This document shows, in pieces, positions 1 through 40,644 of a stretch of 40,644 nt of DNA. The notes beneath the pieces were generated by a model, which saw nothing but the letters and a program-made list of their open reading frames with translations, was not told the origin of the DNA and did no database searches. Within the stretch, counting starts at the first letter, position 1, and each line of letters starts with the position of its first letter. This DNA is from Rhodothermales bacterium (GTDB lineage: Bacteria; Bacteroidota; Rhodothermia; Rhodothermales; Bin80), in assembly GCA_022821875.1 (NCBI GenBank), contig JAJECV010000021.1:1-40644 (forward strand), read 5' to 3'. Position numbers and translations under genes: made by a program.

Positions 1-502
1 TGGATTGCATAATATTCAGGTAAAAGCGGCACAGGGGGAGGAGGAGATTGATGTGTTTGAAGTATCGCTGAACGGGTATGAAGGGGAGACGGTGATCCTG
101 AACCTGTCGGGAACCAGGAATGTGATGGCCATCGGCTTTGATATCTTCGGCGTAGATGTCCGGGGAGACAGAATCTCCACGCAGACGGTGACCAGTGTTG
201 TGGATGAGATTGCCGAGCTTCCAACGGAGTTTGCACTTCATGGGAACTACCCGAACCCGTTCAATCCGTCTACACGGATCCAGTTTGATCTTCCAGAGTC
301 CGCACAGGTCACGCTGCAGGTGGTAGATATGCTGGGCCGGGAAGTGATGACCCTGCCGGCGAAGGAGTTTGAAGCAGGTGCAAACCGGAACATGGAGATC
401 AATGCGGTGAACCTTGCTTCGGGCACGTATCTGTACCGGATGATTGCAACCGGAGCAGAAAGCCGGTATGTGAAGACCGGTCGCATGACGCTGGTGAAGT
501 AA
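1..502 (+). CDS. C-terminal part of a T9SS-sorted secreted protein (5' end outside window)
   Basis: The reading frame is open from the window edge, so the true start lies upstream and only about 166 residues are visible. The last ~80 residues form a typical type A type IX secretion sorting domain. They contain the Asn-Tyr-Pro-Asn-Pro-Phe-Asn-Pro motif, then a beta-rich stretch with a Leu-Gly-Arg-Glu turn, a Ser-Gly-Thr-Tyr-Leu-Tyr-Arg strand and a terminal Lys-rich end. Such domains direct proteins through the Por/T9SS translocon to the cell surface or medium of Bacteroidota and relatives and are usually cleaved. The upstream ~85 residues are beta-rich and were not recognised as a family. The gene converges on the ATP synthase operon. 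The sorting domain is secure; the cargo function is unknown. Confidence 0.85.
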   Translation, partial: GLHNIQVKAAQGEEEIDVFEVSLNGYEGETVILNLSGTRNVMAIGFDIFGVDVRGDRISTQTVTSVVDEIAELPTEFALHGNYPNPFNPSTRIQFDLPESAQVTLQVVDMLGREVMTLPAKEFEAGANRNMEINAVNLASGTYLYRMIATGAESRYVKTGRMTLVK

Positions 503-540
503 CCTGCAACGAGTCGCCTCACGACTTGGTTAAAAGAAAC

Positions 541-576
541 AGAGCGCCCCGGTATCGAAAGATGCCGGGGCGCTCT
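541..576. terminator. Strong hairpin terminator between the T9SS gene and the atp operon
   Basis: A 16-bp stem (541-556 with 561-576, one G-U type pair) closes a GAAA loop. On the minus strand it is followed by a T-rich tract (the A-rich stretch at 531-539 on the plus strand), as expected for an intrinsic terminator of the atp operon. On the plus strand the tail is G/T mixed, so termination of the T9SS gene there is less certain. It sits between two convergent genes, where a shared terminator is expected. Confidence 0.8.
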
Positions 577-706
577 TGGGTTGGGGGGTGTAGCAATCAA
601 CCGAGTCAGGTTTGCCTGCTTGTCAGATCGGGTCTGACATGACTCCTCAAAGAATCAAGTGGCGTAACGGGGGATAGAAACTCGGGAGGAAGTGTTAAAG
701 ATGCAA

Positions 707-1630
707 TCACGCGTCTTCCAGTGCGTTTGCGCCACTGATGATTTCCAGGATCTCGGTGGTGATTGCACTCTGGCGGGCACGATTATACTGCAGGCGTAAT
801 GCTCGCAGGAGCTCGGTGGCGTTTGCGGTGGCATTATCCATCGCCACCATGCGTGCACCATGCTCTGCCGCAGCAGATTCCAGTAAGGCATGCCAGATCT
901 CGAAGTTCACGAATCGCGGGATGAGGGCATTCAGGATATCTGCGGAATTCGGGTCAAAGATATAATCTGCCCGATAACGGTCCTGTATATCAGGGGCTGC
1001 AACGTTCTCCTGTCGCATTACCGGAGTTTTAAACTGCTCCGGCGGGATTGGAATCAGTGGAGCAGCAATCCGGTTCTGCGCAATGGTATTCTTGAATTCA
1101 TTGTAGACGAGTTTCACTTCATCCCATTTTCCCTCTGTATAGCCCTCCATGGCTAAGTTTCCGATGCTGAGGGCGGTATCAAAGGTTAAGTCCCTGAAAA
1201 CATCGCTGAGATCTGCCGCCATCTTGTACCCGCGCTTACGGAAGTACTCGGCCCCCTTGCGCCCGGCCCCGACAATCTGCAGGGTCCCCTTTGCGTGGAG
1301 TTCGGTGTAGTTTGAGTGAATCAGGGACTCTGCCGTTTTGATCACATTGCTGTTGAACGCCCCCGCCAATCCCCGATCTCCTGTAATGACAATGATGAGG
1401 GCCCCGTTCACCTCTTCATGTGGACGAAGCAGGGGGTGTGACTCGACCTCGCCCTGGCGTTTGAGGTGCTCAATGATTTCCCCAATCTTGTACGCGTACG
1501 GCCGGGTCTTGAAGATGTTTTCCTGTGCACGGCGCAGTTTTGCCGCCGCCACCATCTTCATGGCCCGGGTGACCTGCTGTGTATTCTGGACCGAACCGAT
1601 ACGCGTACGGATGTCACGCAGAGTTGCCAT
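707..1630 (-). CDS. atpG: F0F1 ATP synthase subunit gamma
   Basis: The product is a 307-residue gamma subunit, the central rotor shaft of F1 that couples ring rotation to catalysis. The N-terminal helix has the family pattern of an initial Ala-Thr-Leu-Arg-Asp-Ile and a Thr-Arg-Ala-Met-Lys-Met-Val-Ala segment. The C-terminal helix ends in the conserved pattern around Gln-Ser-Ala-Ile-Thr-Thr-Glu-Ile. The two helices form the coiled coil inserted into the alpha/beta hexamer. The start codon overlaps the atpA stop by one base, which suggests translational coupling. It is the last gene of the operon. atpD and atpC do not follow; in Bacteroidota they commonly lie elsewhere. Confidence 0.97.
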   Translation of the reverse strand: MATLRDIRTRIGSVQNTQQVTRAMKMVAAAKLRRAQENIFKTRPYAYKIGEIIEHLKRQGEVESHPLLRPHEEVNGALIIVITGDRGLAGAFNSNVIKTAESLIHSNYTELHAKGTLQIVGAGRKGAEYFRKRGYKMAADLSDVFRDLTFDTALSIGNLAMEGYTEGKWDEVKLVYNEFKNTIAQNRIAAPLIPIPPEQFKTPVMRQENVAAPDIQDRYRADYIFDPNSADILNALIPRFVNFEIWHALLESAAAEHGARMVAMDNATANATELLRALRLQYNRARQSAITTEILEIISGANALEDA

Positions 1631-3225
1631 CAGGCTTTTGCAGCATAAAGATCAACAAGTCTCGCTGCCTCCTGACGGAAAGCCTCCTTGGCCTCATCGG
1701 TCAACATGCCGGTATCCCGAATGCTGGCAAGGGCATCTGAGGCACGAACCCGCAGGTTTTCAAGCAATTCTGTTTCGAAGCGGTCAATATCGGATACGGC
1801 AACTGTATCCAGAAGGCCTTCACTGCCAATAAAGATGATGGCCACCTGCTCCTCCACCGGTACAGGTGCAAACTGCCCCTGTTTGAGCAGTTCGACAAGG
1901 CACTCCCCACGCCGCAGTTGCCGCTGCGTTGCAGGATCAAGATCGGATCCGAACTTGGAGAAGGCCTCTAACTCCCGGTACTGGGCCAGATCCAGCCGCA
2001 ACATCCCCGCAGCAGACTTCATCGCCTTGATCTGCGCACTGCCGCCGACACGGCTCACGGAAATCCCTACATTGATTGCCGGGCGTATGCCCGCATTAAA
2101 CAGGTCGGGTTCCAGATAAATCTGTCCGTCTGTAATAGAAATTACATTGGTCGGGATATAGGCATCCACGGCTCCAGCCTGGGTCTCGATGACCGGCAGC
2201 GCCGTTAAGGATCCTCCTCCTTTCACCTTGTCCCTCAAAGAGTCCGGCAAGTCGTTCATTTTGGAGGCAATCTCCTGACTTGCAGTGATCTTGGCGGCAC
2301 GCTCTAACAGGCGGCTGTGGAGATAGAAAACATCTCCCGGGTAGGCCTCACGTCCCGGCGGCCGCCGAAGCAGAAGCGAAACCTGCCGGTAGGCCACGGC
2401 CTGCTTGGATAAGTCGTCATAAATCACTAACGCATGGCGGCCCGTGTCCCGAAAATATTCCCCGATACAGGCACCGGCAAAAGGCGCAATAAACTGGAGT
2501 GGAGCGGCAACGGAAGCCGGTGCGTTCACGATCACGGTGTAGTCCATGGCCCCATGTTCCTCCAGTGCACGGGCAACCTGCGCAACCGTGGAGGCTTTCT
2601 GCCCAATCGCAACATAGATACAGTAGACCGGTGCATCGGTCTCGTGGGTGGACCGCTGACTGATGATCGTATCAATCAGTACCGCGGTCTTACCGGTTTG
2701 CCGGTCACCAATCACTAATTCCCGCTGTCCGCGGCCAATCGGGATCATGGAGTCAATCGCCTTGATACCGGTTACGATGGGTTCAGATACGGGCTGGCGA
2801 TAAATAACGCCGGGTGCTTTGCGCTCCAGAGGCATTTCGCAGGTTTCGCCGGTAAGGGCCCCCTTACCGTCGAGCACATTGCCTAGTGGGTCAATCACCC
2901 GCCCCAACATGCTCTCGGTTACCTGGATGGAAGCGATCCGGCGGGTTCGACGCGCCTGATCGCCTTCTTTCACATCCTGCACCTCTCCAAAGAGAACTAC
3001 TCCTACATTGTCTTCCTCCAGATTCAGAACCATGCCGGTTGCATCGCGTTCCGGGAACACGATCAATTCTCCAGCCTGCACCTTTGACAGACCGTAGAGT
3101 CGGGCGATGCCGTCCCCTACCTGTAGAACGGTTCCCACTTCATATACATCTGTCGTGGATTCGAAACCACCGAGTTCCTGTTTGAGGAGTGCGGTGACTT
3201 CATCGGGTCGTATAGCCGTTGTCAT
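1630..3225 (-). CDS. atpA: F0F1 ATP synthase subunit alpha
   Basis: The product is a 531-residue alpha subunit, within the usual 500-550 range. The non-catalytic nucleotide site is complete: a P-loop Gly-Asp-Arg-Gln-Thr-Gly-Lys-Thr at about residues 173-180, a Walker B region with Ile-Tyr-Asp-Asp-Leu-Ser-Lys, and the conserved C-terminal-side Ser-Val-Ser-Arg-Val-Gly-Gly segment that supplies the arginine finger to the beta subunit. The N-terminal beta-barrel domain covers roughly residues 25-95. It lies between atpH (15-bp gap) and atpG (1-bp overlap), the standard operon position. Confidence 0.98.
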
Positions 3226-3240
3226 TTCGTAATTACTTAA

Positions 3241-3774
3241 TTAGGCTTGCACATGCAGGCGGGCATGCAGTAGCGTGAGCTGATGCTGTACACTGCCGTC
3301 ATAGACCGTATCTCCAATTTTCAGCACGATTCCCCCGATCAGGGCCGGATCCTTAGTTACATGAAGGCGTACGGTACGGTTCAGATGTGTGCTTAGCACG
3401 TTTTGCAGACGGGCCTGCTCATCTGGGGATAACTCCGAGTACACACGGGCCTGCACAGGAATGATTCCCTGCGACTCGTCGGCCAGTGCTAGAAACCGGT
3501 CCAGAATCATACGCAGCAGTGATTCTCTACCGCGTTCCACCAGCATCTGCAGAAAACGCAGGGTCACCGCATGGAGATGTTCTGCAAACAGAGTTTGCAG
3601 AACGGCAGACTTCTTATGCCGGGGCACAACAGGGCTTTTTATGCACTGCTCCAACTCTGGAGAATTGTCCAGCGTTTCGATGAGCAGGTTTACATCACCG
3701 GTGACCGAGGCAATGGTTGTCGTCTCGGTGTAGAGCGCCTGTGCATAGCGCTGTGCTACCGCAGAGGAGATCAT
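3241..3774 (-). CDS. atpH: F0F1 ATP synthase subunit delta
   Basis: The product is a 177-residue delta (OSCP-like) subunit, which joins the peripheral stalk to the top of F1. The N-terminal helical domain begins with a typical Ala-Gln-Arg-Tyr-Ala-Gln-Ala-Leu pattern. The C-terminal part has the family signature Asp-Pro-Ala-Leu-Ile-Gly-Gly-Ile-Val-Leu-Lys-Ile-Gly-Asp with a following Tyr-Asp-Gly-Ser. Its start overlaps the atpF stop by four bases (ATGA type), and it precedes atpA as usual. Confidence 0.96.
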   Translation of the reverse strand: MISSAVAQRYAQALYTETTTIASVTGDVNLLIETLDNSPELEQCIKSPVVPRHKKSAVLQTLFAEHLHAVTLRFLQMLVERGRESLLRMILDRFLALADESQGIIPVQARVYSELSPDEQARLQNVLSTHLNRTVRLHVTKDPALIGGIVLKIGDTVYDGSVQHQLTLLHARLHVQA

Positions 3775-4304
3775 GCCTGATAGGGAGGCTGGTTATTTCC
3801 GCCGTGTGATGTCAGTCCGTCAATAAAACGGTTAACAAGTGCACGCTGGCGTGAGGTATCCAGGTTTTCCTGGAGTACTTTCTCGGCGGCAAGGATCGCC
3901 AGATCCGAAACCTCGCTCCGAAGCGCCTGCAATGCACGTTCCTTATCACGCTCAATCTCCTCCCGCGCCTGTTCACGCATTGCAGTAATCTCTTCCTGTG
4001 TGCGCTGTGCCTCCCGGTCACGGATCCGCTGTGCCTCTTCGTGGGCTTCACGAAGCAGCCGCTGTGCGTCCTGCTCGGCTTCACGTCGCGCCTGTTGATT
4101 ACTTTCCTGTATGCGTCTGCTTTCTGCGAGAGCTTCCTCGGCCCGGTTCATAGAGGCCGCAATGGTTTTTTCCCGTTCAGATAAAGCAGTGGTGATCGGC
4201 CCCCATGCATACCGCCGAAGCAGGAGCAGAAGGGCCAGAAAGACCACCGTCAGCCAGATGACCAGACCAACATTGGCACTCAGTAGGTTTGCGGCAAGCA
4301 CCAT
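3771..4304 (-). CDS. atpF: F0F1 ATP synthase subunit b
   Basis: The product is a 177-residue b subunit. One N-terminal transmembrane helix (about residues 10-30, followed by a double Arg and Tyr-Ala-Trp-Gly-Pro) anchors it. The rest is a long, highly charged helix rich in Glu, Arg and Gln, predicted to dimerise as the peripheral stator stalk. The pattern Leu-Ser-Glu-Arg-Glu-Lys-Thr-Ile just after the membrane segment is characteristic. It lies 9 bp after atpE and overlaps atpH by 4 bp. Only one b-type gene is present, so a homodimeric stalk is likely. Confidence 0.96.
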   Translation of the reverse strand: MVLAANLLSANVGLVIWLTVVFLALLLLLRRYAWGPITTALSEREKTIAASMNRAEEALAESRRIQESNQQARREAEQDAQRLLREAHEEAQRIRDREAQRTQEEITAMREQAREEIERDKERALQALRSEVSDLAILAAEKVLQENLDTSRQRALVNRFIDGLTSHGGNNQPPYQA

Positions 4305-4313
4305 GATGATGGT

Positions 4314-4544
4314 CTAGGACTTAAAGGCAAGGATAAAGGAGATGACCAATCCGAACAGCGCCACCCCTTCAATCAGGGCGGCCGCAATAATCATTGTGGT
4401 CCGAATATCATTGGTTGCCTCGGGCTGGCGGGCGGTCCCCTCCATAGCAGGGCCGGCTAGTCGGCCAATGCCGAGTCCGGTTCCGATGGCGACGAGGCCG
4501 GCTCCGAGGCCGGCTCCGAGGTATGCGAGAGCTAGTGCGTCCAT
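4314..4544 (-). CDS. atpE: F0F1 ATP synthase subunit c (proton-type)
   Basis: The product is a 76-residue two-helix proteolipid forming the rotor ring. Helix 1 carries the Gly-x-Gly-x-Gly packing motif (about 20-30). The polar loop has the conserved Ala-Arg-Gln-Pro-Glu (38-42). Helix 2 carries the ion-binding Glu59. The residue after Glu59 is Gly, not Ser or Thr as in sodium-coordinating rings, and no Gln is positioned as a sodium ligand in helix 1. This argues for proton coupling; that is an inference from motif comparison. It is flanked by atpB (34-bp gap) and atpF. The leader is A/T-rich with no clear Shine-Dalgarno. Confidence 0.97.
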   Translation of the reverse strand: MDALALAYLGAGLGAGLVAIGTGLGIGRLAGPAMEGTARQPEATNDIRTTMIIAAALIEGVALFGLVISFILAFKS

Positions 4545-4578
4545 GTGTAAAAAATAGTTAAGGGTTTAGTTTATACGC

Positions 4579-5673
4579 TTAATGTGCCTCACTGTGCGAA
4601 TGTTCGGCAATGGCCATCCCAATGAACAGTGCGGACAGAATAGTGAAGATGTAGGCTTGAATGAATGCAATGAGCACTTCAAGACACATCACGAATAAGG
4701 TAAAGCCGAGGCTGATCGGCACAACACCGTAGCCTACCGCTTCACCAAACAGATTGGTAAACGTGAAAATCATTCCGATAAGACTAAGAATCACCAAGTG
4801 CCCGGCAGTGAGATTGGCAAAAAGCCGAATCGCAAGCGCAATCGGCTTGGTGAAGAGCCCCATAATCTCGGTTGGAATCAAGAGAATTTTGACTAGGACT
4901 GGCATTCCAGGAGGCCAGAAAACATGCCGCCAGTGATCTTTGGATCCATTGGTCTGCGTCAATACAAAGGTGAATGCTGCCAGAACTGCCGTAATATTCA
5001 AATTGGATGTTGCGGTTGCACCAAAGGGGACAAGTCCCAGCAGATTGCAGGTTAGAATAAAGAAAAATGCCGTTAACAGGTAGGGCAGAAAGCGCTGGTA
5101 ATGCTGCTTGCCCAAGTTGGGGACTGCGATGTCATCCCGAACAAAAATGACCAGCGTTTCAAACAGATTCTGGACGAGCCCCCGGGGAGCACTGGTACGC
5201 CCAATCCCGCGTTTGTACCGGTTGGCCAGTTGCACGAAGATGGCCAGCAAAATTCCGGATGCGAGCAGAGCGAACACCAGATGCTTGGTCATGGATAGAT
5301 CCAGAATGATTGCCGATTGATCATTGATGGGAATCAATTTTGCATCCAGATGCTTTCCCTCGGAGATCAGTGTATGGAGACTGTCTTCGGTGACGTAGAT
5401 CGTGGTGTCGGTCTCAAATTTGGCGGCAAATTCGTTGGATTGAAGCGCATTTTTTGTGGATCGGAATACGCGCAGGCCGTAGCCGTCCGATTCGCTGCGA
5501 AGGATGAAAATCCGGGGCAATTCCACCTTCCCGATGGGCAGGAAGTCCAGATAATAAGCATCGGCAGTATGGTGGACTGCGTCAAACTCTCCGTCCTCGG
5601 CAGCCAGAACACTCATAGGGGGCCAAAACACGATCAGGCACAATAAGTAAGTAAAAAGGCGTACTGAATGCAT
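4579..5673 (-). CDS. atpB: F0F1 ATP synthase subunit a
   Basis: The product is a 364-residue subunit a, the proton half-channel of Fo. It is longer than the ~270 residues of the E. coli protein because an N-terminal extension of about 130 residues precedes the membrane core. This extension starts with a signal-peptide-like segment (1-24) and is probably periplasmic; similar extensions are known in Bacteroidota. The core has five or more hydrophobic helices. It has the essential Arg at about residue 283 within Ala-Ile-Arg-Leu-Phe-Ala-Asn and the conserved Gln-Ala-Tyr-Ile-Phe near the C-terminus. The start overlaps the stop of the upstream atpI-like gene by one base (TGATG). Confidence 0.96.
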   Translation of the reverse strand: MHSVRLFTYLLCLIVFWPPMSVLAAEDGEFDAVHHTADAYYLDFLPIGKVELPRIFILRSESDGYGLRVFRSTKNALQSNEFAAKFETDTTIYVTEDSLHTLISEGKHLDAKLIPINDQSAIILDLSMTKHLVFALLASGILLAIFVQLANRYKRGIGRTSAPRGLVQNLFETLVIFVRDDIAVPNLGKQHYQRFLPYLLTAFFFILTCNLLGLVPFGATATSNLNITAVLAAFTFVLTQTNGSKDHWRHVFWPPGMPVLVKILLIPTEIMGLFTKPIALAIRLFANLTAGHLVILSLIGMIFTFTNLFGEAVGYGVVPISLGFTLFVMCLEVLIAFIQAYIFTILSALFIGMAIAEHSHSEAH

Positions 5674-5948
5674 CAGTTTTCTTGACGGATTAACCAGGCA
5701 ATCTCAGCGAAAATCCCGATCAAAACGATGAACAAAAACGTTCCCGCAAAGACGGGGAGTACAACAGGAAATAATTGAATGATGATCATTAAAGCGGTCA
5801 GGGCTGCAAACATACGCAACACCATCCCGCCAAGTACTATGGGCACAAATTTCGATGTGTTCCGAGCAATCCGCACCACCAGCACATTTGCGAACGTATA
5901 ACACAGTCCCAAAAGTGCCCCAAGTCCCATGCTCCATACCGAACTCAT
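5673..5948 (-). CDS. Small ATP synthase-associated membrane protein (AtpI-like)
   Basis: The product is 91 residues with three or four hydrophobic helices, starting Met-Ser-Ser-Val-Trp-Ser. The open frame extends upstream to 6110, but those extra ~54 residues look unlike the family and include a Cys/Pro-rich stretch, so I chose the Met at 5948, which begins the first membrane helix. Size, topology and position directly before atpB match the AtpI/subunit I class of accessory proteins that help assemble the c-ring. Assignment to AtpI rather than AtpR is uncertain. It follows atpZ with an 80-bp gap and overlaps atpB by one base. Confidence 0.72.
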   Translation of the reverse strand: MSSVWSMGLGALLGLCYTFANVLVVRIARNTSKFVPIVLGGMVLRMFAALTALMIIIQLFPVVLPVFAGTFLFIVLIGIFAEIAWLIRQEN

Positions 5949-6028
5949 CTCTCTTAAACCAAGGTATACGAAATTGGTGCGAACAAGATCAGGAAAGATG
6001 GGATTTTTTTTGCGAAGCGCACAATATC

Positions 6029-6238
6029 CTATGCACGGTGGTTTGCAATATGGATCAATCGTATAAATATGCAGACCATCCCGATGATTGAACCCGTCAG
6101 GATCAGCCACGGGGTGGTTCCAAACAGTCGGTCCAGAAGATAGCCGCCGAATGCAAATGCAACCATGGTCATGCCTAACTGCATGCCAAGGCTGAGATAG
6201 GGCGAGGCATCACGCAAGCTGTTCTGCCAATCGCTCAT
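6029..6238 (-). CDS. atpZ: AtpZ/AtpI family protein
   Basis: The product is a ~69-residue protein with two transmembrane helices. It has a conserved short N-terminal segment ending Ala-Ser-Pro-Tyr-Leu-Ser-Leu-Gly-Met-Gln-Leu-Gly and the AtpZ hallmark Gly-Tyr-Leu-Leu-Asp-Arg-Leu-Phe-Gly-Thr-x-Pro-Trp between the helices. AtpZ proteins accompany AtpI at the head of atp operons and have been linked to c-ring assembly and divalent cation transport. Two Met codons (6247 and 6238) are possible; the second has a GGAG just upstream. The start lies inside the end of the bactofilin gene (about 29-bp overlap), so translational coupling is likely. Confidence 0.85.
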   Translation of the reverse strand: MSDWQNSLRDASPYLSLGMQLGMTMVAFAFGGYLLDRLFGTTPWLILTGSIIGMVCIFIRLIHIANHRA

Positions 6239-6662
6239 CTGCTCCATTGGATGTGGCCACAAATTTGGATGCAATCGCTTCGGATTTCGGTCCTGTCTGA
6301 CACTCCCCGTTGAAGATGGCCCCCTCCTCAATGACTAACCGATCCGCGTGGATGGTCCCTTCTACTCTTGCGGTACTGGTCAGCAGCACCTTCTCCGTCG
6401 CCGTGATCTCTCCTTCGATGGAACCGGATATGTTGATGTTTTCGGCCCGAACGGATCCGGTCACCACCCCGTTTTCGGTGATCACTACGGTGCCCTCAAC
6501 CTGCAGACTTCCTTCAAGTTTACCGGCTAGCCGCGTATCGGAAGTAGAAGTCAAAGAGCCTTTAAGGTCAGTTCCACCTGAAATGATGTTGAGATTTGCT
6601 GTACCTAACGAATCTTTCATTCCATGAGGAAGAGTTTTTGTCTGTTTTTTGCTTTGCAACAT
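6210..6662 (-). CDS. Bactofilin (polymer-forming cytoskeletal protein)
   Basis: The product is a 150-residue bactofilin. The central ~100 residues are a ladder of short beta strands with regularly spaced Gly, Val and Ile (a right-handed beta-helix core). They start with an Asn-Ile-Ile-Ser-Gly-Gly-Thr segment and include repeated Val-x-Gly-x-Val/Ile turns. The termini are short and polar. Bactofilins polymerise without nucleotide into membrane-associated filaments that position envelope enzymes. The M23 peptidase gene directly upstream in the same orientation is the classic partner in many phyla. A second possible start lies at residue 15. Confidence 0.92.
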   Translation of the reverse strand: MLQSKKQTKTLPHGMKDSLGTANLNIISGGTDLKGSLTSTSDTRLAGKLEGSLQVEGTVVITENGVVTGSVRAENINISGSIEGEITATEKVLLTSTARVEGTIHADRLVIEEGAIFNGECQTGPKSEAIASKFVATSNGADERLAEQLA

Positions 6663-6862
6663 GAATCACCGGTCTGGGTACGCACGCCCGGTAAGTATAA
6701 GAAAAAAAAGGGAACTACGCATGGAATGCCGGTGCTACGATGAAAACGTCAGATGGTTTGCGGTGGCACCCGAGATTCCAGCGTTCAGTGGATTTGGTAT
6801 GCATTACAAGATTTGTGAACCGGGAGCCACCATTAGAATTCGCCCGTATTTGCCTGAATGTC
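6663..6862 (-). promoter_or_regulatory. Gap between M23 and bactofilin genes; possible internal promoter
   Basis: This 200-bp stretch holds no convincing gene. On the minus strand it contains an eight-T run (plus-strand A run at 6702-6709) followed by a TATACT hexamer (6694-6699 on the plus strand). That could be a -10 element about 30 bp before the bactofilin start. No good -35 was found. It is the largest gap in the run from DUF721 to atpG, so a second transcription start for bactofilin plus atp genes is plausible. Confidence 0.25.
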
Positions 6863-7828
6863 TTAGTAGCCGATCAGGTAGTTGGCAGGGTTCTGTGCGA
6901 GGCCGTTGTTCCACAGTTCAAAATGAAGGTGAGGCCCTGAAGTGTATTCCCCTGAATCTCCGCTGATCGCGATACTTTCTCGAACCTGGACCCGATCCCC
7001 AACCTGTTTTAGCAGGCGCTGGTTATGCTTGTAGACAGAAATGTATCCATCGGCATGCTGGATTGCAATTGTGTAGCCACCCTCATAGGTCCAGTCCGAA
7101 AAAATAACGTATCCATCTCCGATACAGCGTATAATTGATCCTTCGCTGGTGGAGATGTCAATTGCATAGTGCCCCTCTTCGGCATCAAAGCCGCGTGTGA
7201 CCAGCCCCTGCACGGGAGGCAGCACAGGCAGTTGCAGGCTTGCCAGATAATTGTTTGAAGAGGCGGATGGAACCTTTGCAGCAGAATCTTGGGCCGGAAT
7301 ATCGGAGACGGGAATAGCGAGCCACGGATCGCCTCCTGCCAGAATAGAGACGGGAGCCGGAATCAGTCCGTTTGCATTCAGGAGCGGGGTCCCGGGTTGA
7401 TTGGCCTGCAGAGCAGAGTCTGTGAGTGCAGCGTCCGTGTCCCCGGATAACAGGCGTTGAAGATTTGAGAGGTATTGGGTTTGTGCATTGAGTGAGTCTA
7501 CGATCTCCTGTAATCGAAGGGAGGTCAGTACAGAGCGCTGATGGAGTTCCCGGAGATTGTAGTTGGGGATCAGCCCGCGCGAAAGCAAAAAGAGTGCAAG
7601 TCCCATAACGGCGAAGGTGTAGAGCAGCAGTGCAGCGAGGGAGGTGGAACGAAGATGGAATCGTCTAGGATAGAATTCGCGATAGGACCTGGAATTACGA
7701 TTTTTCCAGACAATGATGCGGGACCCCGGGCCGGCTCTCCAGAAGACTTCTCGCCAGAAAATCACAAAATCACGCAGGGGGCGTGCCAGTGGGAGATTCT
7801 GCAATAATCTATTGAAAAATAATTTCAT
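6863..7828 (-). CDS. M23 family (LytM-type) envelope metallopeptidase
   Basis: The product is ~321 residues from the Met at 7828; an upstream in-frame Met at 7855 would add nine. A basic N-terminus precedes one transmembrane helix (about 62-84), so the protein is likely anchored with its catalytic domain in the periplasm. A helical linker (about 90-130) and a Ser/Ala/Pro-rich region follow. The C-terminal M23 domain has all expected zinc and catalytic residues: His220 and Asp224 (His-Tyr-Ala-Ile-Asp), His268 (Tyr-Lys-His), and His300/His302 in Pro-His-Leu-His-Phe-Glu. It is therefore probably an active peptidoglycan endopeptidase. Its neighbour is a bactofilin, and the pair likely affects cell shape. 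It overlaps the DUF721 gene by 20 bp. Confidence 0.92.
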   Translation of the reverse strand: MKLFFNRLLQNLPLARPLRDFVIFWREVFWRAGPGSRIIVWKNRNSRSYREFYPRRFHLRSTSLAALLLYTFAVMGLALFLLSRGLIPNYNLRELHQRSVLTSLRLQEIVDSLNAQTQYLSNLQRLLSGDTDAALTDSALQANQPGTPLLNANGLIPAPVSILAGGDPWLAIPVSDIPAQDSAAKVPSASSNNYLASLQLPVLPPVQGLVTRGFDAEEGHYAIDISTSEGSIIRCIGDGYVIFSDWTYEGGYTIAIQHADGYISVYKHNQRLLKQVGDRVQVRESIAISGDSGEYTSGPHLHFELWNNGLAQNPANYLIGY

Positions 7829-8108
7829 GGATGATACGCTTTCCCAGTGTCTCATTCAGGCGATCCCTCCACTGAATCCGATGCATATGTAGTTCCTGCC
7901 GCCATGTGCCTGAGTTTAATTGAACATACATTTTTCCCCGACGCGTCCAGACCCGTTCGGTGACCTTCGCAATGATCGGTCCTGCAAGTTCATGCCAGAC
8001 CTCAACGGCTTTCGCTTCGTCGATACCCTCCCGCATGCCAAGATCGTCAATGGCAGCATCAACGAGATCAGAAAGCGCGAACGTCGTCGGGGTTTTTTTC
8101 GACTGCAT
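7809..8108 (-). CDS. DUF721 domain protein (DciA-like)
   Basis: The product is a 99-residue protein matching the DUF721 pattern: an N-terminal amphipathic helix, a Val-Trp-x-Glu-Leu-Ala-Gly-Pro-Ile-Ile segment, and a beta strand followed by Ser-Gly-Thr-Trp-Arg-Gln-Glu-Leu and a basic helix ending Leu-Asn-Glu. DUF721 includes DciA, the bacterial replicative-helicase loader/operator; short forms in Bacteroidota are often beside recF. recF is not in this window. It is the first gene of the minus-strand cluster and is divergent from gluQ. A role in replication is inferred from the family only. Confidence 0.82.
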   Translation of the reverse strand: MQSKKTPTTFALSDLVDAAIDDLGMREGIDEAKAVEVWHELAGPIIAKVTERVWTRRGKMYVQLNSGTWRQELHMHRIQWRDRLNETLGKRIIHEIIFQ

Positions 8109-8378
8109 GAAATCTAGGGCATCAAAGTATGTCTAACCCCGTTATGCGGTATAGGATGCAAAGCGAGGTGATTCCTCTGAAAACTGTAACTCACAAAACA
8201 ACGGTTCGGGAACAATGTTTTAGTGATCATGCAGGAGGTGGTAGATCGCGGGGACATGTTCTCATCAGTGTTCAGAGTTGGTGCACTTGAGCGGCAAGGA
8301 GTACGCACATGGATGACATCAGAGAACCCTGGAATTGTTTCGGCAGGTTCCACCTTGCAGACACAGTTTATAAAGGGA
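8109..8378. other. Divergent intergenic region between DUF721 and gluQ
   Basis: This 270-bp stretch should hold promoters for both the minus-strand envelope/atp cluster and gluQ. The gluQ frame stays open upstream to 8223, but the residues before 8379 do not resemble the synthetase and I treat them as untranslated. No clear hairpin or known riboswitch was seen. Confidence 0.4.
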
Positions 8379-9347
8379 ATGCCTCAATCTAATAGATATC
8401 ACGGACGATTTGCCCCGTCTCCGACGGGGCATCTGCATGTAGGCAGTGCTTGTACGGCGCTGGTTGCATGGTGCGCAGCCAGACAGGCAGATGGCTTATT
8501 TACACTGCGGATTGAAGATCTGGATACGCCGCGAACGATGCCAGGCATGAAGGAGTCTCAGATGGATGACCTCAGATGGCTGGGGCTTGACTGGGATGCA
8601 GGCCCGGATATTGGAGGGAGGCATGAACCCTACCTGCAGTCGCTGCGCCAGAAAGGTTATCAGTCTGCACTGGATAAGTTATATCATCAAAAGATGCTGT
8701 TCCCCTGCAGATTATCTCGGAGAGATCTTCAGACTCTGGCATCTGCACCACACGGAGATACAGCAGTGTACCCGCGTAGTCTTCGTCCGACCGGTTTAGA
8801 ACCCGGCTGGTACGAAAAAGCCAGTATAGATGCCTCCATTCGGCTAAAAGTGCCTAGTCATCGCATCCAGTTTTCCGATCAGATATGTGGGTTACAGGAA
8901 GAAGTCGTGGCGGCCACGGCTGGAGACTATGTTCTGCGGCGCAGGGATGGTGTCTTTTCGTATCAACTGGCGGTTGTCGTGGATGATCTGCATATGGGGA
9001 TTACGGAGGTGGTTCGGGGGCAGGACCTGCTCAGTTCAACGGCACGACAATTACTGTTAATTGATTTACTTGGTGGAACGCGCCCATCCTATGCGCACAG
9101 CCCGCTGGTCCTGAATGCAAAAGGGGAGAAGCTCTCGAAACGAGATGCACCGCTTTCGCTGGCGGCACTCCGGGGAGCCGGTGTAGCCAGTCAATATTTG
9201 GTAGGATATCTTGCATGGGCGCTTGGGCTGCTGCCCGATGTACGTCCGCTGACTCCCGTAGAACTGGTGAAGTATTTTGATTGGGGCCGCATGAGAGGAA
9301 TTCCATCCTTTGTGCTGCCGGGAAATTTGGCAGAAGTGCTTAAATGA
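8379..9347 (+). CDS. gluQ: Glutamyl-Q tRNA(Asp) synthetase
   Basis: The product is 322 residues from the Met at 8379. It is a truncated GluRS-like enzyme that attaches glutamate to queuosine in the anticodon loop of tRNA(Asp). The Rossmann core starts Arg-Phe-Ala-Pro-Ser-Pro-Thr-Gly, with the HIGH-like His-Leu-His-Val-Gly at about 18-22 and the KMSKS-like Lys-Leu-Ser-Lys-Arg at 251-255. The anticodon-binding domain of true GluRS is absent, as in this family. The zinc-knuckle region is degenerate: Cys110 is kept, but the positions expected to be Cys two residues later and after Tyr131 are Leu112 and Leu135. The start was chosen because homology begins there; alternatives at 8313 or 8223 exist. 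Confidence 0.9.
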   Translation: MPQSNRYHGRFAPSPTGHLHVGSACTALVAWCAARQADGLFTLRIEDLDTPRTMPGMKESQMDDLRWLGLDWDAGPDIGGRHEPYLQSLRQKGYQSALDKLYHQKMLFPCRLSRRDLQTLASAPHGDTAVYPRSLRPTGLEPGWYEKASIDASIRLKVPSHRIQFSDQICGLQEEVVAATAGDYVLRRRDGVFSYQLAVVVDDLHMGITEVVRGQDLLSSTARQLLLIDLLGGTRPSYAHSPLVLNAKGEKLSKRDAPLSLAALRGAGVASQYLVGYLAWALGLLPDVRPLTPVELVKYFDWGRMRGIPSFVLPGNLAEVLK

Positions 9348-9527
9348 AACGTTAGCAGCCAGTAGAGAAAGCCCTTTTTTGGAAACCGTGATGACGGAAC
9401 CGCGAATTTTCCGGGCGATCTTCTTTTGGGCCCATTTGAGCACAAAACATTGTCACTGGACAGGCGGATGATGACAACTAAAAATGGATTTCGTCCACAG
9501 GGGGATTTTTTGGTTTAATCAATTTGT

Positions 9528-10667
9528 CTATCTGACCTCAATATTCTGTCCACTTGCAATATCTAACTCTTCCTCTGTATACTCAATGGCCCGAAGATCG
9601 CCATTCTTCCCCTCCAGACGTATCAGGGCGCAATTCGGTCCTTCAATTTCGTTGGCAGCACTTGCAAATGCTCTAATGCAATCAAAGCTGTGAGTTGTAG
9701 CCAGAACCTGAACGTTATACTCCTTTGCAGCATTCAATACCATGCTCCAAAAATTCTGTTGAACGGAATAATGAATTCCATTTTCTACTTCGTCAATGAC
9801 CAGAAAACCATCATGGCTAACCGCCAATGCAAGGCCGGTTGCGAATAAGCGACGAATACCATCACCAAGGCTCTTTAGCGGAACAGGTTGCACATGGTCA
9901 CGCAGCTTGACGGTAATCCGACGACCAAATCTGCGAAACTGGGTGCTATCTTCGATCACTGCGACACGATCTATCTTTTGCCCGGTTAGATTTATAGCCT
10001 TTAATACAAGGTCTTCTTGTGGAGTGAGTGCAATCTTATCCCAATAACCTGCTAACGTAGGATTATCTAGAAGGCCGGGGCCCAGTGATTCGCAGTTTAT
10101 AGGACTAGGCATATCCTTTGCACTAAGCCTTGTTCGTCGTAACGCCCGGGGTATGGGAGTAGGTAGATCGGCCCCTCTCAGACCGGGTATTTCGGTGAGC
10201 CACGGGAGTACAAATGCCGCGTTACGATATCCAACTCTCAGGGCTTGACTAGCCTCGAGATGAAATCTGGAGAACAGTTCCTGCTGCGGCTCGGGTAAAT
10301 CATTTATGCCAACCGTCTCAATACGGAGACAATCTTGGCTGGAAGCCGGGCCGACAGATGCTTTTTTATGATGCGTGGCATTTCTTCCGAAGAACAGAGT
10401 TCCGTAATCTGGAAATAGAAGACGGTCTTGATCTTCATCGAGAGCTTCCATACATTCTTCTCTGGAGTGAAGTAACTCTCGGAACATATCATGATGCCCG
10501 CGAGATGCGAATACACGGACTGCCTCCAGAACAGTCGTCTTACCGACACCATTTAGGCCGGCAATGAGGGTAACACGCCCTAAATTTCTAATTGTAAGAT
10601 GGCCGATCCCCCGAAAATTTTTAATTAATAAATCAGGGAGATGCAACCTGCTGCTATCCATACTCAA
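9528..10667 (-). CDS. AAA/ABC-type ATPase (OLD/RecF-like, no TOPRIM)
   Basis: The product is a 379-residue ATPase of the AAA_15/AAA_21 type. The N-terminus has a typical Leu-x-Ile-Lys-Asn-Phe-Arg-Gly-Ile strand. Walker A is Gly-Leu-Asn-Gly-Val-Gly-Lys-Thr (37-44), an ABC-like signature Ser-Leu-Gly-Asp-Gly is at 266-270, Walker B is Phe-Leu-Val-Ile-Asp-Glu (288-293), and a switch His lies in Ala-Thr-Thr-His-Ser (323-327). The region 50-260 between the motifs is variable and unrecognised. The C-terminus stops soon after the ATPase core, so there is no fused TOPRIM nuclease. Related proteins occur in phage-defence and DNA-repair loci, often with a nuclease partner, but none adjoins it. The function is unassigned. 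Confidence 0.82.
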   Translation of the reverse strand: MSMDSSRLHLPDLLIKNFRGIGHLTIRNLGRVTLIAGLNGVGKTTVLEAVRVFASRGHHDMFRELLHSREECMEALDEDQDRLLFPDYGTLFFGRNATHHKKASVGPASSQDCLRIETVGINDLPEPQQELFSRFHLEASQALRVGYRNAAFVLPWLTEIPGLRGADLPTPIPRALRRTRLSAKDMPSPINCESLGPGLLDNPTLAGYWDKIALTPQEDLVLKAINLTGQKIDRVAVIEDSTQFRRFGRRITVKLRDHVQPVPLKSLGDGIRRLFATGLALAVSHDGFLVIDEVENGIHYSVQQNFWSMVLNAAKEYNVQVLATTHSFDCIRAFASAANEIEGPNCALIRLEGKNGDLRAIEYTEEELDIASGQNIEVR

Positions 10668-11013
10668 TATGATGGTTCTAATGACTGTGACCGATAACAG
10701 CGGTCAGCCTAAGCGTTTTCGGTGCAAAATATAGACACTTAAAGCCACCTCAAATCCTGTATATCCGTTAAGAACCAATGTTGTTCCCTCTGGTCGAATG
10801 AGAAAAGACATGATCGGCAATGTACGAACCCTGATCACCAAAAGGGGATGCCCCTGTTTTTTGGAATGATCCAATATTTGCAGTATGGCGTTTGACAGAT
10901 GTTTATGCTACCTTTTCGCCGGGAGAAGCGTCTACATATATGATTCCCTTTGGCTATAAATCACGCGTCAGCATTCATAATGTAGACTGCTGCGTTGCGG
11001 CCTCATATTCAAG
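10668..11013. other. Divergent intergenic region with short GC hairpin
   Basis: This 346-bp stretch lies between the divergent ATPase and TolC genes and holds no convincing gene. A small hairpin (10843-10847 with 10851-10855, 5 bp, three-base loop) is followed on the plus strand by a T-rich tract (10857-10862). It resembles a weak intrinsic terminator or leader attenuator ahead of the tolC-like gene. A TTGACA hexamer lies at 10892-10897, but no good -10 is found 17 bp downstream. Confidence 0.35.
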
Positions 11014-12405
11014 ATGATCCATAAAATTGGAATGGTATGTGTGTGCGGTCTGGTCGTGGCCGGTGTCGCAGCTCAGACTCCATCAGATACATTACGGATA
11101 GACCTCAAGACCGTTCTTGAAGAGACCGCTCAGGTCAGCCCGGATATCCGGGCCGCCCTGTTTGAGGTACGCCGGGCCGATGCACGCCATGCACTGGCAC
11201 GAAGCAGCCGCGTCCTTCCGGATGCCAGTGCATCCAGTGCCCTGGCCGTCGTGCCGGGAATTGAAAATCCCAATGGAACCCCCAATGATGAGTTGTACCT
11301 GGATCCCGCAGTTCGAAATGACTACAGTAATCTTCGCCCCTTTGCGCAGGCAGAGGTGTCGTTCGTGCAACCCATCTACACATGGGGAGCGTTAGGGGGG
11401 GCGATAGAGGCCGCTTCCGCCGGTGCAGTTCTTGAAGATGCCCGGGCACAGGAGACGATCATGCGTGCATCATTGCGTGCGGCAGGACTCTATTACAATG
11501 TTCTGCTTACCAATGAACTGCAACGGCTCGCTGATCGGGCAGGAGATGTCGTTAAGATGGCCATGGATGAGATTGACCGCCTGCTTCAGGAAGGAGACCC
11601 GGATGTTGATGATGCGGACCGCTATGAGGTGCTCATTACAGAGCAGGAGTATCAGCGGCGCATTGTGGAGGTTAACCAGCAGCGCCAGAGTGCTCACGCT
11701 GCACTGCGCCGCCAGTTGATGGCTGCCGATTCTATCCGCATAGTTCCGGTGCAGGATGCCCTTGAACCCCTGACATTCGTTCTGGAGAGTCTGGAGTTTT
11801 ATCAGCAGAAGGCACTCAGACATCGCCCGGAAATCCTTCAGGCAACGGCGGGACTGGCCGCAACCGATGCACTCATCCGTGTTAAGAAAGCAGACTATTA
11901 TCCGCAAACTGCATTTGGGTTAACCCTGAGCGTCAGCGGTGCATCCAACCGGTTTCGACAACCCAATCCATATATCAGTGATGGATTTCGGCGAACAAGT
12001 GCCCGGACAGGGTTTGGTTTGCTCCAGAAATTGAATTTCAAACAGACCCGGGCACGGGTTGCGGAGGCGGAGGCCCAGCACAATGCCGTGCAGTATCTGG
12101 CCATTGCAGCGGAACAGGGGATCCTTGCCGAACTGGAACAGTCATGGCGAAAAGTGATCATTCAGGAGGCGGCACTAGCGGCCATGGACAGCTCCCTGGC
12201 AGTCAGCAAGGAATGGCTTCGTGTCGAACAGATCAATTTTGATCTGGATCTGGGAGATACCGAAAATCTGGTGAAAGCGGTACAGGCCAACCTAACACTG
12301 GAAGCCGAGTACTATGAAGCCGTCAGCCGCTACAATATGGCCATCCTGAAACTTCTGGCAGATGCCGGTCTGCTTACGCGTGAAATGGATTCATTTTTTG
12401 AATAA
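11014..12405 (+). CDS. TolC family outer membrane efflux protein
   Basis: The product is a 463-residue protein with an N-terminal signal peptide (about 1-20, ending Val-Ala-Ala-Gln). Two outer-membrane-efflux repeats follow. Each has long amphipathic helices rich in Ala, Glu, Gln and Leu and a short strand segment: the Phe-Val-Gln-Pro-Ile-Tyr-Thr-Trp-Gly-Ala region near 118-128 and its counterpart near 305-340. TolC proteins trimerise into an outer-membrane channel with a periplasmic tunnel and export drugs, proteins or other substrates with an inner-membrane pump. The pump genes are not in this window. An mlaC-like gene follows after 7 bp, so the two are probably co-transcribed. Confidence 0.9.
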   Translation: MIHKIGMVCVCGLVVAGVAAQTPSDTLRIDLKTVLEETAQVSPDIRAALFEVRRADARHALARSSRVLPDASASSALAVVPGIENPNGTPNDELYLDPAVRNDYSNLRPFAQAEVSFVQPIYTWGALGGAIEAASAGAVLEDARAQETIMRASLRAAGLYYNVLLTNELQRLADRAGDVVKMAMDEIDRLLQEGDPDVDDADRYEVLITEQEYQRRIVEVNQQRQSAHAALRRQLMAADSIRIVPVQDALEPLTFVLESLEFYQQKALRHRPEILQATAGLAATDALIRVKKADYYPQTAFGLTLSVSGASNRFRQPNPYISDGFRRTSARTGFGLLQKLNFKQTRARVAEAEAQHNAVQYLAIAAEQGILAELEQSWRKVIIQEAALAAMDSSLAVSKEWLRVEQINFDLDLGDTENLVKAVQANLTLEAEYYEAVSRYNMAILKLLADAGLLTREMDSFFE

Positions 12406-12412
12406 CAGTACA

Positions 12413-12997
12413 ATGAAATCAAATTTTCTATTGATATTGGTTGCCCTGATACTTTGGACACCTCTGGTTGTGGCACAGGATGCAGAGTCAGAGGTCCGTG
12501 CATTCGTCACGCAGCGTGACAAGGAGATCAAGGCCGCAATTCGCGGGATGAAGGAGGATCCGGCCATGCGGGAGGTTGCACGCTCGCTGATCAATGATCA
12601 GATTGACTTTGAAGAGATGGGGAGGCGTTCGCTTGGTCGCTACTACGAGGATCTCTCATCGGAGCAGCGTCAGGATTTTATTGCAGTTTTTGGCGAGATT
12701 GTGCGTTCGCAGTCATTGGGGGACCTGTCTGTTTATGAGGCCCCGGTCACCATCAGGTCTGTGGAAGTTCGTGATAATAAGGCATCTGTGAGTACCATTG
12801 CGGAGATACGGGAGGCCGATGTAGATGTGCTGTACCGGTTGCACCGAAAGGATGATACGTGGTGGCTGTATGACATCATCATTGACGATGTCGGGACCGT
12901 AGAGGGCTATTCCATTTCGTTTCAGACGTATGTGCGTAAGCGCGGCTTTGATGCGTTCATGAAAAGTCTGCGCAAAAAACTTGCAGCGGCAGAATAG
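12413..12997 (+). CDS. MlaC/Ttg2D-like periplasmic phospholipid-binding protein
   Basis: The product is 194 residues with a signal peptide (about 1-21, ending Val-Val-Ala-Gln). The body matches the MlaC fold family: an Asp-Phe-Glu-Glu-Met-Gly-Arg-Arg-Ser-Leu-Gly-Arg-Tyr segment, a Gln-Arg-Gln-Asp-Phe helix and a late Trp-Trp-Leu-Tyr-Asp-Ile-Ile-Ile-Asp-Asp-Val strand region. MlaC shuttles phospholipids between outer- and inner-membrane Mla complexes; mlaE, mlaF and mlaD are not in the window. I chose the Met at 12413 because it directly begins the signal peptide, although the frame is open from 12362 inside tolC. Its last ~32 bases belong to the unit repeated downstream. Confidence 0.85.
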   Translation: MKSNFLLILVALILWTPLVVAQDAESEVRAFVTQRDKEIKAAIRGMKEDPAMREVARSLINDQIDFEEMGRRSLGRYYEDLSSEQRQDFIAVFGEIVRSQSLGDLSVYEAPVTIRSVEVRDNKASVSTIAEIREADVDVLYRLHRKDDTWWLYDIIIDDVGTVEGYSISFQTYVRKRGFDAFMKSLRKKLAAAE

Positions 12998-13167
12998 CAC
13001 AGTGTCGTGGAGCGCCGTGAAAAGGAGTGTGGGTGGAGGGGAAGATCGACCGCAGGTAGCAGGCTTGCCATGTCATGATACATGGCAGTGGAGACGGAGA
13101 ATGGCAAGGGGATCTGTAGCAGACCTGGAACCAAAATTATAAAAGCACATATACGTGTTTCCTCCAC

Positions 13168-13563
13168 ATGCTTTCAGATCATATGATCAATACGCTTTCG
13201 ATTGCCCGCAGGCTCTCCGAATCGGGGATTGACAAGAAACAGGCCGAGGTATATGCCGAAGTCATCGTAGATGCCGTTGCTGATGCGTTTGCGCAACAGG
13301 GCAAGGACATTGCAACCAAGGAGTTTGTGTATAATCAGATCAACATTGTACGTGGTGAGATAAAAGATCTTCGCGTCGACATGAACACCGAAACAGATGC
13401 TTTACGTGTTGAGATAGAGTCTGTCCGCGTTGAATTAAGCAACCTGCGCGGTGAGATGAATGCTACCGAAACCCGGATTATACGCTGGATCATTGGAGTA
13501 GGAATTGCGCTTGGAGGCATTGGGGTGGCCGGGGTCAGTATGCTGGTGAGCGTTTTAATGTAG
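13168..13563 (+). CDS. Small coiled-coil membrane protein, copy 1 (DUF1640/CCDC90-like)
   Basis: The product is 131 residues. The N-terminal third (Asn-Thr-Leu-Ser-Ile-Ala-Arg-Arg-Leu, then Gln-Ala-Glu-Val-Tyr-Ala-Glu) is helical. A coiled coil runs from about 55 to 100, with one copy of the heptad Glu-Ile-Glu-Ser-Val-Arg-Val (codons 82-88). A single transmembrane helix (about 103-130) ends the protein. This layout resembles the bacterial DUF1640 family, which is related to the mitochondrial CCDC90/MCUR1 proteins; the bacterial function is not known. It is the first of three tandem paralogs. It lies 170 bp after mlaC, inside the repeated unit. Confidence 0.82.
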   Translation: MLSDHMINTLSIARRLSESGIDKKQAEVYAEVIVDAVADAFAQQGKDIATKEFVYNQINIVRGEIKDLRVDMNTETDALRVEIESVRVELSNLRGEMNATETRIIRWIIGVGIALGGIGVAGVSMLVSVLM

Positions 13564-13820
13564 AGAGAAGCAAACTATTATATGTGATAGTGGGATTTTG
13601 CAGGGGGATGTTTATGTTTGGGGTCTGTGCAAAAAACTTGCAGGGGCAGGATAGCCACAGTGTCGCGGAGTGCCGTGACAAGGAATGTGGGTAAAGGGGA
13701 AGCAACTGAAGGGAGCAGGGTTGCCATGTCATGATACAGGGCAGTGGAGATGGAGAATGGCAAGGGGATCTGCAGCAGACCTGGAACCAAAATTATAAAA
13801 GCACATATACGTACATTCAC

Positions 13821-14195
13821 ATGCTTTCAAATCATAGGATCAATACGCTCTCGATTGCCCGCAGGCTCTCCGAATCGGGGATTGACAGGAAACAGGCCGA
13901 GGTATATGCCGAGGCCATTGTAGATGCCGTTGCCGATGCGTTTTCGCAACAGGGCAAGGACCTTGCAACCAAGGATTTTGTGTATAATCAGATCAACATT
14001 GTACGCGGTGAAATAAAAGATCTGAGAGCCGATGTGAACACCGAAATAGGGATTGTTCGCGTTGAATTGAGCAACCTGCGCGGTGAGATGAATGCTACCG
14101 AAACCCGGATTATACGCTGGATCATTGGAGTAGGGATTGCGCTCGGGGGCACTGTGGCTGCCGGGATCAGTATACTGGTGAGCGTTTTAATGTAG
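13821..14195 (+). CDS. Small coiled-coil membrane protein, copy 2
   Basis: The product is 124 residues from the Met at 13821, which aligns with the starts of the other two copies. The frame is open upstream to 13731, but that part corresponds to the noncoding leader of the repeat. It is nearly identical to copy 1, but the linker has no Glu-Ile-Glu-Ser-Val-Arg-Val heptad, which makes it exactly seven residues shorter. The C-terminal transmembrane helix is kept. All three copies keep open frames, which suggests they are expressed or duplicated very recently. Confidence 0.82.
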   Translation: MLSNHRINTLSIARRLSESGIDRKQAEVYAEAIVDAVADAFSQQGKDLATKDFVYNQINIVRGEIKDLRADVNTEIGIVRVELSNLRGEMNATETRIIRWIIGVGIALGGTVAAGISILVSVLM

Positions 14196-14452
14196 CGGGA
14201 AGCAAGCTATTATGTGTGATCGTGGGATTTTGCAGGGGGATGCTTATGTTTAGGTCTGTGCAAAAAACTTGCAGCGGCGGAATAGCACAGTGCCGCGGAG
14301 CGCCGTGACAGGGAGTGTGGGCAGAGGGGAAGATCAACCGCAGGCAGGCAACAGGGTTGCCATGTCATGATACAGGGCAGTGGAGACGGAGAATGAAAAG
14401 GGGATCTGCAGCAGACTTGGAACCAAAATTATAAAAGCACATATACATTCGC

Positions 14453-14890
14453 ATGCTTTCAAATCATAGGATCAATACGCTCTCAATTGCCCGCAGGCTC
14501 TCCGAATCGGGGATTGACAGGAAACAGGCCGAGGTATATGCCGAAGCCATCGTGGATGCCGTTGCCGATGCGTTTTCGCAACAGGGTAAGGACCCTGCAA
14601 CCAAGGATTTTGTGTATAATCAGATTAACATTGTACGCGGTGAAATAAAAGATCTGAGAGCCGATGTGAACACCGAAACAGGTGCTTTACGTGTCGAGAT
14701 AGAGTCTGTCCGCGGTGAGATCGAATCTGTCCGCGTTGAGATCGAATCTGTCCGCGTTGAATTAAGTGACTTGCGCGGTGAGATGAATGCTACCGAAACC
14801 CGGATTATACGCTGGATCGTTGGAGTGGGGATTGCACTCGGGGGCATTTTGGTCGCCGGGATCAGTGCTCTGGTGAGCGTTTTAGTGTAG
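14453..14890 (+). CDS. Small coiled-coil membrane protein, copy 3
   Basis: The product is 145 residues, the longest copy. The coiled coil carries three consecutive heptads Glu-Ile-Glu-Ser-Val-Arg-(Gly/Val) at codons 82-102, against one in copy 1 and none in copy 2. This gives exactly 14 and 21 extra residues. The N-terminal helical region and the C-terminal transmembrane helix match the other copies. The sequence after the stop codon is unrelated to the tails of units 1 and 2, so this is the distal boundary of the amplified segment. Confidence 0.82.
   Translation: MLSNHRINTLSIARRLSESGIDRKQAEVYAEAIVDAVADAFSQQGKDPATKDFVYNQINIVRGEIKDLRADVNTETGALRVEIESVRGEIESVRVEIESVRVELSDLRGEMNATETRIIRWIVGVGIALGGILVAGISALVSVLV
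14696..14758 (+). repeat. Three tandem 21-bp heptad-encoding repeats
   Basis: Three in-frame 21-bp units lie at 14696-14716, 14717-14737 and 14738-14758, the last two identical. Each encodes one coiled-coil heptad. The single equivalent unit in copy 1 is at 13411-13431. Replication slippage would lengthen or shorten the coiled coil without breaking the frame. Confidence 0.9.
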
Positions 14891-15213
14891 AGAAAAAAGT
14901 CACTGCCTTTTCGTCCGAAAAGTCCATTCCGTATCCATTCTGGAAGCGGACTTCCCGGTACAGAGGTATTCCCAATATCTGAGATATCCCGTGCTTGCTT
15001 ATTGTGTGTGACTGGGTTTGGGTCATTTTAAGCGGTTAATTTCGGGTTTGCATGCCTCGTTACCGGTTTTCCTGGATCCGAAAATGGTCATTCTCCATTC
15101 GCTGGATACCTTGTTTATTGCGCAACCTCATTCAGTGGAACAACAATTCATCCCAAAAACTGACCAATAGCGCAGGCAGGCGTATCTTAGGGCAGATTTA
15201 ATCCTATTTCTTT
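14891..15213 (+). other. Intergenic region with candidate promoter for the glycosyltransferase
   Basis: No gene was seen in these 323 bases. A small hairpin (14907-14912 with 14917-14922) follows the copy 3 stop but has no T tract. A TTTG at 15017-15020 and a TAATTTCG at 15037-15044 resemble the Bacteroidota -33 and TAnnTTTG elements, with a 16-bp gap, at the short edge of known spacing. Confidence 0.3.
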
Positions 15214-16170
15214 GTGACAACAGAAGGATACGTTCTGCATACCTACGGGAAGGAGGCGTATTTGCGGCATGCAATTGCTTCGGTTACGACCCTCCGCCGC
15301 TATGACAATGTGCGCCCCGTAGCGCTCTATTGCACAGACGCACATACTGAACTTCTTCGGCGTAATGGTCTGACGGACATCTTCACGCTTGTGAAGAAAC
15401 TGCCGGACAGAAATTGCTCCATCAACGGATTTAAGCATCATCTCCACGAATTCAAGCCGTGGGAGCGCAGTCTCTATGTGGACAGTGACATGATCTGGTG
15501 CCGGAATCCTGACTCCCTCTGGACCCAACTCTCGGTCTATCCCTTTACTGCGACTGGACTTGAGCGGGCCGATTTTTATTTTGGCGGTCCCAAGAATGCC
15601 GGTGTCATTCTGGAGTTTTTTCGCAACCGCCGCCGGCGTACACTGAAGCGTTTCGGATTGACGCATCTGCCTCGCGTACAGGCGGGCATGATGTATGCGG
15701 CAGACACAAAAGTCACGCAGTCCGTATGTGCATCGGCAGCGGAGTTTCATACGCGTGCCTCGGAAACGCATTTCCGTACAAGGCTCCTGGAAGGACGTAC
15801 AGAAGAGTCCTGCGAATGGAGTCTGGCGATGGCGATGAGTCGTATGGGACTCCCCGTCTATCATTGGTATCAGGGGGCAAACAGTCCTCAACTGGATTAT
15901 ATTCGGGGCATGACCGAGCACACAGATACATTTGAGCGGATCCTGTGTGACTATTATACGGATCGCTTTATTTATGAAATCCGGGGGATCAAGAATCCCC
16001 GGATTCGAACATTCTGTATGCGACTGGCCACGACGGTGCTCCGAAAACATGACCGGCTGAAGGTGACCCCGTTTGTTTTGCATTTTGGCTGGTTTCACGC
16101 AAAGCAGCCGTTCTATGATTTTGCAGATTGCGTGTGGGCGGAACTGACGGGCTCGGCAGCTACGCCCTGA
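15214..16170 (+). CDS. Putative nucleotide-sugar glycosyltransferase
   Basis: The product is 318 residues from a GTG start at 15214, the only start after the in-frame stop at 15199. The sequence has a GT-A fold layout: an N-terminal strand followed by Thr-Tyr-Gly-Lys-x-Tyr-Leu, a second strand (Val-Ala-Leu-Tyr-Cys-Thr-Asp), and a DxD-type metal and sugar-nucleotide site Tyr-Val-Asp-Ser-Asp-Met at about 88-93. The C-terminal half has a Glu-Glu-Ser-Cys-Glu-Trp-Ser segment and a Phe-Gly-Trp-Phe-His stretch. There is no signal peptide, so it is likely cytoplasmic. Donor and acceptor are unknown. Its 3' end overlaps the convergent gene by 11 bp. Confidence 0.68.
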   Translation: MTTEGYVLHTYGKEAYLRHAIASVTTLRRYDNVRPVALYCTDAHTELLRRNGLTDIFTLVKKLPDRNCSINGFKHHLHEFKPWERSLYVDSDMIWCRNPDSLWTQLSVYPFTATGLERADFYFGGPKNAGVILEFFRNRRRRTLKRFGLTHLPRVQAGMMYAADTKVTQSVCASAAEFHTRASETHFRTRLLEGRTEESCEWSLAMAMSRMGLPVYHWYQGANSPQLDYIRGMTEHTDTFERILCDYYTDRFIYEIRGIKNPRIRTFCMRLATTVLRKHDRLKVTPFVLHFGWFHAKQPFYDFADCVWAELTGSAATP

Positions 16171-17752
16171 AGACTAGGTTCCACCAGAAGATGATGTACT
16201 CCCGTGTGTATGGGAGGCAGAGCGCCAGTGTGAAACCTGCAAGCAGCAGCAAGGGGACGGAGACCAGACCGAAGGTTCCGCTGTTGAACAGTCCGCCGCG
16301 GCTCAGCGTCGTAAAACTTCGCACACCGCGGATGATACAGTAGACACTCAGGAAAGCCCAGCTGCCGGCAAGAAGGAGTGGCAGTATCTCAGACTGTCCG
16401 TGATTGAGTCCCGGGGCAATCATGGTCAACGGCAGCATTGCCCCCAGCGGAGTATGATTCATGGCGCTGATGGTGAAAAAATGCTCCGCAGGGATTCCCT
16501 GCAGTTGCTGTGCGATTAATGCAGCGATTGAGTAGGAAATCAGGTTAATGATCAGATAGACCGCAATCACAACGAGAATCAGGAGGTAGTAGTTGGCGGT
16601 CAGATTGGAAATCTGCTCAAGGAGATAAGGACTCATTCGTATAGCAATTGCCTCAATCAGACGGAGGTCGTGAAAGGCCTCAACTAAGACCACGACCACG
16701 GCAGAGAGCAGAATCCCCTGCGCAATAACATAAAGCAGTGAGACATCTGGTGGAAGCACACTTTTACGGTAAAGTGTGTCCATGTTAATGTATGGATTCG
16801 CAATATACATCCACATCAGGCCAGAAAACCGGTTATACCACAGGTTCAAGAGAGCGATGAGCAGGCAGGTGATCCAGCTTAGGATCAGCGGCCAGGGAGT
16901 GCTCCGGCGAGGCCGGTCTCCAAAGTTAAATGCAAACATCTGCTGCGTACCCGTATAGATCCCCCGCAGCACACTGAGCGCGGGCCGTGCCTGACCTGAT
17001 GCATCCGTCAGCCCCCACTGGGACGAGGCCGTGCCGCCATCCTGCCACCGGTAAACGAAAATAACGCGTACACGACTCTCAAGCAGTCGCGGCAGGTGAT
17101 TTTCCAGAAAGCGGGCTTGCGATTCTGGCGAGTGGGGCCGGTGCAGACCAAATTCGGCGGGATCAACCTTCTGCCCAACACTCGCAATACCAACCGGCGC
17201 GGGGTGACTCCACTCCTCTAGCGCAGCAGCAGGGTCAGATTCCTTGCGCAGGTCCAGCAGAACCAGATCAACCAAAGAAGAACATCGGTCATTGACGATG
17301 AACGCGGATGTGTAGTAGAGTGTAAGTTCCGGTGCTAGTGCAGCGAGTTCGCGAAAATACTCGCAGGCCTGCGGATCGCTGGTATCGCTTTTGGTTGAGA
17401 CTCCGTAATAATGGGCGGACGGGTACAGGTGATAGGTCTGGCGGGCAAGGTTTAATTGGTTTTTCGCATACGCAAGCGTGTCAAGAAGGGCAGGCGCAGG
17501 CAGGAAATGGACAGGAAGATCCTGGAACAACCGCAGCCCGAGAGTATCCGCCACACGGAGCAGGTTGGTTTCCGTAATAAGGGGCAGGCGGACGGCTTCT
17601 ACACCGGCCTCGTGGATTTCCAGAAGGTCCTGAACCGTCGGAGGTGCAGGTGCATCCCAGACCACTCCCTTGAGTGGAGGAGTCTGGCCGTATGCACGAT
17701 CAGTGCACATACAACTCAGAAGCAAGCACAGAAGAATGCACCCGCGTGTCAT
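16160..17752 (-). CDS. Glycosidase-like periplasmic domain fused to polytopic membrane domain
   Basis: The product is 530 residues. A signal peptide (about 1-22) is followed by a soluble region (25-275) that looks like a degenerate TIM-barrel glycosidase of the GH2/GH5 type. It has an early Gly-Val-Glu-Ala-Val-Arg-Leu-Pro strand, a Tyr-Gly-Val-Ser-Thr-Lys-Ser segment and a late Arg-Trp-Gln-Asp-Gly-Gly before Trp-Gly-Leu-Thr-Asp, which resembles the last barrel strand. Catalytic acids could not be assigned. From about 288 to the end there are about six transmembrane helices, as in Bacteroidota DUF4271-like or Yip1-like proteins. It lies 6 bp after the M14 peptidase gene in an operon beginning with recJ. 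The function is unknown. Confidence 0.7.
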   Translation of the reverse strand: MTRGCILLCLLLSCMCTDRAYGQTPPLKGVVWDAPAPPTVQDLLEIHEAGVEAVRLPLITETNLLRVADTLGLRLFQDLPVHFLPAPALLDTLAYAKNQLNLARQTYHLYPSAHYYGVSTKSDTSDPQACEYFRELAALAPELTLYYTSAFIVNDRCSSLVDLVLLDLRKESDPAAALEEWSHPAPVGIASVGQKVDPAEFGLHRPHSPESQARFLENHLPRLLESRVRVIFVYRWQDGGTASSQWGLTDASGQARPALSVLRGIYTGTQQMFAFNFGDRPRRSTPWPLILSWITCLLIALLNLWYNRFSGLMWMYIANPYINMDTLYRKSVLPPDVSLLYVIAQGILLSAVVVVLVEAFHDLRLIEAIAIRMSPYLLEQISNLTANYYLLILVVIAVYLIINLISYSIAALIAQQLQGIPAEHFFTISAMNHTPLGAMLPLTMIAPGLNHGQSEILPLLLAGSWAFLSVYCIIRGVRSFTTLSRGGLFNSGTFGLVSVPLLLLAGFTLALCLPYTREYIIFWWNLVFRA

Positions 17753-17758
17753 CTTGCT

Positions 17759-20272
17759 TTAGAATGCCGCTACGCTGCGCTGTCCTGCCAGAAAAACGGC
17801 GTTTGCCAGCAGGAGCCTTCCGTGGTAGTGGAAGCCGCGAAAAATGGGGTTGTCAATAAAATAAATCACCTCGCCCCTCCCGATGGATTCCATTCCCAGG
17901 ATCAGGGATTCCTCCAGAGGCCCAAGTGCCTGCGCACCTGCAAAGCCTGCCACGAGGCTGTTTTCCCCGAGGATTCCGACATTCCATCCGTCTTCCAGCC
18001 ACGAAAATGCACGCGGGCTGACCTTCAAGGTAAAATAATCCCGCGGATACCCAAACGCCAGCGGATGGGTCGTGTCCAGTTCTGTACGGAAGATGGCCCC
18101 CGGGATATCCTGTGTGATCTCGTGGCGGTCACGCTCGGCATAGGGTCGGCGCTGCGTGTTCAGGGAATCGGTGTCCTCTTCCCCGTCTGACTTACGCTGT
18201 AAACCGAACCCGTCCTTGCCTGCAAGGAACGCCGCCGCCCTTTCCATGGCGATCAGCCGCCCGCCATCCTGGATCCAGTTATGAACTTCTTCCAGCCGGG
18301 ACTCGTCCAATATGTCACCATAGCTGCCGGAGGGCAGGATGATCACATCGTATCCGGTGAGCGAAAGGCTGGCGAAATCATCGTGATCAATGAGGGTGAC
18401 CGGATATTCCAGCTGTTCATCAAAGAAATGCCACAATGGTCCAAGACTATAGGGACTGATCGGTGCACCTGCAACGATGGCAACGCGCGGAGGATGGATG
18501 AAGACGACATCCCCGGAACCAAAGTCGACCCCTTCGGTGACGCGGGTTGTCGTGACGGCATCCACCGGTTGTCTGGTGCGGCGTGCACTCTGAATGACGA
18601 GAGAATCAAAGGCTGCCCCGGCACCTCCGCGTGTCATGATCAGGGTTCCTGCGTCGTAGGATTGGTCATGAATGGAGAACGGGATTTCGGTGTAGCGCAC
18701 TTTCACGCCTCTCTGCAGCAGATCTGCAAGTAGCCGCGCATCCTCAAAACTTTTCCATTCTGCGAGATAAGCAACGGGGGCAGACGGGGGTACAGGGTGT
18801 GGTGGTGTGGCTGCGGTGGTATCCCAGGTGACTTCGTGATCAAGTGCATAGGCTTCCACACCATAGATATACGGCAGGGCCCAGGCTGTAATGTCATACG
18901 TGAGGGAGTCTTCCAGTTCCGGCTCCGGCTCAAACAGGACGCGGGCCAGCACCCCCTTCGGCTGCGCAACCGGAACGACAAGATCTCCAGGTTCAATTTG
19001 CAGTTCTTCCCGGAGTCCTGTGGAATAGGCAAACGCGTCCCGTCTGCCGGTGGCGGTGGCAAAGCCGTAGGTGATCCCGAGCAGGTCCAGATGGCTTGAG
19101 ATAGTGCGGACTTGGTCTGCCTGATCCGCATGGCGGATCAGGTACGCGGCGGCGGTTCCGGGAGCATGAACTGTTGCGGGGCTAAAATACCGGGCAAACT
19201 CATCTACAATCCGCTCCCGCTCATTTGCAGCCACCTCAATGGTAGAGAGGCTTGTGGTGTAGTGGTGTGCAATCCGGTCATCAAGCGTCAGGGTGTCTCC
19301 CTCTGCGGTAAGGATTCCCAGTCCGGCATGTCCGGACCCCGCCTGTTCGTACGTCATTCCGATTGCACCGTTGAAGATGGGCCATGTGTCCCCATAGCCG
19401 GGATAGAACAGGTCAAACACCTGTCTGGTAAAGAACAGCCACCCCTGTTCATCAAAGTATCGGGCATGATTGGCGCCCATCATGTCCTGAAGTTCACGCT
19501 GCCATGGTGTGATATACCTGTGGTACGGGATAGCGGCGGGGGCGAAATAATAGGGGCTGTTTACCCCCTGCTCATGGAAGTCCACATGAACATGGGGCAT
19601 CCAGCGATTGTAGTGTGGCAATCGCTGCCGTGTCTCAGTCTGGGTCCCCCAGGCCCAGTCCCGGTTCAGGTCAAAGTAGTAGTGGTTGGTTCGCCCGCCG
19701 GGCCATGGCTCTGCGTGTTCACGGGCTTCTTTATGAATATTTGGCGTTTGCCCCCGTGTCTGCCGGTAAAAATGAACATAGCGGTCCCGCCCATCCGGGT
19801 TGAGGCATGGATCAATAATGACGATGGTGTTTTCGAGCCATGCAGAGATCGTACTGTCTGTGCTGCCAGCCAGTGTATGAATGACTTCCAAAGCAGCTTC
19901 GGTGCCCACGGATTCATTCCCGTGAACGTTATAACTGAGCCAGACCAGTACGGGGATCTTCCGATCCGGGGTTCCCTCCAGGAGTCCGGTGTGCTGGAGG
20001 TTTGCTGTACGAATTTCTTCAAGATTTGCAAGATTGTTCACAGAAGAGATGATCACGTATTGCAGCAGGCGGCCTTCGTACGTATGGCCATATTCAACAT
20101 GGATCACATTTTCTGAATTGTCTGCGATATGGCGGACATAATCCGTGACCCGGTGATGGGGCGTAAAGTCCGCTCCAGATGTGTAGCCCAGAAACTCGGC
20201 CGGGCCGGGGAGCTGCGCTTCGGCAGAGCAGGCAAAAGAAGCCGCCAACAAAAAACAGACAAGAATTCTCAT
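17759..20272 (-). CDS. Secreted M14 zinc carboxypeptidase-like protein
   Basis: The product is 837 residues with a signal peptide (about 1-19). The M14 domain (about 35-350) has the zinc ligands His117 and Glu120 in Val-His-Gly-Asn-Glu-Ser and a third His at about 233 in Asp-Phe-His-Glu-Gln-Gly. It also has the substrate-binding Asn-Pro-Asp-Gly-Arg and a later Met-Thr-Tyr-Glu-Gln-Ala that may carry the general-base Glu. The C-terminal ~250 residues include a Rossmann/GATase-like segment (Val-Ala-Ile-Val-Ala-Gly, later Asp-Val-Ile-Ile-Leu-Pro-Ser-Gly) seen in long M14 proteins of this group. It is likely periplasmic or outer-membrane associated and cleaves peptides. The start overlaps the recJ stop by 4 bp. 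Confidence 0.9.
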   Translation of the reverse strand: MRILVCFLLAASFACSAEAQLPGPAEFLGYTSGADFTPHHRVTDYVRHIADNSENVIHVEYGHTYEGRLLQYVIISSVNNLANLEEIRTANLQHTGLLEGTPDRKIPVLVWLSYNVHGNESVGTEAALEVIHTLAGSTDSTISAWLENTIVIIDPCLNPDGRDRYVHFYRQTRGQTPNIHKEAREHAEPWPGGRTNHYYFDLNRDWAWGTQTETRQRLPHYNRWMPHVHVDFHEQGVNSPYYFAPAAIPYHRYITPWQRELQDMMGANHARYFDEQGWLFFTRQVFDLFYPGYGDTWPIFNGAIGMTYEQAGSGHAGLGILTAEGDTLTLDDRIAHHYTTSLSTIEVAANERERIVDEFARYFSPATVHAPGTAAAYLIRHADQADQVRTISSHLDLLGITYGFATATGRRDAFAYSTGLREELQIEPGDLVVPVAQPKGVLARVLFEPEPELEDSLTYDITAWALPYIYGVEAYALDHEVTWDTTAATPPHPVPPSAPVAYLAEWKSFEDARLLADLLQRGVKVRYTEIPFSIHDQSYDAGTLIMTRGGAGAAFDSLVIQSARRTRQPVDAVTTTRVTEGVDFGSGDVVFIHPPRVAIVAGAPISPYSLGPLWHFFDEQLEYPVTLIDHDDFASLSLTGYDVIILPSGSYGDILDESRLEEVHNWIQDGGRLIAMERAAAFLAGKDGFGLQRKSDGEEDTDSLNTQRRPYAERDRHEITQDIPGAIFRTELDTTHPLAFGYPRDYFTLKVSPRAFSWLEDGWNVGILGENSLVAGFAGAQALGPLEESLILGMESIGRGEVIYFIDNPIFRGFHYHGRLLLANAVFLAGQRSVAAF

Positions 20273-22008
20273 AATGACTGGGGATGTGCACGGAGTGCTT
20301 CAATGCGGAGTTGGGTGGTAACCCGTCCGTTCCACCGGTTCTCTTCTACATGGCAGAGGATGTCAATGCCCGTCTTTTGTACGCGGGCTTCCTCTGCGGT
20401 GGTGTAGTGCTGTCCCTGCCGGAAGCCGATGGCATCCATGGTCGTGGACGAATTCGGGTCCCGCAGGTTCATTTTCAGGTGATGCCCGCCACTTAGCAGG
20501 CGGACTGACAGCGGGCGCAGGTCTTCCATAAGAAAGAGGGGAGCCTCATTCCCTTTACCAAAGGGCTGACACATTTTAAGGACACGTTCAAATTTCCCCG
20601 GGATCGTCTCCATGAGTAATTTGGCATCATATTCAAGAGAGGCTTCAAACGGCTGATCGCCCATCTGGGTGAGCACTTCGGTGTTGAGCTGTGCCTTCAG
20701 GAGGGGGATGTTCTCTTTTTTGAGCGTGAGACCTGCCGCTTTTGCATGGCCTCCAAAATGGGTCAGCAGGTCCTGACAGCCGGTCAGGGCTTTCAGGATA
20801 TGGATATCGCCGCAGGTGCGTACACTTCCGAACACGTCTTCCCCGTCCGAATTGGGGACATCGGTCAGCATCACCGCGGGGCGGGTAAACTCCTGGACCA
20901 TTTGGGATGCGGCGGATCCCAGGATGCCGGGATGCCAGTCCGGATGGTAGAGCACCAGAGCGCCGGTGTGCTCCCCGGCCAATTGTGTTCGGGCAAGTTT
21001 GCCGGCCACCGGGCGCAGTTCTGCTGCACGCGCTTTTCTGGATTTATTGAGTTCGTCAAGCCGCTTGGCGAGTTCCTTTGCCTCCCCTTCCGTCTCTGTC
21101 ATCAGCAGTGCCAGCGCTTCGTCTGCATGGGCCAGCCGCCCGGCCGCATTGAGCCGGGGTCCCAGCTGCATTCCGATATCGGAAGAGGTCAGATACTCCT
21201 GATTGCGTCTTGAAACAGATACCAGGGAGGTAAGCCCGGGGTGCTTTGATGTGCGAAGCAGGCTTAATCCTTCCCGTACCAGGATGCGGTTTTCTCCGAT
21301 CAGCGGCATGACATCACACACCGTGGAGATGGCAACCAGCCCAAGGTAGTCATCTGCAAGGTGGGCGGGCCTGCCGAGTACCTCAAGGGTGACCTGGATC
21401 ATCTTGTAGGCCAGCGCACAGGCAGAAATATCTTTTAGCGGGTAGGTGCACTCTTTCCGGTTGGGGTTTACATGTGCGCGGCAGACGGGGGATTTGCCCT
21501 CATTTTCATGATGGTCGCAGATAATGAGATCTATCCCGGCCTCCTGTACTTTCTGTGCGGTTTCTTCATCGTTGGTGCCACAGTCGGCGACAATGATCAG
21601 GGAGCATTCCCCTGCGTGTGCCAAGTCTGCTCCGCTTGCATGAAATCCATGATTTTCTTCCTGCCGGTGCGGGATATAGGATTCGGTTGCAACTCCGTGG
21701 GATTGCAGGAATTGCAGCAGGAGCGCCGTGGAGGTGACCCCATCCGCATCAAAGTCGCCGTAGACCAGCACCTTCTCCTTTTCCGTGATGGCGCGGGCAA
21801 TCCGTTCTGCCGCCAGGTCCACCTCCGCCAGCAGGCGGGGATCTGTCAGATTCTCTCTGGTTGCCCGAAAGTAATCCCGTGCGGCATCCAGTGAGTCAAT
21901 GCCGCGCAGGACAAGGAAGCGCGTCAGCGGTTCGGGCAGCGAATTCAACTCCTCGCCGAGGGTCTGCACAACCGCAGAATTTTTGATGGGACGCTCAGTC
22001 CATTGCAT
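20269..22008 (-). CDS. recJ: Single-stranded-DNA-specific exonuclease RecJ
   Basis: The product is 579 residues, the usual size for a 5'-3' single-strand exonuclease of recombination and mismatch repair. The DHH domain has Gly-Asp-Phe-Asp-Ala-Asp-Gly (84-90), Ala-Asp-Cys-Gly (141-144) and the Asp-His-His at 165-167. The DHHA1 domain has the Gly-Gly-His-Ala-Lys-Ala-Ala-Gly motif, and an OB-fold region ends the protein. All metal-binding motifs look intact. It is the first gene of a three-gene minus-strand operon and overlaps the M14 peptidase gene by four bases. Confidence 0.96.
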   Translation of the reverse strand: MQWTERPIKNSAVVQTLGEELNSLPEPLTRFLVLRGIDSLDAARDYFRATRENLTDPRLLAEVDLAAERIARAITEKEKVLVYGDFDADGVTSTALLLQFLQSHGVATESYIPHRQEENHGFHASGADLAHAGECSLIIVADCGTNDEETAQKVQEAGIDLIICDHHENEGKSPVCRAHVNPNRKECTYPLKDISACALAYKMIQVTLEVLGRPAHLADDYLGLVAISTVCDVMPLIGENRILVREGLSLLRTSKHPGLTSLVSVSRRNQEYLTSSDIGMQLGPRLNAAGRLAHADEALALLMTETEGEAKELAKRLDELNKSRKARAAELRPVAGKLARTQLAGEHTGALVLYHPDWHPGILGSAASQMVQEFTRPAVMLTDVPNSDGEDVFGSVRTCGDIHILKALTGCQDLLTHFGGHAKAAGLTLKKENIPLLKAQLNTEVLTQMGDQPFEASLEYDAKLLMETIPGKFERVLKMCQPFGKGNEAPLFLMEDLRPLSVRLLSGGHHLKMNLRDPNSSTTMDAIGFRQGQHYTTAEEARVQKTGIDILCHVEENRWNGRVTTQLRIEALRAHPQSL

Positions 22009-22706
22009 GAAGTAACAGGCTTTTCACTAGGGACTCCAATATACGACTGATCCGCGGGTTATTCCCCGTGATAACGTGTCAATTTTGAAGTGACTCGTAC
22101 AAATTTCGTTGCTCATGGGCGATCTTCATATCCATTTCCAGGGATCAAATCCGGCCAGATGGCCGACAGGAGCCTGCAGCGGCGGAATTTTCCGGAATGG
22201 TGGCTGCGACCGAAAATGGCAGCCTCTGTCCAGTCAAAAACATGTGCACGGAATCCTGCCTGTTAACCAAAGTCTGGCGGCGCGTCTGGTATCCATGAAC
22301 AAAGGTACACCAGAGGGGCATGCAAGAACAATTCTGGACACCTCAATCCACCGGTTGAAAGGTGACGGAACAGAAACCTGGAGGCCGTCGGCTGATCCTG
22401 CGGCACGGTCCGAAGAAAGCGGCAGAGACGGGAAGGCCCGGGAGAAGGTCTGAGACGATTCGCCAAAGGGATGAAGGGGAACTTTCAAGCAGTCAACCAG
22501 ACCCTGCAACGCCGGACGGTGCCCTTCTGCCGGGCTGGTCACTGTCCTTGAATTTGTGCTGATGCTCAGTCTGCTGAAAAATCAATGGAAGGTCCATGGT
22601 GCAACAAACGCCTCACAGCACCATGCCCTGAACCGAAGGGAACGTTTTGCATTCCGCACCTGTTCAACATACGTGCATGGAATAAGATACAGAGTACGGC
22701 GGGGAT

Positions 22707-22804
22707 CTGTAACGCCGTCTTGTAACACATGAAAGGCGCACCTGAGCAATTCCGGGACAGTAACCGGATACGGTTTGTGCGGTTTTTGACGAACGGCGTT
22801 ACAG
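22707..22804. repeat. 12-bp perfect inverted repeat enclosing 74 bp
   Basis: Bases 22707-22718 and 22793-22804 are exact reverse complements. The pairing can be extended by about four G-C pairs on the outside if one base is bulged. Inside, a 5-bp hairpin (AACCG with CGGTT, GATA loop) and a CGCAC/GTGCG pair can form. The arrangement could be a structured RNA ahead of susC or a small mobile (MITE-like) element. Confidence 0.6.
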
Positions 22805-22908
22805 TCCCTTCGGACTCTGGATGAGTTTGCCTGCAGGTTTCTGCTGTGTCCCTGTCGGGGAATGGAACATCAGGGAACGCAGATAGATCAACCCAAAGTG
22901 CGATGTAC

Positions 22909-22941
22909 TTGTGCATAATTGTTCAGAAGTTCGTATCTTTA
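22909..22941 (+). promoter_or_regulatory. Candidate Bacteroidota-type promoter for susC
   Basis: TTG at 22909-22911 and TATCTTTA at 22934-22941 (one base from TAnnTTTG) are separated by 22 bp. That is within the 17-23 bp reported for Flavobacterium-type promoters. It lies about 75 bp before the susC start. Confidence 0.35.
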
Positions 22942-23014
22942 CCGTTAAATCCTTCCAGATGGTCCTTTTTGGCTTCATCGTGGAGGCATTCCACTCATAA
23001 ATACTGAAGATCTC

Positions 23015-26000
23015 ATGACGAAAAGACATTTTTTTCTCGCTTTCTGCATCTTGCTGCTGCCGGGATTGGCAAATGCTCAGAGCATCATTTCCGGTACAGT
23101 CACCGATGACACGGGTGAGCCGCTCATTGGAGCGAACGTACTCGTTGAGTCGCTGGTGATCGGTGCCTCCACTGATATTGACGGGGAGTACTCATTTCAG
23201 CTTCCTGCCGAAAATGTCGGGCAGGCGCTGGAGTTAACCGCTCGTTACATCGGTTTCGTGGAGCAGGTCCGAACGATCACGGTCAGTGAGGGGATCATGA
23301 CAGAGGACTTTACCCTGGAGGTGGATTTCCTGCAACTGGATGATGTTGTTGTCACCGGGGTTGCGGAAGCAACACCAAAGAAAAAGTTGGCGTTCACGGT
23401 AAGCCAGGTGGATTCCGAAGACATCACCCTTGCACCTGCATCCAATCCGGTTGCGTCTATTCAGGGGAAAGTGGCCGGAGTCGCTGTTCAGGCTTCAAGC
23501 GGTGCGCCGGGAGATGCTGTGAATGTGCGGCTGCGCGGTACAACCAGTATCACCGGCAGTAACCAGCCCCTTTACATTGTTGATGGCGTTGTTCTTGGGC
23601 AAAACCAGGTTGATATTGATGCCCTGGATGTTGAAAATATTGAGATCGTCAAGGGAGCGGCGGCATCGTCGCTCTACGGCTCCAGAGCCCAGAATGGTGT
23701 AATCAATATCACGACCAAGCGCGGCTCCTCAACTCCCCTGAACCAGACACGGGTAACCGTCCGGAACGAGTTTGGATTCAGCAGTGTTGCGAAAACCCTG
23801 GAAGCCAATACCTCCCATGATTATCAGGTTGATGCGTCTGGGAATATCTTGAATTCTGCGGGAGAAATCAATAATTGTGAGACCTGTCTGCCTAACGGGT
23901 ACGGTCCGGGAGCCGCTCAGGAGACCAACCCTCACGGTGCTGCTTTCTTTGATAAGCCGTATCAGGGGAAGTTGTATAACGCATTTGAAGAATTCTTCGA
24001 TCCGGGAAACACCTGGACAAATTATGTCGGTGTTACCCAGAACAGTTCCAAGACAAACTTTCTGGCCTCGTTCACAAATGTCGTTGAGCAGGGGGCGATC
24101 AAAGGGCTTGAAGGGCTTGAGCGGAAAAGTATCCGTGTAAATCTGGATCATCGAATTCGCCCCAATCTGAACCTGTCCACATCCGGATTCTATTCCAACA
24201 GCACGAATGATAATATTAACTCGGACCTGAACTCGAATTCGTTCTTCAATCCTTTCTTTGGATTGATGTTTACGAGTCCGCTGGTCAATCTCGGGGCCAG
24301 AGATGAACAGGGCAATTTGAAGATTCAGGCGGACCCGCTCTCGGTTGAAGAGAATCCGGTTTATATCATTGAAAATACGGACATCAAAAATGACCGGTCA
24401 AGGCTTCTGGGCAATTTCCGCGCCCGCTGGAGCCCCTTTGAGTGGGTGGATCTTGAGGGCAATTTCAGTTATGATCGATCAGATAGAGACGAGATAGAAT
24501 TCGCTGATATCGGCTTTGAATCTATTGGTACGTCCTCAATTAACCTTGGTCGGGTTGAGCGTGTAAATGTTCTTGCTGAGGCCATTAATTATGACGTGAC
24601 GGCATCTTTCCGCAAGCGGTTCGGGGATTTTACGACCCGCGGTCAGTTGAAAGCGCAGATAGAAGACTTTGATGACCATTATGAGTATGTCGTTGGGTTT
24701 AATCTGGTGACGGCAGGAATTCTGGATCTCTCCAATGTGAAGCGGTTTGCCGAGGATGACAGTGGTGAGAGGTATATAGGCAGTGACAGGCGGACCGTTC
24801 GTTCAGAAGGGTATTACGCAACCGCGGGAATGGATTATCAGGATAAATACATTGCGGATATTTTCTTCCGCTACGACGGCAGTTCGCTCTTCGGTTCCGA
24901 AGAGCGGTGGCAGCCTTATTTTCGTGCAAGCGGTGCATGGCGGGTCTCTGAGGAGACATTCTGGCCCGCGGACAATCCGATCTCCGAACTGAAGTTGCGT
25001 GCCTCGATCGGGACAGCTGGAGGCCGGCCCAGGTTTGAGGCGCAGTATGAGGTCCTGTCTCTCGGTGACGGCCAGCTTTCCAAATCAAGATTGGGGAATG
25101 CCTCCTTGAAGCCGGAATTGCAGACAGAGGCGGAATTCGGAATAGACGTAGGGGTCATGGACCGGATCTTCATTGAATTAGTGTATGCGAACACCACGGT
25201 GGAAGATCTGCTTCTTGCTACACCGCTTCCCGGATATACAGGGTTTGGAAGCCAGTGGCGCAATGCAGGTAACCTGTCTTCGAATACCGTTGAGGCGAGT
25301 GTCAATGCGAGTGTATACAGTTCCCGGGATATGTCTCTGGAGATTGGTGCCATTTTTGACCGGACTCGTCAGGAAATCACCGAATTTGAATCCAATCCTT
25401 ATCTGGGAGGGCCTCGAGGACTGTTCTATTTCAGAAACGGGGAGACTCTGGGGGCTATGTACGGGGCAAAACTGATCAGAGATCTTGCTGATCTTCCGGC
25501 TGATGTTGATGCAAGTTTCTTTGATGTGAACGATGATGGGTATGTAGTTGCCGTTGGTGAGGGGAACACCTATGCCAGCGGTGCAGGCCCCGACGGTACC
25601 CTTGGAGGGGAAGATGATCTCTGGGGAACCATGGTTGAGGTTGGAGATGCCAGTTACGGCTGGGGGCTGCCGATCAAGTATTACGACGAAGAGAATGAAA
25701 CCGATCAGGTTCAGATCGGAAATACATTGCCAAGTTTTAATGTTGGATTCAACACCACATTCCGCTACAAAGGGGTTCACCTGTATATGTTATGGGGAGC
25801 CCAGATCGGCGGAGATGTCTACAACGCCACGAAGCAGTGGGGGTATCGTGATGGTCGTAATTCAGATCAGGACCAGAGAGGGAAAGAGGAGAGCATGAAG
25901 AAATCCACGGTGTACTACGCAGCGCTCTACAATACGAATTCACTGGTCAATCATTTCGTAGAGGATGGATCCTATCTGAAGTTGCGTGAACTCTCCCTGG

Positions 26001-26218
26001 GATACACACTCAACCGCCAGCAGCTTTCCCGTGTCTTCGGTAATGTATTGCACTCCCTGTCGGCAAGCATTATCGGGCGCAATTTACTGACCTTCTCAAG
26101 TTATTCCGGATTTGATCCTGAGGTGGGAGATGGCGATGACCCGACACTTTATCGTGTTGATAATTACAGTTATCCCCCGTTCCGAACAATTCGGGCGAAA
26201 TTGGAATTCCAATTTTAG
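23015..26218 (+). CDS. SusC/RagA family TonB-dependent outer membrane transporter
   Basis: The product is 1,067 residues. A signal peptide (1-22, ending Ala-Asn-Ala-Gln) precedes a carboxypeptidase-like regulatory domain (about 24-112, with Ile-Ser-Gly-Thr-Val-Thr-Asp at its start). The plug domain follows (about 120-235, with Tyr-Ile-Val-Asp-Gly-Val and a Leu-Tyr-Gly-Ser-Arg-Ala-Gln-Asn-Gly-Val-Ile motif). The remainder is a long beta-barrel ending in the typical Leu-Glu-Phe-Gln-Phe strand. SusC proteins import oligosaccharides, peptides or other ligands with energy from TonB; SusD forms the lid. The susD gene begins at or just after the stop codon. No carbohydrate-active enzyme is nearby, so the substrate cannot be guessed from context. 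Confidence 0.96.
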   Translation: MTKRHFFLAFCILLLPGLANAQSIISGTVTDDTGEPLIGANVLVESLVIGASTDIDGEYSFQLPAENVGQALELTARYIGFVEQVRTITVSEGIMTEDFTLEVDFLQLDDVVVTGVAEATPKKKLAFTVSQVDSEDITLAPASNPVASIQGKVAGVAVQASSGAPGDAVNVRLRGTTSITGSNQPLYIVDGVVLGQNQVDIDALDVENIEIVKGAAASSLYGSRAQNGVINITTKRGSSTPLNQTRVTVRNEFGFSSVAKTLEANTSHDYQVDASGNILNSAGEINNCETCLPNGYGPGAAQETNPHGAAFFDKPYQGKLYNAFEEFFDPGNTWTNYVGVTQNSSKTNFLASFTNVVEQGAIKGLEGLERKSIRVNLDHRIRPNLNLSTSGFYSNSTNDNINSDLNSNSFFNPFFGLMFTSPLVNLGARDEQGNLKIQADPLSVEENPVYIIENTDIKNDRSRLLGNFRARWSPFEWVDLEGNFSYDRSDRDEIEFADIGFESIGTSSINLGRVERVNVLAEAINYDVTASFRKRFGDFTTRGQLKAQIEDFDDHYEYVVGFNLVTAGILDLSNVKRFAEDDSGERYIGSDRRTVRSEGYYATAGMDYQDKYIADIFFRYDGSSLFGSEERWQPYFRASGAWRVSEETFWPADNPISELKLRASIGTAGGRPRFEAQYEVLSLGDGQLSKSRLGNASLKPELQTEAEFGIDVGVMDRIFIELVYANTTVEDLLLATPLPGYTGFGSQWRNAGNLSSNTVEASVNASVYSSRDMSLEIGAIFDRTRQEITEFESNPYLGGPRGLFYFRNGETLGAMYGAKLIRDLADLPADVDASFFDVNDDGYVVAVGEGNTYASGAGPDGTLGGEDDLWGTMVEVGDASYGWGLPIKYYDEENETDQVQIGNTLPSFNVGFNTTFRYKGVHLYMLWGAQIGGDVYNATKQWGYRDGRNSDQDQRGKEESMKKSTVYYAALYNTNSLVNHFVEDGSYLKLRELSLGYTLNRQQLSRVFGNVLHSLSASIIGRNLLTFSSYSGFDPEVGDGDDPTLYRVDNYSYPPFRTIRAKLEFQF

Positions 26219-26230
26219 ATGAGGGCGAAA

Positions 26231-27886
26231 ATGATAACCGAAAATCTCAATCTAATGAAACAATTCACATCATACGCACTGATCGGAATCCTTTCGATCT
26301 CCGTGATCGGATGCCAGGACCTGGCCGTAGAAAACCCCAACAACCCAGACAGAACGGTTGCATTTTCGCAGCCGGGAGATGTCGTCAACCTGGTAAGAGG
26401 TACATTCTCAAATTTCTGGAATGGCACGCAGACATGTGGTGCCGGTGCATTCCTGTTATCAACTATGGCAGATGAGATGTCGTGTTCCTGGGGAAACTGG
26501 GGGATGCGGGATATGTCCGAGGAGCCCCGGCGTGCCTGGCCGAATACTACAACGTATGCGAACCGTGGTTCAGTAGAGACCCCCTGGTTCAGCAACTACC
26601 GGGGTATTTCAAATGCAAACGATGCACTCCAGGCAATCGCCCGGGCAGAAGAAGAGGAAAGTGTAGACAATAACATATTCACCCGTGAGGGGTATAATAC
26701 GGCGGCATTGAAGGCATTTGCAAAAATGAATCAGGGATTAATGCATGGGACGGTGTCTCTGTACTTTGATCAGGGGTTTATTTTTGATGAGACCGTGGAT
26801 CTGGAGACCGATGAACTTGATCTGGTGAAGTATGAGGAGGTAAACAAAGCGGCAATCCAGATGCTGGAGGCAGCACGTGATATCGCCGCATCAAACTCAT
26901 TTTCATTGAATGGATGGATTTGGGGACTGGATTTAAGTTCCGGGGATATGGTGAAACTCATCAACTCGTTTATTGCGCGTTATACCGTTTTAGTTGCGCG
27001 GAGCGCCGCAGAACGTGCAGCGGTGGATTGGAGTACCGTTATTGGACTTGCAGACGCAGGCATCACCCAGGATTTTGCTCCGGTGAATGATCCGTCTGCT
27101 CCCTGGGATTGCATGAAATTTTATGCTCAGGAACCGGAAAGTTGGTCCAGAGCTGATTATCGAACAATCGGCCCCGCAGATGAGTCGGGAGGCTATCAGA
27201 AATGGTTGGCAACCCCCGTGCATGAGCGCGGAACGAAAGGTACATTTTTTGATATCCATACCGCAGACCGCCGTATTGTTGGTGATGCCAATGATCCAAC
27301 GGTAGACGGTACAGATTTTGCCTATGAAGGGGATAAGGGGCTTGAACCATTCCGCATTGCCCGCGGCACCTATCATTTCTCATCGCACTCGCACAAACGG
27401 TACAGGTATTATCTGAAAGATCCGGATAGTGGAAATCCCAGAACAGGGCCCATGCCGTACATACTCCTGGCGGAAATGGATCTGTATAAAGCCGAAGGAT
27501 TATTGCGTACCGGCGGCAATACCGCGGAGGTTGCGGAACTGCTCAACAGGACGCGTGTGGGCCGTGGAATGATGAATCCCGCTACGGGATCCGATAATCC
27601 CGGTTCCCCATCCGATGATCAAAGCCATCTGGACTCAGCAAGCCTGTGGGCCAAACTGAAGCACGAACGCCGGATTGAACTGATCAATTCGGCAGCAGGG
27701 CTGGCCTACTACGACGACAGAGGATGGGGCGATCTCGTTACGGGTACACCAGTCCATTTTCCGGTGCCGGGTAAAGAACTCGAAACCCTGGGTCTGCAGA
27801 ATTATACGTTCGGTGGTGTCGGAGGCGAAGGAGGAGCGCCGACTGCGTATAGGGACTCGAATCCGGGTCATTACCGACCTCGTTAA
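26231..27886 (+). CDS. SusD/RagB family surface nutrient-binding lipoprotein
   Basis: The product is ~551 residues from the Met at 26231, which has a GAGGG five bases upstream. Other in-frame Met codons lie at 26219 and 26255; the last directly begins the lipoprotein signal. The lipobox is Ser-Val-Ile-Gly-Cys, and the residues after Cys (Gln-Asp-Leu) suit surface export. The body has SusD features: a Trp-Phe-Ser-Asn-Tyr-Arg-Gly-Ile-Ser-Asn-Ala-Asn-Asp-Ala segment, TPR-like helices, and a late Leu-Lys-His-Glu-Arg-Arg-Ile-Glu-Leu stretch. It pairs with the preceding SusC. Confidence 0.94.
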   Translation: MITENLNLMKQFTSYALIGILSISVIGCQDLAVENPNNPDRTVAFSQPGDVVNLVRGTFSNFWNGTQTCGAGAFLLSTMADEMSCSWGNWGMRDMSEEPRRAWPNTTTYANRGSVETPWFSNYRGISNANDALQAIARAEEEESVDNNIFTREGYNTAALKAFAKMNQGLMHGTVSLYFDQGFIFDETVDLETDELDLVKYEEVNKAAIQMLEAARDIAASNSFSLNGWIWGLDLSSGDMVKLINSFIARYTVLVARSAAERAAVDWSTVIGLADAGITQDFAPVNDPSAPWDCMKFYAQEPESWSRADYRTIGPADESGGYQKWLATPVHERGTKGTFFDIHTADRRIVGDANDPTVDGTDFAYEGDKGLEPFRIARGTYHFSSHSHKRYRYYLKDPDSGNPRTGPMPYILLAEMDLYKAEGLLRTGGNTAEVAELLNRTRVGRGMMNPATGSDNPGSPSDDQSHLDSASLWAKLKHERRIELINSAAGLAYYDDRGWGDLVTGTPVHFPVPGKELETLGLQNYTFGGVGGEGGAPTAYRDSNPGHYRPR

Positions 27887-27905
27887 CACATTTAGTCAAT
27901 GAACG

Positions 27906-27944
27906 GAAGGGGGATAGCGACCATGCAGGGAGTTATCCCCCTTC
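27906..27944 (+). terminator. 11-bp perfect hairpin between susD and the next lipoprotein gene
   Basis: Bases 27906-27916 pair exactly with 27934-27944 around a 17-base loop; five consecutive G-C pairs make the stem stable. The tail (ACTTCTGT) is only moderately T-rich. It may be a partial terminator or mRNA-stability hairpin that lowers expression of the downstream genes relative to susCD. Confidence 0.55.
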
Positions 27945-27982
27945 ACTTCTGTATACACTAACCCGCTCAAATTAAAAACCTG

Positions 27983-28471
27983 ATGAAATCGTCAATTTGC
28001 TGGATTTTTTGTTGTGTTTTAATGTTCAGTGCCTGCTCCGGGGCAGGTTCCGACGGAGGCCGCAGTTCGGACAATACGTTCCGCTATAATCTTGGCACGT
28101 CGGCGCGGTGGCATATTGTCTCAACGGTTCAGGATGCACTGCTGACCAGATATGCCTATCGCATGAATCGTGAGGTGAACACCGCCGAGGATGTACGTAT
28201 GGAAACCTCATGGAAAGATGTGACCACATTCGCCGATGAACAGGCTGCCGGGCATATAGATGCCAGAATACGCCTGTTTATTAATGCACGTCCGCGCAAT
28301 CGGGCAAGCGGGAATGCAAATACATTCTCTGCACGTATGGAAGCGGAGTATGAGGCCAGACTCGTGGTGGGTGGAAACTGGATGCCGGTGTCCATCACCG
28401 CTGAGCGGGAGGCCTATCTGCGGGAGATTGCCGATTACCTTGAAAACGAGTTCAAGGCAGGGGTAATGTAG
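27983..28471 (+). CDS. Small lipoprotein of unknown function
   Basis: The product is 162 residues. The N-terminal signal ends in a lipobox (Met-Phe-Ser-Ala-Cys), so the mature protein is a membrane-anchored lipoprotein. A Gly/Ser-rich linker is followed by a mixed alpha/beta domain of about 130 residues with an Ala-Arg-Ile-Arg-Leu-Phe-Ile-Asn-Ala strand and a C-terminal Glu-rich helix. No family was recognised; size and layout vaguely recall small outer-membrane assembly lipoproteins, but I claim no relation. It is separated by 12 bp from the first large VCBS lipoprotein gene and is probably co-expressed with it. Confidence 0.72.
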   Translation: MKSSICWIFCCVLMFSACSGAGSDGGRSSDNTFRYNLGTSARWHIVSTVQDALLTRYAYRMNREVNTAEDVRMETSWKDVTTFADEQAAGHIDARIRLFINARPRNRASGNANTFSARMEAEYEARLVVGGNWMPVSITAEREAYLREIADYLENEFKAGVM

Positions 28472-28483
28472 GGTTGGCGCTAG

Positions 28484-31400
28484 ATGTCCAGGTGCTCCAT
28501 ATGCACAGCTTGGCGTGTAGCCCTAGTTGGTCTAGTTTTTCTTGCGGGATGCAGTTCCAAGACAGAGCGCTTATGGACGGTATATGATGGGTATCAGGTG
28601 CGCCCGCTGTCGGCTCTTGTCGGAACAGGGACCGGGTTTTCTGAAATCTCCGATGCGATTGCGTTCGGTAATCACATCAGTGCGTCCGCCCTCGTAGCCA
28701 ATCGGCATGTGGTGAATGGATCAGGGGTTGCGATTGGAGATGTAGATGGAGACAGCCTGCCGGATGTTTTTCTGGCAGGAATGGAGCATCACAGCACACT
28801 CCATCGCAATCTGGGGGCATGGGAATTCCAGGATGTCACACTCCAGGCGGGCTTAGGCCTTGTTTCTCCAAGGGCGACAGGGGCAGTATTCACGGATGTG
28901 GATTCAGATGACGATCTGGATCTGCTGATTACTTCGCTCGGAAGCGGGGTGCAGTTGTTCGTGAATGACGGGACGGGCAGTTTTACAGATCAAACCGAGC
29001 GGTCCAATCTTCCCCAATCTGGAGGAGCCACCTCGGTTGCACTGGCCGATATGGATGCAGATCGGGATTTAGACCTGTATATCGGGGTCTACAAAGAAGC
29101 GACGGTTAAAGATGTCTGGCCCCCGGAAGAGATCACCTTTGAACGCGTCGTAGAACCCGTCGAATCCGCTGCCGACTCGTTTGCGGTGCGGGAATACTGG
29201 GCAAAGGACTACACACTCATTCGTCAGCAAGATCGATGGATGCGGATTGAACTGGCGGAGCCGGATCGGATCTTCTTTAATGATGGGAATGGGAATTTTA
29301 CAGAGGGATCCTTCACAGAGGGGCGGTTTCTGGACGAACATGGAGATCCGCTGACCGAAGTGCCGCGGCACTGGACGCTGTCTGTACGATTTCAGGATTT
29401 TAATCAGGACGGGTATCCAGATCTTTATGTGTGCAATGATTTTGAAAGCCCGGATGCCCTCTGGTTCGGCAGCGCAGATGGCGTTTTCAGGGCCGCTTCC
29501 ACGCTCGCACTGCGAAAGACCAGCCAATCTACGATGTCGGTCACTGCGGCGGATATCAATGCAGACGGGCATGTGGATCTTTTTCTGGCGGACATGCTGG
29601 GTCGCAGCTATACAGAGCGGCAGCGACAGCATTTTGTGACCCCGCCTGAAGTGCTGGTGATGGGAGATATCCGTGCCCGTCCGCAGGAGATGCAGAATAT
29701 GCTGCTGCTCAATCGCCAGGATTCCACCTACACCGAAATTGCCCGCTGGAGCGGCGTTGCGGCCAGCGGCTGGACCTGGAGCAGTGCATTCACGGATGTG
29801 GATCTGGATGGATGGCCGGATTTACTGCTGACGACCGGACATGCCTACGATGCGATGGATGCAGATGCGCAGCTTGCAGTCCGTTCCTCCTGGCGTCCCT
29901 GGCGGGAAACCCTGTTGGATTTTCCCGATCTGGATCTGCCCAATGTCGCATTCCGCAACATCGGGAATGCCCAATTTGAATGGGTTGAGGCCGGGTGGGG
30001 GCTGGGGGAGAATCCAGATGTAGCCCATGGTATGGCATTTGCCGATCTGGATGGAGATGGAGATCAGGATGTGGTCATAAATCGTCTGGATGGTCCGGCT
30101 GGGGTATTTCGCAATGATGCAGAGGGGGAGCGGATCCTCGTCCGCCTGCAGGGACTCCCCCCCAATCCTGCAGGGGTTGGCGCAGTGATACGCGTGGACA
30201 GTGACCGTTTACCGCTGCAGAGCCAGGAGGTGATTGCAGGGGGGGAGTATCTCTCTTCCAGTGATGCTGCACGCACCTTTGCCTATGCAAGTGGTGCGGT
30301 GATTGAGGTGCATTGGCCCGGCGGCGGTCTGAGCAGGGTTGATGAGGTTGCACCAAATCACGAGTACTGGATTTCGCAGCCGCCTCCTGCGCCCGGAAGA
30401 CCTTCAAATCTCCCCTCAACTGAGACCTTGTTCCGCGCCTCAACTACGGCATTACAGCATGAGGAGACCCGTTATACGGACTTTGCCCGGCAGCCGCTGC
30501 TTCCGTATAGGCTCAGTCAGAGAGGACCGGCGCTCATTGCCGTAGATATGGACTCTGATGGAGACGAGGACCTGATTTTAGGAGGGGGGAAAGGGAAGCG
30601 ATTGCAACTCTCGGTCAATGATGGCGGAACCTTTGCAACAAAGCAGTATCTGGGCAGCCCCGCCGCCGGGGATCACGCCGGAATGGCCGCTGTACCGGGA
30701 TTCGTATGGGCCGCCATGGGCAACTATGAGCGGACTCCGGAGGAAGCAGGAGATGCGTCTCAGATCATTCGGATATCGGCAGCGGGAAAGGCAAGTTCCT
30801 ATACGTTTGGGGCAGAGAGCCCCGGGCCGCTTGCGCTGGGAGATTTCACCGGAGACGGTTCTCTGGAGCTTTTTGTCGGAGGATCTTTTATTCCAGGCCA
30901 GTATCCGGCTCCTGCAAGCAGCAGCATTTTTCAGATCATGGATGGGGAACTGGTACGTGATGATGCACTCAGCGCTCCATTTGAGAATATTGGACTCGTT
31001 TCCGGAGCGGTCGCAGTTGATCTGAACGGGGATGGGATGACGGATCTTGCACTTGCGACGATGTGGGGGCCTGTACAGGTATTTCATAATCGCGGAGCGG
31101 GGGAGTTGGTTCGCATGACACGATCTCTGGGATTGGCAGACTTTACGGGCTGGTGGAATGGGATTGCGCCCGCTGATTTTGATGGCGATGGGAGACTGGA
31201 TCTGGTTGTGACCAATTGGGGGCAAAACGTCCTCTACGACCAAAACACCTCCCTTCGCGTCTATTATGGCGATTTGGATCAGAACAGCAGCATGGATCTT
31301 CTTGAAGTTCAGTGGAATCCTGATCTGGATGCTTACGGGTTGGTGCGGGATTTTCGGGCCCTTACGCATGCCTTGCCGGCTTTACGCCAGCGCGTTCAAA

Positions 31401-32122
31401 CGTACAGGGAATTCTCTGTACGCCCGGTGGCAGATATCTTTGGCCCGGTATTATCCGGAGCCGCGGAGCACGAAGTGACCCACTGGTGGACCACTGTGTT
31501 TATGAACCGGGGGGAACACTATGAGGCGGTCCCGCTTGCGGAGGAGGCGCAGTGGTCTCCTGCTTTTGCGCCGGTACCGGGAGATTTCAATGGGGACGGG
31601 AGAACGGATTTATTTTTGAGTCAGAACTTTTTTGCAGTTGCTTCGGGCTATCCCCGTCTGGATAGTGGACGCGGACTCCTGCTCCTTGCCGATGAATCTC
31701 ATGAACTGATCCCACAGCCTGCACAGCAGTCAGGGATTCAAATTTATGGCTCTCAGCGGGCATCCGTTGCGGCAGACTTTAATCTGGACGGCCGTCTTGA
31801 TCTGGCGGTCACTCAGAATGCAGGGCCTGTCGTACATCTTGAGAATCAACGGAGCAGGATGGGGCTTCGCGTGGAACTGCAGTCTGGGCATGCCAATGCA
31901 ATGGCCATCGGAGCCAAGGTGCGGGCAGAATATCAGGATGGCTCGCTCGGTCCTGTGACCGCGGTCGTTGCAGGAAGCGGGTACTGGAGTCAGAATACCC
32001 TTTCCCCCTTGCTGGCTCCACGCAGTGAGATTGAAAAAGTGCGTGTCACATGGCCGGGCGGGGCAGATACTACGGTCATCGTTGAGCCTGAGGTACAGAT
32101 GCTTCGAATCACACAGAAATAG
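28484..32122 (+). CDS. Giant VCBS/FG-GAP and ASPIC/UnbV lipoprotein, paralog 1
   Basis: The product is 1,212 residues. The signal ends in a lipobox (Phe-Leu-Ala-Gly-Cys), so it is a lipoprotein. It has two similar halves. Half 1 has seven calcium-loop motifs of the D-x-D/N-x-D-G-x-x-D type and ends in an ASPIC/UnbV domain (about 550-625). Half 2 has six such motifs plus one degenerate one and a second ASPIC/UnbV domain (about 1,130-1,212, ending Val-Thr-Trp-Pro-Gly-Gly). FG-GAP/VCBS repeats fold as seven-bladed propellers as in integrin alpha chains, so two calcium-stabilised propellers are inferred. A surface binding role is likely; the ligand is unknown. Confidence 0.9.
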   Translation: MSRCSICTAWRVALVGLVFLAGCSSKTERLWTVYDGYQVRPLSALVGTGTGFSEISDAIAFGNHISASALVANRHVVNGSGVAIGDVDGDSLPDVFLAGMEHHSTLHRNLGAWEFQDVTLQAGLGLVSPRATGAVFTDVDSDDDLDLLITSLGSGVQLFVNDGTGSFTDQTERSNLPQSGGATSVALADMDADRDLDLYIGVYKEATVKDVWPPEEITFERVVEPVESAADSFAVREYWAKDYTLIRQQDRWMRIELAEPDRIFFNDGNGNFTEGSFTEGRFLDEHGDPLTEVPRHWTLSVRFQDFNQDGYPDLYVCNDFESPDALWFGSADGVFRAASTLALRKTSQSTMSVTAADINADGHVDLFLADMLGRSYTERQRQHFVTPPEVLVMGDIRARPQEMQNMLLLNRQDSTYTEIARWSGVAASGWTWSSAFTDVDLDGWPDLLLTTGHAYDAMDADAQLAVRSSWRPWRETLLDFPDLDLPNVAFRNIGNAQFEWVEAGWGLGENPDVAHGMAFADLDGDGDQDVVINRLDGPAGVFRNDAEGERILVRLQGLPPNPAGVGAVIRVDSDRLPLQSQEVIAGGEYLSSSDAARTFAYASGAVIEVHWPGGGLSRVDEVAPNHEYWISQPPPAPGRPSNLPSTETLFRASTTALQHEETRYTDFARQPLLPYRLSQRGPALIAVDMDSDGDEDLILGGGKGKRLQLSVNDGGTFATKQYLGSPAAGDHAGMAAVPGFVWAAMGNYERTPEEAGDASQIIRISAAGKASSYTFGAESPGPLALGDFTGDGSLELFVGGSFIPGQYPAPASSSIFQIMDGELVRDDALSAPFENIGLVSGAVAVDLNGDGMTDLALATMWGPVQVFHNRGAGELVRMTRSLGLADFTGWWNGIAPADFDGDGRLDLVVTNWGQNVLYDQNTSLRVYYGDLDQNSSMDLLEVQWNPDLDAYGLVRDFRALTHALPALRQRVQTYREFSVRPVADIFGPVLSGAAEHEVTHWWTTVFMNRGEHYEAVPLAEEAQWSPAFAPVPGDFNGDGRTDLFLSQNFFAVASGYPRLDSGRGLLLLADESHELIPQPAQQSGIQIYGSQRASVAADFNLDGRLDLAVTQNAGPVVHLENQRSRMGLRVELQSGHANAMAIGAKVRAEYQDGSLGPVTAVVAGSGYWSQNTLSPLLAPRSEIEKVRVTWPGGADTTVIVEPEVQMLRITQK

Positions 32123-32200
32123 ATGGAATGCCGATCAATAAGTCCATGAATTCATTCCAGATAAAGTATCAGCAATTTCAAATCTTAGGTGCAGGCAGAA

Positions 32201-32237
32201 TTTGTATAGCTGGCTTCGGCTGCGCGGTGTATTTTTA
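32201..32237 (+). promoter_or_regulatory. Weak candidate promoter in the gap before VCBS paralog 2
   Basis: TTTG (32201-32204) and TATTTTTA (32230-32237) resemble Bacteroidota promoter elements, but the 25-bp spacing is longer than usual. The 146-bp gap also contains a 7-bp inverted repeat (32124-32130 with 32153-32159) just after the upstream stop. An internal promoter is possible. Confidence 0.22.
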
Positions 32238-32268
32238 GAGGACGGCACACCACTGTGTAAAAAAACGA

Positions 32269-35200
32269 ATGTATCTCAAACCTCTTTATTTCATCGCAGC
32301 CGCTCTTCTGTCTCTTATCACGGGTTGCACAGATTCCACATCCGTCTGGGTTCAGGGGGAAGAATTCCGCTACCGGGAACTGGACGTGAAAGGTCGCAGG
32401 GCAGGGTTTACCGAAGTAACTGCACAGCAATCAGGGATGACCGCGGAGAATCAGGTATCTCTTGATGCAGTTGTTGGGAACAGGCACATGATGCATGGTT
32501 CCGGGGTTGCGATTGGAGATGTGACCGGCGATGGACTCCCCGATGTGTATGTGGCGAGGCTGACCGCACCAGATATGCTCTACCGTAATCTCGGGGATTG
32601 GCAATTTGAAGACATCTCATCCTGGTCGGGATTAGATCAAACCGGGGAGACTGTAGCAGGGGTCGTGATGGTTGATATAGACGGAGATGATGATTTAGAT
32701 CTTCTGCTTACCATGTTTTTCGGACCGGGTGCAGTCTATCTAAATACCGGTGAGGGGAAATTTATTCGTGATGCGAACGGGGCCGGGCTGCACTCTTCCT
32801 ATGCGAGTACGACAGCCACTCTGGCGGATGTGGATCAGGACGGAGACCTGGATGCCTATATTGCCAGATATAAACGGATCGCACTGGCGGACAGTCTTCC
32901 TCGAAATGCGATTACATGGGAGGCGGTACTCCAGGAGAATGGACTGGAACCAAGGGAGGAATTCCAGAATCATTACCGATTTACCCAGATTGGTGAAAGG
33001 GTCATTCGCAGTGAACTTGCGGAGCCCGATGGACTCTATCTCAACGATGGATCCGGTCAGTTCTATGAGATGCCGTGGACGGGCGGCTCCTTTCTGGATA
33101 CAGAGGGGGTGCCATTGACATCTATCCCGCGAGGCTGGGCCCTCACCGCAAAATTCTACGATGTGACGGGGGATGATGTCATAGACCTGTATGTCTGCAA
33201 TGATTTTGACAGCCCCGATGAATTGTGGATTGGACTTGGGGATGGGAGATTTCGGCGTGCGCCGGCCCACGCGCTCCGCAAGACTAGCAATGCGACCATG
33301 TCCGTGGATTTTTCCGATGTCAACAAAGATGGAATCACGGACTTTTTTGCCACCGATATGCTGAGCCGTGACTATTCGATGCAACTGCGTCAGCGCAATA
33401 CGCGCATCCCTGTTGAATCTCCGCCCGGGGATGAATCGTTTCGTCCCCAGGAGATGCAGAATACGCTTATGATTGGCCGGGGGGACACCACGTTTGCGGA
33501 ATTGGCCCGGTTTGCGGAGATTGCAGCATCGGATTGGTCCTGGGCCACAAGTTTTATAGATGTAGATCTGGATGGCTGGGAGGATATTCTCATCACGACC
33601 GGTCATGTGTTTGATGTGCAGGATCTGGATGCACAAATGACAGAACAGCGTCTCATGTCTTCCGTATCCTCATGGAAAGAAGCCAGAGGGCTGATTCTGG
33701 ACTTTCCTCCGCTTCCCCTCAAAAATGTTGCATTCCGCAGTCGTAGAGATCTTACCTTCGAGGATATGCCCGGCGGGTGGGGCTTTGGAGAAGAGGAAGA
33801 CATTGCGCATGGAATGGCGATGGGAGATCTGGATGGAGACGGAGATCTGGATGTCGTGACAAACCGATTCAACGCGCCCCCCGGGGTCTATCGCAATACA
33901 GGCGGAGCAGACCGGCTGGCAGTCATTCTGGAGGGGAAGCCTCCCAATACATCGGGAGTAGGAGCAGCGATCACGGTTGAGTGTGCAGATTTGCCCCAAC
34001 AGACGAAGCAGGTGTCTGCGGGGGGGAGCTACCTCTCCTCCAATCAATACATGGCCGTGTTTGCAATCAAAAATCAACCTTGTCAGGTTGAGGTGACCTG
34101 GCCGCTCGGTCAACGCTCCAGCATCCGGGTTGACAAGGGGAACCGGCTCTATGTCATTAAGGAATCGGGCGGCGTAGAGGAACCTGAAATCCAGATACGT
34201 ACGCCAATGTACGAACTCCATCAGGAGTTCAGCCCGCTGATGGAGCGTGAGTATAATGATTTTGCCCTTCAACCTCTGCTCCCCTGGCACCTCAGCCGCC
34301 GGGGGCCTGCACTCGCCGCTGTGGATATTGATAGAGATGGCCGGTTTGAGTTACTGCAAGGGGCAGGACGCGGACATATGCTCCGGCTTGACGGGCGGCC
34401 TATCCTGGATTCGCTGCATGGGGATGCAGCCGGATTACTGGCGTACCCGATGGACAATGGCCTCACACGCCTGATTGCAGGGGAGTCTAACGATGAGCAT
34501 TTCCAGGATTCGTCCCGGATACACATCTACGATGTAAACGAAGATGCGGAACCAATCCGATATCAAAAACTGTCGTTTGGATGGGTGGCACCGGGGTCCC
34601 TGTCCATGGCGGATGTTGACCAGGATGGAGACCTTGATCTGTTTGCAGGAGGACATTTTATTCCAGGTCACTATCCAATTTCTACAAATAGCCGGATTTA
34701 TTTGAATCGGGAAGGCACAATGGGACTTAGTACAGAATTCAGTGCGCCGTTTCAAGGCATTGGACTCGTCAACGGGAGTGTATTTGGAGATCTGGACGGG
34801 GACGGGTTCAGTGACCTCGTACTGGCGACGGAGTGGGGAGCGGTTCGGATCTTCAAGGGGGGACCGGATGGGTTCACGGATCGCACCGAATCCCTTGGAG
34901 TCGATTCGTATAAGGGATGGTGGAGAGGCGTGGCACTCGGAGACTTTGACGGAGACGGCGCATTGGATATTGCTGCATCCAATGCGGGATGGAATCACCG
35001 GTATGGTCGCAGCACACCGGTGCGTCTGTATTTCGGAGATTTTAACTTCAATGGCCGAACGAATGTATTGGAATCGTTCCTTGATCCCAAAATGGACATC
35101 TACAGACCCTCCCGGATGCTTTCGGATTTGATGGCCGTCATCTCGCCGATACAGTTGCGTATTGACTCGCACCGGCAGTTCAGCACAATGGCGGTGCATG

Positions 35201-35874
35201 AATTCCTTCCTGTACAAAGAGGCAGCGGTCAGTTTCTTGAAACCAATACCTATGCGTCCGGCATCTTCCTCAACCGGGGTGATCATTTCGAGTTTCAGTC
35301 ACTGCCTGCCGAGGCGCAGTACAGTGCGGGGATCAGTCCCGTTGTGCTGGATGCCAATCTGGATGGCCACGAGGATATTGTTCTGTCCCAGAACTGGTTT
35401 GCCTATCCTTTGTCCACTCCCCGGCAGGATGCGGGGCGGGGACTCCTTCTTCTCGGACATGGCGATGGAACCTTTTCCTATGCGGCGCGGTCCGGATTTG
35501 CAGTCTATGGGGAGGGGAGGGCGGTCTCGGTTGGGGATTTTGACGGGGATCAGCAGGAAGAGATTGCATTTGCGCAGCATAACGGGCCGACACGGGTTTA
35601 TCGGAAAACATCCAGGGAGAAGAATGTATTGGTTCAATTTGATTCATTTTCCGATGCAATTGGATCGGTTCTGCGCGTTGTGTATTCGGATGAGAGCCGC
35701 GGACCGGCCAGAATTGTCACGGCGGGAGCGGGGTACTGGTCACAAAATGCTCCAATTGCTATCTTAGGGGTACGAGACAGTTCGGCGACGGCTGTCGAAG
35801 TCACCTGGCCGAATCAGGAATTGATCACAGTAAGTCTGAACGGAAAAGACGAAGTCCTCGTGTTCAGGAAATAA
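32269..35874 (+). CDS. Giant VCBS/FG-GAP and ASPIC/UnbV lipoprotein, paralog 2
   Basis: The product is 1,201 residues with the same architecture as its upstream neighbour: a lipobox (Leu-Ile-Thr-Gly-Cys), seven calcium-loop motifs, an ASPIC/UnbV domain (about 550-630), six more motifs plus one degenerate one, and a C-terminal ASPIC/UnbV domain (about 1,124-1,190). Shared landmarks include Gly-Ser-Gly-Val-Ala-Ile-Gly-Asp, Leu-Arg-Lys-Thr-Ser, Arg-Pro-Gln-Glu-Met-Gln-Asn, Ala-His-Gly-Met-Ala and a Gly-Trp-Trp turn in half 2. The pair clearly arose by tandem duplication and has since diverged throughout. It is 4 bp from the next gene. Confidence 0.9.
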   Translation: MYLKPLYFIAAALLSLITGCTDSTSVWVQGEEFRYRELDVKGRRAGFTEVTAQQSGMTAENQVSLDAVVGNRHMMHGSGVAIGDVTGDGLPDVYVARLTAPDMLYRNLGDWQFEDISSWSGLDQTGETVAGVVMVDIDGDDDLDLLLTMFFGPGAVYLNTGEGKFIRDANGAGLHSSYASTTATLADVDQDGDLDAYIARYKRIALADSLPRNAITWEAVLQENGLEPREEFQNHYRFTQIGERVIRSELAEPDGLYLNDGSGQFYEMPWTGGSFLDTEGVPLTSIPRGWALTAKFYDVTGDDVIDLYVCNDFDSPDELWIGLGDGRFRRAPAHALRKTSNATMSVDFSDVNKDGITDFFATDMLSRDYSMQLRQRNTRIPVESPPGDESFRPQEMQNTLMIGRGDTTFAELARFAEIAASDWSWATSFIDVDLDGWEDILITTGHVFDVQDLDAQMTEQRLMSSVSSWKEARGLILDFPPLPLKNVAFRSRRDLTFEDMPGGWGFGEEEDIAHGMAMGDLDGDGDLDVVTNRFNAPPGVYRNTGGADRLAVILEGKPPNTSGVGAAITVECADLPQQTKQVSAGGSYLSSNQYMAVFAIKNQPCQVEVTWPLGQRSSIRVDKGNRLYVIKESGGVEEPEIQIRTPMYELHQEFSPLMEREYNDFALQPLLPWHLSRRGPALAAVDIDRDGRFELLQGAGRGHMLRLDGRPILDSLHGDAAGLLAYPMDNGLTRLIAGESNDEHFQDSSRIHIYDVNEDAEPIRYQKLSFGWVAPGSLSMADVDQDGDLDLFAGGHFIPGHYPISTNSRIYLNREGTMGLSTEFSAPFQGIGLVNGSVFGDLDGDGFSDLVLATEWGAVRIFKGGPDGFTDRTESLGVDSYKGWWRGVALGDFDGDGALDIAASNAGWNHRYGRSTPVRLYFGDFNFNGRTNVLESFLDPKMDIYRPSRMLSDLMAVISPIQLRIDSHRQFSTMAVHEFLPVQRGSGQFLETNTYASGIFLNRGDHFEFQSLPAEAQYSAGISPVVLDANLDGHEDIVLSQNWFAYPLSTPRQDAGRGLLLLGHGDGTFSYAARSGFAVYGEGRAVSVGDFDGDQQEEIAFAQHNGPTRVYRKTSREKNVLVQFDSFSDAIGSVLRVVYSDESRGPARIVTAGAGYWSQNAPIAILGVRDSSATAVEVTWPNQELITVSLNGKDEVLVFRK

Positions 35875-35878
35875 TTAA

Positions 35879-38032
35879 ATGACTCGTGGTTTATCACTTT
35901 GCCTGTTATTCCTTGCATCCTGCACATCATCCGTTTCGGAGAGCACCGTGCAGATGGCGGAGGAATTGGCAATGATTGCGGACGAAACAGATCGCTATCC
36001 GTATCGGAATGCACATGCCAATCATGCACGGGTCATTGAACTCAGAAACATGACTCCTCCTGCAGGAATTATGGAGCGTCTTCAGTATGAAGCAACACTT
36101 GGGACCGAACTCCTTCGAGCAGGGGACAGTGAAGATGCGGTGGTGGTGTTTGAGGGAATTCTGGAATCGGTTCAGGCCTCTCCGAATGAGTTGGATGCGT
36201 CATGGCAGCTGGGGGCGATGGATCATCTTGCGCTGAGTTATCTCCGTATCGGAGAACAGGAGAACTGCCTCGTCAATCATACGGCTGCCAGATGCCTGTT
36301 TCCGATTTCCCCCGAAGGAGTTCATTCCTGGCGGCGGGGATCTCAAATGGCCATCCACTGGTACGAACAGATTTTGATGCAAGATTCCACCGATCTCAAC
36401 GCCTTGTGGCTGCTGAACCTTGCCCATATGACGCTGGGAAGTTATCCGGACGGAGTTGCACGCAAGTGGCAAATCCCTCTGGAATCACAAAAAGGAGAGA
36501 CAGCGATCCGCAGATTCACGGATGTGGCTCCCCACCTGGGGGTTGATGTAATGGCACTGTCGGGAGGAGTGGTTTTGGAAGATCTGTCGGGGGACGGCTG
36601 GCTGGATCTGATGGTTTCTTCCTGGGGATTACGAGATCCACTCCGGTACTTTGAAAATAATGGAAAAGGTGGCTTTGTAGAACGCACCGAGGATGCGGGC
36701 TTAACCGGTTTGACGGGGGGACTCAATTTGGTGCACGCGGATTATGATAATGACGGCGATCAGGATGTACTGGTTTTGCGCGGAGCATGGCTCAGTGAAG
36801 GGCATCCAAACTCACTTCTGCGGAATAACGGCCGGGGCAGGTTTGAAGATGTAACCCGGGAAGCCGGGATCTATTCGCGACATCCGACTCAGACCGCTGC
36901 ATGGAGCGATTTTGATCGGGATGGTGATCTGGATCTGTTTATAGGGAATGAGTCAAATCCCCAGGCGGGATACCATTTGAGCGAGTTATTTGTAAATCAG
37001 GGGGATGGAACATTCGTTGAGGCTGGTCGGGATTATGGCCTAGTACAGATGGGATATGTGAAATCAGTGGTATGGGGGGATTACAATAATGACGGCTGGC
37101 CGGATCTGTTTATCAGCCGATACCGGGAACAGAATCTTCTCTTCCAGAATCAGAAAGGAAAAGCCTTCATGGATGTGACCGATGGGGCGGGGGTCAGTGA
37201 GCCTCTGTTGAGTTTTCCGGCATGGTTCTGGGATTTTAATCAGGATGGGTGGCTGGATTTATTTGTTTCCGGGTGGCACGCCGCTGCCGGGGATATTGCG
37301 GCCGAATATCTTGGGATTCCTGACATGGCCGAAAAACCCCGCCTCTATCAAAATATGCAGGATGGTACGTTTGAAGATGTGACCGAAAAGGCCGGCCTGA
37401 ACAAGATCATGTATACGATGGGGTGCAATTACGGAGATCTGGACGGAGACGGCTGGCTGGATTTCTATGTGGGAACCGGGGATCCGAATCTTCGTGCACT
37501 GATGCCCAACCGGATGTTTCGAAACATGGATGGGATGAGGTTTGAGGAAGTGACAATCCAAGGCGGATTTGGACATTTACAGAAAGGACATGGTGTTGCA
37601 TTTGGAGATATTGACCACGATGGAGACCAAGATGTGTATCAGGTCATGGGTGGAGCATATGATGGAGATCTTGCAAGGAACACACTTTATGAAAACCCTG
37701 GGCATGGGAATGAATGGGTGATTCTCTCCCTTCAGGGTACCGTATCAAACCGTGACGCAATGGGTGCACGCATTACGATTGTAACGGATGCAGATACGCT
37801 GTACCGGGTCGTCGGTACGGGGGCTAGTTTTGGATCCTCTCCCTTGCGCGTAGAGGTTGGTCTTGGGAAAGCTGCTTCGATTGATCAGATTGAGATCAGG
37901 TGGCCGACTGTTGCAAGTGTGGATATATTAAGGGGAGTACCCCTGAGGCAATTGATCCGAATCCGTGAGGGGGAAGATGAATTCAAAGTAAAATCTGTAG
38001 ATGCTGTACGGTTAGGGGGGACCAGCCCGTGA
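35879..38032 (+). CDS. CRTAC1-type lipoprotein with helical/TPR N-terminus
   Basis: The product is 717 residues. A lipobox (Phe-Leu-Ala-Ser-Cys) follows a short signal. Residues about 30-200 are helical with TPR-like spacing (Ala-Leu-Trp-Leu-Leu-Asn-Leu-Ala-His-Met). Residues 210-590 contain seven calcium-loop motifs (for example Asp-Tyr-Asp-Asn-Asp-Gly-Asp-Gln-Asp), enough for one seven-bladed propeller. An ASPIC/UnbV domain ends the protein (about 610-705, with Leu-Arg-Val-Glu-Val-Gly-Leu-Gly and Ile-Arg-Trp-Pro). It starts 4 bp after paralog 2 and is followed 9 bp later by the GWxTD-like gene, so one transcript is likely. It is probably the single-propeller partner of the two double-propeller lipoproteins. 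Confidence 0.88.
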   Translation: MTRGLSLCLLFLASCTSSVSESTVQMAEELAMIADETDRYPYRNAHANHARVIELRNMTPPAGIMERLQYEATLGTELLRAGDSEDAVVVFEGILESVQASPNELDASWQLGAMDHLALSYLRIGEQENCLVNHTAARCLFPISPEGVHSWRRGSQMAIHWYEQILMQDSTDLNALWLLNLAHMTLGSYPDGVARKWQIPLESQKGETAIRRFTDVAPHLGVDVMALSGGVVLEDLSGDGWLDLMVSSWGLRDPLRYFENNGKGGFVERTEDAGLTGLTGGLNLVHADYDNDGDQDVLVLRGAWLSEGHPNSLLRNNGRGRFEDVTREAGIYSRHPTQTAAWSDFDRDGDLDLFIGNESNPQAGYHLSELFVNQGDGTFVEAGRDYGLVQMGYVKSVVWGDYNNDGWPDLFISRYREQNLLFQNQKGKAFMDVTDGAGVSEPLLSFPAWFWDFNQDGWLDLFVSGWHAAAGDIAAEYLGIPDMAEKPRLYQNMQDGTFEDVTEKAGLNKIMYTMGCNYGDLDGDGWLDFYVGTGDPNLRALMPNRMFRNMDGMRFEEVTIQGGFGHLQKGHGVAFGDIDHDGDQDVYQVMGGAYDGDLARNTLYENPGHGNEWVILSLQGTVSNRDAMGARITIVTDADTLYRVVGTGASFGSSPLRVEVGLGKAASIDQIEIRWPTVASVDILRGVPLRQLIRIREGEDEFKVKSVDAVRLGGTSP

Positions 38033-38041
38033 GACGGTATC

Positions 38042-39820
38042 ATGACTTCCAGGACCTGTATATTGATTTTTTCGGTGATCTGTTTCATGACGGGACAGCG
38101 GGGCTTGGCACAGTCGCTGGACCTGGAGAATCTTGTGCAGTCGGTTGCGCAGTATGCGGCGTTATTTGAGGATACAGGTTCAGTGAGTGATCCGGCGCTG
38201 GAGCTTGAATTGCGGAGGCTGCGGCCACTTCTGCCCGCATCAATCCTGCCCGCCATTTATGGGGCCGAGACGGTCCGTACGACCCCCGATGCACGCAGCA
38301 CCGTCCTGAGTTGGTGGCGAAGTCAGGATCCGCTTCCCGCCTCCGAGGTCAACGAGCGTATGATTGAGCATGTACGGCGGGTGCAGCACGCACTGGAACA
38401 CTATGGATGCGCATCCTGCGAAAAGGGATACGATGATCGCGGTGAAATCTATGTCCGCTATGGAGCGCCTGAAAGGGTGACCCGGATCAGTTTTGATGAT
38501 CCGCTGCTCATTGATGCAATCTATCAGCCGGGTATTGCCGTGAGTCCAGGAGATTTTCCGGAGAATGAATTCTGGCGATACCTGAACCTTGACCGGGATG
38601 CATACTTTCTGTTTATTGGAGACCGGAATGTATACCGGATTGGGGATACATCGGATCTACTGCCCCCGGTGCTTCGATCCGGTCTAGGATATGGAGGCCG
38701 TGGGCATGTGAAGTCAAAAATGTTATTGGCAGTGATGAGGTCTGTATACCGGCAGCTGGCGCTGGAGCATTATCATTTCGGTTCAAGATTCAACGATGTG
38801 GACATGTGGCTGTCTGCCCGTGAAGAAACCGGGCGGCTGCACAACCGGGATCCCCTTGAGAACGCAAAAATCATTTCCGGAGCAACATCTTTACAGGAAA
38901 ATCAACCGGAACCTTCGGATCTTGGAGAGGAATTAGGGCAGCCCCCGAATATTTTTGCACAGAATATTATTCTTGATGCGCAGGTGCAGGATCAGCAGGC
39001 GGCCTATCAGCGGGAGATCCTGCTCCCCTCAAGTTCATCGGGGGTTCTGAATGCTTTGCCAACGTTTGAACTGGGGGTGCGTCATGTGCGATTCCTGAAA
39101 TCCGATGGAACCACGACAACGGAGATCTACTGGCATCCAGAGTCTACCAGTTTTACGATTCCCGGTTATCCGGATCAGGAAGAGTCCCTCATCCAGATCT
39201 ATGCGGCGCATCAGGATGCGGCATACACTCCGGTGCAAACCATGACGAACGCCATTCGCGTCCAGATGCCATCCGGGGAGGAGGCGACGACCATTCCAGT
39301 TCAGATGATCCAGATAGACGGAAGTACGGGCCTCTATCATCTGGCATTTCAATGGGATCAATTTGCGGTTACGTCCGATGGACTGGGAGAGCGGTTACAG
39401 GTCGCCTCCAGACGCATTGATTCACTGTATGCCCTGGATGCGAGCGGGTTGACACTGGAGATGAGCGACCTGAAACCTCTCGTCTACAATATAGAAGCGG
39501 GTGAACTGGCTCCCTGGCCTCATCCGTGGATTCACAGGGAGATGCAGTTTGGTCTAGGGTTTGAAATCTATCATCTCGCTTACGGGCTGGAAGACCTCAC
39601 ATCGTATCGGGTAACCTATCAGGTATCCTCAAAAGGTCGACGCGTCTCTGCGACGAGTGTGGATTTTGAGGGGCAGAGCAGGATGGAAGCGGAGGAGATT
39701 ATGGTGGATTTGGGGGAACGGACGGGAGAGATTACCGTGACCGTCCGTGTTCAGGACCGGATAACCGGGCGTGAGGTCGTCAGAAGTCTCACATTGATCA
39801 TGTACGATGATCAGGGGTGA
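38042..39820 (+). CDS. GWxTD-domain-like secreted protein
   Basis: The product is 592 residues with a signal peptide (about 1-23). The N-terminal third follows the GWxTD family pattern: a Trp-Trp-Arg-Ser-Gln-Asp-Pro-Leu-Pro segment, a conserved Asn-Glu, a Val-Arg-Arg-Val-Gln-His-Ala helix, then Asp-Asp-Arg-Gly-Glu-Ile-Tyr-Val-Arg-Tyr-Gly. The name-giving motif itself is degenerate (Gly-Tyr-Asp-Asp instead of Gly-Trp-x-Thr-Asp). The C-terminal half is beta-rich and unrecognised. GWxTD proteins occur in Bacteroidota-related and Gemmatimonadota-like genomes with unknown function, often next to large lipoproteins. It overlaps the following gene by 14 bp. Confidence 0.75.
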   Translation: MTSRTCILIFSVICFMTGQRGLAQSLDLENLVQSVAQYAALFEDTGSVSDPALELELRRLRPLLPASILPAIYGAETVRTTPDARSTVLSWWRSQDPLPASEVNERMIEHVRRVQHALEHYGCASCEKGYDDRGEIYVRYGAPERVTRISFDDPLLIDAIYQPGIAVSPGDFPENEFWRYLNLDRDAYFLFIGDRNVYRIGDTSDLLPPVLRSGLGYGGRGHVKSKMLLAVMRSVYRQLALEHYHFGSRFNDVDMWLSAREETGRLHNRDPLENAKIISGATSLQENQPEPSDLGEELGQPPNIFAQNIILDAQVQDQQAAYQREILLPSSSSGVLNALPTFELGVRHVRFLKSDGTTTTEIYWHPESTSFTIPGYPDQEESLIQIYAAHQDAAYTPVQTMTNAIRVQMPSGEEATTIPVQMIQIDGSTGLYHLAFQWDQFAVTSDGLGERLQVASRRIDSLYALDASGLTLEMSDLKPLVYNIEAGELAPWPHPWIHREMQFGLGFEIYHLAYGLEDLTSYRVTYQVSSKGRRVSATSVDFEGQSRMEAEEIMVDLGERTGEITVTVRVQDRITGREVVRSLTLIMYDDQG

Positions 39821-40133
39821 TTTTTTTGAGAATGTCTGGGATATCGTTGCCCAGATTCCACGATCAAAAGTGACCACGTACGGGCATATTGCGGAATATC
39901 TGGGAAGCCGAAGTGCCGCCCGCACCGTTGGCTGGGCCCTGAAAGCGGCTAAAGGATCGCATCTGCCCTGTCATCGGGTTGTGAATCGTAATGGTGTATT
40001 GACGGGGGCAAAAAACTTTGGCGGGCCCAATACAATGGAAAAACTGCTTCGGATGGAAGGGGTTACGTTTGACGGGGAAGGTTGTGTGATCATGTCACGT
40101 CATTTATGGGTTCCAGTCAGCGAACTCCATTGA
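39807..40133 (+). CDS. Short MGMT/alkyltransferase-like (ATL) family protein with active-site Cys
   Basis: The product is 108 residues and is the DNA-binding/alkyl-transfer domain only, without the N-terminal domain of Ada or Ogt. A winged-helix part (Val-Thr-Thr-Tyr-Gly-His-Ile-Ala-Glu-Tyr-Leu-Gly, then Ser-Ala-Ala-Arg-Thr-Val-Gly) precedes Pro-Cys-His-Arg-Val-Val-Asn-Arg-Asn-Gly at about 54-63. ATL proteins usually have Trp or Ala in place of this Cys and only flag O6-alkylguanine for excision repair. Here the acceptor Cys is present, so real methyltransferase activity is possible. The start overlaps the GWxTD-like gene by 14 bp. It is cytoplasmic and probably not functionally tied to the surface genes. 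Confidence 0.88.
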   Translation: MIRGDFFENVWDIVAQIPRSKVTTYGHIAEYLGSRSAARTVGWALKAAKGSHLPCHRVVNRNGVLTGAKNFGGPNTMEKLLRMEGVTFDGEGCVIMSRHLWVPVSELH

Positions 40134-40474
40134 TCTGCACCCCTCAGTAGCCGGCAGGTCTAGCCTGAATTCCCAACCAGAATACCCTGGTGTCACATAA
40201 AGATTGAAAATCTTTCCCTAATTAGGCGTATTTATGCATTCCTCTGTCATAAATATCATTTTATATTAGTTTTTAGCATATATAGTTACTTATCCTTGTG
40301 TAAAATAAGCCGACCCTGTTATTCTCCGTAAAATCAGATTTTTCTTGATTTTACCTACTCTACATCTTCTTATCCCCGGTTTCTCTGTGCAAAATTGCCT
40401 GAATTCCTCTGATTTGCTTTTCTCAAGATTTATAATTAACTTAGTGATTATCATAACTATTTGCCATTTTTAAA
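40134..40474. other. AT-rich intergenic region before the transposase-like gene
   Basis: From about 40190 on, these 341 bp are clearly more AT-rich than the rest of the window and hold no gene. They contain three small palindromes: 40199-40205 with 40209-40215 (7 bp), CCTAATTAGG at 40217-40226, and the 9-bp pair at 40328/40346. The first could terminate the susC-ATL operon. The shift in composition suggests foreign or insertion-element DNA. Confidence 0.5.
40328..40354. repeat. 9-bp perfect inverted repeat
   Basis: GTAAAATCA at 40328-40336 and its exact complement at 40346-40354 enclose nine bases. It lies in the AT-rich leader of the transposase-like gene and could be an operator, a terminator-like hairpin or part of an element end. 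Confidence 0.45.
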
Positions 40475-40644
40475 ATGACTCAACACGCTGACTTCTTTCT
40501 CCGAACCACCTCCCGAAACCACCGAGACTACGAAATCCTCCGTGCGGTTCATGTCGAGCAGACCCCCTTGAAAGTCCTGGCCAAACGCTTTGGATTGTCG
40601 CATGGCACCATCCGGAATATCTGCTCCCGCTTTGGCCAGAACCC
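40475..40644 (+). CDS. HTH transposase-like protein, N-terminal fragment (cut by window edge)
   Basis: An ATG at 40475 opens a frame that runs to the window end (56 complete codons). After about 15 residues the product has a helix-turn-helix: Arg-Asp-Tyr-Glu-Ile-Leu-Arg-Ala, then Pro-Leu-Lys-Val-Leu-Ala-Lys-Arg-Phe-Gly-Leu-Ser, then Thr-Ile-Arg-Asn-Ile-Cys. This pattern (Tyr-Glu-x-Leu-Arg-Ala followed by an HTH ending in Phe) is typical of the N-terminus of certain DDE transposases in which the HTH recognises the element ends. The catalytic part lies outside the window, so the family is unconfirmed. Confidence 0.6.
   Translation, partial: MTQHADFFLRTTSRNHRDYEILRAVHVEQTPLKVLAKRFGLSHGTIRNICSRFGQN

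Follow-up and report, generated by a model that had tools for sequence, protein, structure and literature searches.

Tandem triplication of a CCDC90-like gene next to mlaC in a Rhodothermales genome

Organization of the repeated region

The window analyzed here, i.e. the whole stretch of 40,644 nucleotides, belongs to a Rhodothermales genome indicated in the following as G000; its sister species is represented by the Rhodothermales MAG jk18x9bins.87 (G004), and other relatives carry similar labels. Repeat finding and alignment over the 40.6-kb window located three head-to-tail units, starting at 12966, 13623 and 14254, each composed of the last 32 nt of an mlaC-like gene, followed by a leader some 165 bases long and by a gene matching PF07798 (CCDC90-like, formerly DUF1640). 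The features of the region are listed below.

12413..12997, + strand: mlaC-like gene, intact, PF05494 match; the repeat starts with its last 32 nt (12966-12997)
12998..13167, + strand: leader of unit 1, 90% identity to the leaders of units 2 and 3
13127..13151, + strand: promoter-like GGAACC-N16-ATA of unit 1, also conserved upstream of family genes located on other contigs or in sister genomes
13168..13563, + strand: CCDC90-like copy 1, 131 aa; PF07798, E 2e-11, 44.4 bits
13564..13622, + strand: post-stop tail 1, at the unit 1/2 junction; 88% identity to tail 2
13623..13654, + strand: non-coding mlaC 3'-end fossil, copy 2; 29/32 identical
13783..13807, + strand: promoter-like GGAACC-N16-ATA of unit 2, conserved in family upstreams
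13821..14195, + strand: CCDC90-like copy 2; PF07798, E 8e-11, 42.5 bits
14196..14253, + strand: post-stop tail 2, at the unit 2/3 junction, defined by alignment
14254..14285, + strand: non-coding mlaC 3'-end fossil, copy 3; 30/32 identical
14419..14443, + strand: promoter-like GGAACC-N16-ATA of unit 3, conserved in family upstreams
14453..14890, + strand: CCDC90-like copy 3, 145 aa; PF07798, E 2e-12, 48.0 bits
14696..14760, + strand: 21-bp in-frame tandem repeat, 3.1 copies, corresponding to the stalk heptad EIESVRV/G (TRF)

A preliminary description of the sequence had proposed a tandem triplication, with a unit including the 3' end of mlaC and a near-identical non-coding leader, and the alignments bear this out: pairwise identity between units is 91-94% for the 32-nt mlaC tail, 90-91% for the leaders and 90-93% for the coding sequences, so that similarity extends beyond the coding parts. 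When the whole window was scanned on both strands, the 32-nt end of mlaC matched the sequence at 14254 with 2 mismatches and that at 13623 with 3, the next-best site having 13; the 60 bases located 5' of 12966 do not resemble those found 5' of units 2 and 3. Because off-array matches are this poor and similarity stops abruptly at 12966, the left boundary within mlaC is sharp, far beyond chance, and the amplified segment does start inside the end of that gene, as had been suggested.

The stop codons of units 1 and 2 are followed by a tail of 58-59 nt, 88% identical between the two, and the sequence after unit 3 is unrelated, a distribution that had also been recognized. The tail is absent from the single-copy locus of G004, and searches of G000, G004 and G006 gave no other meaningful match to it; placing the end of the segment 58 bp after the stop is therefore accurate as a description of the junctions, not as the ancestral end. 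An origin of the tail from the DNA 3' of unit 3 was considered and discarded, the similarity being weak (p 0.04-0.75). For the leader, too, no meaningful match was obtained at other places in G000, G004 and G006, and an Rfam search of the region returned no element at E values up to 1.

An assembly artefact might be suspected in a draft genome of 147 contigs, but such an explanation is very improbable: the copies differ by 7-10% and carry copy-specific indels, the longest exact run common to two units is 65 nt, short enough to be resolved by a short-read assembler, and the flanks of the array are collinear with the G004 locus.

Elsewhere in the window, a gene on the minus strand (9528-10667) encodes a 379-aa AAA ATPase that matches PDC-M38A, a candidate defence family (E 6e-77), as well as AbiLi. 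At the corresponding site of G006 the flanking matches are separated by only about 100 bp, which looks like either an insertion here or a loss in G006.

The encoded proteins

The three reading frames are intact, and in profile searches each scores above the PF07798 curated cut-off of 33.5 bits; the best PDB match for PF07798 is human CCDC90B (6h9m). In units 2 and 3 the ATG usually serving as start in the family is now AGG, and an in-frame ATG remains five codons upstream. All frames being open, and dN/dS among copies ranging between 0.17 and 0.36, the copies are under purifying selection; private changes are most numerous in unit 1 (21/375).

In DUF1640 proteins an ATK-type neck motif, with consensus [aliphatic]-A-T-K-[polar]-[DE], opens the C-terminal stalk, the sixth position being D/E in the published beta-layer (PMC4786415). 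Units 1-3 carry IATKEF, LATKDF and PATKDF, respectively: ATK and the following polar residue are present and the sixth position is F, while unit 3 has a Pro at the aliphatic position. The AlphaFold monomer model of copy 3 contains helices at residues 9-18, 23-44 and 51-144, with a mean pLDDT of 76, and the C-terminal segment reads as hydrophobic. The product is predicted to be an oligomeric membrane protein of the head-neck-stalk-anchor type, where the [I/L/P]ATK[D/E]F neck would connect an N-terminal helical head to a coiled-coil stalk, and a membrane helix would form the C-terminal anchor. Copy 2, having a 21-bp in-frame deletion, is one heptad shorter than copy 1, and copy 3 contains 42 bases more than copy 1, i.e. 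it is two heptads longer; the predicted stalk would therefore change in length by whole heptads.

The locus in related genomes

Copy number at the locus, which the preliminary description had proposed to compare among relatives, varies. In G004, contig JAJECE010000030.1 contains the same locus with one unit, and its downstream DNA matches that following unit 3. In G006, G003, G007 and G008 the region from mlaC to the glycosyltransferase gene spans about 100-300 bp, and no CCDC90-like gene is found at the locus. The C-terminus of the mlaC product, SLRKKLAAAE in G000, is similar (SLRKRL...) in relatives devoid of the array; for this reason the two scraps are regarded as derived from mlaC and not the reverse, in keeping with the earlier view of them as non-coding fossils of its 3' end. 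From these comparisons it follows that a CCDC90-like gene already lay between mlaC and the glycosyltransferase gene before G000 and G004 separated. The genus of G000 is known from marine sponges; MAG bin80, from the sponge Aplysina aerophoba (PMC5649159), appears to be another of its members.

Other arrays and spread of the family

Across the genus, family members range from none to more than 10 copies per genome, partly organized in arrays; no member at all was found in G006, G003 and G008. Besides the array in the window, tandem arrays are present in G000 (C1, three copies; C77, about four, including truncated frames), in G004 (C127, two copies, at a contig end), in G009 (C161, three copies) and in G005 (C40, two copies). 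Within arrays of the family, stalk length changes by 7, 11 or 18 residues. The C1 copies are 160, 142 and 171 aa long, and those of C12 and C4 124 and 142 aa, with steps of 11 and 18 residues, which would also fit a coiled-coil register. In a tree of the head regions, copies from C1 and C127 pair across species, meaning that some arrays are older than the split, even though they differ in copy number.

The two further CCDC90-like arrays of G000 lie at L077 (3242-6357) and L078 (2455-5938), with a DUF433-like sequence, recognized by eye, in their vicinity. At L088 (2097-2936; C126 of G004) a CCDC90-like protein of 264-279 aa has a stalk made of 54-bp (18-residue) repeats; its counterpart in G000 (C120) is 138 aa long, and the difference of 126 residues equals exactly seven repeats. 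A 70-aa protein encoded at L118 (5998-6210) of Truepera bin119, from another phylum but the same sponge study, has a head 70% identical over 27 residues to that of unit 3, and exchange among sponge symbionts is possible. A viral scan yielded only two distant heads.

Age and history of the array

Synonymous divergence (dS) is 0.30 between units 1 and 3, 0.20 between units 1 and 2 and 0.19 between units 2 and 3; relative to the G004 copy, it is 0.22 for unit 1, 0.12 for unit 2 and 0.10 for unit 3. For comparison, five flanking orthologues of G000 and G004 diverge by 0.06-0.14, about 0.12, at synonymous sites (pooled pS 0.110). Unit 3 is therefore orthologue-like with respect to G004, while the pairs unit 1-unit 3 (p 0.0003) and unit 1-G004 (p 0.015) exceed the orthologue level (one-sided Fisher test against the pooled orthologues). 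Because units 1 and 3 have diverged at synonymous sites beyond the between-species level, the first duplication is probably older than the separation of the two species; judged from the same sites the triplication is not recent, and G004 has probably contracted to one unit.

It is also conceivable, though rather unlikely, that the triplication arose after the split from a single G004-like copy, unit 1 having evolved faster. Such a course would agree with the single unit of G004, which shows few private changes (3/193 leader sites and 0/375 CDS sites), and with the divergence of leaders between units, 9-10%, close to the 9.3% of intergenic sequences between species, a similarity owing to which non-coding DNA alone gives no pre-split date. 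However, the synonymous divergence of unit 1 from both unit 3 and G004 is about 2-2.5 times that of the five flanking orthologues, an excess that relaxed selection on the protein leaves unexplained, and the cross-species pairing of C1 and C127 copies indicates that arrays in this lineage can be older than the split. In the head tree, unit 1 falls outside a group formed by unit 2, unit 3 and G004, with weak support (0.44-0.67).

With the older duplication as the preferred reading, unit 2 may tentatively be seen as a hybrid of the outer units, generated by unequal crossing-over. Within the first 223 alignment columns it agrees with unit 3 at 3 of the 5 informative sites; after column 223 all 10 informative sites, as well as the tail, associate it with unit 1. 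This shift in site pattern, of the kind a crossover between units would leave, gives a Fisher p of 0.02, and the MaxChi mosaic test is not significant (p 0.24).

A common upstream element

The leaders contain a bipartite element, GGAACC-N16-ATA, which recurs in the family. The regions upstream of family members (n=40) fall into 14 clusters which do not align with each other; GGAACC or GGAAACC occurs within 80 bp in 33 of the 40 (10/14 clusters, four genomes) and in 7 of 330 control upstreams, these counts not being independent, as members within a cluster are related. The box is located 34-71 bases before the start codon, and is followed after 15-17 nt by [G/A]TA in 28 of 33 cases, where shuffling gave 4.5 on average and 12 at most. 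GGAACC is absent before family members in G005, G007 and, in one case, in G001. Each unit kept its own element, because the left edge of the duplication is located about 160 bases upstream of it. A TATAAA sequence, previously singled out as a possible shared promoter, does occur in each of the three units (at 13138 and the equivalent positions); as a promoter it was rejected, since it lies within the spacer of GGAACC-N16-ATA and is not found before other paralogs.

Promoters of ECF sigma factors are distinguished by an AAC -35 box and a CGT -10 box (PMC8103513), and by comparison with them the element is predicted to be an ECF-type promoter. The cognate, autoregulated ECF gene was not found, none of the 7 sigma-r4_2 genes being preceded by the element (0/7); this lowers the probability of the assignment but does not exclude it, since autoregulation applies to only about 55% of ECFs (PMC8103513).

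In Bacteroidota, A-rich leaders are favoured at translation starts, which, together with the result on sigma genes, leaves some room, albeit limited, for the element being a transcription-factor operator or part of the translation start region. As expected of a promoter, on the other hand, the spacing between boxes is nearly fixed (15-17 nt) while the distance from the start codon varies over 34-71 nt, and AAC, typical of ECF -35 elements (PMC8103513), occurs within the first box. In addition, a scan of 12800-15300 detected no sigma-70-like site, and intrinsic terminators and sigma-70 promoters between the units are no more frequent than in shuffled sequences.

A related sequence, GGGAACC-N-TGTA, is located 35 bp before a ferrochelatase-like frame of G000 (L150, C100) and recurs in G004 (L186, C130). 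Extension of the regulon by means of such matches, which involve ferrochelatase-like and FRG-like frames, among others, was abandoned, as they were too few and often internal to reading frames.

A model for the origin and role of the array

The observations are likely to be jointly explained by an old duplication followed by unequal crossing-over, acting on a gene for a membrane stalk protein, with an ECF-type promoter for each copy. In the ancestor of the two species, mlaC and the glycosyltransferase gene would have flanked a CCDC90-like gene provided with its own promoter. Two units would have arisen by a tandem duplication whose left breakpoint fell in the last codons of mlaC, upstream of the promoter of the gene, with mlaC remaining intact and a remnant of its 3' end preceding the new copy; the third unit would stem from a later event, for which unequal crossing-over between units is the most likely mechanism. 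Each copy would thus remain a full transcription unit headed by a bipartite ECF-type promoter, and the array would raise dosage and supply stalk-length variants under one stress-type regulon.

The tandem duplication is genuine, though of an ordinary kind, and affects an interesting, repeatedly amplified family. Its value is that of a pointer to this family, in which MCUR1/CCDC90-like genes are repeatedly amplified, mostly with one conserved promoter-like element, within one genus. A bolder and rather doubtful proposal is that an ECF-type sigma factor controls a regulon consisting mainly of tandemly amplified, stalk-varying CCDC90-like membrane proteins; if true, a sponge-associated Rhodothermales genus would possess an envelope system in which unequal recombination adjusts dosage and reach. 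No settled function was found in the literature for bacterial relatives of mitochondrial MCUR1/CCDC90B, and the question may be addressed through the regulon, the sigma factor and the natural presence or absence of the family within the genus.

Comparison with known systems

Like other members of the PF07798 family, which includes human MCUR1 and CCDC90B as well as prokaryotic proteins, the products are predicted to have an N-terminal head, an ATK-type neck and a terminal hydrophobic helix. They differ in the F at the sixth neck position, D/E in the published consensus, and in being encoded by multicopy, tandem genes whose length changes heptad-wise; furthermore, the array implies no mitochondrial partner.

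With ECF regulons the family genes have in common an AAC-containing, -35-like GGAACC box, followed at a fixed spacing of 15-17 nt by a -10-like GTA/ATA; here, however, the -10 box is [G/A]TA rather than CGT, and the set is made up of paralogs of one family.

As in bacterial tandem duplications and unequal crossing-over, the units are direct head-to-tail repeats with common boundaries, single or absent in relatives, which have a sharp edge in the neighbouring gene, leave fossils of its end and differ in copy number between sister species. In contrast to such cases, the units described here are old and diverged, and their junctions contain a short extra sequence of 58-59 bases.
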